Shown piece by piece: positions 1-50,448 of a stretch of DNA of 50,448 nucleotides. The stretch covers positions 1 through 50,448 of the forward strand of contig JAQUZO010000002.1 in the NCBI GenBank assembly GCA_028691285.1, in the 5' to 3' direction. The DNA is from Anaerovibrio sp. (GTDB lineage: Bacteria > Bacillota > Negativicutes > Selenomonadales > Selenomonadaceae). The notes beneath the pieces were generated by a model that saw only the letters and a program-made list of their open reading frames with translations, did no database searches and had not been told where the DNA came from. The stretch's first letter is position 1. Each line of letters opens with the position of its first letter. The translations under genes were made by a program, and so were the position numbers.

Positions 1-419
1 GCATCATCATGATGATGTGCATAGGCTACCTTGTTGCACCCCTGTTCCCTGGCATAGCGGTTGACTGCTCCCCGGCGAAAAAAAGCACAGGTATAGCATG
101 GATCCTTGCCGCCCTGAGCCTCGATAGCCCCGGCAATATCCACGGCAAAGCTCTCAAAGGGAATCCCCAGCTCCTCCATGAAGGCAGCAATGCGGGCCGT
201 ATCAAAATCATCTGAAAACATCGTATCCACCGTCAATGCCCGCAGCTCAAATTTTTTTTGCAGGCGCTTCTGCATCATCGCCATGGCATAAGCCATAAAA
301 ATGCTGTCTTTGCCGCCTGAAATACCCAGCAATATCCTGTCTCCATCCTCTATCATGGCAAATTCAGTTATCGCCCGCATCATTTTACTGAAATACAATT
401 GGGGCAGTACGAATTTCAT
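1..419 (-). CDS. TtcA/TilS-like PP-loop ATPase (tRNA thiolation-type), C-terminus cut by window edge
   Basis: Minus-strand translation MKFVLPQLYFSKMMRAITEFAMIEDGDRILLGISGGKDSIFMAYAMA... has the PP-loop SGGKDS motif, then CYTCAFFRRGAVNRYAREQGCNKVAYAHHHDD, typical of TtcA-like proteins. It runs off position 1. Confidence 0.8.
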   Translation of the reverse strand, partial: MKFVLPQLYFSKMMRAITEFAMIEDGDRILLGISGGKDSIFMAYAMAMMQKRLQKKFELRALTVDTMFSDDFDTARIAAFMEELGIPFESFAVDIAGAIEAQGGKDPCYTCAFFRRGAVNRYAREQGCNKVAYAHHHDD

Positions 420-459
420 CCTGCGTCAGCTCCTCTCAGCCGCATATTGATACCCAAAT

Positions 460-488
460 AAAAAAGGAGTCAGTCCCACACCAACTCC
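460..488 (-). terminator. Intrinsic terminator downstream of the DUF1292 gene
   Basis: Minus strand GGAGTTGG...CTGACTCC followed by TTTTTT. Confidence 0.6.
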
Positions 489-514
489 CCGAATCCACAG
501 CCTGAAAAGCAGCC

Positions 515-811
515 TTATTCTGATTCCTCTGCATCGCACATCTCTTCGTATACCGCCTGCACAGCATCGAACTCCTCATCAGTAGGATCGACATATTCGT
601 CCTCGCCATTCTCGTCCTTGACAATCTTGGCAATAATTACATTCTCTTCCTCTTCAAAGGCTTCGTCGTTCTCGACATTCAAGCCTATCAGCAGCGCAAA
701 ATCCATACCGTTCACAGGAATAATCATTTCCTGCTGATAGTACAGAGAATTACCCGCCTCATCCTTGAACTCTACCACAATATTCTCATCATCCAAAATT
801 TCTTCGCTCAT
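515..811 (-). CDS. DUF1292 (YrzB-like) acidic protein
   Basis: MSEEILDDENIVVEFKDEAGNSLYYQQEMIIPVNGMDFALLIGLN... matches DUF1292 character. Start chosen at the internal Met (811) rather than ORF start 823. Confidence 0.8.
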   Translation of the reverse strand: MSEEILDDENIVVEFKDEAGNSLYYQQEMIIPVNGMDFALLIGLNVENDEAFEEEENVIIAKIVKDENGEDEYVDPTDEEFDAVQAVYEEMCDAEESE

Positions 812-855
812 AATACACCCCACATTCTATATTGATTACAAATTCAGCTATGTGA

Positions 856-885
856 ATTGTAACTTACTTTATGCCGCCTTGTCAA
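856..885 (-). promoter_or_regulatory. Sigma-A-like promoter for the DUF1292 gene
   Basis: Minus strand TTGACA - 18 nt - TACAAT, directly abutting the stop codon of the upstream Abi-like gene. Confidence 0.6.
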
Positions 886-1836
886 TTATATATCATCCGT
901 TTCTGTCCCTGCCAGATTTTTGCTCCTGTAATAGGCAACCACCTTCATCATAAAATCCAAAGCAGTTTTTACGACAGGATTCGTCTCAAAATAATCAATA
1001 TGTCGGGAAAATCTGTTGTTTACCACGATATACAGAAGCTCCAGCTGCTTGATTTTTTCCTTTTGGCTGGTAACGATTTTGTCAAAGACCTCCAGCGTCG
1101 TCACAAAGTCATACAGAAATGGCACAGACAGCTTGGTACTGCGCATGGATACGCCGATGCCCGGTATATCCGCCACCAGCTGGCAAATATACTCATCCTT
1201 TTCCTGCTGACCGTTTTCCACCGCCCGCAAATCGTGCATGAGACAGTTATTGTGGGCAATACTGTTCCTGAGGTTGCGCACCGAATAAAAATACTGCGGT
1301 TCCACATGCTTTTGATTATACCTGCTGTAATAAAATTCGTAGAGCAGAATCAGATTGCTGAAGGTCAGCACCTCAATGACATTCCAGACGGCAAAATGGT
1401 CATGGTATTTATCGATAAGACCCGCTGTATAAGGCGCTTTCTGCCTTTCAATCTCTCTTGCCAGCCAGGGATGTTTTTTGAACAGATCTCCGACTATTTT
1501 GTAGCCGTCCTCCCGCTTGTTTTTTTCCAGAGACCCCAGCAGCCTGATTTTGGTGTAATGCTCCACATCAATGACAATGGAAAACAAAACGCGTCTTATA
1601 TATACATCCAGCAGAGAAAGCTCCTTGAGATATGCAAAATCCAGATTGACATACTGCCCAAGCCGCTCACCGGTTGTGTATTTACTGTAATTGCTGGCGT
1701 AGAACTTCAAGCGGAAATAATAAGTGTGATTGGTCAGAAATTCCTTTGCCTTTTTCTCATCAATCAGATTGAAGGTGATTCCCTTACTCTTCATCTGCTG
1801 AATCTGTCCATCTATGTTAAACTTTTCCCTCGGCAT
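886..1836 (-). CDS. Abi_2 (AbiD/AbiF-like) abortive-infection family protein with HEPN-type motif
   Basis: MPREKFNIDGQIQQMKSKGITFNLIDEKKAKEFLTNHTYYFRLKFYA... fits Abi_2 architecture; C-terminal half has RNSIAHNN (R-x4-H). Confidence 0.75.
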   Translation of the reverse strand: MPREKFNIDGQIQQMKSKGITFNLIDEKKAKEFLTNHTYYFRLKFYASNYSKYTTGERLGQYVNLDFAYLKELSLLDVYIRRVLFSIVIDVEHYTKIRLLGSLEKNKREDGYKIVGDLFKKHPWLAREIERQKAPYTAGLIDKYHDHFAVWNVIEVLTFSNLILLYEFYYSRYNQKHVEPQYFYSVRNLRNSIAHNNCLMHDLRAVENGQQEKDEYICQLVADIPGIGVSMRSTKLSVPFLYDFVTTLEVFDKIVTSQKEKIKQLELLYIVVNNRFSRHIDYFETNPVVKTALDFMMKVVAYYRSKNLAGTETDDI

Positions 1837-1866
1837 ATATTCACATCCTAACAGTAGACAAGCCTT

Positions 1867-2622
1867 TTATTTCATACGGTCTGCCAGCATATCTGCCGCC
1901 GCCAAAAGCCCTGCAATCATTGCCGGCGGTCTGGGCGGGCAGCCCGGCACATATATATCAACAGGAACGATTTTATCCGCTCCCCCCAGGACGGCATAGG
2001 TGTCACCATAGGTCTCACCGCCGGCCGCACAGGCACCGCAGGCCATCACCAGCTTCGGTTCCGGCATCGCTTCGTAGCTCATCCTCAGCGCCTGCTCCAG
2101 ATTGCGGGTCACCACACCGGTTACCATCAGCAAATCGGCATGGCGTGGCGAAGCTGCAAAAGCAACGCCATAGCGATGGAGGTCATAATAAGGATTGCTC
2201 ATTGCCCCCATCTCAAAATCACAGGCATTGCAGGAGCCTGCATCCAAATGGCGCACATGGAGAGAGCGGCCCAGCTTCTGATGCAGCACCTCTGCCAATA
2301 CCTCTTTGCCGGCCGCCACAAGATACGGCATGGCATCCTCATTGGAGCAGTGCAGCAGATTATCCGCCTGAATGCCCTCTTTGAGAACAGCTGCCGCACA
2401 GATATCTGTACATTTGCCGCAGAAAATACATTTTCTGTAATCTATTTGATAATCTCCATCCTGCACCTGAAAGGCTCCTACCGGACATACCGCCTGACAC
2501 TGAGGCAGCATATCGGCAGCTGCCGTTCCTGTCAGCCTGCCGCGAAAACGCGCACTGCCTTTGAGGGAAATTGATTCAGCAGCAATTTTATCCCGAAAAA
2601 TTCTTTCCAATACCTTAAACAT
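1867..2622 (-). CDS. Group-4 hydrogenase small subunit (HyfI/HycG-like) with N-terminal ferredoxin-like domain
   Basis: SCNACDFEMGAMSNPYYDLHRYG, MACGACAAGG and GCPPRPP are NuoB/HycG proximal-cluster motifs; N-terminal CQAVCPVGAF...CIFCGKCTDIC is ferredoxin-like. Confidence 0.85.
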   Translation of the reverse strand: MFKVLERIFRDKIAAESISLKGSARFRGRLTGTAAADMLPQCQAVCPVGAFQVQDGDYQIDYRKCIFCGKCTDICAAAVLKEGIQADNLLHCSNEDAMPYLVAAGKEVLAEVLHQKLGRSLHVRHLDAGSCNACDFEMGAMSNPYYDLHRYGVAFAASPRHADLLMVTGVVTRNLEQALRMSYEAMPEPKLVMACGACAAGGETYGDTYAVLGGADKIVPVDIYVPGCPPRPPAMIAGLLAAADMLADRMK

Positions 2623-2633
2623 ACCAATCCCCC

Positions 2634-4139
2634 TTATCTGTCAATACAGGCATAACAAAGCTCAAAGCTCTTATTGATCAGCGGAAAATCAGGAATGATA
2701 TCTCCCTGTACCGCAATGGTCAGCGCCGGCCAATTTGGGTAGGACGCACTGCGGACAAAAAGGCGATCAATCCTGCCTGCCCCGTCCAGCGCCAGGAAAT
2801 GAAAGTTGCTGCCCCGCGGCGATTCGCTGATTCCCCACGCCTCTCCGCCGCAATATTCCACATCGGCGCACAGAGGCATGCCCTGACAGTTTTCCAGCAT
2901 TTCCAGCAGCTTATCTGCCATTTCAAAGGAAGCAGACAGCTCACCGATTCTTACCAGCAGCCTGGCTGCCACATCTCCCATGGTTTTGGTATACGGCTTG
3001 AAATCAAGCTCAGGATAGATTCCATAGGCAAAATCGCTGCGGCTGTCATGGGCATAGCCGCTGGCACGGGCACCCACCCCCACCATGGCAAGGTCTTTGG
3101 CCGTTTTGGTACGGACAATGCCAGTAGTACGGATGCGGTTCTGGAAATTTTCCTGCTCCCTGAACATCGCCGCCAAATCCTCCACGCCCTCAGCAACATC
3201 ATCCAGCGTGCTGTGTATTTCCTCTATCAATTCCTGGGTAATATCCTGCCGCACACCGCCCGGCACAATCATGCCGCGCAGGAATCTGTTCCCGGCAATG
3301 CCCTCGCACAAACGCATCAGCTGCTCCTTCAGGCGTGAACCAAGGCTGATAGCAGGATTGAAGCCGACTCCGGCAGGCATATTGCCCAAATCACCGACAT
3401 GATTGGTGATTCTTTCCAGCTCAGACAGCAGGGTGCGGATAATCTCTGCCCGCCGCGGAACTGCCGCACCGGCTATTTTCTCTGCCGCCTGGCAAAAGCT
3501 CCAGGTATTGGCAATGCTGCAGGCACCGCAGATACGCTCCACGATATGCAGAGCCTCTGCGGGAGTTTTGCCCTCCACTGCCTTTTCAAGGCCGCGATGT
3601 GTAAAAAACAGCTTGGCATCAAGCTGCAGCATGGACTCGCCTGCCTGGCTGAAACGAAAATGCCCAGGCTCAATAATGCCGGCATGGATAGGCCCGACCG
3701 GCACCTCAAAAAGCCCCTGCCCTTTGGCAGTACGCATCTTGAACTGTCTCTCACCGCGTACCTTGGCATTGACCCGGACGGATTTTCTCAATGGATAAAA
3801 ATCTTCCGGATAGCTTTCGTGCAGTACCAACGGACGCAGATCAGGATGCCCCTCTGCCGTCAGACCAAACATATCCTTGATTTCACGCTCATACCAGGCA
3901 GCAGCCGGTATGGCATGCGTCAGGCTTGGATAGCTGAGGGAGCCCTCAGGCTCGAACGCCGCCTTGACAACGCAGATATCCTTCTTCTCAGGCAGCTCAA
4001 AGCAGCAGTATATGGCATAGCCTGCCCCCTGAGCTGTTTCATCCCGCCCGAACATGGCAGTCAGCGGATGCTGACCCTGGGCATAAACCTGCTCTGCTGC
4101 TGCCAGCAAAGACTCAGGACTGATTAATTTATCCATCAA
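2634..4139 (-). CDS. Group-4 hydrogenase large subunit (HyfG/HycE-like; NuoC-NuoD fusion)
   Basis: NuoC-like N-terminus (WYEREIKDMFGL...HPDLRPLVLHESYPEDFYPLRK); NuoD/HycE-like HFRFSQAGESMLQLDAKLFFTHRGLEK, ERICGACSIAN, ESPRGSNFHFLALDG; C-terminal LCYACIDR. Confidence 0.87.
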   Translation of the reverse strand: MMDKLISPESLLAAAEQVYAQGQHPLTAMFGRDETAQGAGYAIYCCFELPEKKDICVVKAAFEPEGSLSYPSLTHAIPAAAWYEREIKDMFGLTAEGHPDLRPLVLHESYPEDFYPLRKSVRVNAKVRGERQFKMRTAKGQGLFEVPVGPIHAGIIEPGHFRFSQAGESMLQLDAKLFFTHRGLEKAVEGKTPAEALHIVERICGACSIANTWSFCQAAEKIAGAAVPRRAEIIRTLLSELERITNHVGDLGNMPAGVGFNPAISLGSRLKEQLMRLCEGIAGNRFLRGMIVPGGVRQDITQELIEEIHSTLDDVAEGVEDLAAMFREQENFQNRIRTTGIVRTKTAKDLAMVGVGARASGYAHDSRSDFAYGIYPELDFKPYTKTMGDVAARLLVRIGELSASFEMADKLLEMLENCQGMPLCADVEYCGGEAWGISESPRGSNFHFLALDGAGRIDRLFVRSASYPNWPALTIAVQGDIIPDFPLINKSFELCYACIDR

Positions 4140-5638
4140 CTGACACCTCCCAGGACAATCTGCGCAGCATGGCTCAGCAGATTATTCAGCACTGTAATTT
4201 CACTCAATCCGGCACTGGCAGCACAGCTGAAAAGCAGCAGCCCCGCCAGGGCCAGTGAATCCGTAAAGCCCAAAAGCTCTCCTGCAGATTTCTTTTTTGC
4301 CTGACCGCCGAACATACGCATAACATGATACAAAATTCCAATCAGCATGCCTGCCAGCAAAATCAGCAACAGAATTCCCAGCCACGGATGATCTGCCTGA
4401 AAAAAGCCAAAAATAATATAGAACTTGCTGAAGAAGATGCCAAAAGGCGGCATCCCCAGGATTCCCACGATGCCCAGCAGCCAGAACATGGCTGTCCTTG
4501 GCGTCTGAGTCATCATGCCGTGGATGCGCATCATATTCTTCGTGCCAAATTCCTCCATAATAGTACCGGCTGTGTAAAAGAGCGAATATTTTACCAAAGC
4601 ATGATTAAACATGTGCAAAAGCATTGCCTGAGCTGCAGATGGAACGAAAAGCCCCAGCCCTGCCATCATCAGGCCAAAATTTTCCATGGAGGAATACGCC
4701 AGCATACGCTTGACATCTCTCTGTACCAGCACAAAAGGCACAGCAGCAGCCACCGTGAACAGTCCGAAGAACAAGCACAGACCGCTGATGAAATCCACAC
4801 CTATCGCCGGCAGCAGGATAATGATATTCCTGATCAGTACATAAAGAGCACAAATACACAGGGACCCGGACAAAAGCCCGCTGGTCAGTGCAGGTGCCTC
4901 GGAATGGGCATCCGGCAGCCAGGCGTGCATCGGTGCCAGACCGATCTTAGTTCCATAGCCCACAAACAGAAAACAGAATGCAAACCTTGCCATAGGCGAA
5001 TCGATGCTGTCCACATGCTGCGCCATATAAAGCCAGTCCAGAGGATTGGCAGGCCCGATATCCGTGAGCTGGATATAATACACCAGAATCGTGCCCAGCA
5101 ATGCCAGACAGATTCCCACGGTACATACCATGACATATTTCCAGGCTGCCTCCAGAGAAGTTCTGGTGAACTTAAAGGCTACCAGCAAAGCAGAAACCAG
5201 CGTCGTAGCCTCAATAGCCACCCACATCAGGCCAAGATTGTTCACCGTAACCACCACGAGCATGATCCAGACAAAGATATGGGACAGGGCATAAAAGCGC
5301 CCCTCCAGACGCCCAAAGCGGCGCAGGTAGCCATAGCGCTTGTTGGTATCTCTGTCCAGGTACGCCTTGCTTGTCCAGGCAAAGGCAAGGTACAGGGTAC
5401 CGATTATCAACAGCATCCACACGCTCAATGCGTCCAGATACAGATAGGCATCCCGATAGGGAGAATACACATCAAAGCTCGCCACCAAAAGGGCAATCGC
5501 GCCGAAAACAGCAGTTGCAGCCAGCCTGTTCAGCCAATGCAGGACATCCTTGTGCAGCAGATTGACTGCTGAAATCATACTGAAAACCACAGGCAGTGCA
5601 AGTATGATATAGATAAGGTCACTTATACTAAAATTCAT
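4136..5638 (-). CDS. Hydrogenase-4 subunit F-like (NuoN/MrpD-family antiporter-like)
   Basis: Polytopic; GTKIGLAPMHAWLPDAHSEAPALTSGLLSG and DVKRMLAYSSMENFGLMMAGLG motifs. Confidence 0.85.
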   Translation of the reverse strand: MNFSISDLIYIILALPVVFSMISAVNLLHKDVLHWLNRLAATAVFGAIALLVASFDVYSPYRDAYLYLDALSVWMLLIIGTLYLAFAWTSKAYLDRDTNKRYGYLRRFGRLEGRFYALSHIFVWIMLVVVTVNNLGLMWVAIEATTLVSALLVAFKFTRTSLEAAWKYVMVCTVGICLALLGTILVYYIQLTDIGPANPLDWLYMAQHVDSIDSPMARFAFCFLFVGYGTKIGLAPMHAWLPDAHSEAPALTSGLLSGSLCICALYVLIRNIIILLPAIGVDFISGLCLFFGLFTVAAAVPFVLVQRDVKRMLAYSSMENFGLMMAGLGLFVPSAAQAMLLHMFNHALVKYSLFYTAGTIMEEFGTKNMMRIHGMMTQTPRTAMFWLLGIVGILGMPPFGIFFSKFYIIFGFFQADHPWLGILLLILLAGMLIGILYHVMRMFGGQAKKKSAGELLGFTDSLALAGLLLFSCAASAGLSEITVLNNLLSHAAQIVLGGVS

Positions 5639-5642
5639 CTCA

Positions 5643-6272
5643 TTACCCCTTCAGCTTCTTCATAACACTGGTATCCGTAGTCATAAAGGACAAACGCATC
5701 CTGGAGGTCAGGATGACCAGTACGACCACGGCAATCAGGACATCAAGGAAAACGCCCAGCTCTACCACCAGAGGCAGCCCTTCAGTCATGAGAAGGCCCA
5801 GGAGGTAAATACCGTTTTCCAGGGTAATCAGCCCAACAATCTGTATGATTGCGCGCTTGCGCAGCACCATCAGGGATAAACCCGTCATGATCATCAAAAT
5901 CGAGGCAGCAATAATATCGCGTCCGGCAGAGCCAGGCAGCAGCCTTTCCACTATAGCATAGCCCATCACCAAAAAAAGCGCTGCGGCCATAGTTGAATAA
6001 TTGACATTGCTTTCTGATAAAATTTCCCGCTCATTGGTCAGCTTGCCTACCAGATTCCAAACAGCCCCCGGAATGAATATCACCTTGACAGCCAGAGTCA
6101 GGATACCAGGCAGCAGTGCATGCAGCCCCGAGCCGGATGACAGTCCCAGCCCAAAACAGGCAATGGAAATGATAACAGATTGACTGGCAAGACAGATAAC
6201 GGCCCGCCGTAAATTTGTAATTCTGGTCTGCAGAAATACTACAAGAACCAGAAATACCACTAAATACTCCAT
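5643..6272 (-). CDS. Hydrogenase-4 subunit E-like (NuoK-like)
   Basis: MEYLVVFLVLVVFLQTRITNLRRAVICLASQSVIISIACFGL...GLITLENGIYLLGLLMTEGLPLVVELGVFLDVLIAVVVLVIL. Start placed at 6272. Confidence 0.82.
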   Translation of the reverse strand: MEYLVVFLVLVVFLQTRITNLRRAVICLASQSVIISIACFGLGLSSGSGLHALLPGILTLAVKVIFIPGAVWNLVGKLTNEREILSESNVNYSTMAAALFLVMGYAIVERLLPGSAGRDIIAASILMIMTGLSLMVLRKRAIIQIVGLITLENGIYLLGLLMTEGLPLVVELGVFLDVLIAVVVLVILTSRMRLSFMTTDTSVMKKLKG

Positions 6273-6285
6273 TTTTCCGTCCTCC

Positions 6286-7170
6286 TCACTCTGCAATAAT
6301 CGCCAGCAGCAACAAAACAATCGCCGCCCCCATATAAACACGCACCTTAAAAAGACGCATCTTGTTGTTGAGTATTTCTACAACACCAATCAAGACAGCA
6401 CAGCATAGAATTTTTACTGCCAGCGGTACGGACAGGGGTAAATAAAGAGCACCGAACAGTGTCAGGAAAACCATCATCTTCAGCATACTGCCCAGATGGA
6501 TCAGAGCCAGCAAGGGCCCTGAATATTCCAGAGTCATGCCCTCATGAATCATGGTCAGCTCCAAATGAGTATCCGGATTATCTACCGGCAGACGGCAGTT
6601 CTCAGCCAGAATCACCAAAAAGAATGCCACGCATGCCAGAGCAGCAGATACCGTAAAATATGCACCGTCATAGTCAATGACCATACCCGATAAAGTAGTG
6701 GTATGATACCGCAGGCTGTTGATGAGGATAGCCAGCATCACTGCCGGTTCTACCAGCACGGAAATATAAATTTCCCTGGCGCCGCCCATCCCGCCGAAAG
6801 CAGTAGCCGCATCCATGGAAGACAACGACATAAAGAACCGTCCCAGGGCAAGGATATAAACAAAAACAAATGCGTCGCTGATAGTCAGCTGCCCTGCCAA
6901 AAAGCCCGGCACCATAGCTGCCGCCAGAAAACTGGTCATGAAATACACTATCGGCGCCAAAATGAAAATGCTGCTGGTATACGGTGTCAGGATGACCGGC
7001 TTCCTCCACCACTTGCGCAGATCAAAATACTCCTGCAGGACACTCGCCCCCTGACGCTTCTGCAGTCGCGCCTTCACCTTGCTGATGATTCCGGCAAGCA
7101 AAGGTGCAAAGGCGAGAAGAACAAGGGCCTGTACTATATTGAGAGCCAAGCCTTCAAGAATGTAGCCCAT
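6286..7170 (-). CDS. Hydrogenase-4 subunit C-like (HycD/NuoH family)
   Basis: PLLAGIISKVKARLQKRQGASVLQEYFDLRKWWRK...FGGMGGAREIYISVLVEPAVML...LPVDNPDTHLELTMIHEGMTLEYSGP are HycD/HyfC signatures. Confidence 0.87.
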   Translation of the reverse strand: MGYILEGLALNIVQALVLLAFAPLLAGIISKVKARLQKRQGASVLQEYFDLRKWWRKPVILTPYTSSIFILAPIVYFMTSFLAAAMVPGFLAGQLTISDAFVFVYILALGRFFMSLSSMDAATAFGGMGGAREIYISVLVEPAVMLAILINSLRYHTTTLSGMVIDYDGAYFTVSAALACVAFFLVILAENCRLPVDNPDTHLELTMIHEGMTLEYSGPLLALIHLGSMLKMMVFLTLFGALYLPLSVPLAVKILCCAVLIGVVEILNNKMRLFKVRVYMGAAIVLLLLAIIAE

Positions 7171-9158
7171 TATAATACCCCCCAGATTAAAACAAAAATC
7201 ATGGCAAGCATGGTATAGCCGATATAAAGGCTCACACTGCCCTCCTGAATATGCCGGAATGCCGAGGATGAAGCAATCATCCAGGTTTGAACAGGCTTAT
7301 ACAGCTTCTCGGTAAACAAATCCGGAATCTCCAGGTAGAATTTCATCTTGCGGCCATAATAATCATGATCCTTCCTCAGATATTCCGTATGGCGCTGAGG
7401 GTTGAGAATCGTGCCGAAGGCACGGCGCAGCGGCTTGCTGAAGCCGGTTGCCGTATACTGCTGACGGCTGGTTGGATATGTACCGCAGTTCCAGGTCACA
7501 TCGCGGCGCACAAAGCCCCTGGTCGTGCCGATAAAAATTGCTGCGATAAAAATGCCCAGTAATATGGCAAGAGCCAAAATGAGTACAGGACTATATACAG
7601 CATAATGTCCGCTGCCGCCCCAGATAATGCCGAAAGCACCACCCATCGGTGTACTGAGAGGTCCGGCCACCACACTCTGCATAACATTGACTACAGGGTC
7701 AGGGACAACGCCAGCCGCCACCACCAAAAAGGCTGCTATGCCCATCCCAAGCAGCATGAAAAATGGCTGCTCATGAGCATTCTCGACAATATGGCTGCGT
7801 GGGCGTCCCAAAAAAGCAATGCCGTAGAGGCGCACAAAGCAGCCCAGAGCTGCCGCGCCCGTAAGCCCCAGCATAATAAAGGCAAAAATCACCAAAAGGC
7901 GCAGCTCCGGCGTGCCTGCCTGCTGTGCAAGTGTAATAAAGCTCTGCAGCACCAGCCACTCCCCAATCAGGCCGCTGGTGAAGGGCATGGAGGACAATGC
8001 CATCGCTCCGATAAGCGTAAAAAATGCCGTGTAAGGCATCTTTTTGATCAGACCACCCATTTTTTCGATGTTTTTGCTGCCCACGGCGTGCATGACCGCA
8101 CCAGCACTCATGAACATCAGCCCCTTCATCAGGCTGTGGCTGAAAGCATGCACCATAGCAGCTGTAAAGGCTACGACAGCCAGCGGTGCCAGATTCATGG
8201 ACATCAAAACCATGCCGCAGCCAAAAGCGGCAAAAATAATACCCATATTTTCTACGGAGGAATATGCAAGAATGCGCTTCATATCAACTTCCATCGTGCC
8301 GTAAAGAACCGCCAGGAAGGCAGAAACCAAGCCAACAAGCATGACCAGCAGGCCATACCAGAATACATCCATGCCAATGAACTGAAAAACAAAGCGCCCA
8401 AAGCCATAAAGAGCCACCTTCAGCATGACACCACTCATGAGAGCAGATACATGGCTCGGTGCCGCAGGATGGGCATTCGGCAGCCAGATATGCAGCGGCA
8501 TAAGTCCCGATTTCAGGGCAAAGCCTGCAAAGGCACATAAAAAAGCGATATGGCGCATAATACCGTCCAGGTTATTATGCATCATATCAGCAAAGGAAAA
8601 GCTGGCAGAATGGCTGCCCAGCAGATAAAAAGCAATCAGAATCGCTGCAGTGCCAAGATGGGTCATCACCATATACTGATAGGCCGCCGCCACGGTATCC
8701 TTATTGCCCGCTTCATGGTTGACCAGCAAAAAGGATACCAGCGCCATAATTTCCCAGGCAACAATAAAAGTAAAGGCATCACCAGCAAGCAGAACTGCCG
8801 TGATAGACAGCAGAAAAAGATTCCACAGGCCAGTCAGGGCACGGATACGCTTACCTAGATACCCCTTGGCATAATCTAAAGCATAAATGCTGATAAAAAA
8901 ACCGGCAATCCCGGTTATAGATACAAACACACCACTCCAGCCATCTGCTATCAGGGAATAACTGCCCCAGGATGCATCAATCAGCAATGCAGACTTCGGC
9001 ATAATCAGATATGCTATCCCGCTGAATGCTGTCATCCCGCTGGCAGCCACCGCACAGAGCATCCCCGCATAATGTGCGGTCAGCTCCAGCTTCTTTGGCC
9101 AGATAATGGTCAGTGCTCCCACTAGATAAACCAGCAGGGACCCTAACAATACATTCAT
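7170..9158 (-). CDS. Hydrogenase-4 subunit B-like (HycC/NuoL family)
   Basis: 662 aa polytopic; KSGLMPLHIWLPNAHPAAPSHVSALMSGVMLK and DMKRILAYSSVENMGIIFAAFG motifs; gene order hyfB-C-E-F-G-I. Confidence 0.87.
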   Translation of the reverse strand: MNVLLGSLLVYLVGALTIIWPKKLELTAHYAGMLCAVAASGMTAFSGIAYLIMPKSALLIDASWGSYSLIADGWSGVFVSITGIAGFFISIYALDYAKGYLGKRIRALTGLWNLFLLSITAVLLAGDAFTFIVAWEIMALVSFLLVNHEAGNKDTVAAAYQYMVMTHLGTAAILIAFYLLGSHSASFSFADMMHNNLDGIMRHIAFLCAFAGFALKSGLMPLHIWLPNAHPAAPSHVSALMSGVMLKVALYGFGRFVFQFIGMDVFWYGLLVMLVGLVSAFLAVLYGTMEVDMKRILAYSSVENMGIIFAAFGCGMVLMSMNLAPLAVVAFTAAMVHAFSHSLMKGLMFMSAGAVMHAVGSKNIEKMGGLIKKMPYTAFFTLIGAMALSSMPFTSGLIGEWLVLQSFITLAQQAGTPELRLLVIFAFIMLGLTGAAALGCFVRLYGIAFLGRPRSHIVENAHEQPFFMLLGMGIAAFLVVAAGVVPDPVVNVMQSVVAGPLSTPMGGAFGIIWGGSGHYAVYSPVLILALAILLGIFIAAIFIGTTRGFVRRDVTWNCGTYPTSRQQYTATGFSKPLRRAFGTILNPQRHTEYLRKDHDYYGRKMKFYLEIPDLFTEKLYKPVQTWMIASSSAFRHIQEGSVSLYIGYTMLAMIFVLIWGVL

Positions 9159-9222
9159 TTCTTCAACTCCATTATAAAATATTTAATATCGTTTCCCGCA
9201 AAAAAAGCAGCAGGAAATGACC

Positions 9223-10563
9223 TTACAGCTTCTTTGCCAAAAGCTGGGCACGAATCTCCTCCGGCACCAGATTGCCGCCGGTAGCCCAAATGATATGGGT
9301 CGCATTAGCCATATACCTGCCCAGATTATTGTCATATTTGTATTCATCCATTACGGCGGAGCGTCCCATGCAGACCGGGCCATGTATGGCCGCACAGGCA
9401 CTTGGCTCCAAAAAAATACCCTCCTGCTCCCACAAAAGATGCAGGTAATCAAAAATCCGCTTGTCCTTTATCGTGAAGCTGCCGCTTAAAAACGGCATGA
9501 TAAACTCACCGACAAAGTCGGAAGGACGCCCCACTGCCAGCCCATCAGCCTGAGTATTACCGGAAAGCCCTATATCCTGCACCGAAATGTTGTTGAACAG
9601 TCCTGTCAGCATCCCCAGCAGCATACATGGCGCCTGGGTCGGCTCCACAAAAAAGCAATGGACATGCTCTCCAAAAAGCTGCTTCAGGCCAAAGGTAATG
9701 CCGCCCGGTGCTCCGCCCACACCGCAGGGCAGATAAACAAACAGCGGATGCTGCTTGTCCACTGCAATCTTTTCTCTCTGCAGCTGAGCCGTCAGCATTT
9801 TAGCAGCTACGGCATACCCTAGGAACAGCTCCTGAGAGCTCTCATCATCCACAAAATAGCTGCTTGCATCTGCCTTGGATTCAAGCCGTCCAGCCTCGAC
9901 TGCCTCGCTGTAGCTGCCGGCATGCTCCAGAACCACTGCTCCCCTGCTGCGCAGCAAAGCCTTTTTCCACTCCTTGGCATCGCCGGACATATGCACAATA
10001 GTCTGAAAGCCCAATGCCGCTCCCATGATGCCGACAGCCAGCCCCAAATTGCCGGTGGAGCCTACCTGCAGCTTCTGGGAGGCAAAAAACTTCCGTGCCT
10101 CAGCCCCGGCCAGCTTGCAGTAATCATCCTCAAAATTCTCCAGGATGCCATGCTCCACCGCCAGAGTCTCCGCATGCTTCAGCACCTCATAGATGCCGCC
10201 TCTTGCCTTGACCGAGCCTGCAACAGCCAGGTGGCTGTCAAGCTTCATCATAAGGCGTCCTGTAATATTGGCACCGATGCGCGGAGAATTCAGTGCCTCC
10301 TTCAGCCTTGGCACCTCCACCAGGTCAGAGTCAATGATCCCGTTCCTGTATTCCGTTTCCGGAAACAGCTGCCTGAGCAATGGAGAAAAACGGCGCATTC
10401 TGGCATAGGCTGAATCTATATCCGACAAGGTCAGTGACGAGCGCAGCACCGCATCATCATTATTCATCTTCAGAGGATTTGCCCATTCTACCTCAATGGC
10501 ATTTCTGATATCCGTCAACAAAATCTCTCTGCGTTCCAAAGAAGAAAGGCTATCTATTTCCAT
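9223..10563 (-). CDS. dsdA: D-serine ammonia-lyase (D-serine dehydratase)
   Basis: PLP motif SVKARGGIYEVLKHAE, GSTGNLGLAVGIMGAALGFQTIVHMSGDAKEWKK; C-terminal ATHIIWATGGNLVPEE. Confidence 0.9.
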   Translation of the reverse strand: MEIDSLSSLERREILLTDIRNAIEVEWANPLKMNNDDAVLRSSLTLSDIDSAYARMRRFSPLLRQLFPETEYRNGIIDSDLVEVPRLKEALNSPRIGANITGRLMMKLDSHLAVAGSVKARGGIYEVLKHAETLAVEHGILENFEDDYCKLAGAEARKFFASQKLQVGSTGNLGLAVGIMGAALGFQTIVHMSGDAKEWKKALLRSRGAVVLEHAGSYSEAVEAGRLESKADASSYFVDDESSQELFLGYAVAAKMLTAQLQREKIAVDKQHPLFVYLPCGVGGAPGGITFGLKQLFGEHVHCFFVEPTQAPCMLLGMLTGLFNNISVQDIGLSGNTQADGLAVGRPSDFVGEFIMPFLSGSFTIKDKRIFDYLHLLWEQEGIFLEPSACAAIHGPVCMGRSAVMDEYKYDNNLGRYMANATHIIWATGGNLVPEEIRAQLLAKKL

Positions 10564-10623
10564 CCCTATTTTCCTCCTGTATCAACTACTCACACATCCG
10601 GTCTCCGTGTTATTTTTTTGTAC

Positions 10624-10658
10624 AAAAACAAAACCGCAGGAGCATCAGCTCCCACGGT
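10624..10658 (-). terminator. Intrinsic terminator after the EAL protein gene
   Basis: ACCGTGGGAGC-TGAT-GCTCCTGCGGT (11 pairs incl. G-T) then TTTTGTTTTTG on minus strand. Confidence 0.75.
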
Positions 10659-10687
10659 AATTATTATACAGGCTTTATTGCATGAGT

Positions 10688-12835
10688 TCAACTGTGTTTG
10701 CTCAAATAATCAATAAATTCTTTTTCCGGCAGTGGTTTGGAGTAGTAATACCCCTGAACATAATCGCAGCCCATACTAATCAGGCGCTGACGCTGCTCCT
10801 CCGTTTCCGCGCCCTCAGACAGTACATCCAGCCCCAGATTTTTGCACATATTGATGATATAATGCATCATTTTGTCATTCTGATCGCTTCGCTCCTGCCT
10901 GATAAAGCTCATATCCAGCTTCACCACATCGATATTCATGTGGCAGAACATGTTGAGGGAAGAATATCCCGTGCCAAAATCGTCCAGCTCCACGACAAAG
11001 CCCTCACTGTGCAGCCTGTTGACATTCTTGATGACAATTTCCGGATTGTCCATATAGGCGGATTCAGTGACCTCGATATGCAGATCAGAGGTCTCCAACC
11101 CATATTTTTCAATCAGAGGCTTCAAAATAAGCATATCATGAAAATACAGGAAATCCTTGCGGGAAATATTGATGGAAACGGGCACTGTGGACAGGCCCTG
11201 CTTCCGCCATCGCTGGATAGCCGCACATGCCTCCTCCCACACATAATAATCCATGTGGGTCACGAAGCCGTTTTCTTCAAAAACAGGAATGAACTCCCCC
11301 GGCGACAAAAAGCCATAGCTTGGATGTATCCAGCGCACCAAAGCCTCTGCTCCCACCAGCTCGCCGGTGAAGATATTATGCTTGGGCTGATACCACACCT
11401 GAAATTGCCGCTTGGTCACAGCATCCTCCATGCCTTCCAATATCTGCTGCTTCTTCAGGGCATACATGCGGATATTATCGTCGTAGAAGTTGATCTTCTG
11501 CTTGTAGACATTTTTTATTTTGTTCAATGCCATCAATGCTCTGTCGCACATGACACGCACCGGCACACTGTGGTCCACCGACTCATAGATGCCATATTTC
11601 AGCATAAATGGCGGCAGTCCCTGCTTGACCTGCAAAAACTCATGGGTCCCATCAGACTGAGAGGCGAACAGCTTCTTCCCCACACCGACAGAATGCGGTA
11701 CCATCTGCGCAAAGGTTGCATCGTCCAGGCGGCCGAAAACACTGTGATTCAAATCATCCTTGTCATAATTGTTGGCGACATAGCGCAGGATTGCCTCTCC
11801 CTGCTTCACGCCGTACTGCTCATTGATATTCGGCAGATTGACCACATGGGTACACAGCATATCAAATTCTTCGTCAGGATACCTGTTCAGCAGATGCTCT
11901 GCCATATGCATGAAATAATCTCGATTGTAGCAGCCTGTCATGCTGTCTATGCGGAGCACATTGAGCATCACAGTTTTTTCATGCAGGTCAATGGCCCACC
12001 CGATACGGCTGAGCAGGACCTCCGGCTTGAAGGGCTTTGCTACAAAATCCGTCGCTCCCGCCTTCAGGCAGCTCGCTTCCTCCTCCGGCACATTGTCGCC
12101 GGTCAGGACCAGCACAGGAATCATCTTGAGCAGCTCATCCTTTTGAAATTCCTTCAAAAAGCCATAGCCATCCATGACCGGCATATGCACATCCAAAATA
12201 ATGACACTGATGTCCGTACTGTGCTCCCGTAAATAGTCCAAAGCCTCCTGCCCATTTTCTTTTTCTATGGTCCGGTAATGCTTCTCCAGGAAATAACAGA
12301 TAGTAGTGCGCTGCAGCTCTGAATCATCCACGACTAGAACTGTTTTGTCCCCCACCAGCTGGCGTTCCTGCTCAGAAAGCTTGGCCTCCCGGTCCAGCTG
12401 CTTCTGATGCTCGTCATTCATATCGCGCACGCAGACAAGTACCATCTGATAATCCGGACCATAATACTTGCTGGGCATTATCTCCACCGTGGTCCACCGA
12501 TATATGCCGTTCCTCATGCGTCGATAGGTCAGGCTCATATATTTTCTGCCGCTGTCCAGCTTTTTTCGGATATTGTCAATATTAAAAAACCTGACAAACT
12601 CCGCAGTATCGTCGGCATAAACAAAACCGCAGCTGTCAAGCCTTCCTATGCGTTCATCCATCTTGGGATTCCGGTTCTCCAAAACATTTCTGATTGCCAA
12701 ATCATCATCCTGAAGATAATGACAGCTGCCATCCGTTAAATCCACACAAATAATCGTACGATAAATGTGACCCACGACTTGAAGAATATCTTCCATCTCT
12801 TTGGTAGTGAATATGTCATGATCCATAGAGCTCAC
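10688..12835 (-). CDS. PAS-like / REC / degenerate GGDEF / EAL protein (predicted c-di-GMP phosphodiesterase)
   Basis: REC: VLVVDDSE...ILDVHMPVMDG...TGDN...KPFKPE; GGDEF position reads FGRLDDATFA; EAL: GAEALVRW, SINISR, EVTESAYMD, LDDFGTGYSSL, KLDMSFIR, SEGAETEEQ, QGYYYSKPLP. Confidence 0.9.
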   Translation of the reverse strand: MSSMDHDIFTTKEMEDILQVVGHIYRTIICVDLTDGSCHYLQDDDLAIRNVLENRNPKMDERIGRLDSCGFVYADDTAEFVRFFNIDNIRKKLDSGRKYMSLTYRRMRNGIYRWTTVEIMPSKYYGPDYQMVLVCVRDMNDEHQKQLDREAKLSEQERQLVGDKTVLVVDDSELQRTTICYFLEKHYRTIEKENGQEALDYLREHSTDISVIILDVHMPVMDGYGFLKEFQKDELLKMIPVLVLTGDNVPEEEASCLKAGATDFVAKPFKPEVLLSRIGWAIDLHEKTVMLNVLRIDSMTGCYNRDYFMHMAEHLLNRYPDEEFDMLCTHVVNLPNINEQYGVKQGEAILRYVANNYDKDDLNHSVFGRLDDATFAQMVPHSVGVGKKLFASQSDGTHEFLQVKQGLPPFMLKYGIYESVDHSVPVRVMCDRALMALNKIKNVYKQKINFYDDNIRMYALKKQQILEGMEDAVTKRQFQVWYQPKHNIFTGELVGAEALVRWIHPSYGFLSPGEFIPVFEENGFVTHMDYYVWEEACAAIQRWRKQGLSTVPVSINISRKDFLYFHDMLILKPLIEKYGLETSDLHIEVTESAYMDNPEIVIKNVNRLHSEGFVVELDDFGTGYSSLNMFCHMNIDVVKLDMSFIRQERSDQNDKMMHYIINMCKNLGLDVLSEGAETEEQRQRLISMGCDYVQGYYYSKPLPEKEFIDYLSKHS

Positions 12836-12964
12836 TCCTACAAGTATATTTCCCTACATATGTCCCATTCTATAACATATTGCAGTATTTAACAAGCACT
12901 TCTTTAACAAATTCGTCACACCTTTTAATTATTCAAAACAGCAATATTTTCCTTTGATTTATAT

Positions 12965-12997
12965 AAAAAAGGACGTCGGACTGACCGCCGGCATCCT
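12965..12997 (-). terminator. Intrinsic terminator after the cbiK-like gene
   Basis: AGGATGCCGG-N8-CCGACGTCCT stem (one mismatch) followed by T-run on minus strand. Confidence 0.65.
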
Positions 12998-13007
12998 TTC
13001 ATTTTTA

Positions 13008-14000
13008 TCAGTTTTCCAGAGCCTCCCAGGCTGCATTTGCACGCTTGACAAATATATCACGCACTGCCTTGTTTTCACCAATGCCATGAATATAGGTCTG
13101 TACCTGGATACCCTCCTTCATCAGAATTGACTTGTGAGAATCCTCCTCGTCTCCGGCCATGTCATTGTTGGCATGATCTCCGGCAACCATCATAAACGGC
13201 ATCAGAGTAACCTTGTTTATTTTCTTCGCCTTCAGCTTTGGAATGATGGTTTCCAGGCTTGGCCAGCCTTCAACGGTCTCAATGAATACATTGTCATAGC
13301 CCATTTCCTGCAGCTTCTCCTGAATAACAGCATAATAAGCGTTGGAAATGTTCGGTGTGCCATGAGCCATCAGGACGACGCCCTCACCCTTCCTGGTCTT
13401 CGGGAACTGGGTTGCCAGTGCCTGCAGCGTCTCAGTCACATCGTCAGCCTGTCCCTCCTGTCCCTGCCAATACATCAGAGGTACGCCGATGGTCATTTTT
13501 TTGAAATTTGCCTTGTAATTGTGGAATACCCCTAAATCATAATCATATTCCATGCCAGGAATAACATTCAGGTTGGTCAGGGCAACGCGGGTATAGCCCT
13601 CAGCCTTCAGCTGATCCAGAGCCTCCTCAGGAGTCGGGAACACAATGCCTTCATTTTTCTTTACCCTGTCAATGATAATATGAGAGGTATATGCCGTAAC
13701 TACCTTGACGCCAGGATGAGCAGCCTTGACAGCATTGATGGTCGCATCAATGGTCTTTGCCCTGGTATCGGTGAAGGTTGTACCAAAGGTCATAACCACG
13801 ATAGCATCCTTGTTGGCAAGATTCTGCAGGGCAGGATTTGCATAGGACTGCACACCCATCTGAGAAGCAGAAAGCAAGGCAGGCGTTGCTGTAGTTACCT
13901 CAGGGTTCAGCTCATAGGCAGCCTCTGAAGTGATTGGGCTGGCAGTAAAAACTGCACCCACAGCGACAGCAGCCACAAAAATTTTTTTCCAGTTGTTCAT
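13008..14000 (-). CDS. cbiK: Sirohydrochlorin cobaltochelatase, CbiK family, predicted exported
   Basis: N-terminal signal peptide MNNWKKIFVAAVAVGAVFTASPITSEAA; CbiK motifs VVMTFGTTFTDTRAKTIDAT, VVLMAHGTPN, PFMMVAGDHANNDMAGDEEDSHKS. Confidence 0.88.
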   Translation of the reverse strand: MNNWKKIFVAAVAVGAVFTASPITSEAAYELNPEVTTATPALLSASQMGVQSYANPALQNLANKDAIVVMTFGTTFTDTRAKTIDATINAVKAAHPGVKVVTAYTSHIIIDRVKKNEGIVFPTPEEALDQLKAEGYTRVALTNLNVIPGMEYDYDLGVFHNYKANFKKMTIGVPLMYWQGQEGQADDVTETLQALATQFPKTRKGEGVVLMAHGTPNISNAYYAVIQEKLQEMGYDNVFIETVEGWPSLETIIPKLKAKKINKVTLMPFMMVAGDHANNDMAGDEEDSHKSILMKEGIQVQTYIHGIGENKAVRDIFVKRANAAWEALEN

Positions 14001-14154
14001 AAAAGAAATCCTCCTTATATAAAATAAGTATGACAGCAGCCAATCTCTGACAAAACAGCTGCCCTTAACAACTCCCCAGAGGGAAAGTCATTCTTTCTTT
14101 AGAACCCATACATTTTCCTACAGCTCCGGCTATCTATATCTGTGCCAGGATGCT

Positions 14155-15183
14155 TTATTTTTCGAGGCTGCTGTTTTTACGCAGCAGGTAGAGGAAATAC
14201 GGTGTTCCTAAAAACGCCGTCATGATTCCTACATTGACCTCGGTTTTTTCAATCAATACCCTGCCCAGGGAATCGCAGAACAGGAGGAACACCCCTCCTG
14301 CCACAACGCTCGCTGGCAGCAGATATTTGTGGTTCGGACCGACCAGCATACGCATCATGTGTGGGATAATCAGCCCCACAAAGCCGATACTGCCGCTGAT
14401 GCAGACGCTGGTTGCCGTAGTCATGGCAGCTACCAGCAAAAGTATCAGTCTGTACTTGACGACCGGCATTCCCACTGCCTTGGCTTCCGCTTCACCCAAA
14501 GCAAGAATATTCAGATGGCGTGCCATCAGCAGCATCAGCCCAATTCCCATAACAATCGGACCCGCTCCCATGAGTACATGCTCCCACCGGCGGTAATCAA
14601 GGCTGCCAATCGTCCAAAACAGATACTGCTGCAGCTTGTATTCATCCATAACCACCAGCATAGCCGCGGTAATCGCTCCCAAAAGCATCCCCACAACTAC
14701 ACCTGACAGCAGCAGCGTCAAGACAGGTATCCGTCCGTTTCTGGTTGCCAGCCCGATGGTCATGAATACTGCCAGCAATGCGCCAACAAAGGCAAATGCA
14801 GGCATAGCGAACATACTGACAGTATTTATACCCAGACTGATTGCCATTACGGCGCCTACTGTTGCTCCACTGGATACTCCGACAATACCGGGATCTGCCA
14901 GTGGGTTGCTGAACAGCCCCTGCAGAACCGTACCGGAAGCAGCCAAACCGGCTCCCACCATAAACCCCACCAAGGTCCTTGGCGAGCGTATGAACATCAG
15001 CACCGCCTCCTGCTGGGCGGATACACTGACATCCTGCAGGAAAGGCAGTCCCAGCTGATGGCAGAACCAGGCAGCTACCTGGATGAAGCTCAAATCATAT
15101 TGCCCTGCCGACAGAGAAAAACCGAAGGTCAGCACTGCCATCCCCCCCAGCAGTGCCGCTGTCAGTTTGCGATGATACCTCAT
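14155..15183 (-). CDS. FecCD/BtuC-family ABC transporter permease
   Basis: SPRTLVGFMVGAGLAASGTVLQGLFSNPLADPGIVGVSSGATVGAV and GSIGFVGLIIPHMMRMLVGPNHKYLLPAS. Confidence 0.9.
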   Translation of the reverse strand: MRYHRKLTAALLGGMAVLTFGFSLSAGQYDLSFIQVAAWFCHQLGLPFLQDVSVSAQQEAVLMFIRSPRTLVGFMVGAGLAASGTVLQGLFSNPLADPGIVGVSSGATVGAVMAISLGINTVSMFAMPAFAFVGALLAVFMTIGLATRNGRIPVLTLLLSGVVVGMLLGAITAAMLVVMDEYKLQQYLFWTIGSLDYRRWEHVLMGAGPIVMGIGLMLLMARHLNILALGEAEAKAVGMPVVKYRLILLLVAAMTTATSVCISGSIGFVGLIIPHMMRMLVGPNHKYLLPASVVAGGVFLLFCDSLGRVLIEKTEVNVGIMTAFLGTPYFLYLLRKNSSLEK

Positions 15184-16043
15184 AGTGCCTCACCGCCCTT
15201 CTGTCCGTCAGCACAGCTGCCGATAATAGTATCAAGCAGCCTTCTTTTGGCTGTATCTGCCGGAGCTGCTTCCGTGTATATATCCGCATGGCCGGTTTCC
15301 GGATTGCGGGTCGATCTTATCCTTGCATCATAGCCGCTGCTCAGAATCTCATCCGTCAGGACATCCTCCGGCAGTCCGTCTGCCAGGAGTCTGCCCTGCC
15401 TGAAAAGCAGGAGCCTGCTGCAGTATCTGGCGGCCAAATTCAGCTCATGCACCACCATAGCCACAGTTTTGCCGCGCTGGCACAGCTCCTGGCAAAAGCG
15501 GAAAATCTCCTCCTGATAGAACAAATCCAGCCCGGCAGCAGGCTCATCCAAAAACAGGACCGGTGTCTGCTGTGCCAAAACCTTGGCCAAAAGCACTCTC
15601 TGCCGCTGCCCTCCGGAGAGGGAACGAATCGGCTTTTCTGCCATCCCCAGCACATCAGTGTATTCCATGCAGGCTTCTGCAATCCTGCGGTCATCATCAT
15701 CCTGCTGCTGCCACCATTTTTTGTATGGATAGCGCCCTGCTGTCACAATATCCCGCACCGTATAATCAAAGGTCAGCTCTACCTGCTGCTGCAGGTAGGA
15801 AATACTCCTGGCCAGCTCCAGCTGGCTGTAAGCAGCTATATCTTTACCGGCAATCAGGATTTTGCCGCCACGCAATGGCAAAAAGCCCCGCATGGATTTT
15901 AAAAGCGTACTTTTGCCTGCACCGTTTTTGCCGATGATACCCACAAACTCACCCTGCCTGATATGGAAATCCAGATTATTTAAAATGACCTCATTTTCAT
16001 TGTACCCAGCCGTTGCATTCTGCACCTGGATAATAGCTTCCAT
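15180..16043 (-). CDS. BtuD/FecE-family ABC transporter ATPase
   Basis: Walker A GKNGAGKST, signature LSGGQRQRVLLAKVLAQ, Walker B VLFLDEPAAGLD. Overlaps permease start by 4 nt. Confidence 0.92.
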   Translation of the reverse strand: MEAIIQVQNATAGYNENEVILNNLDFHIRQGEFVGIIGKNGAGKSTLLKSMRGFLPLRGGKILIAGKDIAAYSQLELARSISYLQQQVELTFDYTVRDIVTAGRYPYKKWWQQQDDDDRRIAEACMEYTDVLGMAEKPIRSLSGGQRQRVLLAKVLAQQTPVLFLDEPAAGLDLFYQEEIFRFCQELCQRGKTVAMVVHELNLAARYCSRLLLFRQGRLLADGLPEDVLTDEILSSGYDARIRSTRNPETGHADIYTEAAPADTAKRRLLDTIIGSCADGQKGGEAL

Positions 16044-16080
16044 TCGTATACCTCTCCATCTGAACTATAATCCGGTTCTC

Positions 16081-17079
16081 TTAATCAACGGCAGATAAAT
16101 GCTGCTGGTCATCCAGCTTGAATTCATCACCATACACAGTGTAGGCGATCTCCTGGACTCCATAGCAGAAATCCTGAGAAGCCGTATAAATATATGAATC
16201 TCTTGGTTCTCTGATGCTGCCGTTCCGGATTGCCTTCATCTGCTGCAGGGCCGGATCCTTGAGGTACTTGTCACGGAAGCTCTGCAGGTCAAAGGTTCCA
16301 TGCGCAGTGTAGGTAGGCAGGAAAATAATATCCGGATCCATCTGGACCATCATTTCCTTGGTCAGCTTGTCACCGCGCTTCAAGCCATATTCAGACAGGC
16401 AGTTTGTTGCCCCAGCCAGCTGGCAGGCCTCATCATAAATGCAATCCTTGCCGCCATAGTTATTCATCAGGGAAATCAACAGTACTCTTTTTCGTTCGCT
16501 TTGTGGAATCCTGTCCACCTTGGCCTTGATTTCCTGCAGCTTTTCATCCATCATGGCAATCAGTCTGCTGCCCCGCTGGGGCTCACCCACGGCTTTTGCA
16601 ATCAGGCCGATATTGTCCCGCACATCCTGAAGGCTCTTGGGGCCCTTGACTACTACAACCTTGATTCCCATGTTCCGCAGTGACTCGACATAACCAATGT
16701 CGCCCCAGTCTGACGCAACCACCAGGTCTGGCTCCATCGCCAGGATTTCCTCAACCTTGGGATGGCGCACCTTGTTGGGAATGTTTTTTGCCAGCTCCAC
16801 CACATTGGAGCTGACCGGATCATCTATCAGTACATTGGCACAGACGATTCTTTCAGGCTTTACCAGGCCCAGCAGAATATTGTCCGTACTGATGGTCAGG
16901 CTGGCAATACGCTTTGGCTTCTCCGCAAAGTCCACCACTGTTCCCTGGTCATCTGTCACCTGATAACTGCCCTTATCCGGAGCAGCCGTCTGATTCAGTC
17001 CGCAACCTGCCAGGCTGAGCATAAATATTATCAGCAGGCAAAAACGCACTGCGCTGCTTTTCTCTTTTTTTAAATCCAA
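16081..17079 (-). CDS. BtuF/FhuD-like ABC substrate-binding lipoprotein
   Basis: Lipobox LSLAGC; PKRIASLTISTDNILLGL...EEILAMEPDLVVAS...NMGIKVVVVKGPKSLQDVRDNIGLIAKAVGE; adjacent to permease and ATPase. Confidence 0.87.
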   Translation of the reverse strand: MDLKKEKSSAVRFCLLIIFMLSLAGCGLNQTAAPDKGSYQVTDDQGTVVDFAEKPKRIASLTISTDNILLGLVKPERIVCANVLIDDPVSSNVVELAKNIPNKVRHPKVEEILAMEPDLVVASDWGDIGYVESLRNMGIKVVVVKGPKSLQDVRDNIGLIAKAVGEPQRGSRLIAMMDEKLQEIKAKVDRIPQSERKRVLLISLMNNYGGKDCIYDEACQLAGATNCLSEYGLKRGDKLTKEMMVQMDPDIIFLPTYTAHGTFDLQSFRDKYLKDPALQQMKAIRNGSIREPRDSYIYTASQDFCYGVQEIAYTVYGDEFKLDDQQHLSAVD

Positions 17080-17116
17080 AGCACTTTCCTCTTTTCCTAA
17101 GCTGTTCTCTCACTAC

Positions 17117-17150
17117 AAAAAAAGCCTTCCCTCCAAGCTGAAGGAAAAGC
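17117..17150 (-). terminator. Rho-independent terminator in the riboswitch expression platform
   Basis: Minus strand GCTTTTCCTTC-AGCTT-GGAGGGAAGGC (11 pairs incl. G-U) then TTTTTTT, between the cobalamin aptamer and the substrate-binding-protein start. Confidence 0.75.
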
Positions 17151-17214
17151 CGCATATCCATAGCCTTAAGGCTACAAATCCCCTTCCCATCGCTCGCAGG
17201 TATACTGCAGCGAA

Positions 17215-17420
17215 AACGCCGCAGCTCGGTGATTGTTAAACAGGCAATTCTTCTGGCTCGGGTTCACAGCGTCTCTGTGCCTTCTCAGGTTTCCCCAATG
17301 ACATAACTTATACAGAGTCGCTCCCCCTTACAGCGGCGGGACCGCATCGGCTTATACCGATTTTTTTATTAAGTCTCACATACATGCCTTGCAAAAGGCA
17401 TGTATACGACACCTGCTCCA
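17215..17420 (-). ncRNA. Cobalamin riboswitch aptamer
   Basis: Minus strand GCGGTCCCGCCGCTGTAAGGGGGAGCGACTC..., GGAAACCTGAGAAGGC, and B12-box-like CGAGCCAGAAGAATTGCC, followed by TGTTTAACAATCACC; upstream of a BtuF/D/C-CbiK operon. Confidence 0.88.
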
Positions 17421-17459
17421 ACATATTGAATTATAAAATTTGTTCTACAACTAATGCTA

Positions 17460-17488
17460 AGTATATGCCGAAAGCTATTGTTTGTCAA
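17460..17488 (-). promoter_or_regulatory. Promoter of the riboswitch/ABC/cbiK operon
   Basis: TTGACA - 17 nt - TATACT on minus strand, ~40 nt upstream of the aptamer 5' helix. Confidence 0.75.
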
Positions 17489-17506
17489 CCGGCTTTCCGC
17501 TGCATC

Positions 17507-17544
17507 AAAAACAAAAAGGACGCCGTCCATACAGACAGCGTCCT
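17507..17544 (-). terminator. Intrinsic terminator of pckA
   Basis: AGGACGCTGTC-TGTATG-GACGGCGTCCT (11 pairs, one G-T) then TTTTTGTTTTTG on minus strand. Confidence 0.85.
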
Positions 17545-17579
17545 GCATTGTTTATGAAATTGTCAGGCCAAGCCTTGAA

Positions 17580-19181
17580 TTACAGCTGAGGACCAGCAGC
17601 AACCAGAGCCTTGCCAGCCTCGTTGCCAGTGTACTTGCCGAAGTTCTTGATGAAGCGGCCAGCCAGGTCTTTCGCCTTGGTCTCCCACTCAGCAGGATCA
17701 GCATAGGTATCACGAGGATCCAAAATCTTAGGATCAACGCCTGGCAGCTCAGTAGGTACCTCGAAGTCAAACATAGGAATCTTCTTGGTAGGCGCCTCGT
17801 TGATAGCACCGGACAAAATAGCGTCGATGATACCGCGGGTATCCTTGATGGTGATACGCTTGCCGGTACCGTTCCAGCCAGTGTTCACGAGATAAGCCTT
17901 TGCGCCGTTAGCGTTCATCTTCTTTACGAGCTCCTCACCGTACTTGGTAGGATGCAGCTCGAGGAATGCCTGTCCGAAGCAAGCAGAGAAGGTAGGAGTT
18001 GGCTCAGTGATGCCGCGCTCGGTACCTGCCAGCTTAGCAGTGAAACCAGAGAGGAAGTAGTACTGAGTCTGCTCTGGAGTCAGGATGGAAACTGGAGGCA
18101 GTACGCCGAAAGCGTCTGCGGACAGGAAAATAACATTCTTTGCAGCTGGTGCAGAAGAACCCGGCTGAATGTTATTGATATGAGAGATTGGATAAGATAC
18201 ACGAGTGTTCTCGGTAACGGAGTTATCAGCAAAATCAATCTTGCCGTCTTCAGCAACGGTTACATTCTCCAGCAGAGCATTTCTCTTGATTGCGCCATAG
18301 ATATCAGGCTCAGACTCAGGGTCCAAATTGATTACCTTGGCATAGCAGCCGCCCTCGAAGTTGAAGATACCGTTGTCATCCCAGCCGTGCTCATCATCAC
18401 CGATAAGTCTGCGCTTAGGATCAGTGGACAGAGTGGTCTTGCCGGTACCGGAGAGACCGAAGAAAATAGCAGTGTTCTTGCCTTCCATATCGCAGTTAGC
18501 GGAGCAGTGCATGGAAGCAATGCCCTTCAGAGGAAGGAAGTAGTTCATCATGGAGAACAGACCCTTCTTCATCTCGCCGCCGTACCAGGTGTTGATGATA
18601 ACCTGTTCTCTGGAGGTGGTATTGAAAGCTGCACAGGTCTCGGAGTTCAGGCCGAGCTCCTTGTAGTTGGTTACTTTAGCCTTGGATGCGTTGTAAACAA
18701 CAAAGTCAGGCTCAAAGTTCTCCAGCTCCTCTGCAGTTGGCTGAATGAACATGTTGGTTACGAAATGAGCCTGCCAAGCAACCTCAACGATGAAGCGAAC
18801 TGCCATGCGGGTATCCTTGTTTGCACCGCAGAAAGCATCAACAACGAACAGCTTCTTGTTGGACAGCTCCTCCTTGGCAAGGTTCTTAACGGTTTCCCAA
18901 ACTTCCTTGCTCATAGGATGGTTGTCATTCTTGTACTCGTCGGAAGTCCACCATACAGTGTCCTTGGAATTCTCGTCCATAACGATGTACTTATCCTTAG
19001 GAGAACGGCCAGTATAGATACCAGTCATTACATTAACAGCACCCAGCTCAGTCTCTTTACCTACCTCATAGCCCTCGAGACCTGCCTTAGTCTCTTCCTC
19101 GAACAGAACTTCATAGGAAGGATTGTGAACAATCTCAGTAGTACCGGTAATACCATACTTGCTCAAATCAACATTTGCCAT
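17580..19181 (-). CDS. pckA: Phosphoenolpyruvate carboxykinase (ATP)
   Basis: [75 protein letters not shown]. Confidence 0.97.
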
Positions 19182-19327
19182 TTTGCTATCAACCTCTTTC
19201 TTTTGTATGCTGCAGCGACACTTTGCTGAGGAATTATGTCTCTGAACTAAAACATGTTCCCCATACGGTGGGCCTCTGCTATAACACTTTTTAAACCGGC
19301 AGCCTTACCCAGCTTGCCTTCACCTAT

Positions 19328-19356
19328 ATGTTATAAGATTTTACAGAGTTTGTCAA
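19328..19356 (-). promoter_or_regulatory. Putative pckA promoter
   Basis: TTGACA - 17 nt - TAACAT on minus strand; implies a ~140 nt 5' UTR. Confidence 0.5.
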
Positions 19357-19428
19357 AAATTATTTAGAATTATTTATCTATTAATACAGCTTATTGTACT
19401 ATTAATGCATCAGGGTATCCCTGCCCGT

Positions 19429-20916
19429 TTATTTGCCCGCCGCAAAGCCTGCTACAGCCTGCTTCATAGCCGTTTTATCCACAAGCTGGCTGTGGCGGAC
19501 AGCACTGTTTTTCAGAGAAGCCAGGCCCGCAGGAATCGGGAAGCTGTTCATGGCCTGGAGCTTGTCCAGAAGCTGGAATTCATCAAATCCGGCTGTCGAA
19601 TGCCCGAAAGCGGTCAGCACGCTTTCATTGAACTTATACGGGCTGGCAGTGGATACAACCACCATCGGCTCGCTGTTGCCCTCTGCCATATAATGGTATG
19701 CACTGTTCCAGGCCACGGCAGTATGGGGGTCTGCAATGTAATGCTTCTTGTCATAAATGCTGCTTATGGTATCCATAGTTTTGGTATCATCAGCCCAGTC
19801 AAATCCAAATACTGCCTGAATCTTCTGCAAATTCTCTGCGCCTATGTCATAGCTGCCCTTTTCCGCCAGCGAAGACATCCATTCTGCCACCTGCCCTGCA
19901 TCATCTACTACATGATACAAAAGGCGCTCCAGATTGCTGGAAATCAAAATATCCATGGAAGGGCTGATTGTCTTGAAGAATTCACGGTTTCTGTCATACA
20001 CGCCAGTCCTGAGAAAATCTGTCAGGACATTGTTGGTATTGGAAGCACAGATCAGCTTCTTCACCGGCAGGCCCATACGCATGGCATAATAGCCAGCCAG
20101 AATATCACCGAAGTTGCCGGTCGGCACCGTAAAGCTGATTTTATCCCCTGCCTTGATCCTGCCCGCCTTCAGAAGGTCTGCATAGGCACTGAAATAGTAC
20201 ACAATCTGCGGCACCAGGCGCCCCCAGTTGATGGAATTTGCCGATGAGAGGGCTGCACCATTTTTATGAAGCTCCTCATTGAAGGCTTTATCGCTGAAAA
20301 TTGCCTTGACTCCGCTTTGGGCATCGTCAAAATTTCCCCTGACTGCGGTTACAGCCACATTGCTGCCCTGCTGGGTCACCATTTGCAGTCTTTGGATGCG
20401 GCTGACGCCATTTTCAGGATAAAATACGATTATCCTGGTCTGCTCCACATCCTTGAAGCCCTCTAATGCCGCCTTGCCTGTATCGCCGGAGGTCGCTACC
20501 AGAATCAGGACCTGATTTTTTTCACCCGTCTTTTTCAGGGCTGTGGACAAAAGCTGCGGCAGAAGCTGCAGTGCCATATCCTTGAAGGCACTGGTCGGGC
20601 CGTGCCAAAGCTCCAGCACGGAAACATCCTCCATGATATTGAGAGGCGCAATGGTCTCATCATCAAATTTGCCGCCGCCATAAGCACGCTCCACGCAGCC
20701 CCGGATTTCTTCAGCTGTATAATCAGTCAGGAAGCAGCTCAAAACCTTGGCCGCGCGTTCCTGATAGGAAAGCCCTGTCAAACCTTCAATAAAGGATAAA
20801 TCCACCTGAGGCAGCTCCTCAGGCACGAACAGGCCACCGTCCTCCGCCAGGCCTGCAATAATCGCCTGGGCAGATGTCATATGCTGATTGCTTCCTCTTG
20901 TACTGATGTATTTCAT
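19429..20916 (-). CDS. thrC: Threonine synthase
   Basis: MKYISTRGSNQHMTSAQAIIAGLAEDGGLFVPE; LWHGPTSAFKDMALQLLPQLL; LVATSGDTGKAALEGF. Confidence 0.95.
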   Translation of the reverse strand: MKYISTRGSNQHMTSAQAIIAGLAEDGGLFVPEELPQVDLSFIEGLTGLSYQERAAKVLSCFLTDYTAEEIRGCVERAYGGGKFDDETIAPLNIMEDVSVLELWHGPTSAFKDMALQLLPQLLSTALKKTGEKNQVLILVATSGDTGKAALEGFKDVEQTRIIVFYPENGVSRIQRLQMVTQQGSNVAVTAVRGNFDDAQSGVKAIFSDKAFNEELHKNGAALSSANSINWGRLVPQIVYYFSAYADLLKAGRIKAGDKISFTVPTGNFGDILAGYYAMRMGLPVKKLICASNTNNVLTDFLRTGVYDRNREFFKTISPSMDILISSNLERLLYHVVDDAGQVAEWMSSLAEKGSYDIGAENLQKIQAVFGFDWADDTKTMDTISSIYDKKHYIADPHTAVAWNSAYHYMAEGNSEPMVVVSTASPYKFNESVLTAFGHSTAGFDEFQLLDKLQAMNSFPIPAGLASLKNSAVRHSQLVDKTAMKQAVAGFAAGK

Positions 20917-20983
20917 AACCCTTCACTCCTACACAAAATATTTTACCAGCTCTCCGCCGTCTTCGCCGAAAAGCTGAACAACA

Positions 20984-21502
20984 TCAACGGATAATTTTGG
21001 CAGCAGATGCCTCCACTGCTGCAATCAAATCTGCCGGACGCAGGATAAGCTGCTGGCCCCGGATACCTGCGCTGACAGCAATCTGCTCATGCTCCAGACA
21101 GGATTCATCCACATAGACAGGATAGTTTTTCTTCGCCCCCAAAGGTGAACAGCCGCCACGGATATAGCCCGTAAGCCCCAAAACCTCCTTCAGATGTACC
21201 ATTTCAACCCGCTTATTGCCAGACACGGCCGCTAAAGCCTTCATATCCAGCTCACTGTCGCCTGGAACACAGGCCATGAGCACGCCATGCTTATCTCCGC
21301 GGCACACCAGCGTCTTAAAGACCCTCCTGACATCCATGCCTGTTGATTCTGCTACATGGACAGCACTCAAATCATCAAGGTCTACCTCGTATTCTTTGAT
21401 TTCATAAGCAATTTTCAGCTTATCCAGAATACGGGCAGCATTTGTTTTTTTATTCTTCGTCATTTTGCCCTTGTTGTCCTTCCTCAAAAAACATAAATCC
21501 AT
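20984..21502 (-). CDS. YbaK/EbsC-family aminoacyl-tRNA deacylase (Cys-tRNA(Pro) deacylase-like)
   Basis: KTNAARILDKLKIAYEIKEYEVDLDDLSAVHVAESTGMDVRRVFKTLV...GYIRGGCSPLGAKKNYPVYVDES. Likely real start is Met at 21463. Confidence 0.9.
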   Translation of the reverse strand: MDLCFLRKDNKGKMTKNKKTNAARILDKLKIAYEIKEYEVDLDDLSAVHVAESTGMDVRRVFKTLVCRGDKHGVLMACVPGDSELDMKALAAVSGNKRVEMVHLKEVLGLTGYIRGGCSPLGAKKNYPVYVDESCLEHEQIAVSAGIRGQQLILRPADLIAAVEASAAKIIR

Positions 21503-21565
21503 GCTAGTATAACATATTTTATTCCCAATGTGAACACCTGCAGAGATTTTTTATTCCCAGACAGC

Positions 21566-21613
21566 AAAAAGCGGCATCTCTGCTGCACGAAGCAGACAGC
21601 ACAAATGCCGCTT
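21566..21613 (-). terminator. Terminator after the DUF2939-like gene
   Basis: AAGCGGCAT...ATGCCGCTT outer stem (9 bp) with inner CTGCT/AGCAG stem, then TTT on minus strand. Confidence 0.65.
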
Positions 21614-21622
21614 AAAACTCAG

Positions 21623-22951
21623 CTATCCTTTTTTGTTGTCATACGCAGAAACCACGGGGATATTTTCGCCTCCCAGCAGGCTGTGGGCATCACCTACAGC
21701 TTCCGGCACGCCGGGGTAATTTGCTGAGCGCACAGCCGCATCATCATTGTTCCTCAGAACCTTCGCCGTCTTTGCAGCTACTGCCGACCTGTCAATATTT
21801 TTTCCAACGATGCTTTCCAACTTTGCCCTGTTGTCATTCAGCTTCTTCTGCACCTCGGCAACCTTGGCCGTGCTCATATCCAGACGGTTCTGCCAGATAC
21901 CGGCGTTAAAGACAGGACGCCTTTTCTCCTTCTGCTTGGCATCAGAAGCCTGCCTGGCATCCTCCATCTGTTCCTTTTGTGCTGCCAGATCATAGTAGCT
22001 GTCCAAAAGTTCATGATAAAGGCTGTCCCGCTCATCAAGCAGATAATGCAGGTATCCTCCTGCCACCGGCATTTTCAGGTCATCAAGCTGGTCATCGGCA
22101 TCATCCAGGATATTGCGTGCCTCCAAGATCCAGTTTACATCAATTTCCAGCCGCCTGCCTTTCAGCTCGTCCAGCTTTTCCTGGGTCGCAGTCAAAATCA
22201 TGCGCACCTTTTCCTTGTAGCGCACAAAATCACGATCATTCTGCTTAATCAGCTCATCCGCATATTCACTGTAATTTTCGATATCGTACAAACGCCAGCT
22301 TCTGTCCTCCTGACGCCGCAGCTTCAGACGAAGAACATAGGTATCGCCGTAATTCGGTTCATATACCCTGATGCCGACAGTCACCGTCGAAGGCAAAGCC
22401 TCATTGGTCTCCAGGGCAGTCTCATCCCGGGATACATCATTGCTCTCTTCACCAAAAGCATACTTTTTGATCAGCGACAGCGCCATGCCCAGCATTTTGT
22501 CCTTCAGGCCTTCATCCCTGACCTCTGTGCCGGGAGGTGCATCAGCATATATGTATTCCAAACTGCGGAAGCTGACCGTCTTGAAGCCGATTTTGTCCTG
22601 AAAACAGGATTCTGCAGTCACATCCTTTGACTCAGGCCATTTTCCGGTTTTGACATAGGTCAGGAATTCATCCTTGCACAAATTGCCAAAGCTGCCGTCC
22701 TTCAGCCTGCCATATACGGGCTCATTTTCCGACACCAGCTCGGACAGCTTGACTGCACTGCCCTGAAAGATACCGTCCAGATCCACCCTGCGCTGCAGCT
22801 CCTCCACATCACCGGACTGCATCGCCTTCTGCATGGCTCTGACTGAATAAGTCGGTGTATAAATATAAAACTTAAAATAAAACGCTGCCGCGGCACAGCC
22901 TAGAATAATTTCTAAAACAAGTCCTAAAATTACAGCTTTTTTCAATGTCAT
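21623..22951 (-). CDS. Membrane-anchored DUF2939-like protein with charged helical C-terminal half
   Basis: N-terminal TM then YTPTYSVRAMQKAMQSGDVEELQRRVDLDGI (DUF2939-like opening); long E/K/R/D-rich helices; no catalytic motif recognised. Confidence 0.6.
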   Translation of the reverse strand: MTLKKAVILGLVLEIILGCAAAAFYFKFYIYTPTYSVRAMQKAMQSGDVEELQRRVDLDGIFQGSAVKLSELVSENEPVYGRLKDGSFGNLCKDEFLTYVKTGKWPESKDVTAESCFQDKIGFKTVSFRSLEYIYADAPPGTEVRDEGLKDKMLGMALSLIKKYAFGEESNDVSRDETALETNEALPSTVTVGIRVYEPNYGDTYVLRLKLRRQEDRSWRLYDIENYSEYADELIKQNDRDFVRYKEKVRMILTATQEKLDELKGRRLEIDVNWILEARNILDDADDQLDDLKMPVAGGYLHYLLDERDSLYHELLDSYYDLAAQKEQMEDARQASDAKQKEKRRPVFNAGIWQNRLDMSTAKVAEVQKKLNDNRAKLESIVGKNIDRSAVAAKTAKVLRNNDDAAVRSANYPGVPEAVGDAHSLLGGENIPVVSAYDNKKG

Positions 22952-23081
22952 TCCATCACCTGCTCGTCACATCATTGTGTCTGCATAAAGCATCCCTGCA
23001 CTTTGCCGTTTAGAATATTCTATCATACTTTAGCATTTTTATGTAATAATTTTATTTATATACATAAGCCTCCCGTCTGTA

Positions 23082-24464
23082 TCACGGCATCGGATGCCAA
23101 CGGCGCTTGTAGCCGACAAACATCATGGCCGCACTGATCAGCAGCCCAATACACAAAGGGTCAGCCTGCACATCGAAAAACAATCCCAGACAAACCGGCA
23201 CCAGTGTGCTGACCACAATCGAAGCATAGGCCCATTTTTTTGCCACACTGCGGGGATAAAAAATAGCGAAGGTCAGCGGCAGAAATAAGCCGCAGCCGCG
23301 CATGGCCATGGAAAGGAAATTCCAAAACAATACCTGGGAATCAAGATTGACAATAGCAATGCCGCAGGCTGCCGCCATAACCCCCAGCACAACAAAGCGC
23401 AGGGTATACAAGAGCTTTCTGCCGCTGCCCAAATCCACCGCCCTGCCAATGATATCCCTGGTAAGCATGGTGCCAATCCCCAGGGACAGACCACCGATGG
23501 AGCCAATCAGGCTCAGCATGATGCCGCCCATGGCGATTCCCGCCAGCCATGCAGGCTGATGCGCCAGAAGATACACAGGCAGCACCAGCACCGGCACTAC
23601 ATTGGCATCCATCACATGCATATACATACCGATAGCTATAGACGGCAGCCCCACAGGAATCACAATCGCTGCGGCAGTAAAGGCACCCATTGCTGCAGTT
23701 TTGGGCGTGGAAGCCGAAAAGAAGCTCTGTATGTAGGTCTGAGTGCAGATAATACCCACAATCAGAGAAAAAACCTTGGAAAAGCTGCTGCCTACACCGA
23801 TATTCACCATATTCCACCAATAATCCGGCGGCAGTACCTGATAAAAATCAGGCATGGCGGCCAGCTCCCAAAATGCACCTGCCCCTGCAGCAAAAAGGCT
23901 GAACCATATAACCAGCATCTTCAAAATCCCGCCTACGCCGGTGCTTCTCATGCCGCCGAAAAAGACATAGGCTGCCACCAGCAATACCAATACTGCCGCC
24001 GAAACCATGACCGGGGTATGCAGGAAGGCCGAAATAATCTGAATGCCGGGCAGACAGCTGGCTACCACGCTGAAAAGAATTCCTGCCGAGGAAATAATCC
24101 CTGCCGCCCCAGCTGCCCGGCTGCCGTAATTACGCTTCAGGTACTGAGGAATCGTCTCCAGCCCGGTTGCCCGCAGCCTGCCCGCATAAAACAGTCCCAT
24201 CAGGATAAAAGCAATACCGGAGCCCAGGGTAAACCACCAGGCAGAAAGCCCCATCGTATACGCCAGCTGAGCTGTACCGACAGTGGCTCCCCCGCCCACA
24301 ACAGTCCCGGCAATGCTGCCCGCTACCAGAGGAACACCTGCCGTGCGGCCGCCCAGACTATAGCCTTCAGCAGACTTCACCGAACGGGCTGAATAAATGC
24401 CGCCGCCAATGACCAGTGCCACCGTCAGCAGCATAATCACCAAATGTTCCATCGTCAATTCCAT
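23082..24464 (-). CDS. Sodium:solute symporter (SSS) family transporter
   Basis: SVKSAEGYSLGGRTAGVPLVAGSIAGTVVGGGATVGTAQLAYTMGLSAWWFTLGSG...LRATGLETIPQYLKRNYGSRA. Confidence 0.88.
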   Translation of the reverse strand: MELTMEHLVIMLLTVALVIGGGIYSARSVKSAEGYSLGGRTAGVPLVAGSIAGTVVGGGATVGTAQLAYTMGLSAWWFTLGSGIAFILMGLFYAGRLRATGLETIPQYLKRNYGSRAAGAAGIISSAGILFSVVASCLPGIQIISAFLHTPVMVSAAVLVLLVAAYVFFGGMRSTGVGGILKMLVIWFSLFAAGAGAFWELAAMPDFYQVLPPDYWWNMVNIGVGSSFSKVFSLIVGIICTQTYIQSFFSASTPKTAAMGAFTAAAIVIPVGLPSIAIGMYMHVMDANVVPVLVLPVYLLAHQPAWLAGIAMGGIMLSLIGSIGGLSLGIGTMLTRDIIGRAVDLGSGRKLLYTLRFVVLGVMAAACGIAIVNLDSQVLFWNFLSMAMRGCGLFLPLTFAIFYPRSVAKKWAYASIVVSTLVPVCLGLFFDVQADPLCIGLLISAAMMFVGYKRRWHPMP

Positions 24465-24499
24465 ATAAAAGCCTTCTCTCGTTCATTCTACCGAAAATT

Positions 24500-26395
24500 C
24501 TACTTCAACAGCCTTTCCTTCAGTCGTCTGTATGCCCTGGTGTAATAAACGCCGTTCTGAGCTTCACGGTGATCAAAGCCATAAGCTCTGCGGCTGACTG
24601 CCACAATTGGCGGTGCCTGAATCCTTTTGGCAACCGCCATGCCGGTAAACTGGCGCCACCAGCGTTCCAAATCTGCAATGAATTCCGCCGCCCCAGGAAA
24701 ATACCTGGCAGCCAGTCCCGGCGCACAGCCGATTTTTTCTTCCAGGACACCATCAGCATACCACTGCAGGATATCTGCCGGTGCTGCCTTTTGCCAGCTT
24801 TCCACAAAGCTGCGGAACAAATAATCATGGTACGGATATTTGATGGGATCGCCAAGGCCCTCATCCACATTCTGGTCATAGGAAAGCTCCGCACTCGGCA
24901 CGATGTCAATCGTCGCCTGAGGTATGACCTCCCGCCCATAAACCTCATCATTCAGATAGCGGGCCATATCATAGACCTGATATTTCCACAAATCCGCCAG
25001 AGCGCACAAAAAGCCTGACTGATCACCGTAAAGCGTAGAATAGCCCACCGTGGTTTCTGCCTTGTTGGCGTTGCAGGTAAAGCCGCCGCCAAAAGCCGCT
25101 GCCGCCCCTGCCAAAATACGGGCGCTGCGGTCACGGGCCTGGATATTTTCCGCCGTAAAGGAGGATACATGAAGCTTGAATACCGTCCCGTCCCGAAGGA
25201 AGGTAACAGGCAGTTTTTCCAGCTGGCCGACCGTGTGCTCCACCGACTCCTGAATCGGCATCACGGCATAATTGCAGCCCAGGCTGACGGCCAGCTGGTG
25301 GGCAAGTCCCCTGGTGGTATCCGAATTATACACACTTGGCATATTTATCAGAAGAACATTTTCCGGCCCTAAAATATGGGTATAAAGAGCCGCCGCCACA
25401 GCAGAATCTATCCCGCCGGATATGCCTACAACCACCCGTTCCATGTGGATATCCGCCAAAAAATTCCTCACTCCGTAGGAGATGGCAGCGAAAATATGTC
25501 CGGCAGCCGACTTTTTCTGCCGCTGGAATTTCGGCAGCCTGTCTATATGCTCAAAATCATAGCAGCTCAGCTGCTGACGATACTTGGGCAGACAGTCCAC
25601 CATCACCCCCCGAGCGTTATAGAGCGTGCTGGAGCCGTCAAAGGTATAGAGAGTTTTGCCGTTGTTCTGAATCCCTACATTGTTGACATAAAACAGCGGT
25701 ACGCCGGCTTCCTTGGCCTGTCTGCCAAACACCCTGTGCCGTTTGCCGTTTTTCCCAAGGGTATACGGCGATGAGGAAATATTGACCAGCATATCCACTC
25801 CGGCTGCCTGCAGGATCTCTACAGGCGCAAAATTGTAATCATCGCTCCAGCCATCCTCACAGAGGAATCCGCCGATAGCATACTCCCTGCCCCTGACGGT
25901 GATGCGGATGGGACTGAGCAGCTCCTCTGCCCTGGTGCCCATTTCTCCGGCCAGCTCCTGCAGACCGAAGAAATGACGCGTATCATCAAACTCCCGGTAG
26001 TTAGGCATCAGGGTCTTGACCACAAAGGGATAAGGCATCCTGTCAGGCTGTATGAGCCTGCCCTGATACGCCGCAAAAAGTGCATTATATTTGCGGACAC
26101 GCCCGTCATGGTTCTTCTTATCCCAGTCTGCTGCCACATTGCCGAAGATAACGGCAATGTTTTCCGAAGCCCTGATAATGTCCTCGCCGCATTCCTGGCA
26201 ATCCCTGATAAATGCAGTCTGCTCCCAGGTATCGCCCAAAAGATAGCCGGGCACAGCCATTTCCGGGAAAATTATCATATCAGCTCCCCCGGCCTTTGCC
26301 TCCTGTATCATCGCAAGCATATTATCCGTATTTTCTCCCGGGTGGCCGGGGATAATTTTCAGCTGAGCAACAGCAATCTTCAACATCTGCAGCAC
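24500..26395 (-). CDS. nadE: Glutamine-dependent NAD+ synthase
   Basis: N-terminal nitrilase/glutaminase domain (IIFPEMAVPGYLLGD, FLCEDGW) and C-terminal PP-loop VVGISGGIDSAVAAAL. Confidence 0.95.
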   Translation of the reverse strand: MLQMLKIAVAQLKIIPGHPGENTDNMLAMIQEAKAGGADMIIFPEMAVPGYLLGDTWEQTAFIRDCQECGEDIIRASENIAVIFGNVAADWDKKNHDGRVRKYNALFAAYQGRLIQPDRMPYPFVVKTLMPNYREFDDTRHFFGLQELAGEMGTRAEELLSPIRITVRGREYAIGGFLCEDGWSDDYNFAPVEILQAAGVDMLVNISSSPYTLGKNGKRHRVFGRQAKEAGVPLFYVNNVGIQNNGKTLYTFDGSSTLYNARGVMVDCLPKYRQQLSCYDFEHIDRLPKFQRQKKSAAGHIFAAISYGVRNFLADIHMERVVVGISGGIDSAVAAALYTHILGPENVLLINMPSVYNSDTTRGLAHQLAVSLGCNYAVMPIQESVEHTVGQLEKLPVTFLRDGTVFKLHVSSFTAENIQARDRSARILAGAAAAFGGGFTCNANKAETTVGYSTLYGDQSGFLCALADLWKYQVYDMARYLNDEVYGREVIPQATIDIVPSAELSYDQNVDEGLGDPIKYPYHDYLFRSFVESWQKAAPADILQWYADGVLEEKIGCAPGLAARYFPGAAEFIADLERWWRQFTGMAVAKRIQAPPIVAVSRRAYGFDHREAQNGVYYTRAYRRLKERLLK

Positions 26396-26422
26396 CTCTT
26401 ATTTCATCATAATTCTTTTGTT

Positions 26423-26451
26423 ATTATAACAGGAAATATTTATCTGTACAA
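26423..26451 (-). promoter_or_regulatory. nadE promoter
   Basis: TTGTAC - 17 nt - TATAAT on minus strand. Confidence 0.6.
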
Positions 26452-26463
26452 TCAATCGATGCG

Positions 26464-26513
26464 CACCCGCATAGCGGGTGGTTTTTGAGCTGAGGCTGCA
26501 CCGTATCCTCAGC
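26464..26513. repeat. Tandem pair of small hairpins (CACCCGC-ATA-GCGGGTG and GCTGAGG-N11-CCTCAGC) separated by GTTTTTGA
   Basis: Two perfect 7-bp inverted repeats read directly from sequence, lying between nadE and the FTR-like gene terminator. Confidence 0.6.
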
Positions 26514-26531
26514 CAGACTAAACTCCACAGC

Positions 26532-26565
26532 AAAAAAGCTGCTGACTATCCAGCCAGCAGCTTTT
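26532..26565 (-). terminator. Terminator of the FTR-like gene
   Basis: AAAGCTGCTG-N10-CAGCAGCTTT then TTT on minus strand. Confidence 0.75.
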
Positions 26566-26569
26566 AAAA

Positions 26570-26773
26570 TCAATCCTCCAAGGACTTATAATACAGCCTG
26601 CAGTGACAGAACCCTTCAAACTCAGGGTCAGCAATCTGCTCCCGAAATTCCCTGCACATGCACTTATTGTCCTCAGTTTTCTGCAGGCGGCAGGGACAAT
26701 AGCCATCCTTCTTTGCCAAACCGTCCTTTATCAGAGCAACGATTTTTGCATCGGGATTCAAGGAAATTTTCAC
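26570..26773 (-). CDS. Small ferredoxin-thioredoxin reductase catalytic-subunit-like protein
   Basis: 67 aa with CPCR...CMCREF...CHCRLYY Cys triad spacing characteristic of the FTR beta-chain family. Confidence 0.8.
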   Translation of the reverse strand: MKISLNPDAKIVALIKDGLAKKDGYCPCRLQKTEDNKCMCREFREQIADPEFEGFCHCRLYYKSLED

Positions 26774-26788
26774 GGCAACTACCTCCTG

Positions 26789-28453
26789 TCAGACCTCCAT
26801 AATTATCGGCAGAATCATTGGACGGCGGCGGGTACGCTCAAAAATAAAGCGGCCCAAGGCATCGCGCATGGCAGACTTCAGAGCCGCCCACTCCGTGATG
26901 CCTTCTTCCTCACAGTGGCACAGCGCATCCTCAACTCTGCACTTGACATCCTCCATCAGCTCCTCGGACTCTCTTACATACACAAAGCCCCTGGATACAA
27001 TATCCGGACCTGCCGTCACAGTGCCGCTGGACTTGTCCATCGTCACCACGATGATGATAATGCCATCCTGAGACAGCTGACGGCGATCGCGCAGGACAAT
27101 GTTGCCCACATCTCCGACACCAAGTCCGTCAACCAGCACACGGCCCGATGTAACACGCCCTGCTACATAGCCCTTCTCTCTGGTGAACTCCAAAATCTGA
27201 CCGTTCTCGCCAATGAAGATATTCTCCTTCGGCATACCCAGCTCCGCCGCCAGCTTGGCATGCTTGACCAGGTGACGGTACTCGCCGTGCACAGGAATAA
27301 AGAACTTCGGACGCACCAGATTGTGCATCAGCTTCAATTCCTCCTGGCTGGCATGGCCGGACACATGGATGCCGTTTTCGCGGCCATATACTACATTGGC
27401 ACCCAGCTTCAAGAGATTATCTATCGTGCGGGATACCAGCTTTTCATTGCCCGGAATCGGTGTAGCTGAAATAATAATCGTATCGCCCGGCACAATGCCG
27501 ACCTTGCGGTGGTCAGCCTGAGACATACGCGTCAGAGCGGACATCGGCTCGCCCTGACTGCCTGTAGTAATAATGACAATCTGGTCAGCAGGATAATTGC
27601 TGATATTGTCAATATCAATGAGCGTTCCCTCCGGGGCATTGATATAGCCCAGCTCCAGAGAAATATTCACGACATTGACCATGCTGCGTCCCAGCACGGC
27701 TACTTTTCGTCTGTAGCGCACAGCAGTATTGATAATCTGCTGGATACGATGCACATTTGAAGAAAAGGTCGCAATGATGATACGGGCACGGGCATTATGG
27801 AACGCCTTGTCAAAGGCCGCTCCCACTGTGCTCTCACTTGGCGTATGACCGGCACGCTCTGCATTGGTGCTGTCTGCCATCATCAGCAGCACACCCTTGT
27901 TGCCCAAATCTGAAAAACGGCGGAAATCCGTCATTTTGCCGTCAATCGGCGTATAATCCAGCTTGAAGTCGCCGGTGTGGATAATCGTACCCATCGGCGT
28001 ATTGATAGCCAGTCCTACCGCGTCCGGAATACTGTGGTTGACACGGATAAAGTTGACGTGGAAACAGCCAGCCTTGATAGTATCCCCCTGCATCACAGCG
28101 TGGAGATTGCCGGAGTCAACGCCATTCTCCCGCAGTCTTCCCTCCAGGATCCCCAGGGTAAGACGAGTACCATAAACAGGTACATTGATCTGCTTCAGTA
28201 CATACGGCAATGCACCTATATGATCCTCATGTCCATGGGTCAGCACAATCGCCCTGATTTTATCACGGTTTTCCAACAAATAGGAAATATCCGGGATAAC
28301 CAAATCAATACCAAGCATTTCCTCATCAGGAAACATCAGACCTGCATCAATAAGAAGAATTTCCTCGCCATACCGCACTACAGTCATATTCTTACCAATT
28401 TCGCCTAAGCCACCCAGAGGAATAATTTGTAATTTTTGTTTTTCTCTTGCCAA
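26789..28453 (-). CDS. rnj: Ribonuclease J
   Basis: IPLGGLGEIGKNMTVVRYG, LTHGHEDHIGALPYVL, NVHRIQQII, VSGHASQEELKLM, PVHGEYRHL. TTG start preceded by GGAGGT. Confidence 0.95.
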   Translation of the reverse strand: MAREKQKLQIIPLGGLGEIGKNMTVVRYGEEILLIDAGLMFPDEEMLGIDLVIPDISYLLENRDKIRAIVLTHGHEDHIGALPYVLKQINVPVYGTRLTLGILEGRLRENGVDSGNLHAVMQGDTIKAGCFHVNFIRVNHSIPDAVGLAINTPMGTIIHTGDFKLDYTPIDGKMTDFRRFSDLGNKGVLLMMADSTNAERAGHTPSESTVGAAFDKAFHNARARIIIATFSSNVHRIQQIINTAVRYRRKVAVLGRSMVNVVNISLELGYINAPEGTLIDIDNISNYPADQIVIITTGSQGEPMSALTRMSQADHRKVGIVPGDTIIISATPIPGNEKLVSRTIDNLLKLGANVVYGRENGIHVSGHASQEELKLMHNLVRPKFFIPVHGEYRHLVKHAKLAAELGMPKENIFIGENGQILEFTREKGYVAGRVTSGRVLVDGLGVGDVGNIVLRDRRQLSQDGIIIIVVTMDKSSGTVTAGPDIVSRGFVYVRESEELMEDVKCRVEDALCHCEEEGITEWAALKSAMRDALGRFIFERTRRRPMILPIIMEV

Positions 28454-28545
28454 AAATCACACCTCCATATATTTTATTTTAATAATGATATCTAAGTCGA
28501 ACAATTCAATTTTTCAATGTATAATAAAAAACACATAACAAAACA

Positions 28546-28571
28546 CAGTGTGACCTTTGCAGAGCACACTG
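28546..28571 (-). promoter_or_regulatory. Hairpin in the RNase J mRNA leader
   Basis: CAGTGTG-CTCTGCAAAGGT-CACACTG on minus strand followed by TGTTTTGTT. Confidence 0.5.
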
Positions 28572-28618
28572 AGCATTAAAAACTTTTACCAATTGACCCG
28601 TCCTGCTCATTGGTATAC

Positions 28619-28648
28619 ATTATAACATATTCATATTTATACTGTAAA
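28619..28648 (-). promoter_or_regulatory. Promoter for the RNase J gene
   Basis: TTTACA - 18 nt - TATAAT on minus strand, ~165 nt upstream of the start codon. Confidence 0.7.
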
Positions 28649-28711
28649 GTGGCAGAAGCATGGTAATTGAGCTTTCCGCAAAATACCTGCCTGAATGAAT
28701 TTCTGCATGAG

Positions 28712-28741
28712 AAAAGCCGGATGAAAGATTATTCATCCGGC
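28712..28741 (-). terminator. Terminator of the ilv-leu operon
   Basis: Perfect GCCGGATGAA-TAATCT-TTCATCCGGC stem followed by TTTT on minus strand. Confidence 0.85.
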
Positions 28742-28832
28742 CTCAGGATCACAATCCCTGACAAGGCTGCCAAAGGCTCCTGTCTGAAAAACGCCGCCGC
28801 TGCGCTGCGTGAATTGCCGCGGCAAATGTACA

Positions 28833-30503
28833 TCACTTAAAATCCACGAATTCATTGATGCGCGCGCCGCCCTTGGTCATCGGCTCCACAAAGCTGCGGT
28901 GGATATTCATGACGATGACATAAGGCCTGCGCTCTGACACCGCACGGCTGAAGGCCTCTGCAAAGCCCTTGGTGGTATCTACATTTTCCGCCTCGATGCC
29001 GAAGCTGCCTGCATAGGCTGCATAATCCATCGGATAATCCAGCTCACAGGCTATATAGCGCTCCTTGTAGTTGACCTTTTGGAGCTGACGGATCATACCC
29101 AGACTGGAGTTGTTGACGATAATGGAAATTATCGGCAGGTTCAGCCTGGCAATCGTGTAGTATTCATTGCCGGTCATTTTGATGCCGCCGTCACCTGCCA
29201 CATGGATGACGCGGCGTTCATCACCGCAGGACTCATAAGCCGCCTGTGCGCCCATCGCAGCAGGCAGTCCAAAGCCCATCGTGCCCAGTCCGCCGGAAGT
29301 GAACCAGGTGCGCGGCTCCTGTACCTTGAGATGCAGGGCACACCACATCTGGTGCTGCCCGACATCTGTCGCAAAGGCAAATTTCCGTCCGCTGACAGAC
29401 TTCGCCACACAATTCATCGCCCACGGCAGTGTCAGACGGGAAACATGATAGTCATAGGCGTACTCACAGCGCCAGCCGCGGATTTTTTTCCACCAGTCTT
29501 CCAGCTTGGAGGCAGGCTCTCTCTGCATAAGCATACGCAGAATCGTCTTCATATCCCCTGCCAGGCCGATAGAGCTGGCGATATTCTTATCAATCTCTGC
29601 CGGATCAATATCCACATGGATAAATCTTGTACCGGCTGTATATTTATCCAGGCTGCCGGTCTGACGGTCAGCGAAACGGCTGCCCAAAGAAATGACCAGA
29701 TCTGCATTGGCGACAGCGTTATTGGCTGCCTTGGTGCCGTGCATACCTGCAAATCCCAGCACATTGGGATGCTCACTGGAAACGCCGCCAATCCCCATCA
29801 GGGTAAAGACAATCGGCAGATGATAATGCTCCGCAAAAGCAGCTACATCCAGGGAAGCACCTGCATTGATGACGCCGCCTCCGGAAATGATCACCGGCTG
29901 CTTCGCCTGACAAATCACCTCAGCCGCCTCTGCGGCACAAATCTTGAAATCCGCATCCGGCTGCCCCGGCTGCTTTGCCGGCATATCATCCTCATAAAAT
30001 GGTGCCGTATTGAGAAGAATATCCCTGGGAATATCCACCAGCACAGGACCAGGACGGCCGTGGCGGGCAACCCGAAAGGCCTCCCGTACAGAAGCCGCCA
30101 GCTCCTTGGGGTCCTTGACCTTGTAATTGTGCTTGGTCACAGGCATCGTGACATCCATAATATCTATTTCCTGAAAGGAATCCCTGCCCAAAAGCCCTGT
30201 ATCCACCTGACCGGTAAAAGCCACAACAGGAATAGAGTCCATAAAAGCAGTTGCCAGTCCGGTTACCAGATTGGTTGCACCAGGACCGGAGGTAGCAATG
30301 CACACACCCGTCTTGCCTGTAGCACGGGCATAGCCGTCAGCTGCATGAGCAGCGTTTTGTTCATGGGTAGTGAGAATCTGATTGATATCCTTTGCATCAT
30401 AAAGGGCATCATACAGAGGAAGAATCATACCGCCAGGATAACCAAAAAGAGTATCCACTCCCTGCTCCTGGAGAATTTTTACGATTACCTGAGCTCCATT
30501 CAT
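28833..30503 (-). CDS. ilvB: Acetolactate synthase large subunit
   Basis: NGAQVIVKILQEQGVDTLFGYPGGMILPLYDALYD; GVCIATSGPGATNLVTGLATAFMDSIPVVAFTGQV; ThDP motif GDGGIKMTGNEYYTIARLNLPIISIIVNNSSLGM. Confidence 0.96.
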   Translation of the reverse strand: MNGAQVIVKILQEQGVDTLFGYPGGMILPLYDALYDAKDINQILTTHEQNAAHAADGYARATGKTGVCIATSGPGATNLVTGLATAFMDSIPVVAFTGQVDTGLLGRDSFQEIDIMDVTMPVTKHNYKVKDPKELAASVREAFRVARHGRPGPVLVDIPRDILLNTAPFYEDDMPAKQPGQPDADFKICAAEAAEVICQAKQPVIISGGGVINAGASLDVAAFAEHYHLPIVFTLMGIGGVSSEHPNVLGFAGMHGTKAANNAVANADLVISLGSRFADRQTGSLDKYTAGTRFIHVDIDPAEIDKNIASSIGLAGDMKTILRMLMQREPASKLEDWWKKIRGWRCEYAYDYHVSRLTLPWAMNCVAKSVSGRKFAFATDVGQHQMWCALHLKVQEPRTWFTSGGLGTMGFGLPAAMGAQAAYESCGDERRVIHVAGDGGIKMTGNEYYTIARLNLPIISIIVNNSSLGMIRQLQKVNYKERYIACELDYPMDYAAYAGSFGIEAENVDTTKGFAEAFSRAVSERRPYVIVMNIHRSFVEPMTKGGARINEFVDFK

Positions 30504-30517
30504 ATACGGCCCTCCTA

Positions 30518-31585
30518 TCAGAGATGATCTATAACCGCCTTGGTCATAGTCTGGGTATCAGCCTTCTTAAAGCCCTCATGCCACAGGTCGGCAGTACGCC
30601 AGCCATCAGCCAGAGCCTCCTCTACTGCTTTTTCCACAGCCTGTGCTGCTGCTTCCTCATTCAGGGAATAACGCAGGAGCATGGCACCAGACAAAATAGT
30701 GCCGATAGGGTTGGCTATCCCTTTGCCGGCAATATCAGGAGCAGAGCCGTGAATCGGCTCATACAGGCTGGTCAGCTCACCGATGGAAGCAGATGGCATC
30801 ATGCCAATTGAACCGCCGATGACTGCAGCCTCATCACTGAGTATATCGCCGAAAAGATTGCCGGTGACAATGACATCAAACTGGGCAGGACGCACCGCCA
30901 GCTGCATGGCACAGTTATCCACATAGAGATTATTCAGCTCCACATCAGGATAAGCCTTCGCAGTTTCCGCCACAGTGCGCCGCCACAGGCGGGAGGTTGC
31001 CAGTACATTTGCCTTGTCCACAGAAGTGACCCTGCCGCTGCGCAGGCGGGCAGTTTCAAAAGCCAGCCTGGCAATGCGCTGAACCTCCGGCACGGAATAA
31101 TTTTCCAGATCCCAGGCACGCTCAGTGCCGTTGAAATCCTCCGATTCGCATTTATCGCCAAAATAAATGCCGCCTACCAGCTCACGCACGATAACCAGGT
31201 CAACACCACTGACCAGTGCCGGCTTCAAAGGAGAATATTCAGCCAGGGTATCAGCTACCTTGACAGGACGGAGGTTGGCATACAGTCCCAGTCCCTTGCG
31301 CAGGCCCAAAATTGCCTTTTCAGGGCGCAGGGCAGGCTCGACACTGTCCCATTTGTCACCGCCTACGGCGCCAAAAAGCACACCGTCAGCAGCCTTGCAG
31401 GCCTCCAGCGTGTCCTCAGGCAAAGGCGTGCCAAACTTGTCATAGGCGGTACCGCCTGCATCCTTATATTCATATTCCAGCTCCAGGGAAAATCTCTCCG
31501 CAGTCTTTTGCAAAACTTCTACGGCAGATCCGGTAATCTCACTGCCGATGCCGTCTCCTGGAATTACCACAATCTTCTTTGCCAT
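30518..31585 (-). CDS. leuB: 3-isopropylmalate dehydrogenase
   Basis: KKIVVIPGDGIGSEIT; LFGDILSDEAAVIGGSIGMMPSASIGE; YEPIHGSAPDIAGKGIANPIGTILS. Confidence 0.97.
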   Translation of the reverse strand: MAKKIVVIPGDGIGSEITGSAVEVLQKTAERFSLELEYEYKDAGGTAYDKFGTPLPEDTLEACKAADGVLFGAVGGDKWDSVEPALRPEKAILGLRKGLGLYANLRPVKVADTLAEYSPLKPALVSGVDLVIVRELVGGIYFGDKCESEDFNGTERAWDLENYSVPEVQRIARLAFETARLRSGRVTSVDKANVLATSRLWRRTVAETAKAYPDVELNNLYVDNCAMQLAVRPAQFDVIVTGNLFGDILSDEAAVIGGSIGMMPSASIGELTSLYEPIHGSAPDIAGKGIANPIGTILSGAMLLRYSLNEEAAAQAVEKAVEEALADGWRTADLWHEGFKKADTQTMTKAVIDHL

Positions 31586-31586
31586 A

Positions 31587-32087
31587 TCAACGCTTCTCCT
31601 TAATGTAGTTTATCAAGCCTCCGGCTTTGGCAATATCCTGCACAAAGCCCGGCAACGGCTGAGCGTGGAAAACATCACCGGTAGTGAGGTTTTCAATCAT
31701 GCCGGTTGCCGTATCAACCCGCAGTTTGTCACCATGGCTGATTTTCTCTACATCAGAACCGATTTCCAGCAGCGGCAGACCGATATTGATGCCGTTGCGG
31801 TAAAAAATACGGGCGAAATCTGCTGCAATGACTACCGGCACGCCGGAGGCCTTGATGGCAACGGGAGCATGCTCACGGGAAGAGCCGCAGCCAAAATTCC
31901 TGCCGCCCACCATAACATCTCCTGCTGCCACATTAGCGGCAAAAGAAGCCTCCTGATGCTCGTCGCTGTCCTCCATGCAGTGGGCTGCCAGCTCCTTTGG
32001 CTCAAAGGAGTTAAGATAGCGGGCAGGAATAATCACATCTGTATCAATATTGTCGCCGTAGCGCCAAACCTTTCCTTCTAAGCTCAT
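31587..32087 (-). CDS. leuD: 3-isopropylmalate dehydratase small subunit
   Basis: VWRYGDNIDTDVIIPARYLN; GGRNFGCGSSREHAPVAIKASGV. Confidence 0.96.
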   Translation of the reverse strand: MSLEGKVWRYGDNIDTDVIIPARYLNSFEPKELAAHCMEDSDEHQEASFAANVAAGDVMVGGRNFGCGSSREHAPVAIKASGVPVVIAADFARIFYRNGINIGLPLLEIGSDVEKISHGDKLRVDTATGMIENLTTGDVFHAQPLPGFVQDIAKAGGLINYIKEKR

Positions 32088-32088
32088 C

Positions 32089-33357
32089 TTACTTTACCTC
32101 CTCTGGAACTGCAATACGGCCAAGAACTGCACTGGCAGCTGCCACATAAGGGCCGGCCAGATAAACCTCAGAATCCACATGCCCCATGCGGCCGCGGAAA
32201 TTGCGGTTGGTCGTGGATACTGCCTTTTCGCCCGCTGCCAGAATACCCATGTGTGCTCCCAGGCATGGCCCGCAGGTAGGCGTGCTGACAGCCGCTCCGG
32301 CGTTGATAAAGGTTTCCACATAGCCTGCCTTCATTGCCTCCAGATATACCTGCTGAGAACCCGGTATGACAATGCAGCGCACATCAGGATGTACATTGTG
32401 TCCTCTGAGGATTTCCGCAGCCTGCTGCAAATCCTCCAGACGGCCATTGGTACAGGAACCAATCACCACCTGATCGATTTTGATTTCACCGATTTCGGCA
32501 ACCGGATGGGTATTTCCCGGCAAATGCGGGAAGGCCACTACCGGTGTCAGCTGAGAGAGGTCAATCTCAACTACCCGCTCATAAACGGCATCCTCATCAG
32601 GGGCAACAGCCTCATAAGGCTGCTGTACCCTGCCCTCAACATATTCCCTGGTGATGTCATCAAACGGGAAAATGCCATTCTTGCCGCCGGCCTCAATAGC
32701 CATATTGCTGATGGTCAGACGGTCTGTCATGGTCAGCTCTGCCACGCCCTCACCGGCAAATTCAATCGCCTTGTACAGAGCGCCATCCACGCCGATCATG
32801 CCGATTAAAGTCAGAATGACATCCTTGCCACAGATATGCTTTGGCTTTTTGCCTGTCAAAACTACCTTGATGGCCTTTGGCACCTTGAACCATGCCTCAC
32901 CGGTCGCCATCGCCACGCCTAAGTCAGTCGACCCGACTCCGGTGGAAAAGCCATTGACCGCACCATAGGTACAGGTATGGGAATCTGCACCTATCGTCAG
33001 CATGCCAGGGCCGACGATGCCCTTTTCCGGCAGGATGACATGCTCAATGCCCACTCTGCCAATCTCAAAATAATTTTTGATGCTGTGCTTTTTGGCAAAT
33101 TCCCGCACGGTCTTTGCCAGCCCGGCAGCCTTAATATCCTTGTTGGGCGTAAAGTGATCAGGCACCAAAGCAATTTTTGTATTATCAAATACAGGACGGC
33201 CAATTTTCTCAAACTCCTTGATAGCAGGAGGAGCAGTCACATCATTGGCAAGAACCATATCCAGCCTGCAGAAAATCAGCTGGCCTGCGGTTACAGCGTC
33301 CAGCCCTGCATGTCTGGCCAGAATTTTTTCTGTCATATTCATTCCCATAGTATACAC
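32089..33357 (-). CDS. leuC: 3-isopropylmalate dehydratase large subunit
   Basis: [62 protein letters not shown]. Confidence 0.97.
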
Positions 33358-33373
33358 CTCTCATTATGCCGCA

Positions 33374-33407
33374 AATAGGCTTATGCCAAATACGACATAA
33401 GCCTATT
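33374..33407 (-). promoter_or_regulatory. Perfect 12-bp stem-loop between ilvC and leuC
   Basis: AATAGGCTTATG-N10-CATAAGCCTATT; no T-tract. Confidence 0.65.
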
Positions 33408-33444
33408 CACTAACTAACTATTTACTGATACAGAATATCAGAGC

Positions 33445-34458
33445 TTAGTCCTTGGACAAATCAGCGCCGTCCTTCAGCCAGCTCATCATGCCGCGCAGAT
33501 TGGAGCCAACCTGCTCAATCTGATGCTCAGCATTCAGCTTGCGCATAGCATAGAAGTTTGGCCAGCCAACCTTGTTGTCGGTAAGGAACTTGTTGGCAAA
33601 GGTACCATCCTGGATTTCCTTCAATACCTGCTCCATTGCCTTGCGGCTAGGCTCAGCTACGACACGAGGACCGGATACATAGTCACCATACTCAGCAGTA
33701 TTGGAAATAGACTTGCGCATCTTTGCCATGCCGCCCTCATACATGAGGTCAACGATGAGCTTCATCTCATGGAAGCACTCGAAATATGCAATCTCAGGCT
33801 GATATCCGGCAGCTACCAGAGTCTCAAAACCGTTTTTGATCAGAGAGCATACACCGCCGCAGAGAACAGCCTGCTCACCGAAGAGATCAGTTTCAGTCTC
33901 CTCCTTGAAGGTAGTCTGGATGCAGCCGGAACGAGTACCGCCAATACCGCGGGCATAAGCCAGTGCCAGCTCGAAGCAGTGACCGGTAGCATCCTGATAA
34001 GCAGCAAACACATCAGGAACACCGCCGCCTTCGGTAAAGGTACGGCGTACCAGATGACCAGGCCCCTTTGGAGCAACCATGAATACATCCACATCAGCAG
34101 GAGGAATGATCTGCTGGAAATGGATATTGAAGCCATGAGCAAAAGCCAATGCGCTGCCGGACTTCAGATTTGGAGCAATCTCCTTCTTATATACCTCAGC
34201 CTGCTTTTCATCAGGAATCAAAATCATAACGATGTCGGCAGCTGCTACAGCCTCACCAACTGGCAGAACCTTCAGACCCTTGCTCTCAGCAACAGCCTTG
34301 GACTTGGAACCATTATACAGACCTACAATTACATTCAGGCCGCTCTCCTTCAAATTCAGTGCATGCGCATGACCCTGAGAACCATAGCCAATAATAGCAA
34401 CTGTCTTGTCCTTGATAACTTCCCAATTTACATCCTGGTCATAAAAGATTTTTGCCAT
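33445..34458 (-). CDS. ilvC: Ketol-acid reductoisomerase
   Basis: [63 protein letters not shown]. Confidence 0.97.
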
Positions 34459-34969
34459 AATACTCTCTCTCCTCACAATGTTCTTGTATTGAGTGCTCGC
34501 CCCGTTCCAGGCCGATAAGGCCCGTCCTGATTATTTCCAGTATCCCGTACGGCTTCAGGAGACGGGTAAATGCCGTCACCTTGTCATCATCGCCGGTAAC
34601 CTCAAAAATCAGAGTCGTAGGCTGCACATCAATGACCCGAGCTCTGAAAAGCTCTGCCATCTTTAACACATCCAGTCTGTTGGTATCATCTGCACTGACC
34701 TTGATCATGGTCATGCCGCGATAAACAGCCGCACCGTCTGCCAGCCGCTGAACGGCTTCCACATCCGGCAGCTTTTCCAGCTGCTTCATCATCTGATCCA
34801 CCAGATATTCATCCCCGTGCACTACCACAGTAATGCGGGAAAACTCAGGAGACTCCGTAATACCCACAGCGAGGCTGTCAATATTGAACTCCCTGCGCGA
34901 AAACATACTTGCTACACGAACCAGCACACCAGTCTGATTCTTCACCAAAACAGATAATACATGCTTCAT
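34439..34969 (-). CDS. ilvN: Acetolactate synthase small subunit
   Basis: [54 protein letters not shown] (ACT domain). Confidence 0.95.
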
Positions 34970-35034
34970 AAAGAAAATACCTCCCATACCATCTGCTCAC
35001 GGCCACTGCAACAAGTTTTCGTTGAGCTTTGTCT

Positions 35035-35063
35035 ATTATTACTCATTAACACTAATTTGTCAA
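35035..35063 (-). promoter_or_regulatory. Promoter of the ilv-leu operon
   Basis: TTGACA - 17 nt - AATAAT on minus strand. Confidence 0.7.
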
Positions 35064-35070
35064 CCTTTGA

Positions 35071-35085
35071 TGTAAATATATTACA
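35071..35085. promoter_or_regulatory. Candidate operator: TGTAA-N5-TTACA inverted repeat upstream of the ilv-leu -35 box
   Basis: TGTAAATATATTACA read directly; lies 8 nt upstream of the -35. Confidence 0.35.
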
Positions 35086-35183
35086 CCTGTTGTTTTTGCA
35101 GAGGATATTTGTTTTCTCGCAATAAACAAATACCGTTTTAAGATAAAAAGTTTGCTCAAAAAGCGTCTTTGTCCTTTTACAGG

Positions 35184-35657
35184 TTACATATCCCAATTCA
35201 TGTAAGGATTGTGTATCAAATTGGAATTGTAGTAGCGTGAATCATGGGAAACCTCTCTGCCTGCCCATTCCGGCAGATAAAGGGGCGCATCCTCAGATGG
35301 CAGCTCCGCCTCCGCAACTATCAGTCCCTCATTGGCACCGGAAAAAACATCTATTTCCCACTGCTGACCATGCAGCTCCTCTGTATAGCGTACCTTTTCT
35401 ACCAGAGGACGCAGGCAGAGCTCATCCAAAAGCTGCCTGGCCTCTGACCGTGGTATCTCATATTCCAGCTCTGTCCGGGAAATCCCCCTGGTCCTGCCTT
35501 TAATGGTCAGAAACCCCTTTTTGCCTCTGATGCGCACCCTGACGATACGATCCGGATCCAGAGAAAGGTATCCCTGAGCTATCTCAGTGCCTCTGTCTTT
35601 AGGCTGCCACAAATCCTGCCTGACTAAAAACTTGCGTTCAATTTCCTTTGCCATCAC
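35184..35657 (-). CDS. CYTH-domain protein (triphosphate tunnel metalloenzyme family)
   Basis: MAKEIERKFLVRQDLW...VRVRIRGKKGFLTIKGRTRGISRTELEYEIP. Confidence 0.9.
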   Translation of the reverse strand: MMAKEIERKFLVRQDLWQPKDRGTEIAQGYLSLDPDRIVRVRIRGKKGFLTIKGRTRGISRTELEYEIPRSEARQLLDELCLRPLVEKVRYTEELHGQQWEIDVFSGANEGLIVAEAELPSEDAPLYLPEWAGREVSHDSRYYNSNLIHNPYMNWDM

Positions 35658-36571
35658 TGTTCACCGATAATCCTGACCTCCGGAAATAACCTGACGCCAT
35701 TTTTTGCATAGACTCTGTCCTGCACCTCTTTGATGAGATTCAGCACATCAGCCGCCGTGGCGTGGCCTGAATTGACCACGAAGCCGGCATGCTTGGTGGA
35801 AATCTGTGCGCCTCCCACCTGCAGCCCCTTCAAACCTGTTTCATCAATCAGTGTGCCGGCAAAATAGCCCTGCGGACGCTTGAAGGTACTGCCGGCACTT
35901 GGCAGCTCCAACGGCTGCTTGCTCTCTCTGCGGCTGGTAAAATCAGCAATCTTCGCCTGGATTTCTGCCTGGTCTCCCGGCTCAAGCTCCAGCGTAATTT
36001 CACAGATAGCCTGCCCGTTATGCTGAAAGACGCTGTGTCGATAGCCAAAATCCAGCTCATCCTTCTCATAGGTAATGATTTTGCCATTATGCGCGACTGC
36101 CTTGACCTGTGCCACAACACTCTGCATATCCCCGTCATAGGCGCCGGCGTTCATGAATACCGCGCCGCCGAGGCTGCCGGGGATACCGCAGGCAAACTCC
36201 AAACCTTTGAGTCCGTTCTCTGCGGCAAATTGTGTCACATGCTTCAGATAGGCACCTGCACCGGCAATGATCCGATTACCCTCGCAGTATTTGTAGCTCA
36301 TAGGAGAGTGCAGCTTGATTACAGCACCGCGGATTCCTTTGTCCAGTACCAGCACATTGGAGCCATTGCCCAAAATAGTATGTGGTATATCAAAATCTCT
36401 CAGCAGCACAAAAATCCTCGACAGCTGCTCCATATTGGAAGGGAACAGCAGATAATCTGCCGGCCCGCCGATATTAAATGTAGTATGCCTGCTCATAGGC
36501 TCATTGACAAAGAACTGGTCCTCTCCCAGCAAAGCCCGCACTTCCGCAATAAATTCCTGATTCAATGACAT
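35654..36571 (-). CDS. murB: UDP-N-acetylenolpyruvoylglucosamine reductase
   Basis: MSRHTTFNIGGPADYLLFPSN; GLKGLEFACGIPGSLGGAVFMNAGAYDGD; LPSAGSTFKRPQGYFAGTLIDETGLKG. Confidence 0.96.
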   Translation of the reverse strand: MSLNQEFIAEVRALLGEDQFFVNEPMSRHTTFNIGGPADYLLFPSNMEQLSRIFVLLRDFDIPHTILGNGSNVLVLDKGIRGAVIKLHSPMSYKYCEGNRIIAGAGAYLKHVTQFAAENGLKGLEFACGIPGSLGGAVFMNAGAYDGDMQSVVAQVKAVAHNGKIITYEKDELDFGYRHSVFQHNGQAICEITLELEPGDQAEIQAKIADFTSRRESKQPLELPSAGSTFKRPQGYFAGTLIDETGLKGLQVGGAQISTKHAGFVVNSGHATAADVLNLIKEVQDRVYAKNGVRLFPEVRIIGEQ

Positions 36572-36628
36572 CTCATCATTCCCTTATCTATTATAATTTT
36601 TATTATATGCAATATATCAGCTTTGATA

Positions 36629-36657
36629 ATTATACTAACAAATATAGCTTTTGAAAA
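36629..36657 (-). promoter_or_regulatory. Candidate murB promoter
   Basis: TTTTCA - 17 nt - TATAAT on minus strand. Confidence 0.5.
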
Positions 36658-36666
36658 GTGTATTTA

Positions 36667-36695
36667 TTGTTCGTACTGGAATTTTCATGTATAAT
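36667..36695 (+). promoter_or_regulatory. Candidate promoter for the SGNH hydrolase gene
   Basis: TTGTTC - 17 nt - TATAAT on plus strand. Confidence 0.45.
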
Positions 36696-36727
36696 GAAAA
36701 AGAATTGAATTAATGGAGTTGCACTTT

Positions 36728-38356
36728 ATGCGAAAATTTATAACCTGTTTTCTGGCTTTTTTTGTCATTATCTTCGTTTTTACCGTACTTTGTATTTTTC
36801 TCACAGAAAAAACAGATTTAATGGGACTGAAAAATTATAAAGCTGCCATCAGCTTCTCCAATATGGAGGGACAGACGGTTTTATCCTGGAGCCGCTACCC
36901 CTATCCTTGCTTTTATCAGGTAGAGACCTATTACAGGACAACAGGGCTGGTGGCGAATGAAGAAAAATATCACAAGGTGGCTTCCAGCTTTACCTTTCAG
37001 AACTCCTACACCGTGCCGCCTACGGCAATTCCTGCTTACTACAGGATTACAGCCTATGGCCTTTTCGGCAAATTGTCAGGTGAGGAAGCACTTATTGAGA
37101 ATACGAACTATCGGGAGCCTCTGCGCCCCATGCCGATAACTGAGTACAACCCGGACAAGCCTGCCAGCCTGAAGCCATATTTGGTCTGGCACAGTGTCCC
37201 CGATGGAGTGCTCTATGAGCTGGAGCTTTTGTCCGGGCTGCCGGATGAGGAAAATACCGCCAGGCTTTCCTCCGTCAATCACATTTATGCTACCCAGCAG
37301 ATATTTACCAACGGCCTTCAAATTGACCTGACGCCGTACAGAGAGCTGCCTTCCCTTTACTGGCGGGTGCGTGCCATGAATCTTCGCAAGGAGCCCATTG
37401 GTGTATTTTCCAAGGCTGAACCGATCTATATCGATGCCAGACAGCCGGTTCCCAACAAGCCGCTGCTGAATAAATTTGATCGGATGCCGCATTTCACCCA
37501 GCCGGTCTACCCTGTGTTCAACTGGATTCCCATGCTGGGTGCAGTACGCTATGAGGTAGAGCTCCTGACGGCGCCGCCGCCCCAGGAAAACAATACCCTG
37601 CCGACTCCCGGCAGAAGCTGGGCAAAAACCGTCGACAGCGCCTTCAGCTGCTATGACGAATATGCCAGATATTACGCCGGCACCTATTACTGGCGGGTGC
37701 GGGGACTGGATGCCCAGGGCAATACTGTCGGCACCTATTCCGACACAGACAGCTTTGTGGTGCCCTCCCACCTTTCCCGCCCTCTAGCTGCAGCCTTTGG
37801 TGACAGCATTACCCACGGCGGCGGAGCGGTTTCCTTCTCGCCTGCCAATCTGGAATACAGCTACATAACCTATATGGATGATGAATGTGTCAATCTGGGG
37901 CGCAGCGGCGACACCTCCGCCACTACTCTTGCCCGCTTTGACCGCGATGTCCTGCCTATTATGCCGAAAAATCTCCTGATTATGACCGGCTCCAACAGCC
38001 TGCGCGCTCCCGATATCTCAGCACAAATGGTCATCAGGGATTTGATCGGCATTATCCAGAAATGCCGCAGGAACGATATTCGTCCCATCCTTATGACACT
38101 GCCGCCTATCAATCCCGATAATATCATGCTTGCCTTCCAGACTCCTACAGATCCGAACTGGTACAGCAAGCTGCAGCTCATCAACGGCTTTATCCGTCAG
38201 CAGGATTATTACATCGATCTGGAGCCTTATTTTTATGATGATACCCACAGCAAGCTTGCTCCCGGCTGGGCCAACGACGGTCTCCATGCCGATATACAGG
38301 GCAAGATGCTGATTGGAGAAGTCATCAATCTGCATAAGGATTTATTCCGACGCTGA
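36728..38356 (+). CDS. Membrane-anchored SGNH/GDSL-like hydrolase with two FN3-like repeats
   Basis: N-terminal TM; repeated YYWRVRG/LYWRVRA FN3-like modules; SGNH blocks AFGDSITHG, MTGSNSL and DGLHAD. GGAG at 36715 supports the start at 36728 rather than 36713. Confidence 0.8.
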   Translation: MRKFITCFLAFFVIIFVFTVLCIFLTEKTDLMGLKNYKAAISFSNMEGQTVLSWSRYPYPCFYQVETYYRTTGLVANEEKYHKVASSFTFQNSYTVPPTAIPAYYRITAYGLFGKLSGEEALIENTNYREPLRPMPITEYNPDKPASLKPYLVWHSVPDGVLYELELLSGLPDEENTARLSSVNHIYATQQIFTNGLQIDLTPYRELPSLYWRVRAMNLRKEPIGVFSKAEPIYIDARQPVPNKPLLNKFDRMPHFTQPVYPVFNWIPMLGAVRYEVELLTAPPPQENNTLPTPGRSWAKTVDSAFSCYDEYARYYAGTYYWRVRGLDAQGNTVGTYSDTDSFVVPSHLSRPLAAAFGDSITHGGGAVSFSPANLEYSYITYMDDECVNLGRSGDTSATTLARFDRDVLPIMPKNLLIMTGSNSLRAPDISAQMVIRDLIGIIQKCRRNDIRPILMTLPPINPDNIMLAFQTPTDPNWYSKLQLINGFIRQQDYYIDLEPYFYDDTHSKLAPGWANDGLHADIQGKMLIGEVINLHKDLFRR

Positions 38357-38395
38357 GCGGCTGAGCAGGAGCGCAAGCTGCACAGATGGTTTTTC

Positions 38396-38437
38396 ACAGC
38401 AAAATAGGCTGGGTTTTATCCCAGCCTATTTTGCTGT
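38396..38437. terminator. Bidirectional terminator between convergent genes
   Basis: Perfect 18-bp inverted repeat ACAGCAAAATAGGCTGGG-TTTTAT-CCCAGCCTATTTTGCTGT. Confidence 0.85.
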
Positions 38438-38460
38438 ATGCAATTATCATCTGAAAATAT

Positions 38461-39084
38461 TTATAGAGGGTCCGGCAGCTCCATATCATTCACCTCTGCC
38501 TGAGGCAGCTCCGGCAAATCACTAAGCGTATTCAGGCCGAAGCACTTCAGAAAGGTCTCGGTTGTGCCGTATAATATGGGCCTGCCGATAGCCTCCCTGC
38601 GCCCAAGCTCACGAATCAAATCCATTTCCAGCAGCTTTGCCATGATTTTTTCAATCCGCACGCCTCGGATATGCTCAATTTCCTGTTTGGTAATCGGCTG
38701 CTTGAAGGCCACAATGGACAAAGTCTCCATAGCCGCAGGGGAAAGTCTTTTATCCCTTTCCTCACTCAGCCGCTCCACATAGGAATAATATTTCGAGCGT
38801 GTCACGAGCTGCCAGCCACCCGCTACCTGCTGCAGCTGCAGGCCGCTGTGCCGCTCATCAAGCCCTTGAGCATATGCCGCCGTCAGCTCCGCCAAAGAAG
38901 CGGCGTCAATCACCAAAATTTCCTGCAAAATATCCGATGAAACTGATTCTCCATTCGCAAATAAAATTGCCTCTAAAGCCGCAATTAATTCCTGCCTGTC
39001 CACTGCTGCCTCCACCTCTGAACAACAGGCAGCCGCACCCTGACAAAGGATTGCGGCTGCCGCAATTTTCATGCTTTTACACAC
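38461..39084 (-). CDS. scpB: Segregation and condensation protein B
   Basis: LIAALEAILFANGESVSSDILQEIL; METLSIVAFKQPITKQEIEHIRGV; LYGTTETFLKCFGL. True start may be downstream of 39084. Confidence 0.92.
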   Translation of the reverse strand: MCKSMKIAAAAILCQGAAACCSEVEAAVDRQELIAALEAILFANGESVSSDILQEILVIDAASLAELTAAYAQGLDERHSGLQLQQVAGGWQLVTRSKYYSYVERLSEERDKRLSPAAMETLSIVAFKQPITKQEIEHIRGVRIEKIMAKLLEMDLIRELGRREAIGRPILYGTTETFLKCFGLNTLSDLPELPQAEVNDMELPDPL

Positions 39085-39779
39085 ATATAAATTTCACCGC
39101 ACTGAATTTCCTGCTGTACTGCGATTGTCCGCAGCTTGATCAGCTCCAGCAGTGCCAAAAAGGTTGCAATCAGCTCACTGCGGCTGCTGCCTGTAAAAGC
39201 ATCCCCAAATTTCAGCCTGCCGCCCCGGCGATGCAAAAGGGAAATCAGCAGCTCCATCTTGTCCTGTACACTGAATTCCTCCGGCCTGACCAATACCTGA
39301 GGCAGCTGCAGCTCCATGCGGACAGCCAGTACATTGGCAAAGGCCTCCAGCAGATCATCGAGTGACAGATTTTGCGGCGGCAGATGCCGTACCGGCAGAT
39401 CCGCCGGTGCACGGGACATAAATCTCTCCTGTGCCTGCTGCAGCTTCTCCATGACACTGCTGACCTCCTTGAAGCGGCGATATTCCAAAATGCGGTCAAT
39501 CAGCTCCTGACGCGGATCTGCCTCCTCCTCATCCCTTGGCTTGGGCGGCTTTGGCAGAAGCATCCTGGATTTTATCTGCAGCAGAGTAGCTGCCATAATA
39601 ATAAACTCGCTGGCAACCTCTATATCGAAGCTGCGGAAATCATCCAGGTACGCAATGTACTGCTCTGTCAGGGATGCGATGGGAATATCGTAGATATCTA
39701 TTTTATTCTTCTCAATAAGATGCATCAAAAGCTCCATCGGGCCTTCAAAGCATTCCAGCCTTATTGAATACTGTTCCAT
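39069..39779 (-). CDS. scpA: Segregation and condensation protein A
   Basis: IRLECFEGPMELLMHLIEKNKIDIYDIPIASLTEQYIAYLD. Confidence 0.94.
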   Translation of the reverse strand: MEQYSIRLECFEGPMELLMHLIEKNKIDIYDIPIASLTEQYIAYLDDFRSFDIEVASEFIIMAATLLQIKSRMLLPKPPKPRDEEEADPRQELIDRILEYRRFKEVSSVMEKLQQAQERFMSRAPADLPVRHLPPQNLSLDDLLEAFANVLAVRMELQLPQVLVRPEEFSVQDKMELLISLLHRRGGRLKFGDAFTGSSRSELIATFLALLELIKLRTIAVQQEIQCGEIYMCVKA

Positions 39780-39786
39780 AGCTGCA

Positions 39787-40875
39787 TCAGCCCTGATATT
39801 TGGCCGCCTGCGACCTGATCAGCTCCGCATCAGCAAAATAATTGATCTTCATGGCATTCCTTACATCCTGCAAGGTAGCCTCAGCCACGCTGCGTGCCCG
39901 GTCGCTGCCTGCCCTGAGAATATCATATACAGCAGCAATATCCTTCTCATATTCCCTGCGGCGGGCGCGGATAGGTGCCAGCTCTGCCTGCAGGACATTA
40001 TTCAGGAAGCGCTTGATTTTCACATCGCCAAGACCGCCCCTGGTATAATGCTCTTTCAATTCATCCAGATTTTTATAATCAGGCAGATACTCGGCAAAAT
40101 CCGACTCCTTGCTGAAAGCATCAAGATAAGTAAATACGGTATTGCCTTCCAGGTGGCCAGGGTCAGAAACCTTGATATGGGTAGGATCCGTATACATATT
40201 CATGATTTTTTCCTGAACCGTCTTTTCATCATCGGAAAGATAAATGCAGTTGCCTAGGGATTTGCTCATTTTCGCCTTGCCGTCAGTACCAGGCAGACGG
40301 CGGCAGATATCGTTCTCAGGCAGCATGATATCAGGCTCTACCAATGCCTCCGTATCATAAATGCGGTTGAAGCTGCGGACGATTTCCTTGGTCTGCTCAA
40401 GCATAGGCAGCTGGTCCTCTCCCACAGGCACCAGGGTCGCCTTGAAGGCAGTAATGTCTGCTGCCTGGCTGATTGGATAACAGAAAAAACCTACTGGGAT
40501 GCTTCCCTCGAAGCCGCGCAGCTGAATCTCTGATTTTACGGTAGGATTGCGCTGTACGCGGGCCACAGTAACCAGATTCATATAGTAGAAGGATAATTCC
40601 GTGAGCTGGGGCAGCATTGACTGGATGAATAGGGTGGACTTGGCCGGGTCCAATCCTACAGACAGATAGTCCAGAGCGACCTCAATGATGTTCTGGCGCA
40701 CCTTCTCAGGATTGTCAAAATTGTCAGTCAGGGCCTGGGCATCGGCAATCATTATGTATATATCATCAAAGCTGCCGGAATTCTGCAGCTCTACGCGCCG
40801 CTTCAGAGAACCAACATAATGGCCTACATGAAGCTTGCCAGTAGGTCTGTCACCAGTCAAAATAATCTTTTTCAT
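39787..40875 (-). CDS. trpS: Tryptophanyl-tRNA synthetase
   Basis: [39 protein letters not shown]. Confidence 0.97.
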
Positions 40876-40917
40876 CGCTAAAAATCCTCCCTATATCAGT
40901 GCACAAGCACCCCTTAC

Positions 40918-41541
40918 TTAAAAGAAAACCCCAATCACAGAATCAAATATATTTAAAATAAAACGCTGCATAGGAATCAAAATCATGGTCAGAAACGGCG
41001 TCATCATCAGGAAAATAAGAATGATGAAGCTGTACCGTTCCAGAGACATCATCTTGTAGGCGTATTTGCCCGGCAGAAGCACCATCAGCACCCTTGAGCC
41101 GTCCAAAGGCGGCAGCGGCAGCATATTGAAGATGGCAAAATTGATGTTGAAAAGCACCATCATAGAAAGCACCAGCCTGACGCCTTCGGAAAAAATTCCC
41201 AGCTTGAACAGCACCGCCATGACAAGCAAGGACAAAAAGGCCACAACCAGATTGGAAGCAGGCCCTGCCAGTGCTACCAGCATTTCTCCCTTGCGCCAGT
41301 CACGAAAATTGCGGGAATTTATCATCACAGGCTTTGCCCAGCCAAAATGTGCAACCAGAAGCATCAAAAGACCTATAGGGTCAATATGCGCCTTGGGATT
41401 CAGGGTAAGTCGCCCCATCATGCGGGGAGTAAAGTCTCCCATAGCGACCGCTACCCTGGCATGGGCATACTCATGGACAACCAGAGCTATCAGCAGCCCC
41501 GGCAAACCTGCTATCAGGCTCATCAGACTAAAATCAAACAT
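40918..41541 (-). CDS. Site-2 protease family (M50) membrane peptidase
   Basis: LVVHEYAHARVAVAMGD (HExxH) and MLPLPPLDGSRVL. Confidence 0.93.
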   Translation of the reverse strand: MFDFSLMSLIAGLPGLLIALVVHEYAHARVAVAMGDFTPRMMGRLTLNPKAHIDPIGLLMLLVAHFGWAKPVMINSRNFRDWRKGEMLVALAGPASNLVVAFLSLLVMAVLFKLGIFSEGVRLVLSMMVLFNINFAIFNMLPLPPLDGSRVLMVLLPGKYAYKMMSLERYSFIILIFLMMTPFLTMILIPMQRFILNIFDSVIGVFF

Positions 41542-41552
41542 ACAAGACCTCC

Positions 41553-42101
41553 TTACCTGCTGTTATGCAATTCTCGGAAAAGCAGCACAGCCGTAATTGA
41601 CTTGGCATCGCAAATCTCACCGGATTTTATCTTTTCTACGGCCTCTGCCATCGTCAATACACAAACATTGATGAACTCATCAGCATCAGGATGCTGACTG
41701 CCGGAGGTCAGTCCCTCCGCTGCATAAATGGAAATATACTCATCTGAAAATCCCACCGTAGTAGCAAGCCTGGTCAGGAAGGTATATTTTTCTGCCCGAT
41801 AACCGGTTTCCTCCGAAAGCTCCCGGCTGGCACATGCCAAAGCATCTTCTCCCTGAAAATCCAGCTTGCCTGCAGGAATCTCCAGAGTAACCTGATGGAT
41901 AGGATAACGGTACTGGCGCACAAAAATCAAATTTCCCTCAGCAGTGACAGGCAGCACTGCCGCAGCGCCAGGATGCTTGACCCACTCACGGATTGCCGTG
42001 CCGCCATTGGGCAGTCTTACAGTATCTCTTTTGACATGCAGCAAAGTACCGTCAAATATATCTTCACTGCTGAGCTTTTTTTCAATTAAATCCTCATCCA
42101 T
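41553..42101 (-). CDS. NUDIX hydrolase, ADP-ribose pyrophosphatase-like
   Basis: Nudix box GEDALACASRELSEETGY; VRQYRYPIHQVTLEIPAGKL. Confidence 0.93.
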   Translation of the reverse strand: MDEDLIEKKLSSEDIFDGTLLHVKRDTVRLPNGGTAIREWVKHPGAAAVLPVTAEGNLIFVRQYRYPIHQVTLEIPAGKLDFQGEDALACASRELSEETGYRAEKYTFLTRLATTVGFSDEYISIYAAEGLTSGSQHPDADEFINVCVLTMAEAVEKIKSGEICDAKSITAVLLFRELHNSR

Positions 42102-43803
42102 TTTTTCTGTACCCCTCTTTTTTTACTTTTGCATAAGCGATCATTTCCCGCGCATTGTCCAGCGATGCCGATGTTACATTGGCACCGGATGCCATCCTGG
42201 CGATTTCATTGATGCGTTCTTCGTCAGACAGCGGATGGATCATCGTAGCGGCCTGGTCATTCACTACATGCTTGCTTATATACAAATGATTGTCTGCCAT
42301 ACAGGCAATCTGCGGCAAATGAGTGATGCAAAGGACCTGCTTGCCCGCAGCTACCATTGCAATGCGCTCAGCCACCATCTGAGCAGTCTTGCCTCCGATA
42401 CCGGTATCTATCTCGTCAAAAACCATACTGGCAGGAGAGGTATCCCGATACGCCATAACTGTTTTGACCGCCAGGGCTATCCTGGACAGCTCCCCGCCGG
42501 AAGCCACCTTCTGAATCGGCTTGGCCGGCTGTCCGGGATTGGCGGAAAAAAGGATCTCCAGCCTATCCCTGCCATTGCTGCCCAGCTCCCCTGAATCATC
42601 CACGGCAATTAAAAAACGGGCATCCGGCATCCCCAAAGCTGTCAAATGACCCTCCACAGCCCCGGATAAATCCATCGCTGCCTGTTTTCTCAGCTCTGTC
42701 AGCCTCAATGCGGCAGTCTCTGCCGCTGCCTTATTTTCAGACACCCTGGTCTCCAACACGGCAATATCATCATCATAGTTTTCGATATTGGCAAGCTCCT
42801 GCTGGCATTCAGCGCAATATGCCGCAATATCAGCAGTCGTCGCACCATATTTTCTGCGCAGCTTGTCTATGGTGTCCATGCGGCTCTGGAGCTTATCCAG
42901 CAGTCTGGAATCAAATTCCAGTGAATCCGCGTAGTCACGCACCTCATAACCGGCCTCCCTGACCTGTACCGCCGCATCCCTGAGAGTGTTGACTGCCTCC
43001 GTCAGAGAATCATCAAAACGGCTGAGGCTTTTCAGGCTTTCCACTGCCTCCTCCAAACTGCTGACTGCTCCCGGGCCATTCTGTCCGCCGCCATACAGCA
43101 GCTCGCAGGCAGTGCCGATATACCGGGAAATCTTTTCAGAATTCGTCATCTTATTGATGGAGCGCTGCAGCTCATCCTCTTCATTCTCCTGAAGCTGGGC
43201 CGCTTCGATTTCATTGATCTGCCAGCGAAGCATATCCAGCCGCTGCTCATAGTCCCGCGAAGAAGCCTTCTTATCCGCCAGCTCTTTTGCCGCAGCCCTG
43301 TACACCTGATATGGCTTCCTGTAATCTGACAGAGCCTGCTGCACCTCAGGGTTCGCTTCATCCACCAGTGCAGACTGGCTCTCCTGCTTCAAAAGGGACA
43401 GATTTTCATTCTGCCCGTGAATATCCACCAGCAGCGTGCCCAGCTCCTTGAGCACAGACAAAGTAGTATGACAGCCATTGATCAGGATACTGCCCCTGCC
43501 GCTCCTGGTAATCTGGCGGGTAATAATCAGCTCACCGCCGTCTGTACTGATGAGCTGCTCCTGCAAAAAGCCTGTCACCTTCGGCTGCTCCTCCAGCGAA
43601 AATACAGCCTCTACCCGCAGCCAGTCACAGCCGCTGCGAATCAGATCCGTGGACAAGCGGCTGCCCAGCATGGCTCCCAATGCATCAATCAAAATAGATT
43701 TGCCTGCACCGGTTTCACCCGTCAATATATTCAAGCCCTTATCAAATTCAATCTGGATATGCTCCAAAAGAGCAAAATTCCAAACAGTAAGCGTATTCAG
43801 CAT
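42094..43803 (-). CDS. recN: DNA repair protein RecN
   Basis: LNTLTVWNFALLEHIQIEFDKGLNILTGETGAGKSILIDALGAMLG; VASGGELSRIALAVKTVM; VFDEIDTGIGGKTAQMVAERI. Confidence 0.97.
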   Translation of the reverse strand: MLNTLTVWNFALLEHIQIEFDKGLNILTGETGAGKSILIDALGAMLGSRLSTDLIRSGCDWLRVEAVFSLEEQPKVTGFLQEQLISTDGGELIITRQITRSGRGSILINGCHTTLSVLKELGTLLVDIHGQNENLSLLKQESQSALVDEANPEVQQALSDYRKPYQVYRAAAKELADKKASSRDYEQRLDMLRWQINEIEAAQLQENEEDELQRSINKMTNSEKISRYIGTACELLYGGGQNGPGAVSSLEEAVESLKSLSRFDDSLTEAVNTLRDAAVQVREAGYEVRDYADSLEFDSRLLDKLQSRMDTIDKLRRKYGATTADIAAYCAECQQELANIENYDDDIAVLETRVSENKAAAETAALRLTELRKQAAMDLSGAVEGHLTALGMPDARFLIAVDDSGELGSNGRDRLEILFSANPGQPAKPIQKVASGGELSRIALAVKTVMAYRDTSPASMVFDEIDTGIGGKTAQMVAERIAMVAAGKQVLCITHLPQIACMADNHLYISKHVVNDQAATMIHPLSDEERINEIARMASGANVTSASLDNAREMIAYAKVKKEGYRKNG

Positions 43804-43835
43804 GCTTATCCCCTATTCTGCCGCTTTGACCGTCC

Positions 43836-44303
43836 TCATGCCCCCATTGACATAGTCTTCAACCGAATGACAATGCCCTTGGCAAGTTCCTTTTGCTTAA
43901 CTATCGCCAGTACCGTATCATCACCGGCCACCGTGCCGATGATTTCCGGCCAGTGCGCATTATCCAAAGCAAAGGCCACCGTACCTCCTGCACTGGGATG
44001 CGTTTTTATCACTACAATATTTTCGCTGTAATCAATTTTGGTCACTACATCCTGAAAAATCTTCTGCAGCTTCGACTCAGAATGTACCTGCTGTACATCC
44101 ATCGGATAGGAATAACGATATTTGCCATGGCCGTAAGGAATCTTTACCAGATGCAGCTCCTTGATGTCTCTGGATACGGTGGCCTGAGTCACCTCTATCT
44201 TCTGCTCCTTGAGCGCTGCTGCCAGCTCCTCCTGGGTTTCTATGATCTGCGCCTCTATGATTGCCTTTATTTTTGCCTGACGATAGTTTTTCAAAAGTCT
44301 CAC
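43836..44303 (-). CDS. argR: Arginine repressor
   Basis: KIKAIIEAQIIETQEELAAALKEQKIEVTQATVSRDIKELHLVKI; GTVAGDDTVLAIVK. Confidence 0.95.
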   Translation of the reverse strand: MRLLKNYRQAKIKAIIEAQIIETQEELAAALKEQKIEVTQATVSRDIKELHLVKIPYGHGKYRYSYPMDVQQVHSESKLQKIFQDVVTKIDYSENIVVIKTHPSAGGTVAFALDNAHWPEIIGTVAGDDTVLAIVKQKELAKGIVIRLKTMSMGA

Positions 44304-44313
44304 CTCACACTTT

Positions 44314-45165
44314 TTAAAGATTGCGCCACAGCTTTTTCTTTAAAGTATAATAATAATTTCGATCCTCGAATTTTATGATTTTGGAAGGATTCTTCGCCTT
44401 GCGTACAGTGACTTCATCTCCCGGCAGCAGCGGATAGCTCTCCTGCCCGTCCAGCGTAATCTGGATGTCCTGATGCACTGCCGCTATATGGATCCTCACC
44501 TTGTCCTCATCCGGAATCACCATCGGCCGCACCTCCAGAGTATGCGGACAAATAGGGGTAAGCAGCAGTGCCTTGACTGCCGGATTGATGACAGGCCCGC
44601 CTGCTGACAAAGAATACGCTGTAGAACCCGTAGCAGTGGAAATGATAACTCCATCGGCCTTGTAATCCGTCAGCCGGCAGCCGTCCACGCTCACTCCCAG
44701 ATGCAGCATCCGGGAAACACTGCCCTTGCTGATAACCATATCATTCAGTGCATGTCCCAAAAAACGCTTTTCGCCGCGGCTGTACTGGGAGCTTGAAATC
44801 ACCGTGCGCTCTTCAATATAATATTCGTCATTCAGCAGCTTCTGCAGCCGCCTTTCCAGCTCCGGGACTTCAATATCTGCCAGAAAGCCGACATTGCCGA
44901 TGTTGATGCCGCAGCAGGGTATATCCTGGGCGTACAGCTGACGGCATACGCCCAGCAGGGTGCCGTCACCGCCAATGCTCAGACCAATGTCCACCTGCTG
45001 CTCATCCAGCTTCTGCACGCCAAGTTCACTGCAGCCAAAAGCACCTGCGGCATTTTCCTGCATCACCAGGCGTACGGCTTTATCCTTAAAAAAGGTTATA
45101 ATACGCTCCAATACGCCAGCAGATTCTTTTTTTTCTATATTTGGAAAAATTGCTATTGTTTTCAT
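44314..45165 (-). CDS. nadK: NAD kinase
   Basis: IGGDGTLLGVCRQLYAQDIPCCGINIGNVGFLAD; TATGSTAYSLSAGGPVINP. Confidence 0.95.
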   Translation of the reverse strand: MKTIAIFPNIEKKESAGVLERIITFFKDKAVRLVMQENAAGAFGCSELGVQKLDEQQVDIGLSIGGDGTLLGVCRQLYAQDIPCCGINIGNVGFLADIEVPELERRLQKLLNDEYYIEERTVISSSQYSRGEKRFLGHALNDMVISKGSVSRMLHLGVSVDGCRLTDYKADGVIISTATGSTAYSLSAGGPVINPAVKALLLTPICPHTLEVRPMVIPDEDKVRIHIAAVHQDIQITLDGQESYPLLPGDEVTVRKAKNPSKIIKFEDRNYYYTLKKKLWRNL

Positions 45166-45217
45166 TGCGCACCTGTCTTTTTCAATCCACGATACCGTGC
45201 AGTACCCTCAAAAGCTG

Positions 45218-46027
45218 CTACTTGTCAAGAGCATCATGAGCAGCCTGAACAGTCTGCAGAATAAGCTCGTCGCTTACTGCATCCACAGCCTCCTGCGACT
45301 TAGTGAGCCAGATAAGATATTCTATGTTGCCCTCCGGCCCCTTGACCGGAGAAAAGGTCAGCGCCAAAGGGATCAGGTTCATCTGGCGTACCACGGATAC
45401 CACATGGAACACCACTTCCTCATGTACGCGGGCATCCCTCACCACGCCTTTTTTGCCGATTTTTTCCCTGCCGGCTTCAAACTGCGGCTTGATCAAAGCC
45501 ACAATCTCTCCTACAGGCTGCAGCATACCGCTGACTGCAGGCAAAACCTTTTCCAGAGAAATGAATGCCACATCAATAGAAGCCAAATCCACCGGTTCTC
45601 CCAGCTGTTCAGCAGTGACATTCCGGACATTGGTCCTTTCCATATTGATGACCCGTTCATCTGTACGCAGGCTCCAGGCAAGCTGCCCATAGCCTACATC
45701 AATGGCAAAGACCTTTACGGCACCATTTTGCAGCATGCAATCCGTAAAGCCGCCCGTCGAGGCACCTATGTCTGCTGCCGTCTTGCCCGCCAGCGACACG
45801 CCGAACTCCCTGATTGCCTTCTCCAGCTTCAGCCCGCCGCGGCTGACATAGGGAAGAGTATTGCCCAAAAGACGGATTTCGGCCTCAGCCTTGACCATCG
45901 TGCCTGCTTTGTCTATTTTCTGGCCATCCACCAGTACCAGCCCCGCCATGATTGTTGTTTTTGCTCTTTCCCTGCTCTGAACAAGGTTCCTTCTGACCAG
46001 CAGAGCATCCAACCGTTCCTTTGCCAT
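45218..46027 (-). CDS. tlyA: TlyA family rRNA methyltransferase / hemolysin-like
   Basis: S4-like KERLDALLVRRNLVQSRERAKTTIMAGLVLVDGQ; ADIGASTGGFTDCMLQNGAVKVFAIDVGYGQL. Confidence 0.94.
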   Translation of the reverse strand: MAKERLDALLVRRNLVQSRERAKTTIMAGLVLVDGQKIDKAGTMVKAEAEIRLLGNTLPYVSRGGLKLEKAIREFGVSLAGKTAADIGASTGGFTDCMLQNGAVKVFAIDVGYGQLAWSLRTDERVINMERTNVRNVTAEQLGEPVDLASIDVAFISLEKVLPAVSGMLQPVGEIVALIKPQFEAGREKIGKKGVVRDARVHEEVVFHVVSVVRQMNLIPLALTFSPVKGPEGNIEYLIWLTKSQEAVDAVSDELILQTVQAAHDALDK

Positions 46028-47913
46028 TAATCCATACCACCAACATTCTCAATAATCCTGTCTGCTATCTGCTGAGGCAGCAAGCCGCAAAGCTCCAGAA
46101 GCTGCGGACAGGAGCCCTGCTCAATAAATTCATCCCTGATGCCAAAACGCATCGTCTCAACACTCAGCTTCCTGTCTGACAAAAACTCCAGCACCGCAGA
46201 ACCAAAGCCGCCTGCCAGGGCATTTTCCTCCAAAGTGACCCACAGCTGCGGCCGACTGGCTGCCAGCTCTGCCAAAAGCTCACAGTCCAGAGGCTTGACA
46301 AAGCGCATATTGACCACTGTAGTCTTGAAGTTGGCCATATTCAGAAGCCTAGCTGCCTCCACTGCCTGTTTGACCATGCTGCCGAGAGCCAACAGGACAA
46401 TGCCCCTGCCATCACCGGAAAGGATTTCTCCCTTGCCGACAGGCAGCGCAGTAAACCCCAGATCCAGCTCCGCCCCGGCTGCGGAACCACGCGGATAACG
46501 CACTGCTGATGGTCCATTGTATTTAGAGGCCGTATAAAGCATATTGCGCAGCTCATTTTCGTCCTTAGGAGCCATCACTACCATATTGGGAATATGGCGC
46601 AGATAGGAATAATCAAAAACGCCGTGATGCGTAGCTCCGTCCGCTCCAACCAGTCCCGCTCTGTCCAGACAAAGAGTGACCGGCAGCTTTTGCAGGCAGA
46701 CATCATGCAGGATTTGGTCATAAGCCCGCTGGGCAAAGGTTGAATACAGTGCCACCATCGGATGTGCGCCTGCCGCTGCCATCCCCGCCGCCATAGTGAC
46801 GGCATGCTCCTCTGCGATTCCCACATCAAAAAAACGCTCCGGGAAGTCCCTGGCAAATTTCTTCAGACCTGTACCTGATGGCATGGCCGCCGTAATTGCC
46901 AGAATACTGTTGTCCTCACAGGCCAGCTCCAGCATGGTATGCCCGAAAATATCCGTATAGGACGGAGGCGCCGAAGGATTTTTTATGGGCTCGCCTGTCG
47001 CCTTGTTGAACCTGCTGATGCCATGGAATTTATTGGGATTTTCCTCTGCCGGAGTATATCCCTTGCCCTTCCTGGTACGCACATGCACCAGAACTGGCCC
47101 ATCCAGCTGGTTCAGCTGGCGGAAGACCTCCTGCATGCCCTCGATATTATGTCCATCCAAAGGGCCAACATAGGTAAAGCCCATTTCCTCAAACCAGCTG
47201 CCTGAGGTGATGGCCGCCTTGACCCCCTCCTTGAGGCATTCTGCAGTTTTCAGCACAGTATCCCCGATATGTGGTATGTTTTTGATAAAGCCCCCCAAAT
47301 CCTTCTTTACCTTGGCATACTGCGGGGCCAGCTTAATGCGGGACAGATATTCCGACATGGCGCCAACATTTTTATCGATGGACATTTCATTGTCATTCAA
47401 AATGACAATCAGCCTTTTCCCGGAGGAGCCTGCATAATTCAGCCCCTCATAAGCCTCACCGCCGGTAAGGGCACCATCACCGATGATGGCAATGACATTA
47501 TACGACTTGCCCTCCAGATCTCGCACAATGGACATGCCTACTGCCGCTGAGATAGAGGTGCTGGCATGCCCCACGCCAAAGGCATCACAGGGAGATTCCT
47601 CCCGCTTTGGAAAGCCGGTAATGCCGTGCAGCTGCCGCAATGTGGCGAAGTTTTCCCGCCGTCCGGTCAAAATCTTATGTGCATAGGCTTGGTGGCCTAC
47701 ATCCCAAACAATCTTATCGCTCTCAGGATTGAACACACTGTATAAAGCCAAAGTCAAATCCACCGTGCCCAGGCTCGGTGCCAAATGGCCGCCGTTCTGA
47801 GCACAGGTGTCAATAATCATGCGCCGAAGCTCTGCTGAAAGTATCTGCAGATGCGAAAGGGATATTTGTTGAATATCAGCAGGACGCTTGATGCGGTCTA
47901 ATATCTGTTCCAA
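46027..47913 (-). CDS. dxs: 1-deoxy-D-xylulose-5-phosphate synthase
   Basis: WDVGHQAYAHKILTGR; GDGALTGGEAYEGLNYAG; DVGIAEEHAVTMAAGMA; DRAGLVGADGATHHGVFD. Confidence 0.97.
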   Translation of the reverse strand: MEQILDRIKRPADIQQISLSHLQILSAELRRMIIDTCAQNGGHLAPSLGTVDLTLALYSVFNPESDKIVWDVGHQAYAHKILTGRRENFATLRQLHGITGFPKREESPCDAFGVGHASTSISAAVGMSIVRDLEGKSYNVIAIIGDGALTGGEAYEGLNYAGSSGKRLIVILNDNEMSIDKNVGAMSEYLSRIKLAPQYAKVKKDLGGFIKNIPHIGDTVLKTAECLKEGVKAAITSGSWFEEMGFTYVGPLDGHNIEGMQEVFRQLNQLDGPVLVHVRTRKGKGYTPAEENPNKFHGISRFNKATGEPIKNPSAPPSYTDIFGHTMLELACEDNSILAITAAMPSGTGLKKFARDFPERFFDVGIAEEHAVTMAAGMAAAGAHPMVALYSTFAQRAYDQILHDVCLQKLPVTLCLDRAGLVGADGATHHGVFDYSYLRHIPNMVVMAPKDENELRNMLYTASKYNGPSAVRYPRGSAAGAELDLGFTALPVGKGEILSGDGRGIVLLALGSMVKQAVEAARLLNMANFKTTVVNMRFVKPLDCELLAELAASRPQLWVTLEENALAGGFGSAVLEFLSDRKLSVETMRFGIRDEFIEQGSCPQLLELCGLLPQQIADRIIENVGGMD

Positions 47914-47927
47914 AAAACTCGCCCCTT

Positions 47928-48806
47928 TTATTTATTTCTTTCCAGCAGCATCTGTACCAGCTCCCTCAGGAACTGAGCTTCTGCGCCGAAAGTGTCCAGC
48001 GCCTCCAGAGCCTGCGCTGCAGTATCAGCCGCCAGCCCACGGGCTTCCTCCAAAGAGCTGAGCGTAACATAGGTAGACTTGTTGTTGCGCTCGTCGCTGC
48101 CTACAGGCTTGCCTATTACAGACTCGTCTCCCACCACATCCAAAATATCATCTGTAATCTGGAAGGCCAGGCCAAAGCAGTCTGCACATTCAGTCAATGC
48201 CTCGAGCTGTTTGTCCGAGGCTCCGCCCAAAAGGGCACCGCTGCGGATTGCTGCCCGAAAAAGCGCACCTGTTTTACCCATGTGCATGGTGCGAAGCTGC
48301 TCCATGGAAATTCTCTTTCCCTCCGACAGCATATCTATTACCTGACCGCCTACCATTCCATTCGGTCCCGCTGCAATGCTTATTTCCCTGACTACCTGCA
48401 GCAGTACCTCCGCTGGTACCCCCTGCTGACGCAGGATGACCTCAAAGGCCTGGGTCAAAAGAGCATCTCCTGCCAAAATAGCCAATGCCTCACCATAGAC
48501 CTTGTGATTGGTCAGCTTGCCCCGCCGGTAATCATCATTGTCCATCGCAGGCAGATCATCATGGATGAGAGAATATGTATGGATCATTTCCATGCCGCAG
48601 GCAGCCTGTATGAAATCTGTTCCCCTGGCACCCACAGCATCCGCAGCCGCCATGACAAGAATCGGACGCAGCCGTTTCCCTCCTGCTGTCAGGCTGTATT
48701 TCATCGATGCAGCCAGCTCTGGCACCAGAGCATTTTCCTCGCCCAGTTCCCTGAGCAGTGCGGCTTCCACCAGCCTGATGCGCTCATTCCATTTTTCCTT
48801 GTCCAT
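47928..48806 (-). CDS. ispA: Polyprenyl (farnesyl/geranyl) diphosphate synthase
   Basis: GGKRLRPILVMAA; SLIHDDLPAMDNDDYRRG; FQITDDILDVVGD. Confidence 0.95.
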   Translation of the reverse strand: MDKEKWNERIRLVEAALLRELGEENALVPELAASMKYSLTAGGKRLRPILVMAAADAVGARGTDFIQAACGMEMIHTYSLIHDDLPAMDNDDYRRGKLTNHKVYGEALAILAGDALLTQAFEVILRQQGVPAEVLLQVVREISIAAGPNGMVGGQVIDMLSEGKRISMEQLRTMHMGKTGALFRAAIRSGALLGGASDKQLEALTECADCFGLAFQITDDILDVVGDESVIGKPVGSDERNNKSTYVTLSSLEEARGLAADTAAQALEALDTFGAEAQFLRELVQMLLERNK

Positions 48807-49057
48807 TACTGTTCCCCCTCAATCACCAGCTCCTGCTCCGTCACACTGCCATCAGGTGACACCTGCAGAAGAATGTCCATCTGCTGTTCTGCTTTTTTCA
48901 GTGCTTCCAGACATTTTCCTGACAGCTCTATGCCTTTGGTATAATCTGCCATGATTTCATCAAGACCGGCCTCACCATTTTCCAGCCGTTCTACAATCTG
49001 CTCCAGATCCTGCAGATTTTTTTCAAAAGAAGCCTCTTTCCTGCGCGGCATACTCAT
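48806..49057 (-). CDS. xseB: Exodeoxyribonuclease VII small subunit
   Basis: SFEKNLQDLEQIVERLENGEAGLDEIMADYTKGIELSGKCLEALKKAEQQM. Confidence 0.94.
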   Translation of the reverse strand: MSMPRRKEASFEKNLQDLEQIVERLENGEAGLDEIMADYTKGIELSGKCLEALKKAEQQMDILLQVSPDGSVTEQELVIEGEQ

Positions 49058-50256
49058 ACCTCCTCTATGCTGGTAACCCGTGCTGCAAAAGCACCATCAG
49101 AAACCTGCACTCTTATTATTTCATCAGCAGCCAGACTGTTTATGCTCGATACAACAGCACCGTCTTTTTTCTGCACAAGGCCATAGCCCCTGCGCAGAAT
49201 GCCCAGTGGATTCACCAGCTCCAGCTTATCTGTCAGATGTGCTATTCGCTGCCTGCGCTCTTTAAGCTGCCGTCCTGCACCTTGCCGCAGCCGTTCCCGC
49301 AGCATATCAAGACGCTGGTGCCGTTCAGCGAGCATGGATTTCGGCTGGCTCATCACAGTTCTCTGCAGCAGTCCCTGCAGCCTGGCAGCCCTGGTTTCCA
49401 ACCTGCGGCGCAGACTGTTTCTCATACGCAGCTTCATACTGTCCAGCTGCCCTGATATTTCCCGTATGTCCCGCACGGCCAGCTCCGCTGCCTGCGACGG
49501 TGTAGCAGCTCTTTTATCTGCTGCAAAATCTGCCAAAGTGAAATCTGTTTCATGGCCTACTGCCGAGATAACCGGTATGCGGGAGCGAAAAATCGCCCGC
49601 ACCACAATTTCCTCATTGAATGCCCACAAATCCTCTATTGACCCGCCGCCTCTGCCGACGATCAGCACATCGACAGGATATTGCCTGCTGAAAAAATCTA
49701 TTGCTGCTGCAATCTGCTCCGACGAACCCTCTCCCTGCACCTGCACCGGCTTCAATACCAGCTGCACCGCTGGGAAACGCCGTTTGGCAACGCGATAAAT
49801 ATCCCTGAGCACCGCTCCTGACGGTGAGGTAACGATACCTATTTTTTTAGGGTACACCGGCAGGTTCTTTTTATGCGCAGCATCAAAAAGCCCTTCCCCT
49901 GCCAGTTTTTCTTTCAGCTGCTCAAAAGCCGCCGCCAAATCGCCTATGCCATCCGCAGCCATATTGCTGACATAAAGCTGATATCTGCCTCCGTCTGTAT
50001 AAACATTGACTGCTCCTGCCGCAATCACCTGCATTCCGTCCTGAGGCTGGAACCTCATCCTTTGGGCATTGCTTCTGAACATAACACAGGGAATGAGCGC
50101 GCCCTTGTCCTTTAAATTAAAATAGCAGTGTCCGGAGCTGTATTTTTTAAAGTTAGAAATCTCTCCCGTCACAGCTATATTTTTCAGAGCATTGTCCCCG
50201 GCTATTAAATTTGCAAGATACTTTGTCAGTTCACTGACCGTTACGACCCTGGACAT
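49054..50256 (-). CDS. xseA: Exodeoxyribonuclease VII large subunit
   Basis: MSRVVTVSELTKYLANLIAGDNALKNIAVTGEISNFKKYSSGHCYFNLKD; VGRGGGSIEDLWAFNEE; SAVGHETDFTLADFAADKRAATPSQAAE. Confidence 0.97.
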   Translation of the reverse strand: MSRVVTVSELTKYLANLIAGDNALKNIAVTGEISNFKKYSSGHCYFNLKDKGALIPCVMFRSNAQRMRFQPQDGMQVIAAGAVNVYTDGGRYQLYVSNMAADGIGDLAAAFEQLKEKLAGEGLFDAAHKKNLPVYPKKIGIVTSPSGAVLRDIYRVAKRRFPAVQLVLKPVQVQGEGSSEQIAAAIDFFSRQYPVDVLIVGRGGGSIEDLWAFNEEIVVRAIFRSRIPVISAVGHETDFTLADFAADKRAATPSQAAELAVRDIREISGQLDSMKLRMRNSLRRRLETRAARLQGLLQRTVMSQPKSMLAERHQRLDMLRERLRQGAGRQLKERRQRIAHLTDKLELVNPLGILRRGYGLVQKKDGAVVSSINSLAADEIIRVQVSDGAFAARVTSIEEV

Positions 50257-50319
50257 ACACTCTCCTTTGACAGACAAAGGAGCTGCTTCAGCATAGACCT
50301 TACACCAGCAGCCCCAAAA

Positions 50320-50448
50320 TCACCTGCGCATTATAGCACCCAAAATACCGTTGACAAAGCGGCCGGAATCATCAGTGCCATACTTCTTGGCCAGCTCTAC
50401 CGCCTCATTGATGACAATATTGGGGGTTATTTTATCTTCTCTGAAATT
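50320..50448 (-). CDS. nusB: NusB, C-terminal fragment (runs off window)
   Basis: Minus-strand [42 protein letters not shown] is the NusB C-terminus; conserved location next to xseA. Confidence 0.9.

Follow-up and report, generated by a model that had tools for sequence, protein, structure and literature searches.

An exported CbiK-family chelatase linked to an ABC importer and a cobalamin riboswitch in Anaerovibrio and related genomes

The reason for a CbiK-family chelatase to work outside the cytoplasm has been in question since such an enzyme was found in Desulfovibrio, and an operon in the window analysed here (50,448 nucleotides of contig JAQUZO010000002.1 from Anaerovibrio sp., genome G000) raises it again. 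Its genes, all on the minus strand, run in the order substrate-binding lipoprotein, ATPase, FecCD permease and CbiK, and the operon comprises the following features:

17488-17460, minus strand: sigma-70 type promoter, TTGACA-17-TATACT, 11 of 12 positions, a consensus match only
17226-17431, minus strand: cobalamin riboswitch aptamer, RF00174, 84.3 bits over the full model (1-189), gathering score 31.5
17151-17123, minus strand: intrinsic terminator forming the riboswitch expression platform, 13-pair stem and T tract
16081-17079, minus strand: class III substrate-binding lipoprotein, labelled BtuF, PF01497 (80 bits), TTG start, lipobox LAGC
15180-16043, minus strand: ABC importer ATPase of BtuD/HmuV type, PF00005
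14155-15183, minus strand: FecCD-family permease of BtuC type, PF01032 (306 bits)
13008-14000, minus strand: exported CbiK-family class II chelatase, PF06180 (284 bits against a cut-off of 26.2)
13920-14000, minus strand: predicted CbiK signal peptide, residues 1-27, with n, h and c regions and an SEA|AY site
13815-13919, minus strand: conserved N-terminal arm of CbiK, residues 28-62, between leader and chelatase domain
13000-12967, minus strand: terminator 3' of cbiK at the operon end, a stem-loop then a T tract (RNA fold)

A sequence-only reading of this locus had described a promoter, cobalamin aptamer and terminator ahead of genes for a binding protein, ATPase, permease and signal-peptide CbiK, and the RF00174 and promoter matches listed above confirm that arrangement. 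The core motifs of the aptamer line up with those of 12 other aptamers, and the riboswitch leader folds better than shuffled sequences (z -2.8). The ATPase and permease genes overlap by 4 bp, and 154 bp separate the permease gene (btuC) from cbiK. A separate B12-independent promoter for cbiK, which the same reading had named as a possible objection, is not apparent, as the 154-bp gap is free of riboswitches and, on the operon strand, of consensus promoters and terminators; a hidden regulatory element of either kind directly ahead of cbiK was rejected on these grounds. Riboswitch control of the operon, and linkage of the chelatase to the importer, are both supported, and plentiful B12 would be expected to stop transcription of chelatase and importer together.

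Across its entire chelatase domain, the predicted structure of the window CbiK aligns with Salmonella CbiK (1qgo) and D. vulgaris 2xvz (TM 0.92-0.93 of target length), and its His/Glu/His metal site (H213, E244, H276) is invariant among 26 aligned CbiK proteins. We regard it as a member of the PF06180 family and no more than a putative equivalent of biosynthetic CbiK, given a score of 215 bits against the cut-off of 400 for the NCBIfam equivalog NF047852. MNNWKKIFVAAVAVGAVFTASPITSEA|AYELN, at the N-terminus, is consistent with a Sec signal peptide, and the earlier proposal of such a peptide is strengthened by recurrence of the leader pattern, in divergent letters, in dozens of CbiK orthologues; signal peptides were called by a home-made heuristic leader score together with conservation, and the cleavage site is a prediction. 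Between leader and domain lies an arm of about 35 residues in which L31, V35, T39, A41, L42, A45, G49 and V50 are invariant in 27 sequences. This arm is modelled with low to moderate confidence. A dN/dS of about 0.11, against 0.07 in the domain (one sequence pair), indicates purifying selection, and all arm-type CbiK proteins form a single clade (support 100/99 in a tree of 40 rows). One aligned position corresponds to what we take to be the haem-ligand His of D. vulgaris CbiK(P); it is Asn in the window CbiK and Asn or Asp in nearly all of its clade, and because of this replacement we do not file the window protein as a haem-binding CbiK(P).

The identity of the importer is less clear. That it is a three-gene ABC importer stands, but its earlier description as BtuF/D/C-type is not proven: none of the three proteins reaches the NCBIfam cut-off for BtuF, BtuC or BtuD, the best match of the permease being BtuC (296 bits, cut-off 461) and those of the ATPase being corrinoid and haem ABC ATPases, both under cut-off. 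The fold of the binding protein is nearest to the haem binder RhuT, with BtuF ranking lower, in a comparison that could not tell haem, siderophore and B12 binders apart by fold. The importer would work like a class II importer, with BtuFDC as a candidate label only.

The remainder of the genome alters how the locus is read. It was correct that no other cbi genes lie nearby, but that statement misleads, as G000 carries elsewhere a CbiD match (weak, 6.3e-18), seven tetrapyrrole methylases including CbiL, and another CbiK that lacks a leader and lies on a different contig from the window operon. As these occur together with one Met8-like protein, G000 very probably makes its own corrin ring and would not depend on the exported CbiK alone. 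The notion of an isolated salvage gene was rejected, given the de novo B12 pathway in this genome. Five cobalamin riboswitches precede, respectively, the btuFDC-cbiK operon, two TonB receptor loci, a transporter operon on contig C14, and methylmalonyl-CoA mutase. On C14 (L009, 946-7905) the riboswitch is followed by a CitMHS-like gene, a DctA-like gene, an ABC-2 pair and Znu-like ABC genes. On contig C95 (L011) a riboswitch with a strong terminator (7123-7426) directly precedes the methylmalonyl-CoA mutase genes (2678-7098); this enzyme is B12-dependent, and the usual off-switch logic would shut it off when its cofactor is present. A plasmid search returned distant matches only, all under 60% identity.

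Across 201 relatives from the same class, which is probably Negativicutes, CbiK was found in 193 and CbiD in 185. Six of the eight genomes without a CbiK match also lack CbiD, and two f7 genomes without CbiD carry leaderless CbiK only (open frames of 272-273 aa). By the simple leader score, 60 fetched loci contain 52 exported copies, 38 of which have a B12 riboswitch no more than 700 bp upstream; the loci were picked from best matches with long open frames, and the counts describe that sample. In four further exported CbiK of the window's genus the riboswitch lies above btuF, and the btuFDC-cbiK order recurs in four other fetched genomes of that genus. In the f15, f23 and f28 loci, no B12 riboswitch was detected for most exported copies (L095 has one). 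A survey of importer and riboswitch linkage had been suggested for signal-peptide CbiK; here 38 of 52 copies are riboswitch-linked, and an importer operon occurs in ten families. The sequence-only reading had missed this class-wide conservation, as well as the corrin pathway, the leaderless CbiK, the operon link to CbiL and ABC-2 genes, and the Desulfovibrio precedent. On these genomic and regulatory grounds, exported CbiK is best placed in the B12/cobalt regulon rather than in haem uptake. We found no published description of the class-wide pattern, in a search that covered few subscription papers.

Gene order was also read in relatives, where genes were labelled by phmmer with single seeds. 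The order CbiK, CbiL, binding protein, FecCD permease, ATPase occurs in 13 loci, and in two more without CbiL; these 15 CbiK-headed importer loci span ten families, and in ten of them an ABC-2 exporter pair continues the operon. In five other loci CbiK, an ABC-2 pair and importer genes of Znu-like type share one strand, spaced by as much as about 2 kb; homologues of this ABC-2 pair and of the Znu-like genes are those behind their own riboswitch on C14 of G000. In L050 the CbiL passes its NCBIfam cut-off, and the best match of the binding protein is the haem binder IsdE, at 142 bits and under cut-off. As CbiL acts on what CbiK makes, these operons are tied more firmly to cobalt-sirohydrochlorin than to haem. 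All of the gene-order evidence comes from related genomes, so the loci do not count as independent.

Several further features of these neighbourhoods merit description. The CbiK leader is unreadable in two of the 15 importer loci (L080 and L085); in L080 (7830-8855) a change of frame immediately ahead of the first start codon seems to disrupt the signal peptide, in a CbiK-CbiL-importer operon that is otherwise complete. In L058 (905-6199) a B12 riboswitch, a leaderless arm-type CbiK paralogue, a NifH-like gene and two nitrogenase component 1-like genes stand in a row, placing a chelatase with a nitrogenase-like reductase under B12 control. A protein of about 320 residues that carries a leader and matches nothing in Pfam or NCBIfam is encoded near CbiK in L079 (9351-10316), and also in L083, L086, L094 and L102; it looks like an outer-membrane porin. 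Many relatives have SigH (cluster c12) upstream, which was discounted as a neighbouring gene rather than an operon member.

Some genomes carry a sole CbiK. One CbiK match each was found in the genera g9 (12 genomes), g33 (four) and g8 (two); all 18 have CbiD and several are closed. None of these groups has a separate CbiX, as CbiX matches fall inside CbiK itself. In the fetched members in which the leader was read (L050, L051, L066 and L073, a subset of these genomes), CbiK is of the exported arm type, and by position a riboswitch lies directly ahead of CbiK in 10 of the 12 g9 genomes. NicO is absent from all 17 genomes tested among these 18; CbiM is absent from G023 and, as no other g9 genome is among the CbiM matches listed, apparently from the rest of g9. 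Met8-type proteins occur in nearly all of 26 genomes tested. In these organisms, either the exported CbiK would perform the biosynthetic step, or Met8-type proteins would insert cobalt in the cytoplasm.

What the DNA itself shows is the riboswitch, the layout of the operon, the signal peptide and active site of CbiK, conservation across the class, and co-occurrence with de novo B12 synthesis; the mechanism that they serve is a matter of probability. CbiK family enzymes have sirohydrochlorin as their substrate. The best mechanism, to which we give somewhat less than an even chance, is that a sirohydrochlorin-type tetrapyrrole would receive Co2+ from exported CbiK beyond the inner membrane, after which an ABC importer of the regulon would bring in the cobalt-tetrapyrrole for use by CbiL. 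The window would represent the inner-membrane portion of a regulon for cobalt/corrinoid acquisition, repressed by B12, in a diderm that builds the corrin ring itself. We count in favour of this mechanism the operon riboswitch, the linkage in 38 of 52 copies, the order of CbiL, importer and ABC-2 genes, the invariant His/Glu/His site, the sole-CbiK genomes without a separate CbiX and, in the 17 tested, without NicO, and the riboswitch operon of G000 (L009) with its ABC-2 homologues and Znu-like importer genes. Metal loading of an extracytoplasmic tetrapyrrole, as first suggested for this locus, is supported at the level of inference. Against the mechanism, the window binding protein is not IsdE-like, the window operon lacks both cbiL and the ABC-2 pair, and exported CbiK of f15, f23 and f28 is mostly without a detected B12 riboswitch. 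Further, the leaderless CbiK of G000 could perform the biosynthetic step, and in genomes with no CbiK other than the exported one, cytoplasmic cobalt insertion might be the work of Met8-type proteins. The presence of sirohydrochlorin outside the inner membrane, and of its exporter, we infer with gene order as the sole basis. The same basis underlies the boldest form of the mechanism, in which sirohydrochlorin would be the cell's own cobalt carrier, leaving through the linked ABC-2 pair, receiving Co2+ from exported CbiK, returning as Co-sirohydrochlorin through the IsdE-like importer and being handed over to CbiL. Such a shuttle, which would place part of B12 synthesis outside the inner membrane and might replace a dedicated cobalt importer, we consider rather doubtful.

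Other explanations fit portions of these data. If the leader were inefficient, or the protein had two locations, CbiK could be a cytoplasmic biosynthetic enzyme making Co-sirohydrochlorin for CbiL inside the cell. Its operon with CbiL, whose substrate is the CbiK product, its status as sole CbiK in g8, g9 and g33, and two arm-type copies without a leader (L058 and L059) are consistent with this; but a signal-peptide pattern kept in dozens of divergent genes, and a separate leaderless CbiK in G000, make it unlikely. An exported trap that has no catalytic turnover but keeps Co2+, or a precursor that has been released, available to the importer in the envelope would be in keeping with the signal peptide, importer linkage and B12 control. 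The full catalytic residue set is under strong constraint, however, and we think a trap quite unlikely.

A role on the haem side, as proposed for P. gingivalis IhtB/FetB, would have CbiK bind haem or remove its iron and pass what results on to the importer. The nearest structures include FetB (9b86) and D. vulgaris CbiK(P), the window binding protein resembles RhuT, and IhtB is located in a TonB receptor/ABC locus (PMC10913741). Control is nonetheless by B12 in most of the class and not by iron, exported CbiK tracks CbiD and is linked to CbiL, and the position of the D. vulgaris haem ligand is Asn or Asp in nearly all of the clade, which together render this role decidedly improbable. A haem chaperone, earlier floated for the window protein, is not supported by the regulation or by that residue, and was set aside as the main reading in view of B12 control, CbiD tracking and the lost His. 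Lastly, CbiK might assist corrinoid salvage by repairing or re-metallating cobalt-free corrinoids from a BtuB-like receptor before import, in keeping with the BtuFDC-like importer of the window, the TonB receptors under other B12 riboswitches of G000, and loci joining CbiK, TonB receptor and importer (L054, L058 and L061). This we judge very unlikely, as CbiK family enzymes are generally known to act on sirohydrochlorin, CbiD is likewise missing from six of the eight genomes without CbiK, and a leaderless CbiK is all that the two f7 genomes without CbiD have.

The question of why CbiK would act outside the cytoplasm becomes testable here, since exported CbiK is common in the whole class and mostly B12-controlled, and a single CbiK serves a B12 producer in several closed genomes without a separate CbiX. 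If exported CbiK does perform the biosynthetic step, then a step of B12 synthesis would cross the membrane, and cobalt would enter as a tetrapyrrole complex.

Several known systems bear comparison with the window operon. Salmonella CbiK is cytoplasmic and encoded within the cob operon; the window protein shares its family, fold and active site (1qgo, TM 0.93 of target length). Like BtuFCD importers under B12 riboswitches, the window has a three-gene importer behind a cobalamin riboswitch; unlike them, it has a chelatase as fourth gene, and a BtuFCD substrate for its importer is putative. Another exported CbiK homologue, IhtB of P. gingivalis, belongs to a haem/iron system that also includes an ABC importer and a TonB receptor (PMC10913741). 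IhtB/FetB (9b86) differs from the window CbiK as a lipoprotein with a proposed iron-removal role in a haem auxotroph, and we found no report of a B12 riboswitch for that system in the literature that we looked at. A further parallel is Desulfovibrio, where the CbiK gene of the B12-element operon is presumably that for CbiK(P). Like D. vulgaris CbiK(P), which is described as periplasmic and has solved structures (2xvx and 2xvz), the window CbiK has the same fold and active site; it differs in its 35-residue conserved arm and in Asn at the haem-ligand His position. A single B12-element controlling cbiK-cbiL and btuCDF was reported in Desulfovibrio in 2004 (PMC545781), whereas the window operon lacks cbiL and has cbiK last, after btuFDC. 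Periplasmic CbiK and B12-controlled cbiK-cbiL-btuCDF are already known from Desulfovibrio, and what is new is the class-wide pattern, the N-terminal arm with its conserved residues, and the arrangement btuFDC-cbiK in the genus to which the window belongs.
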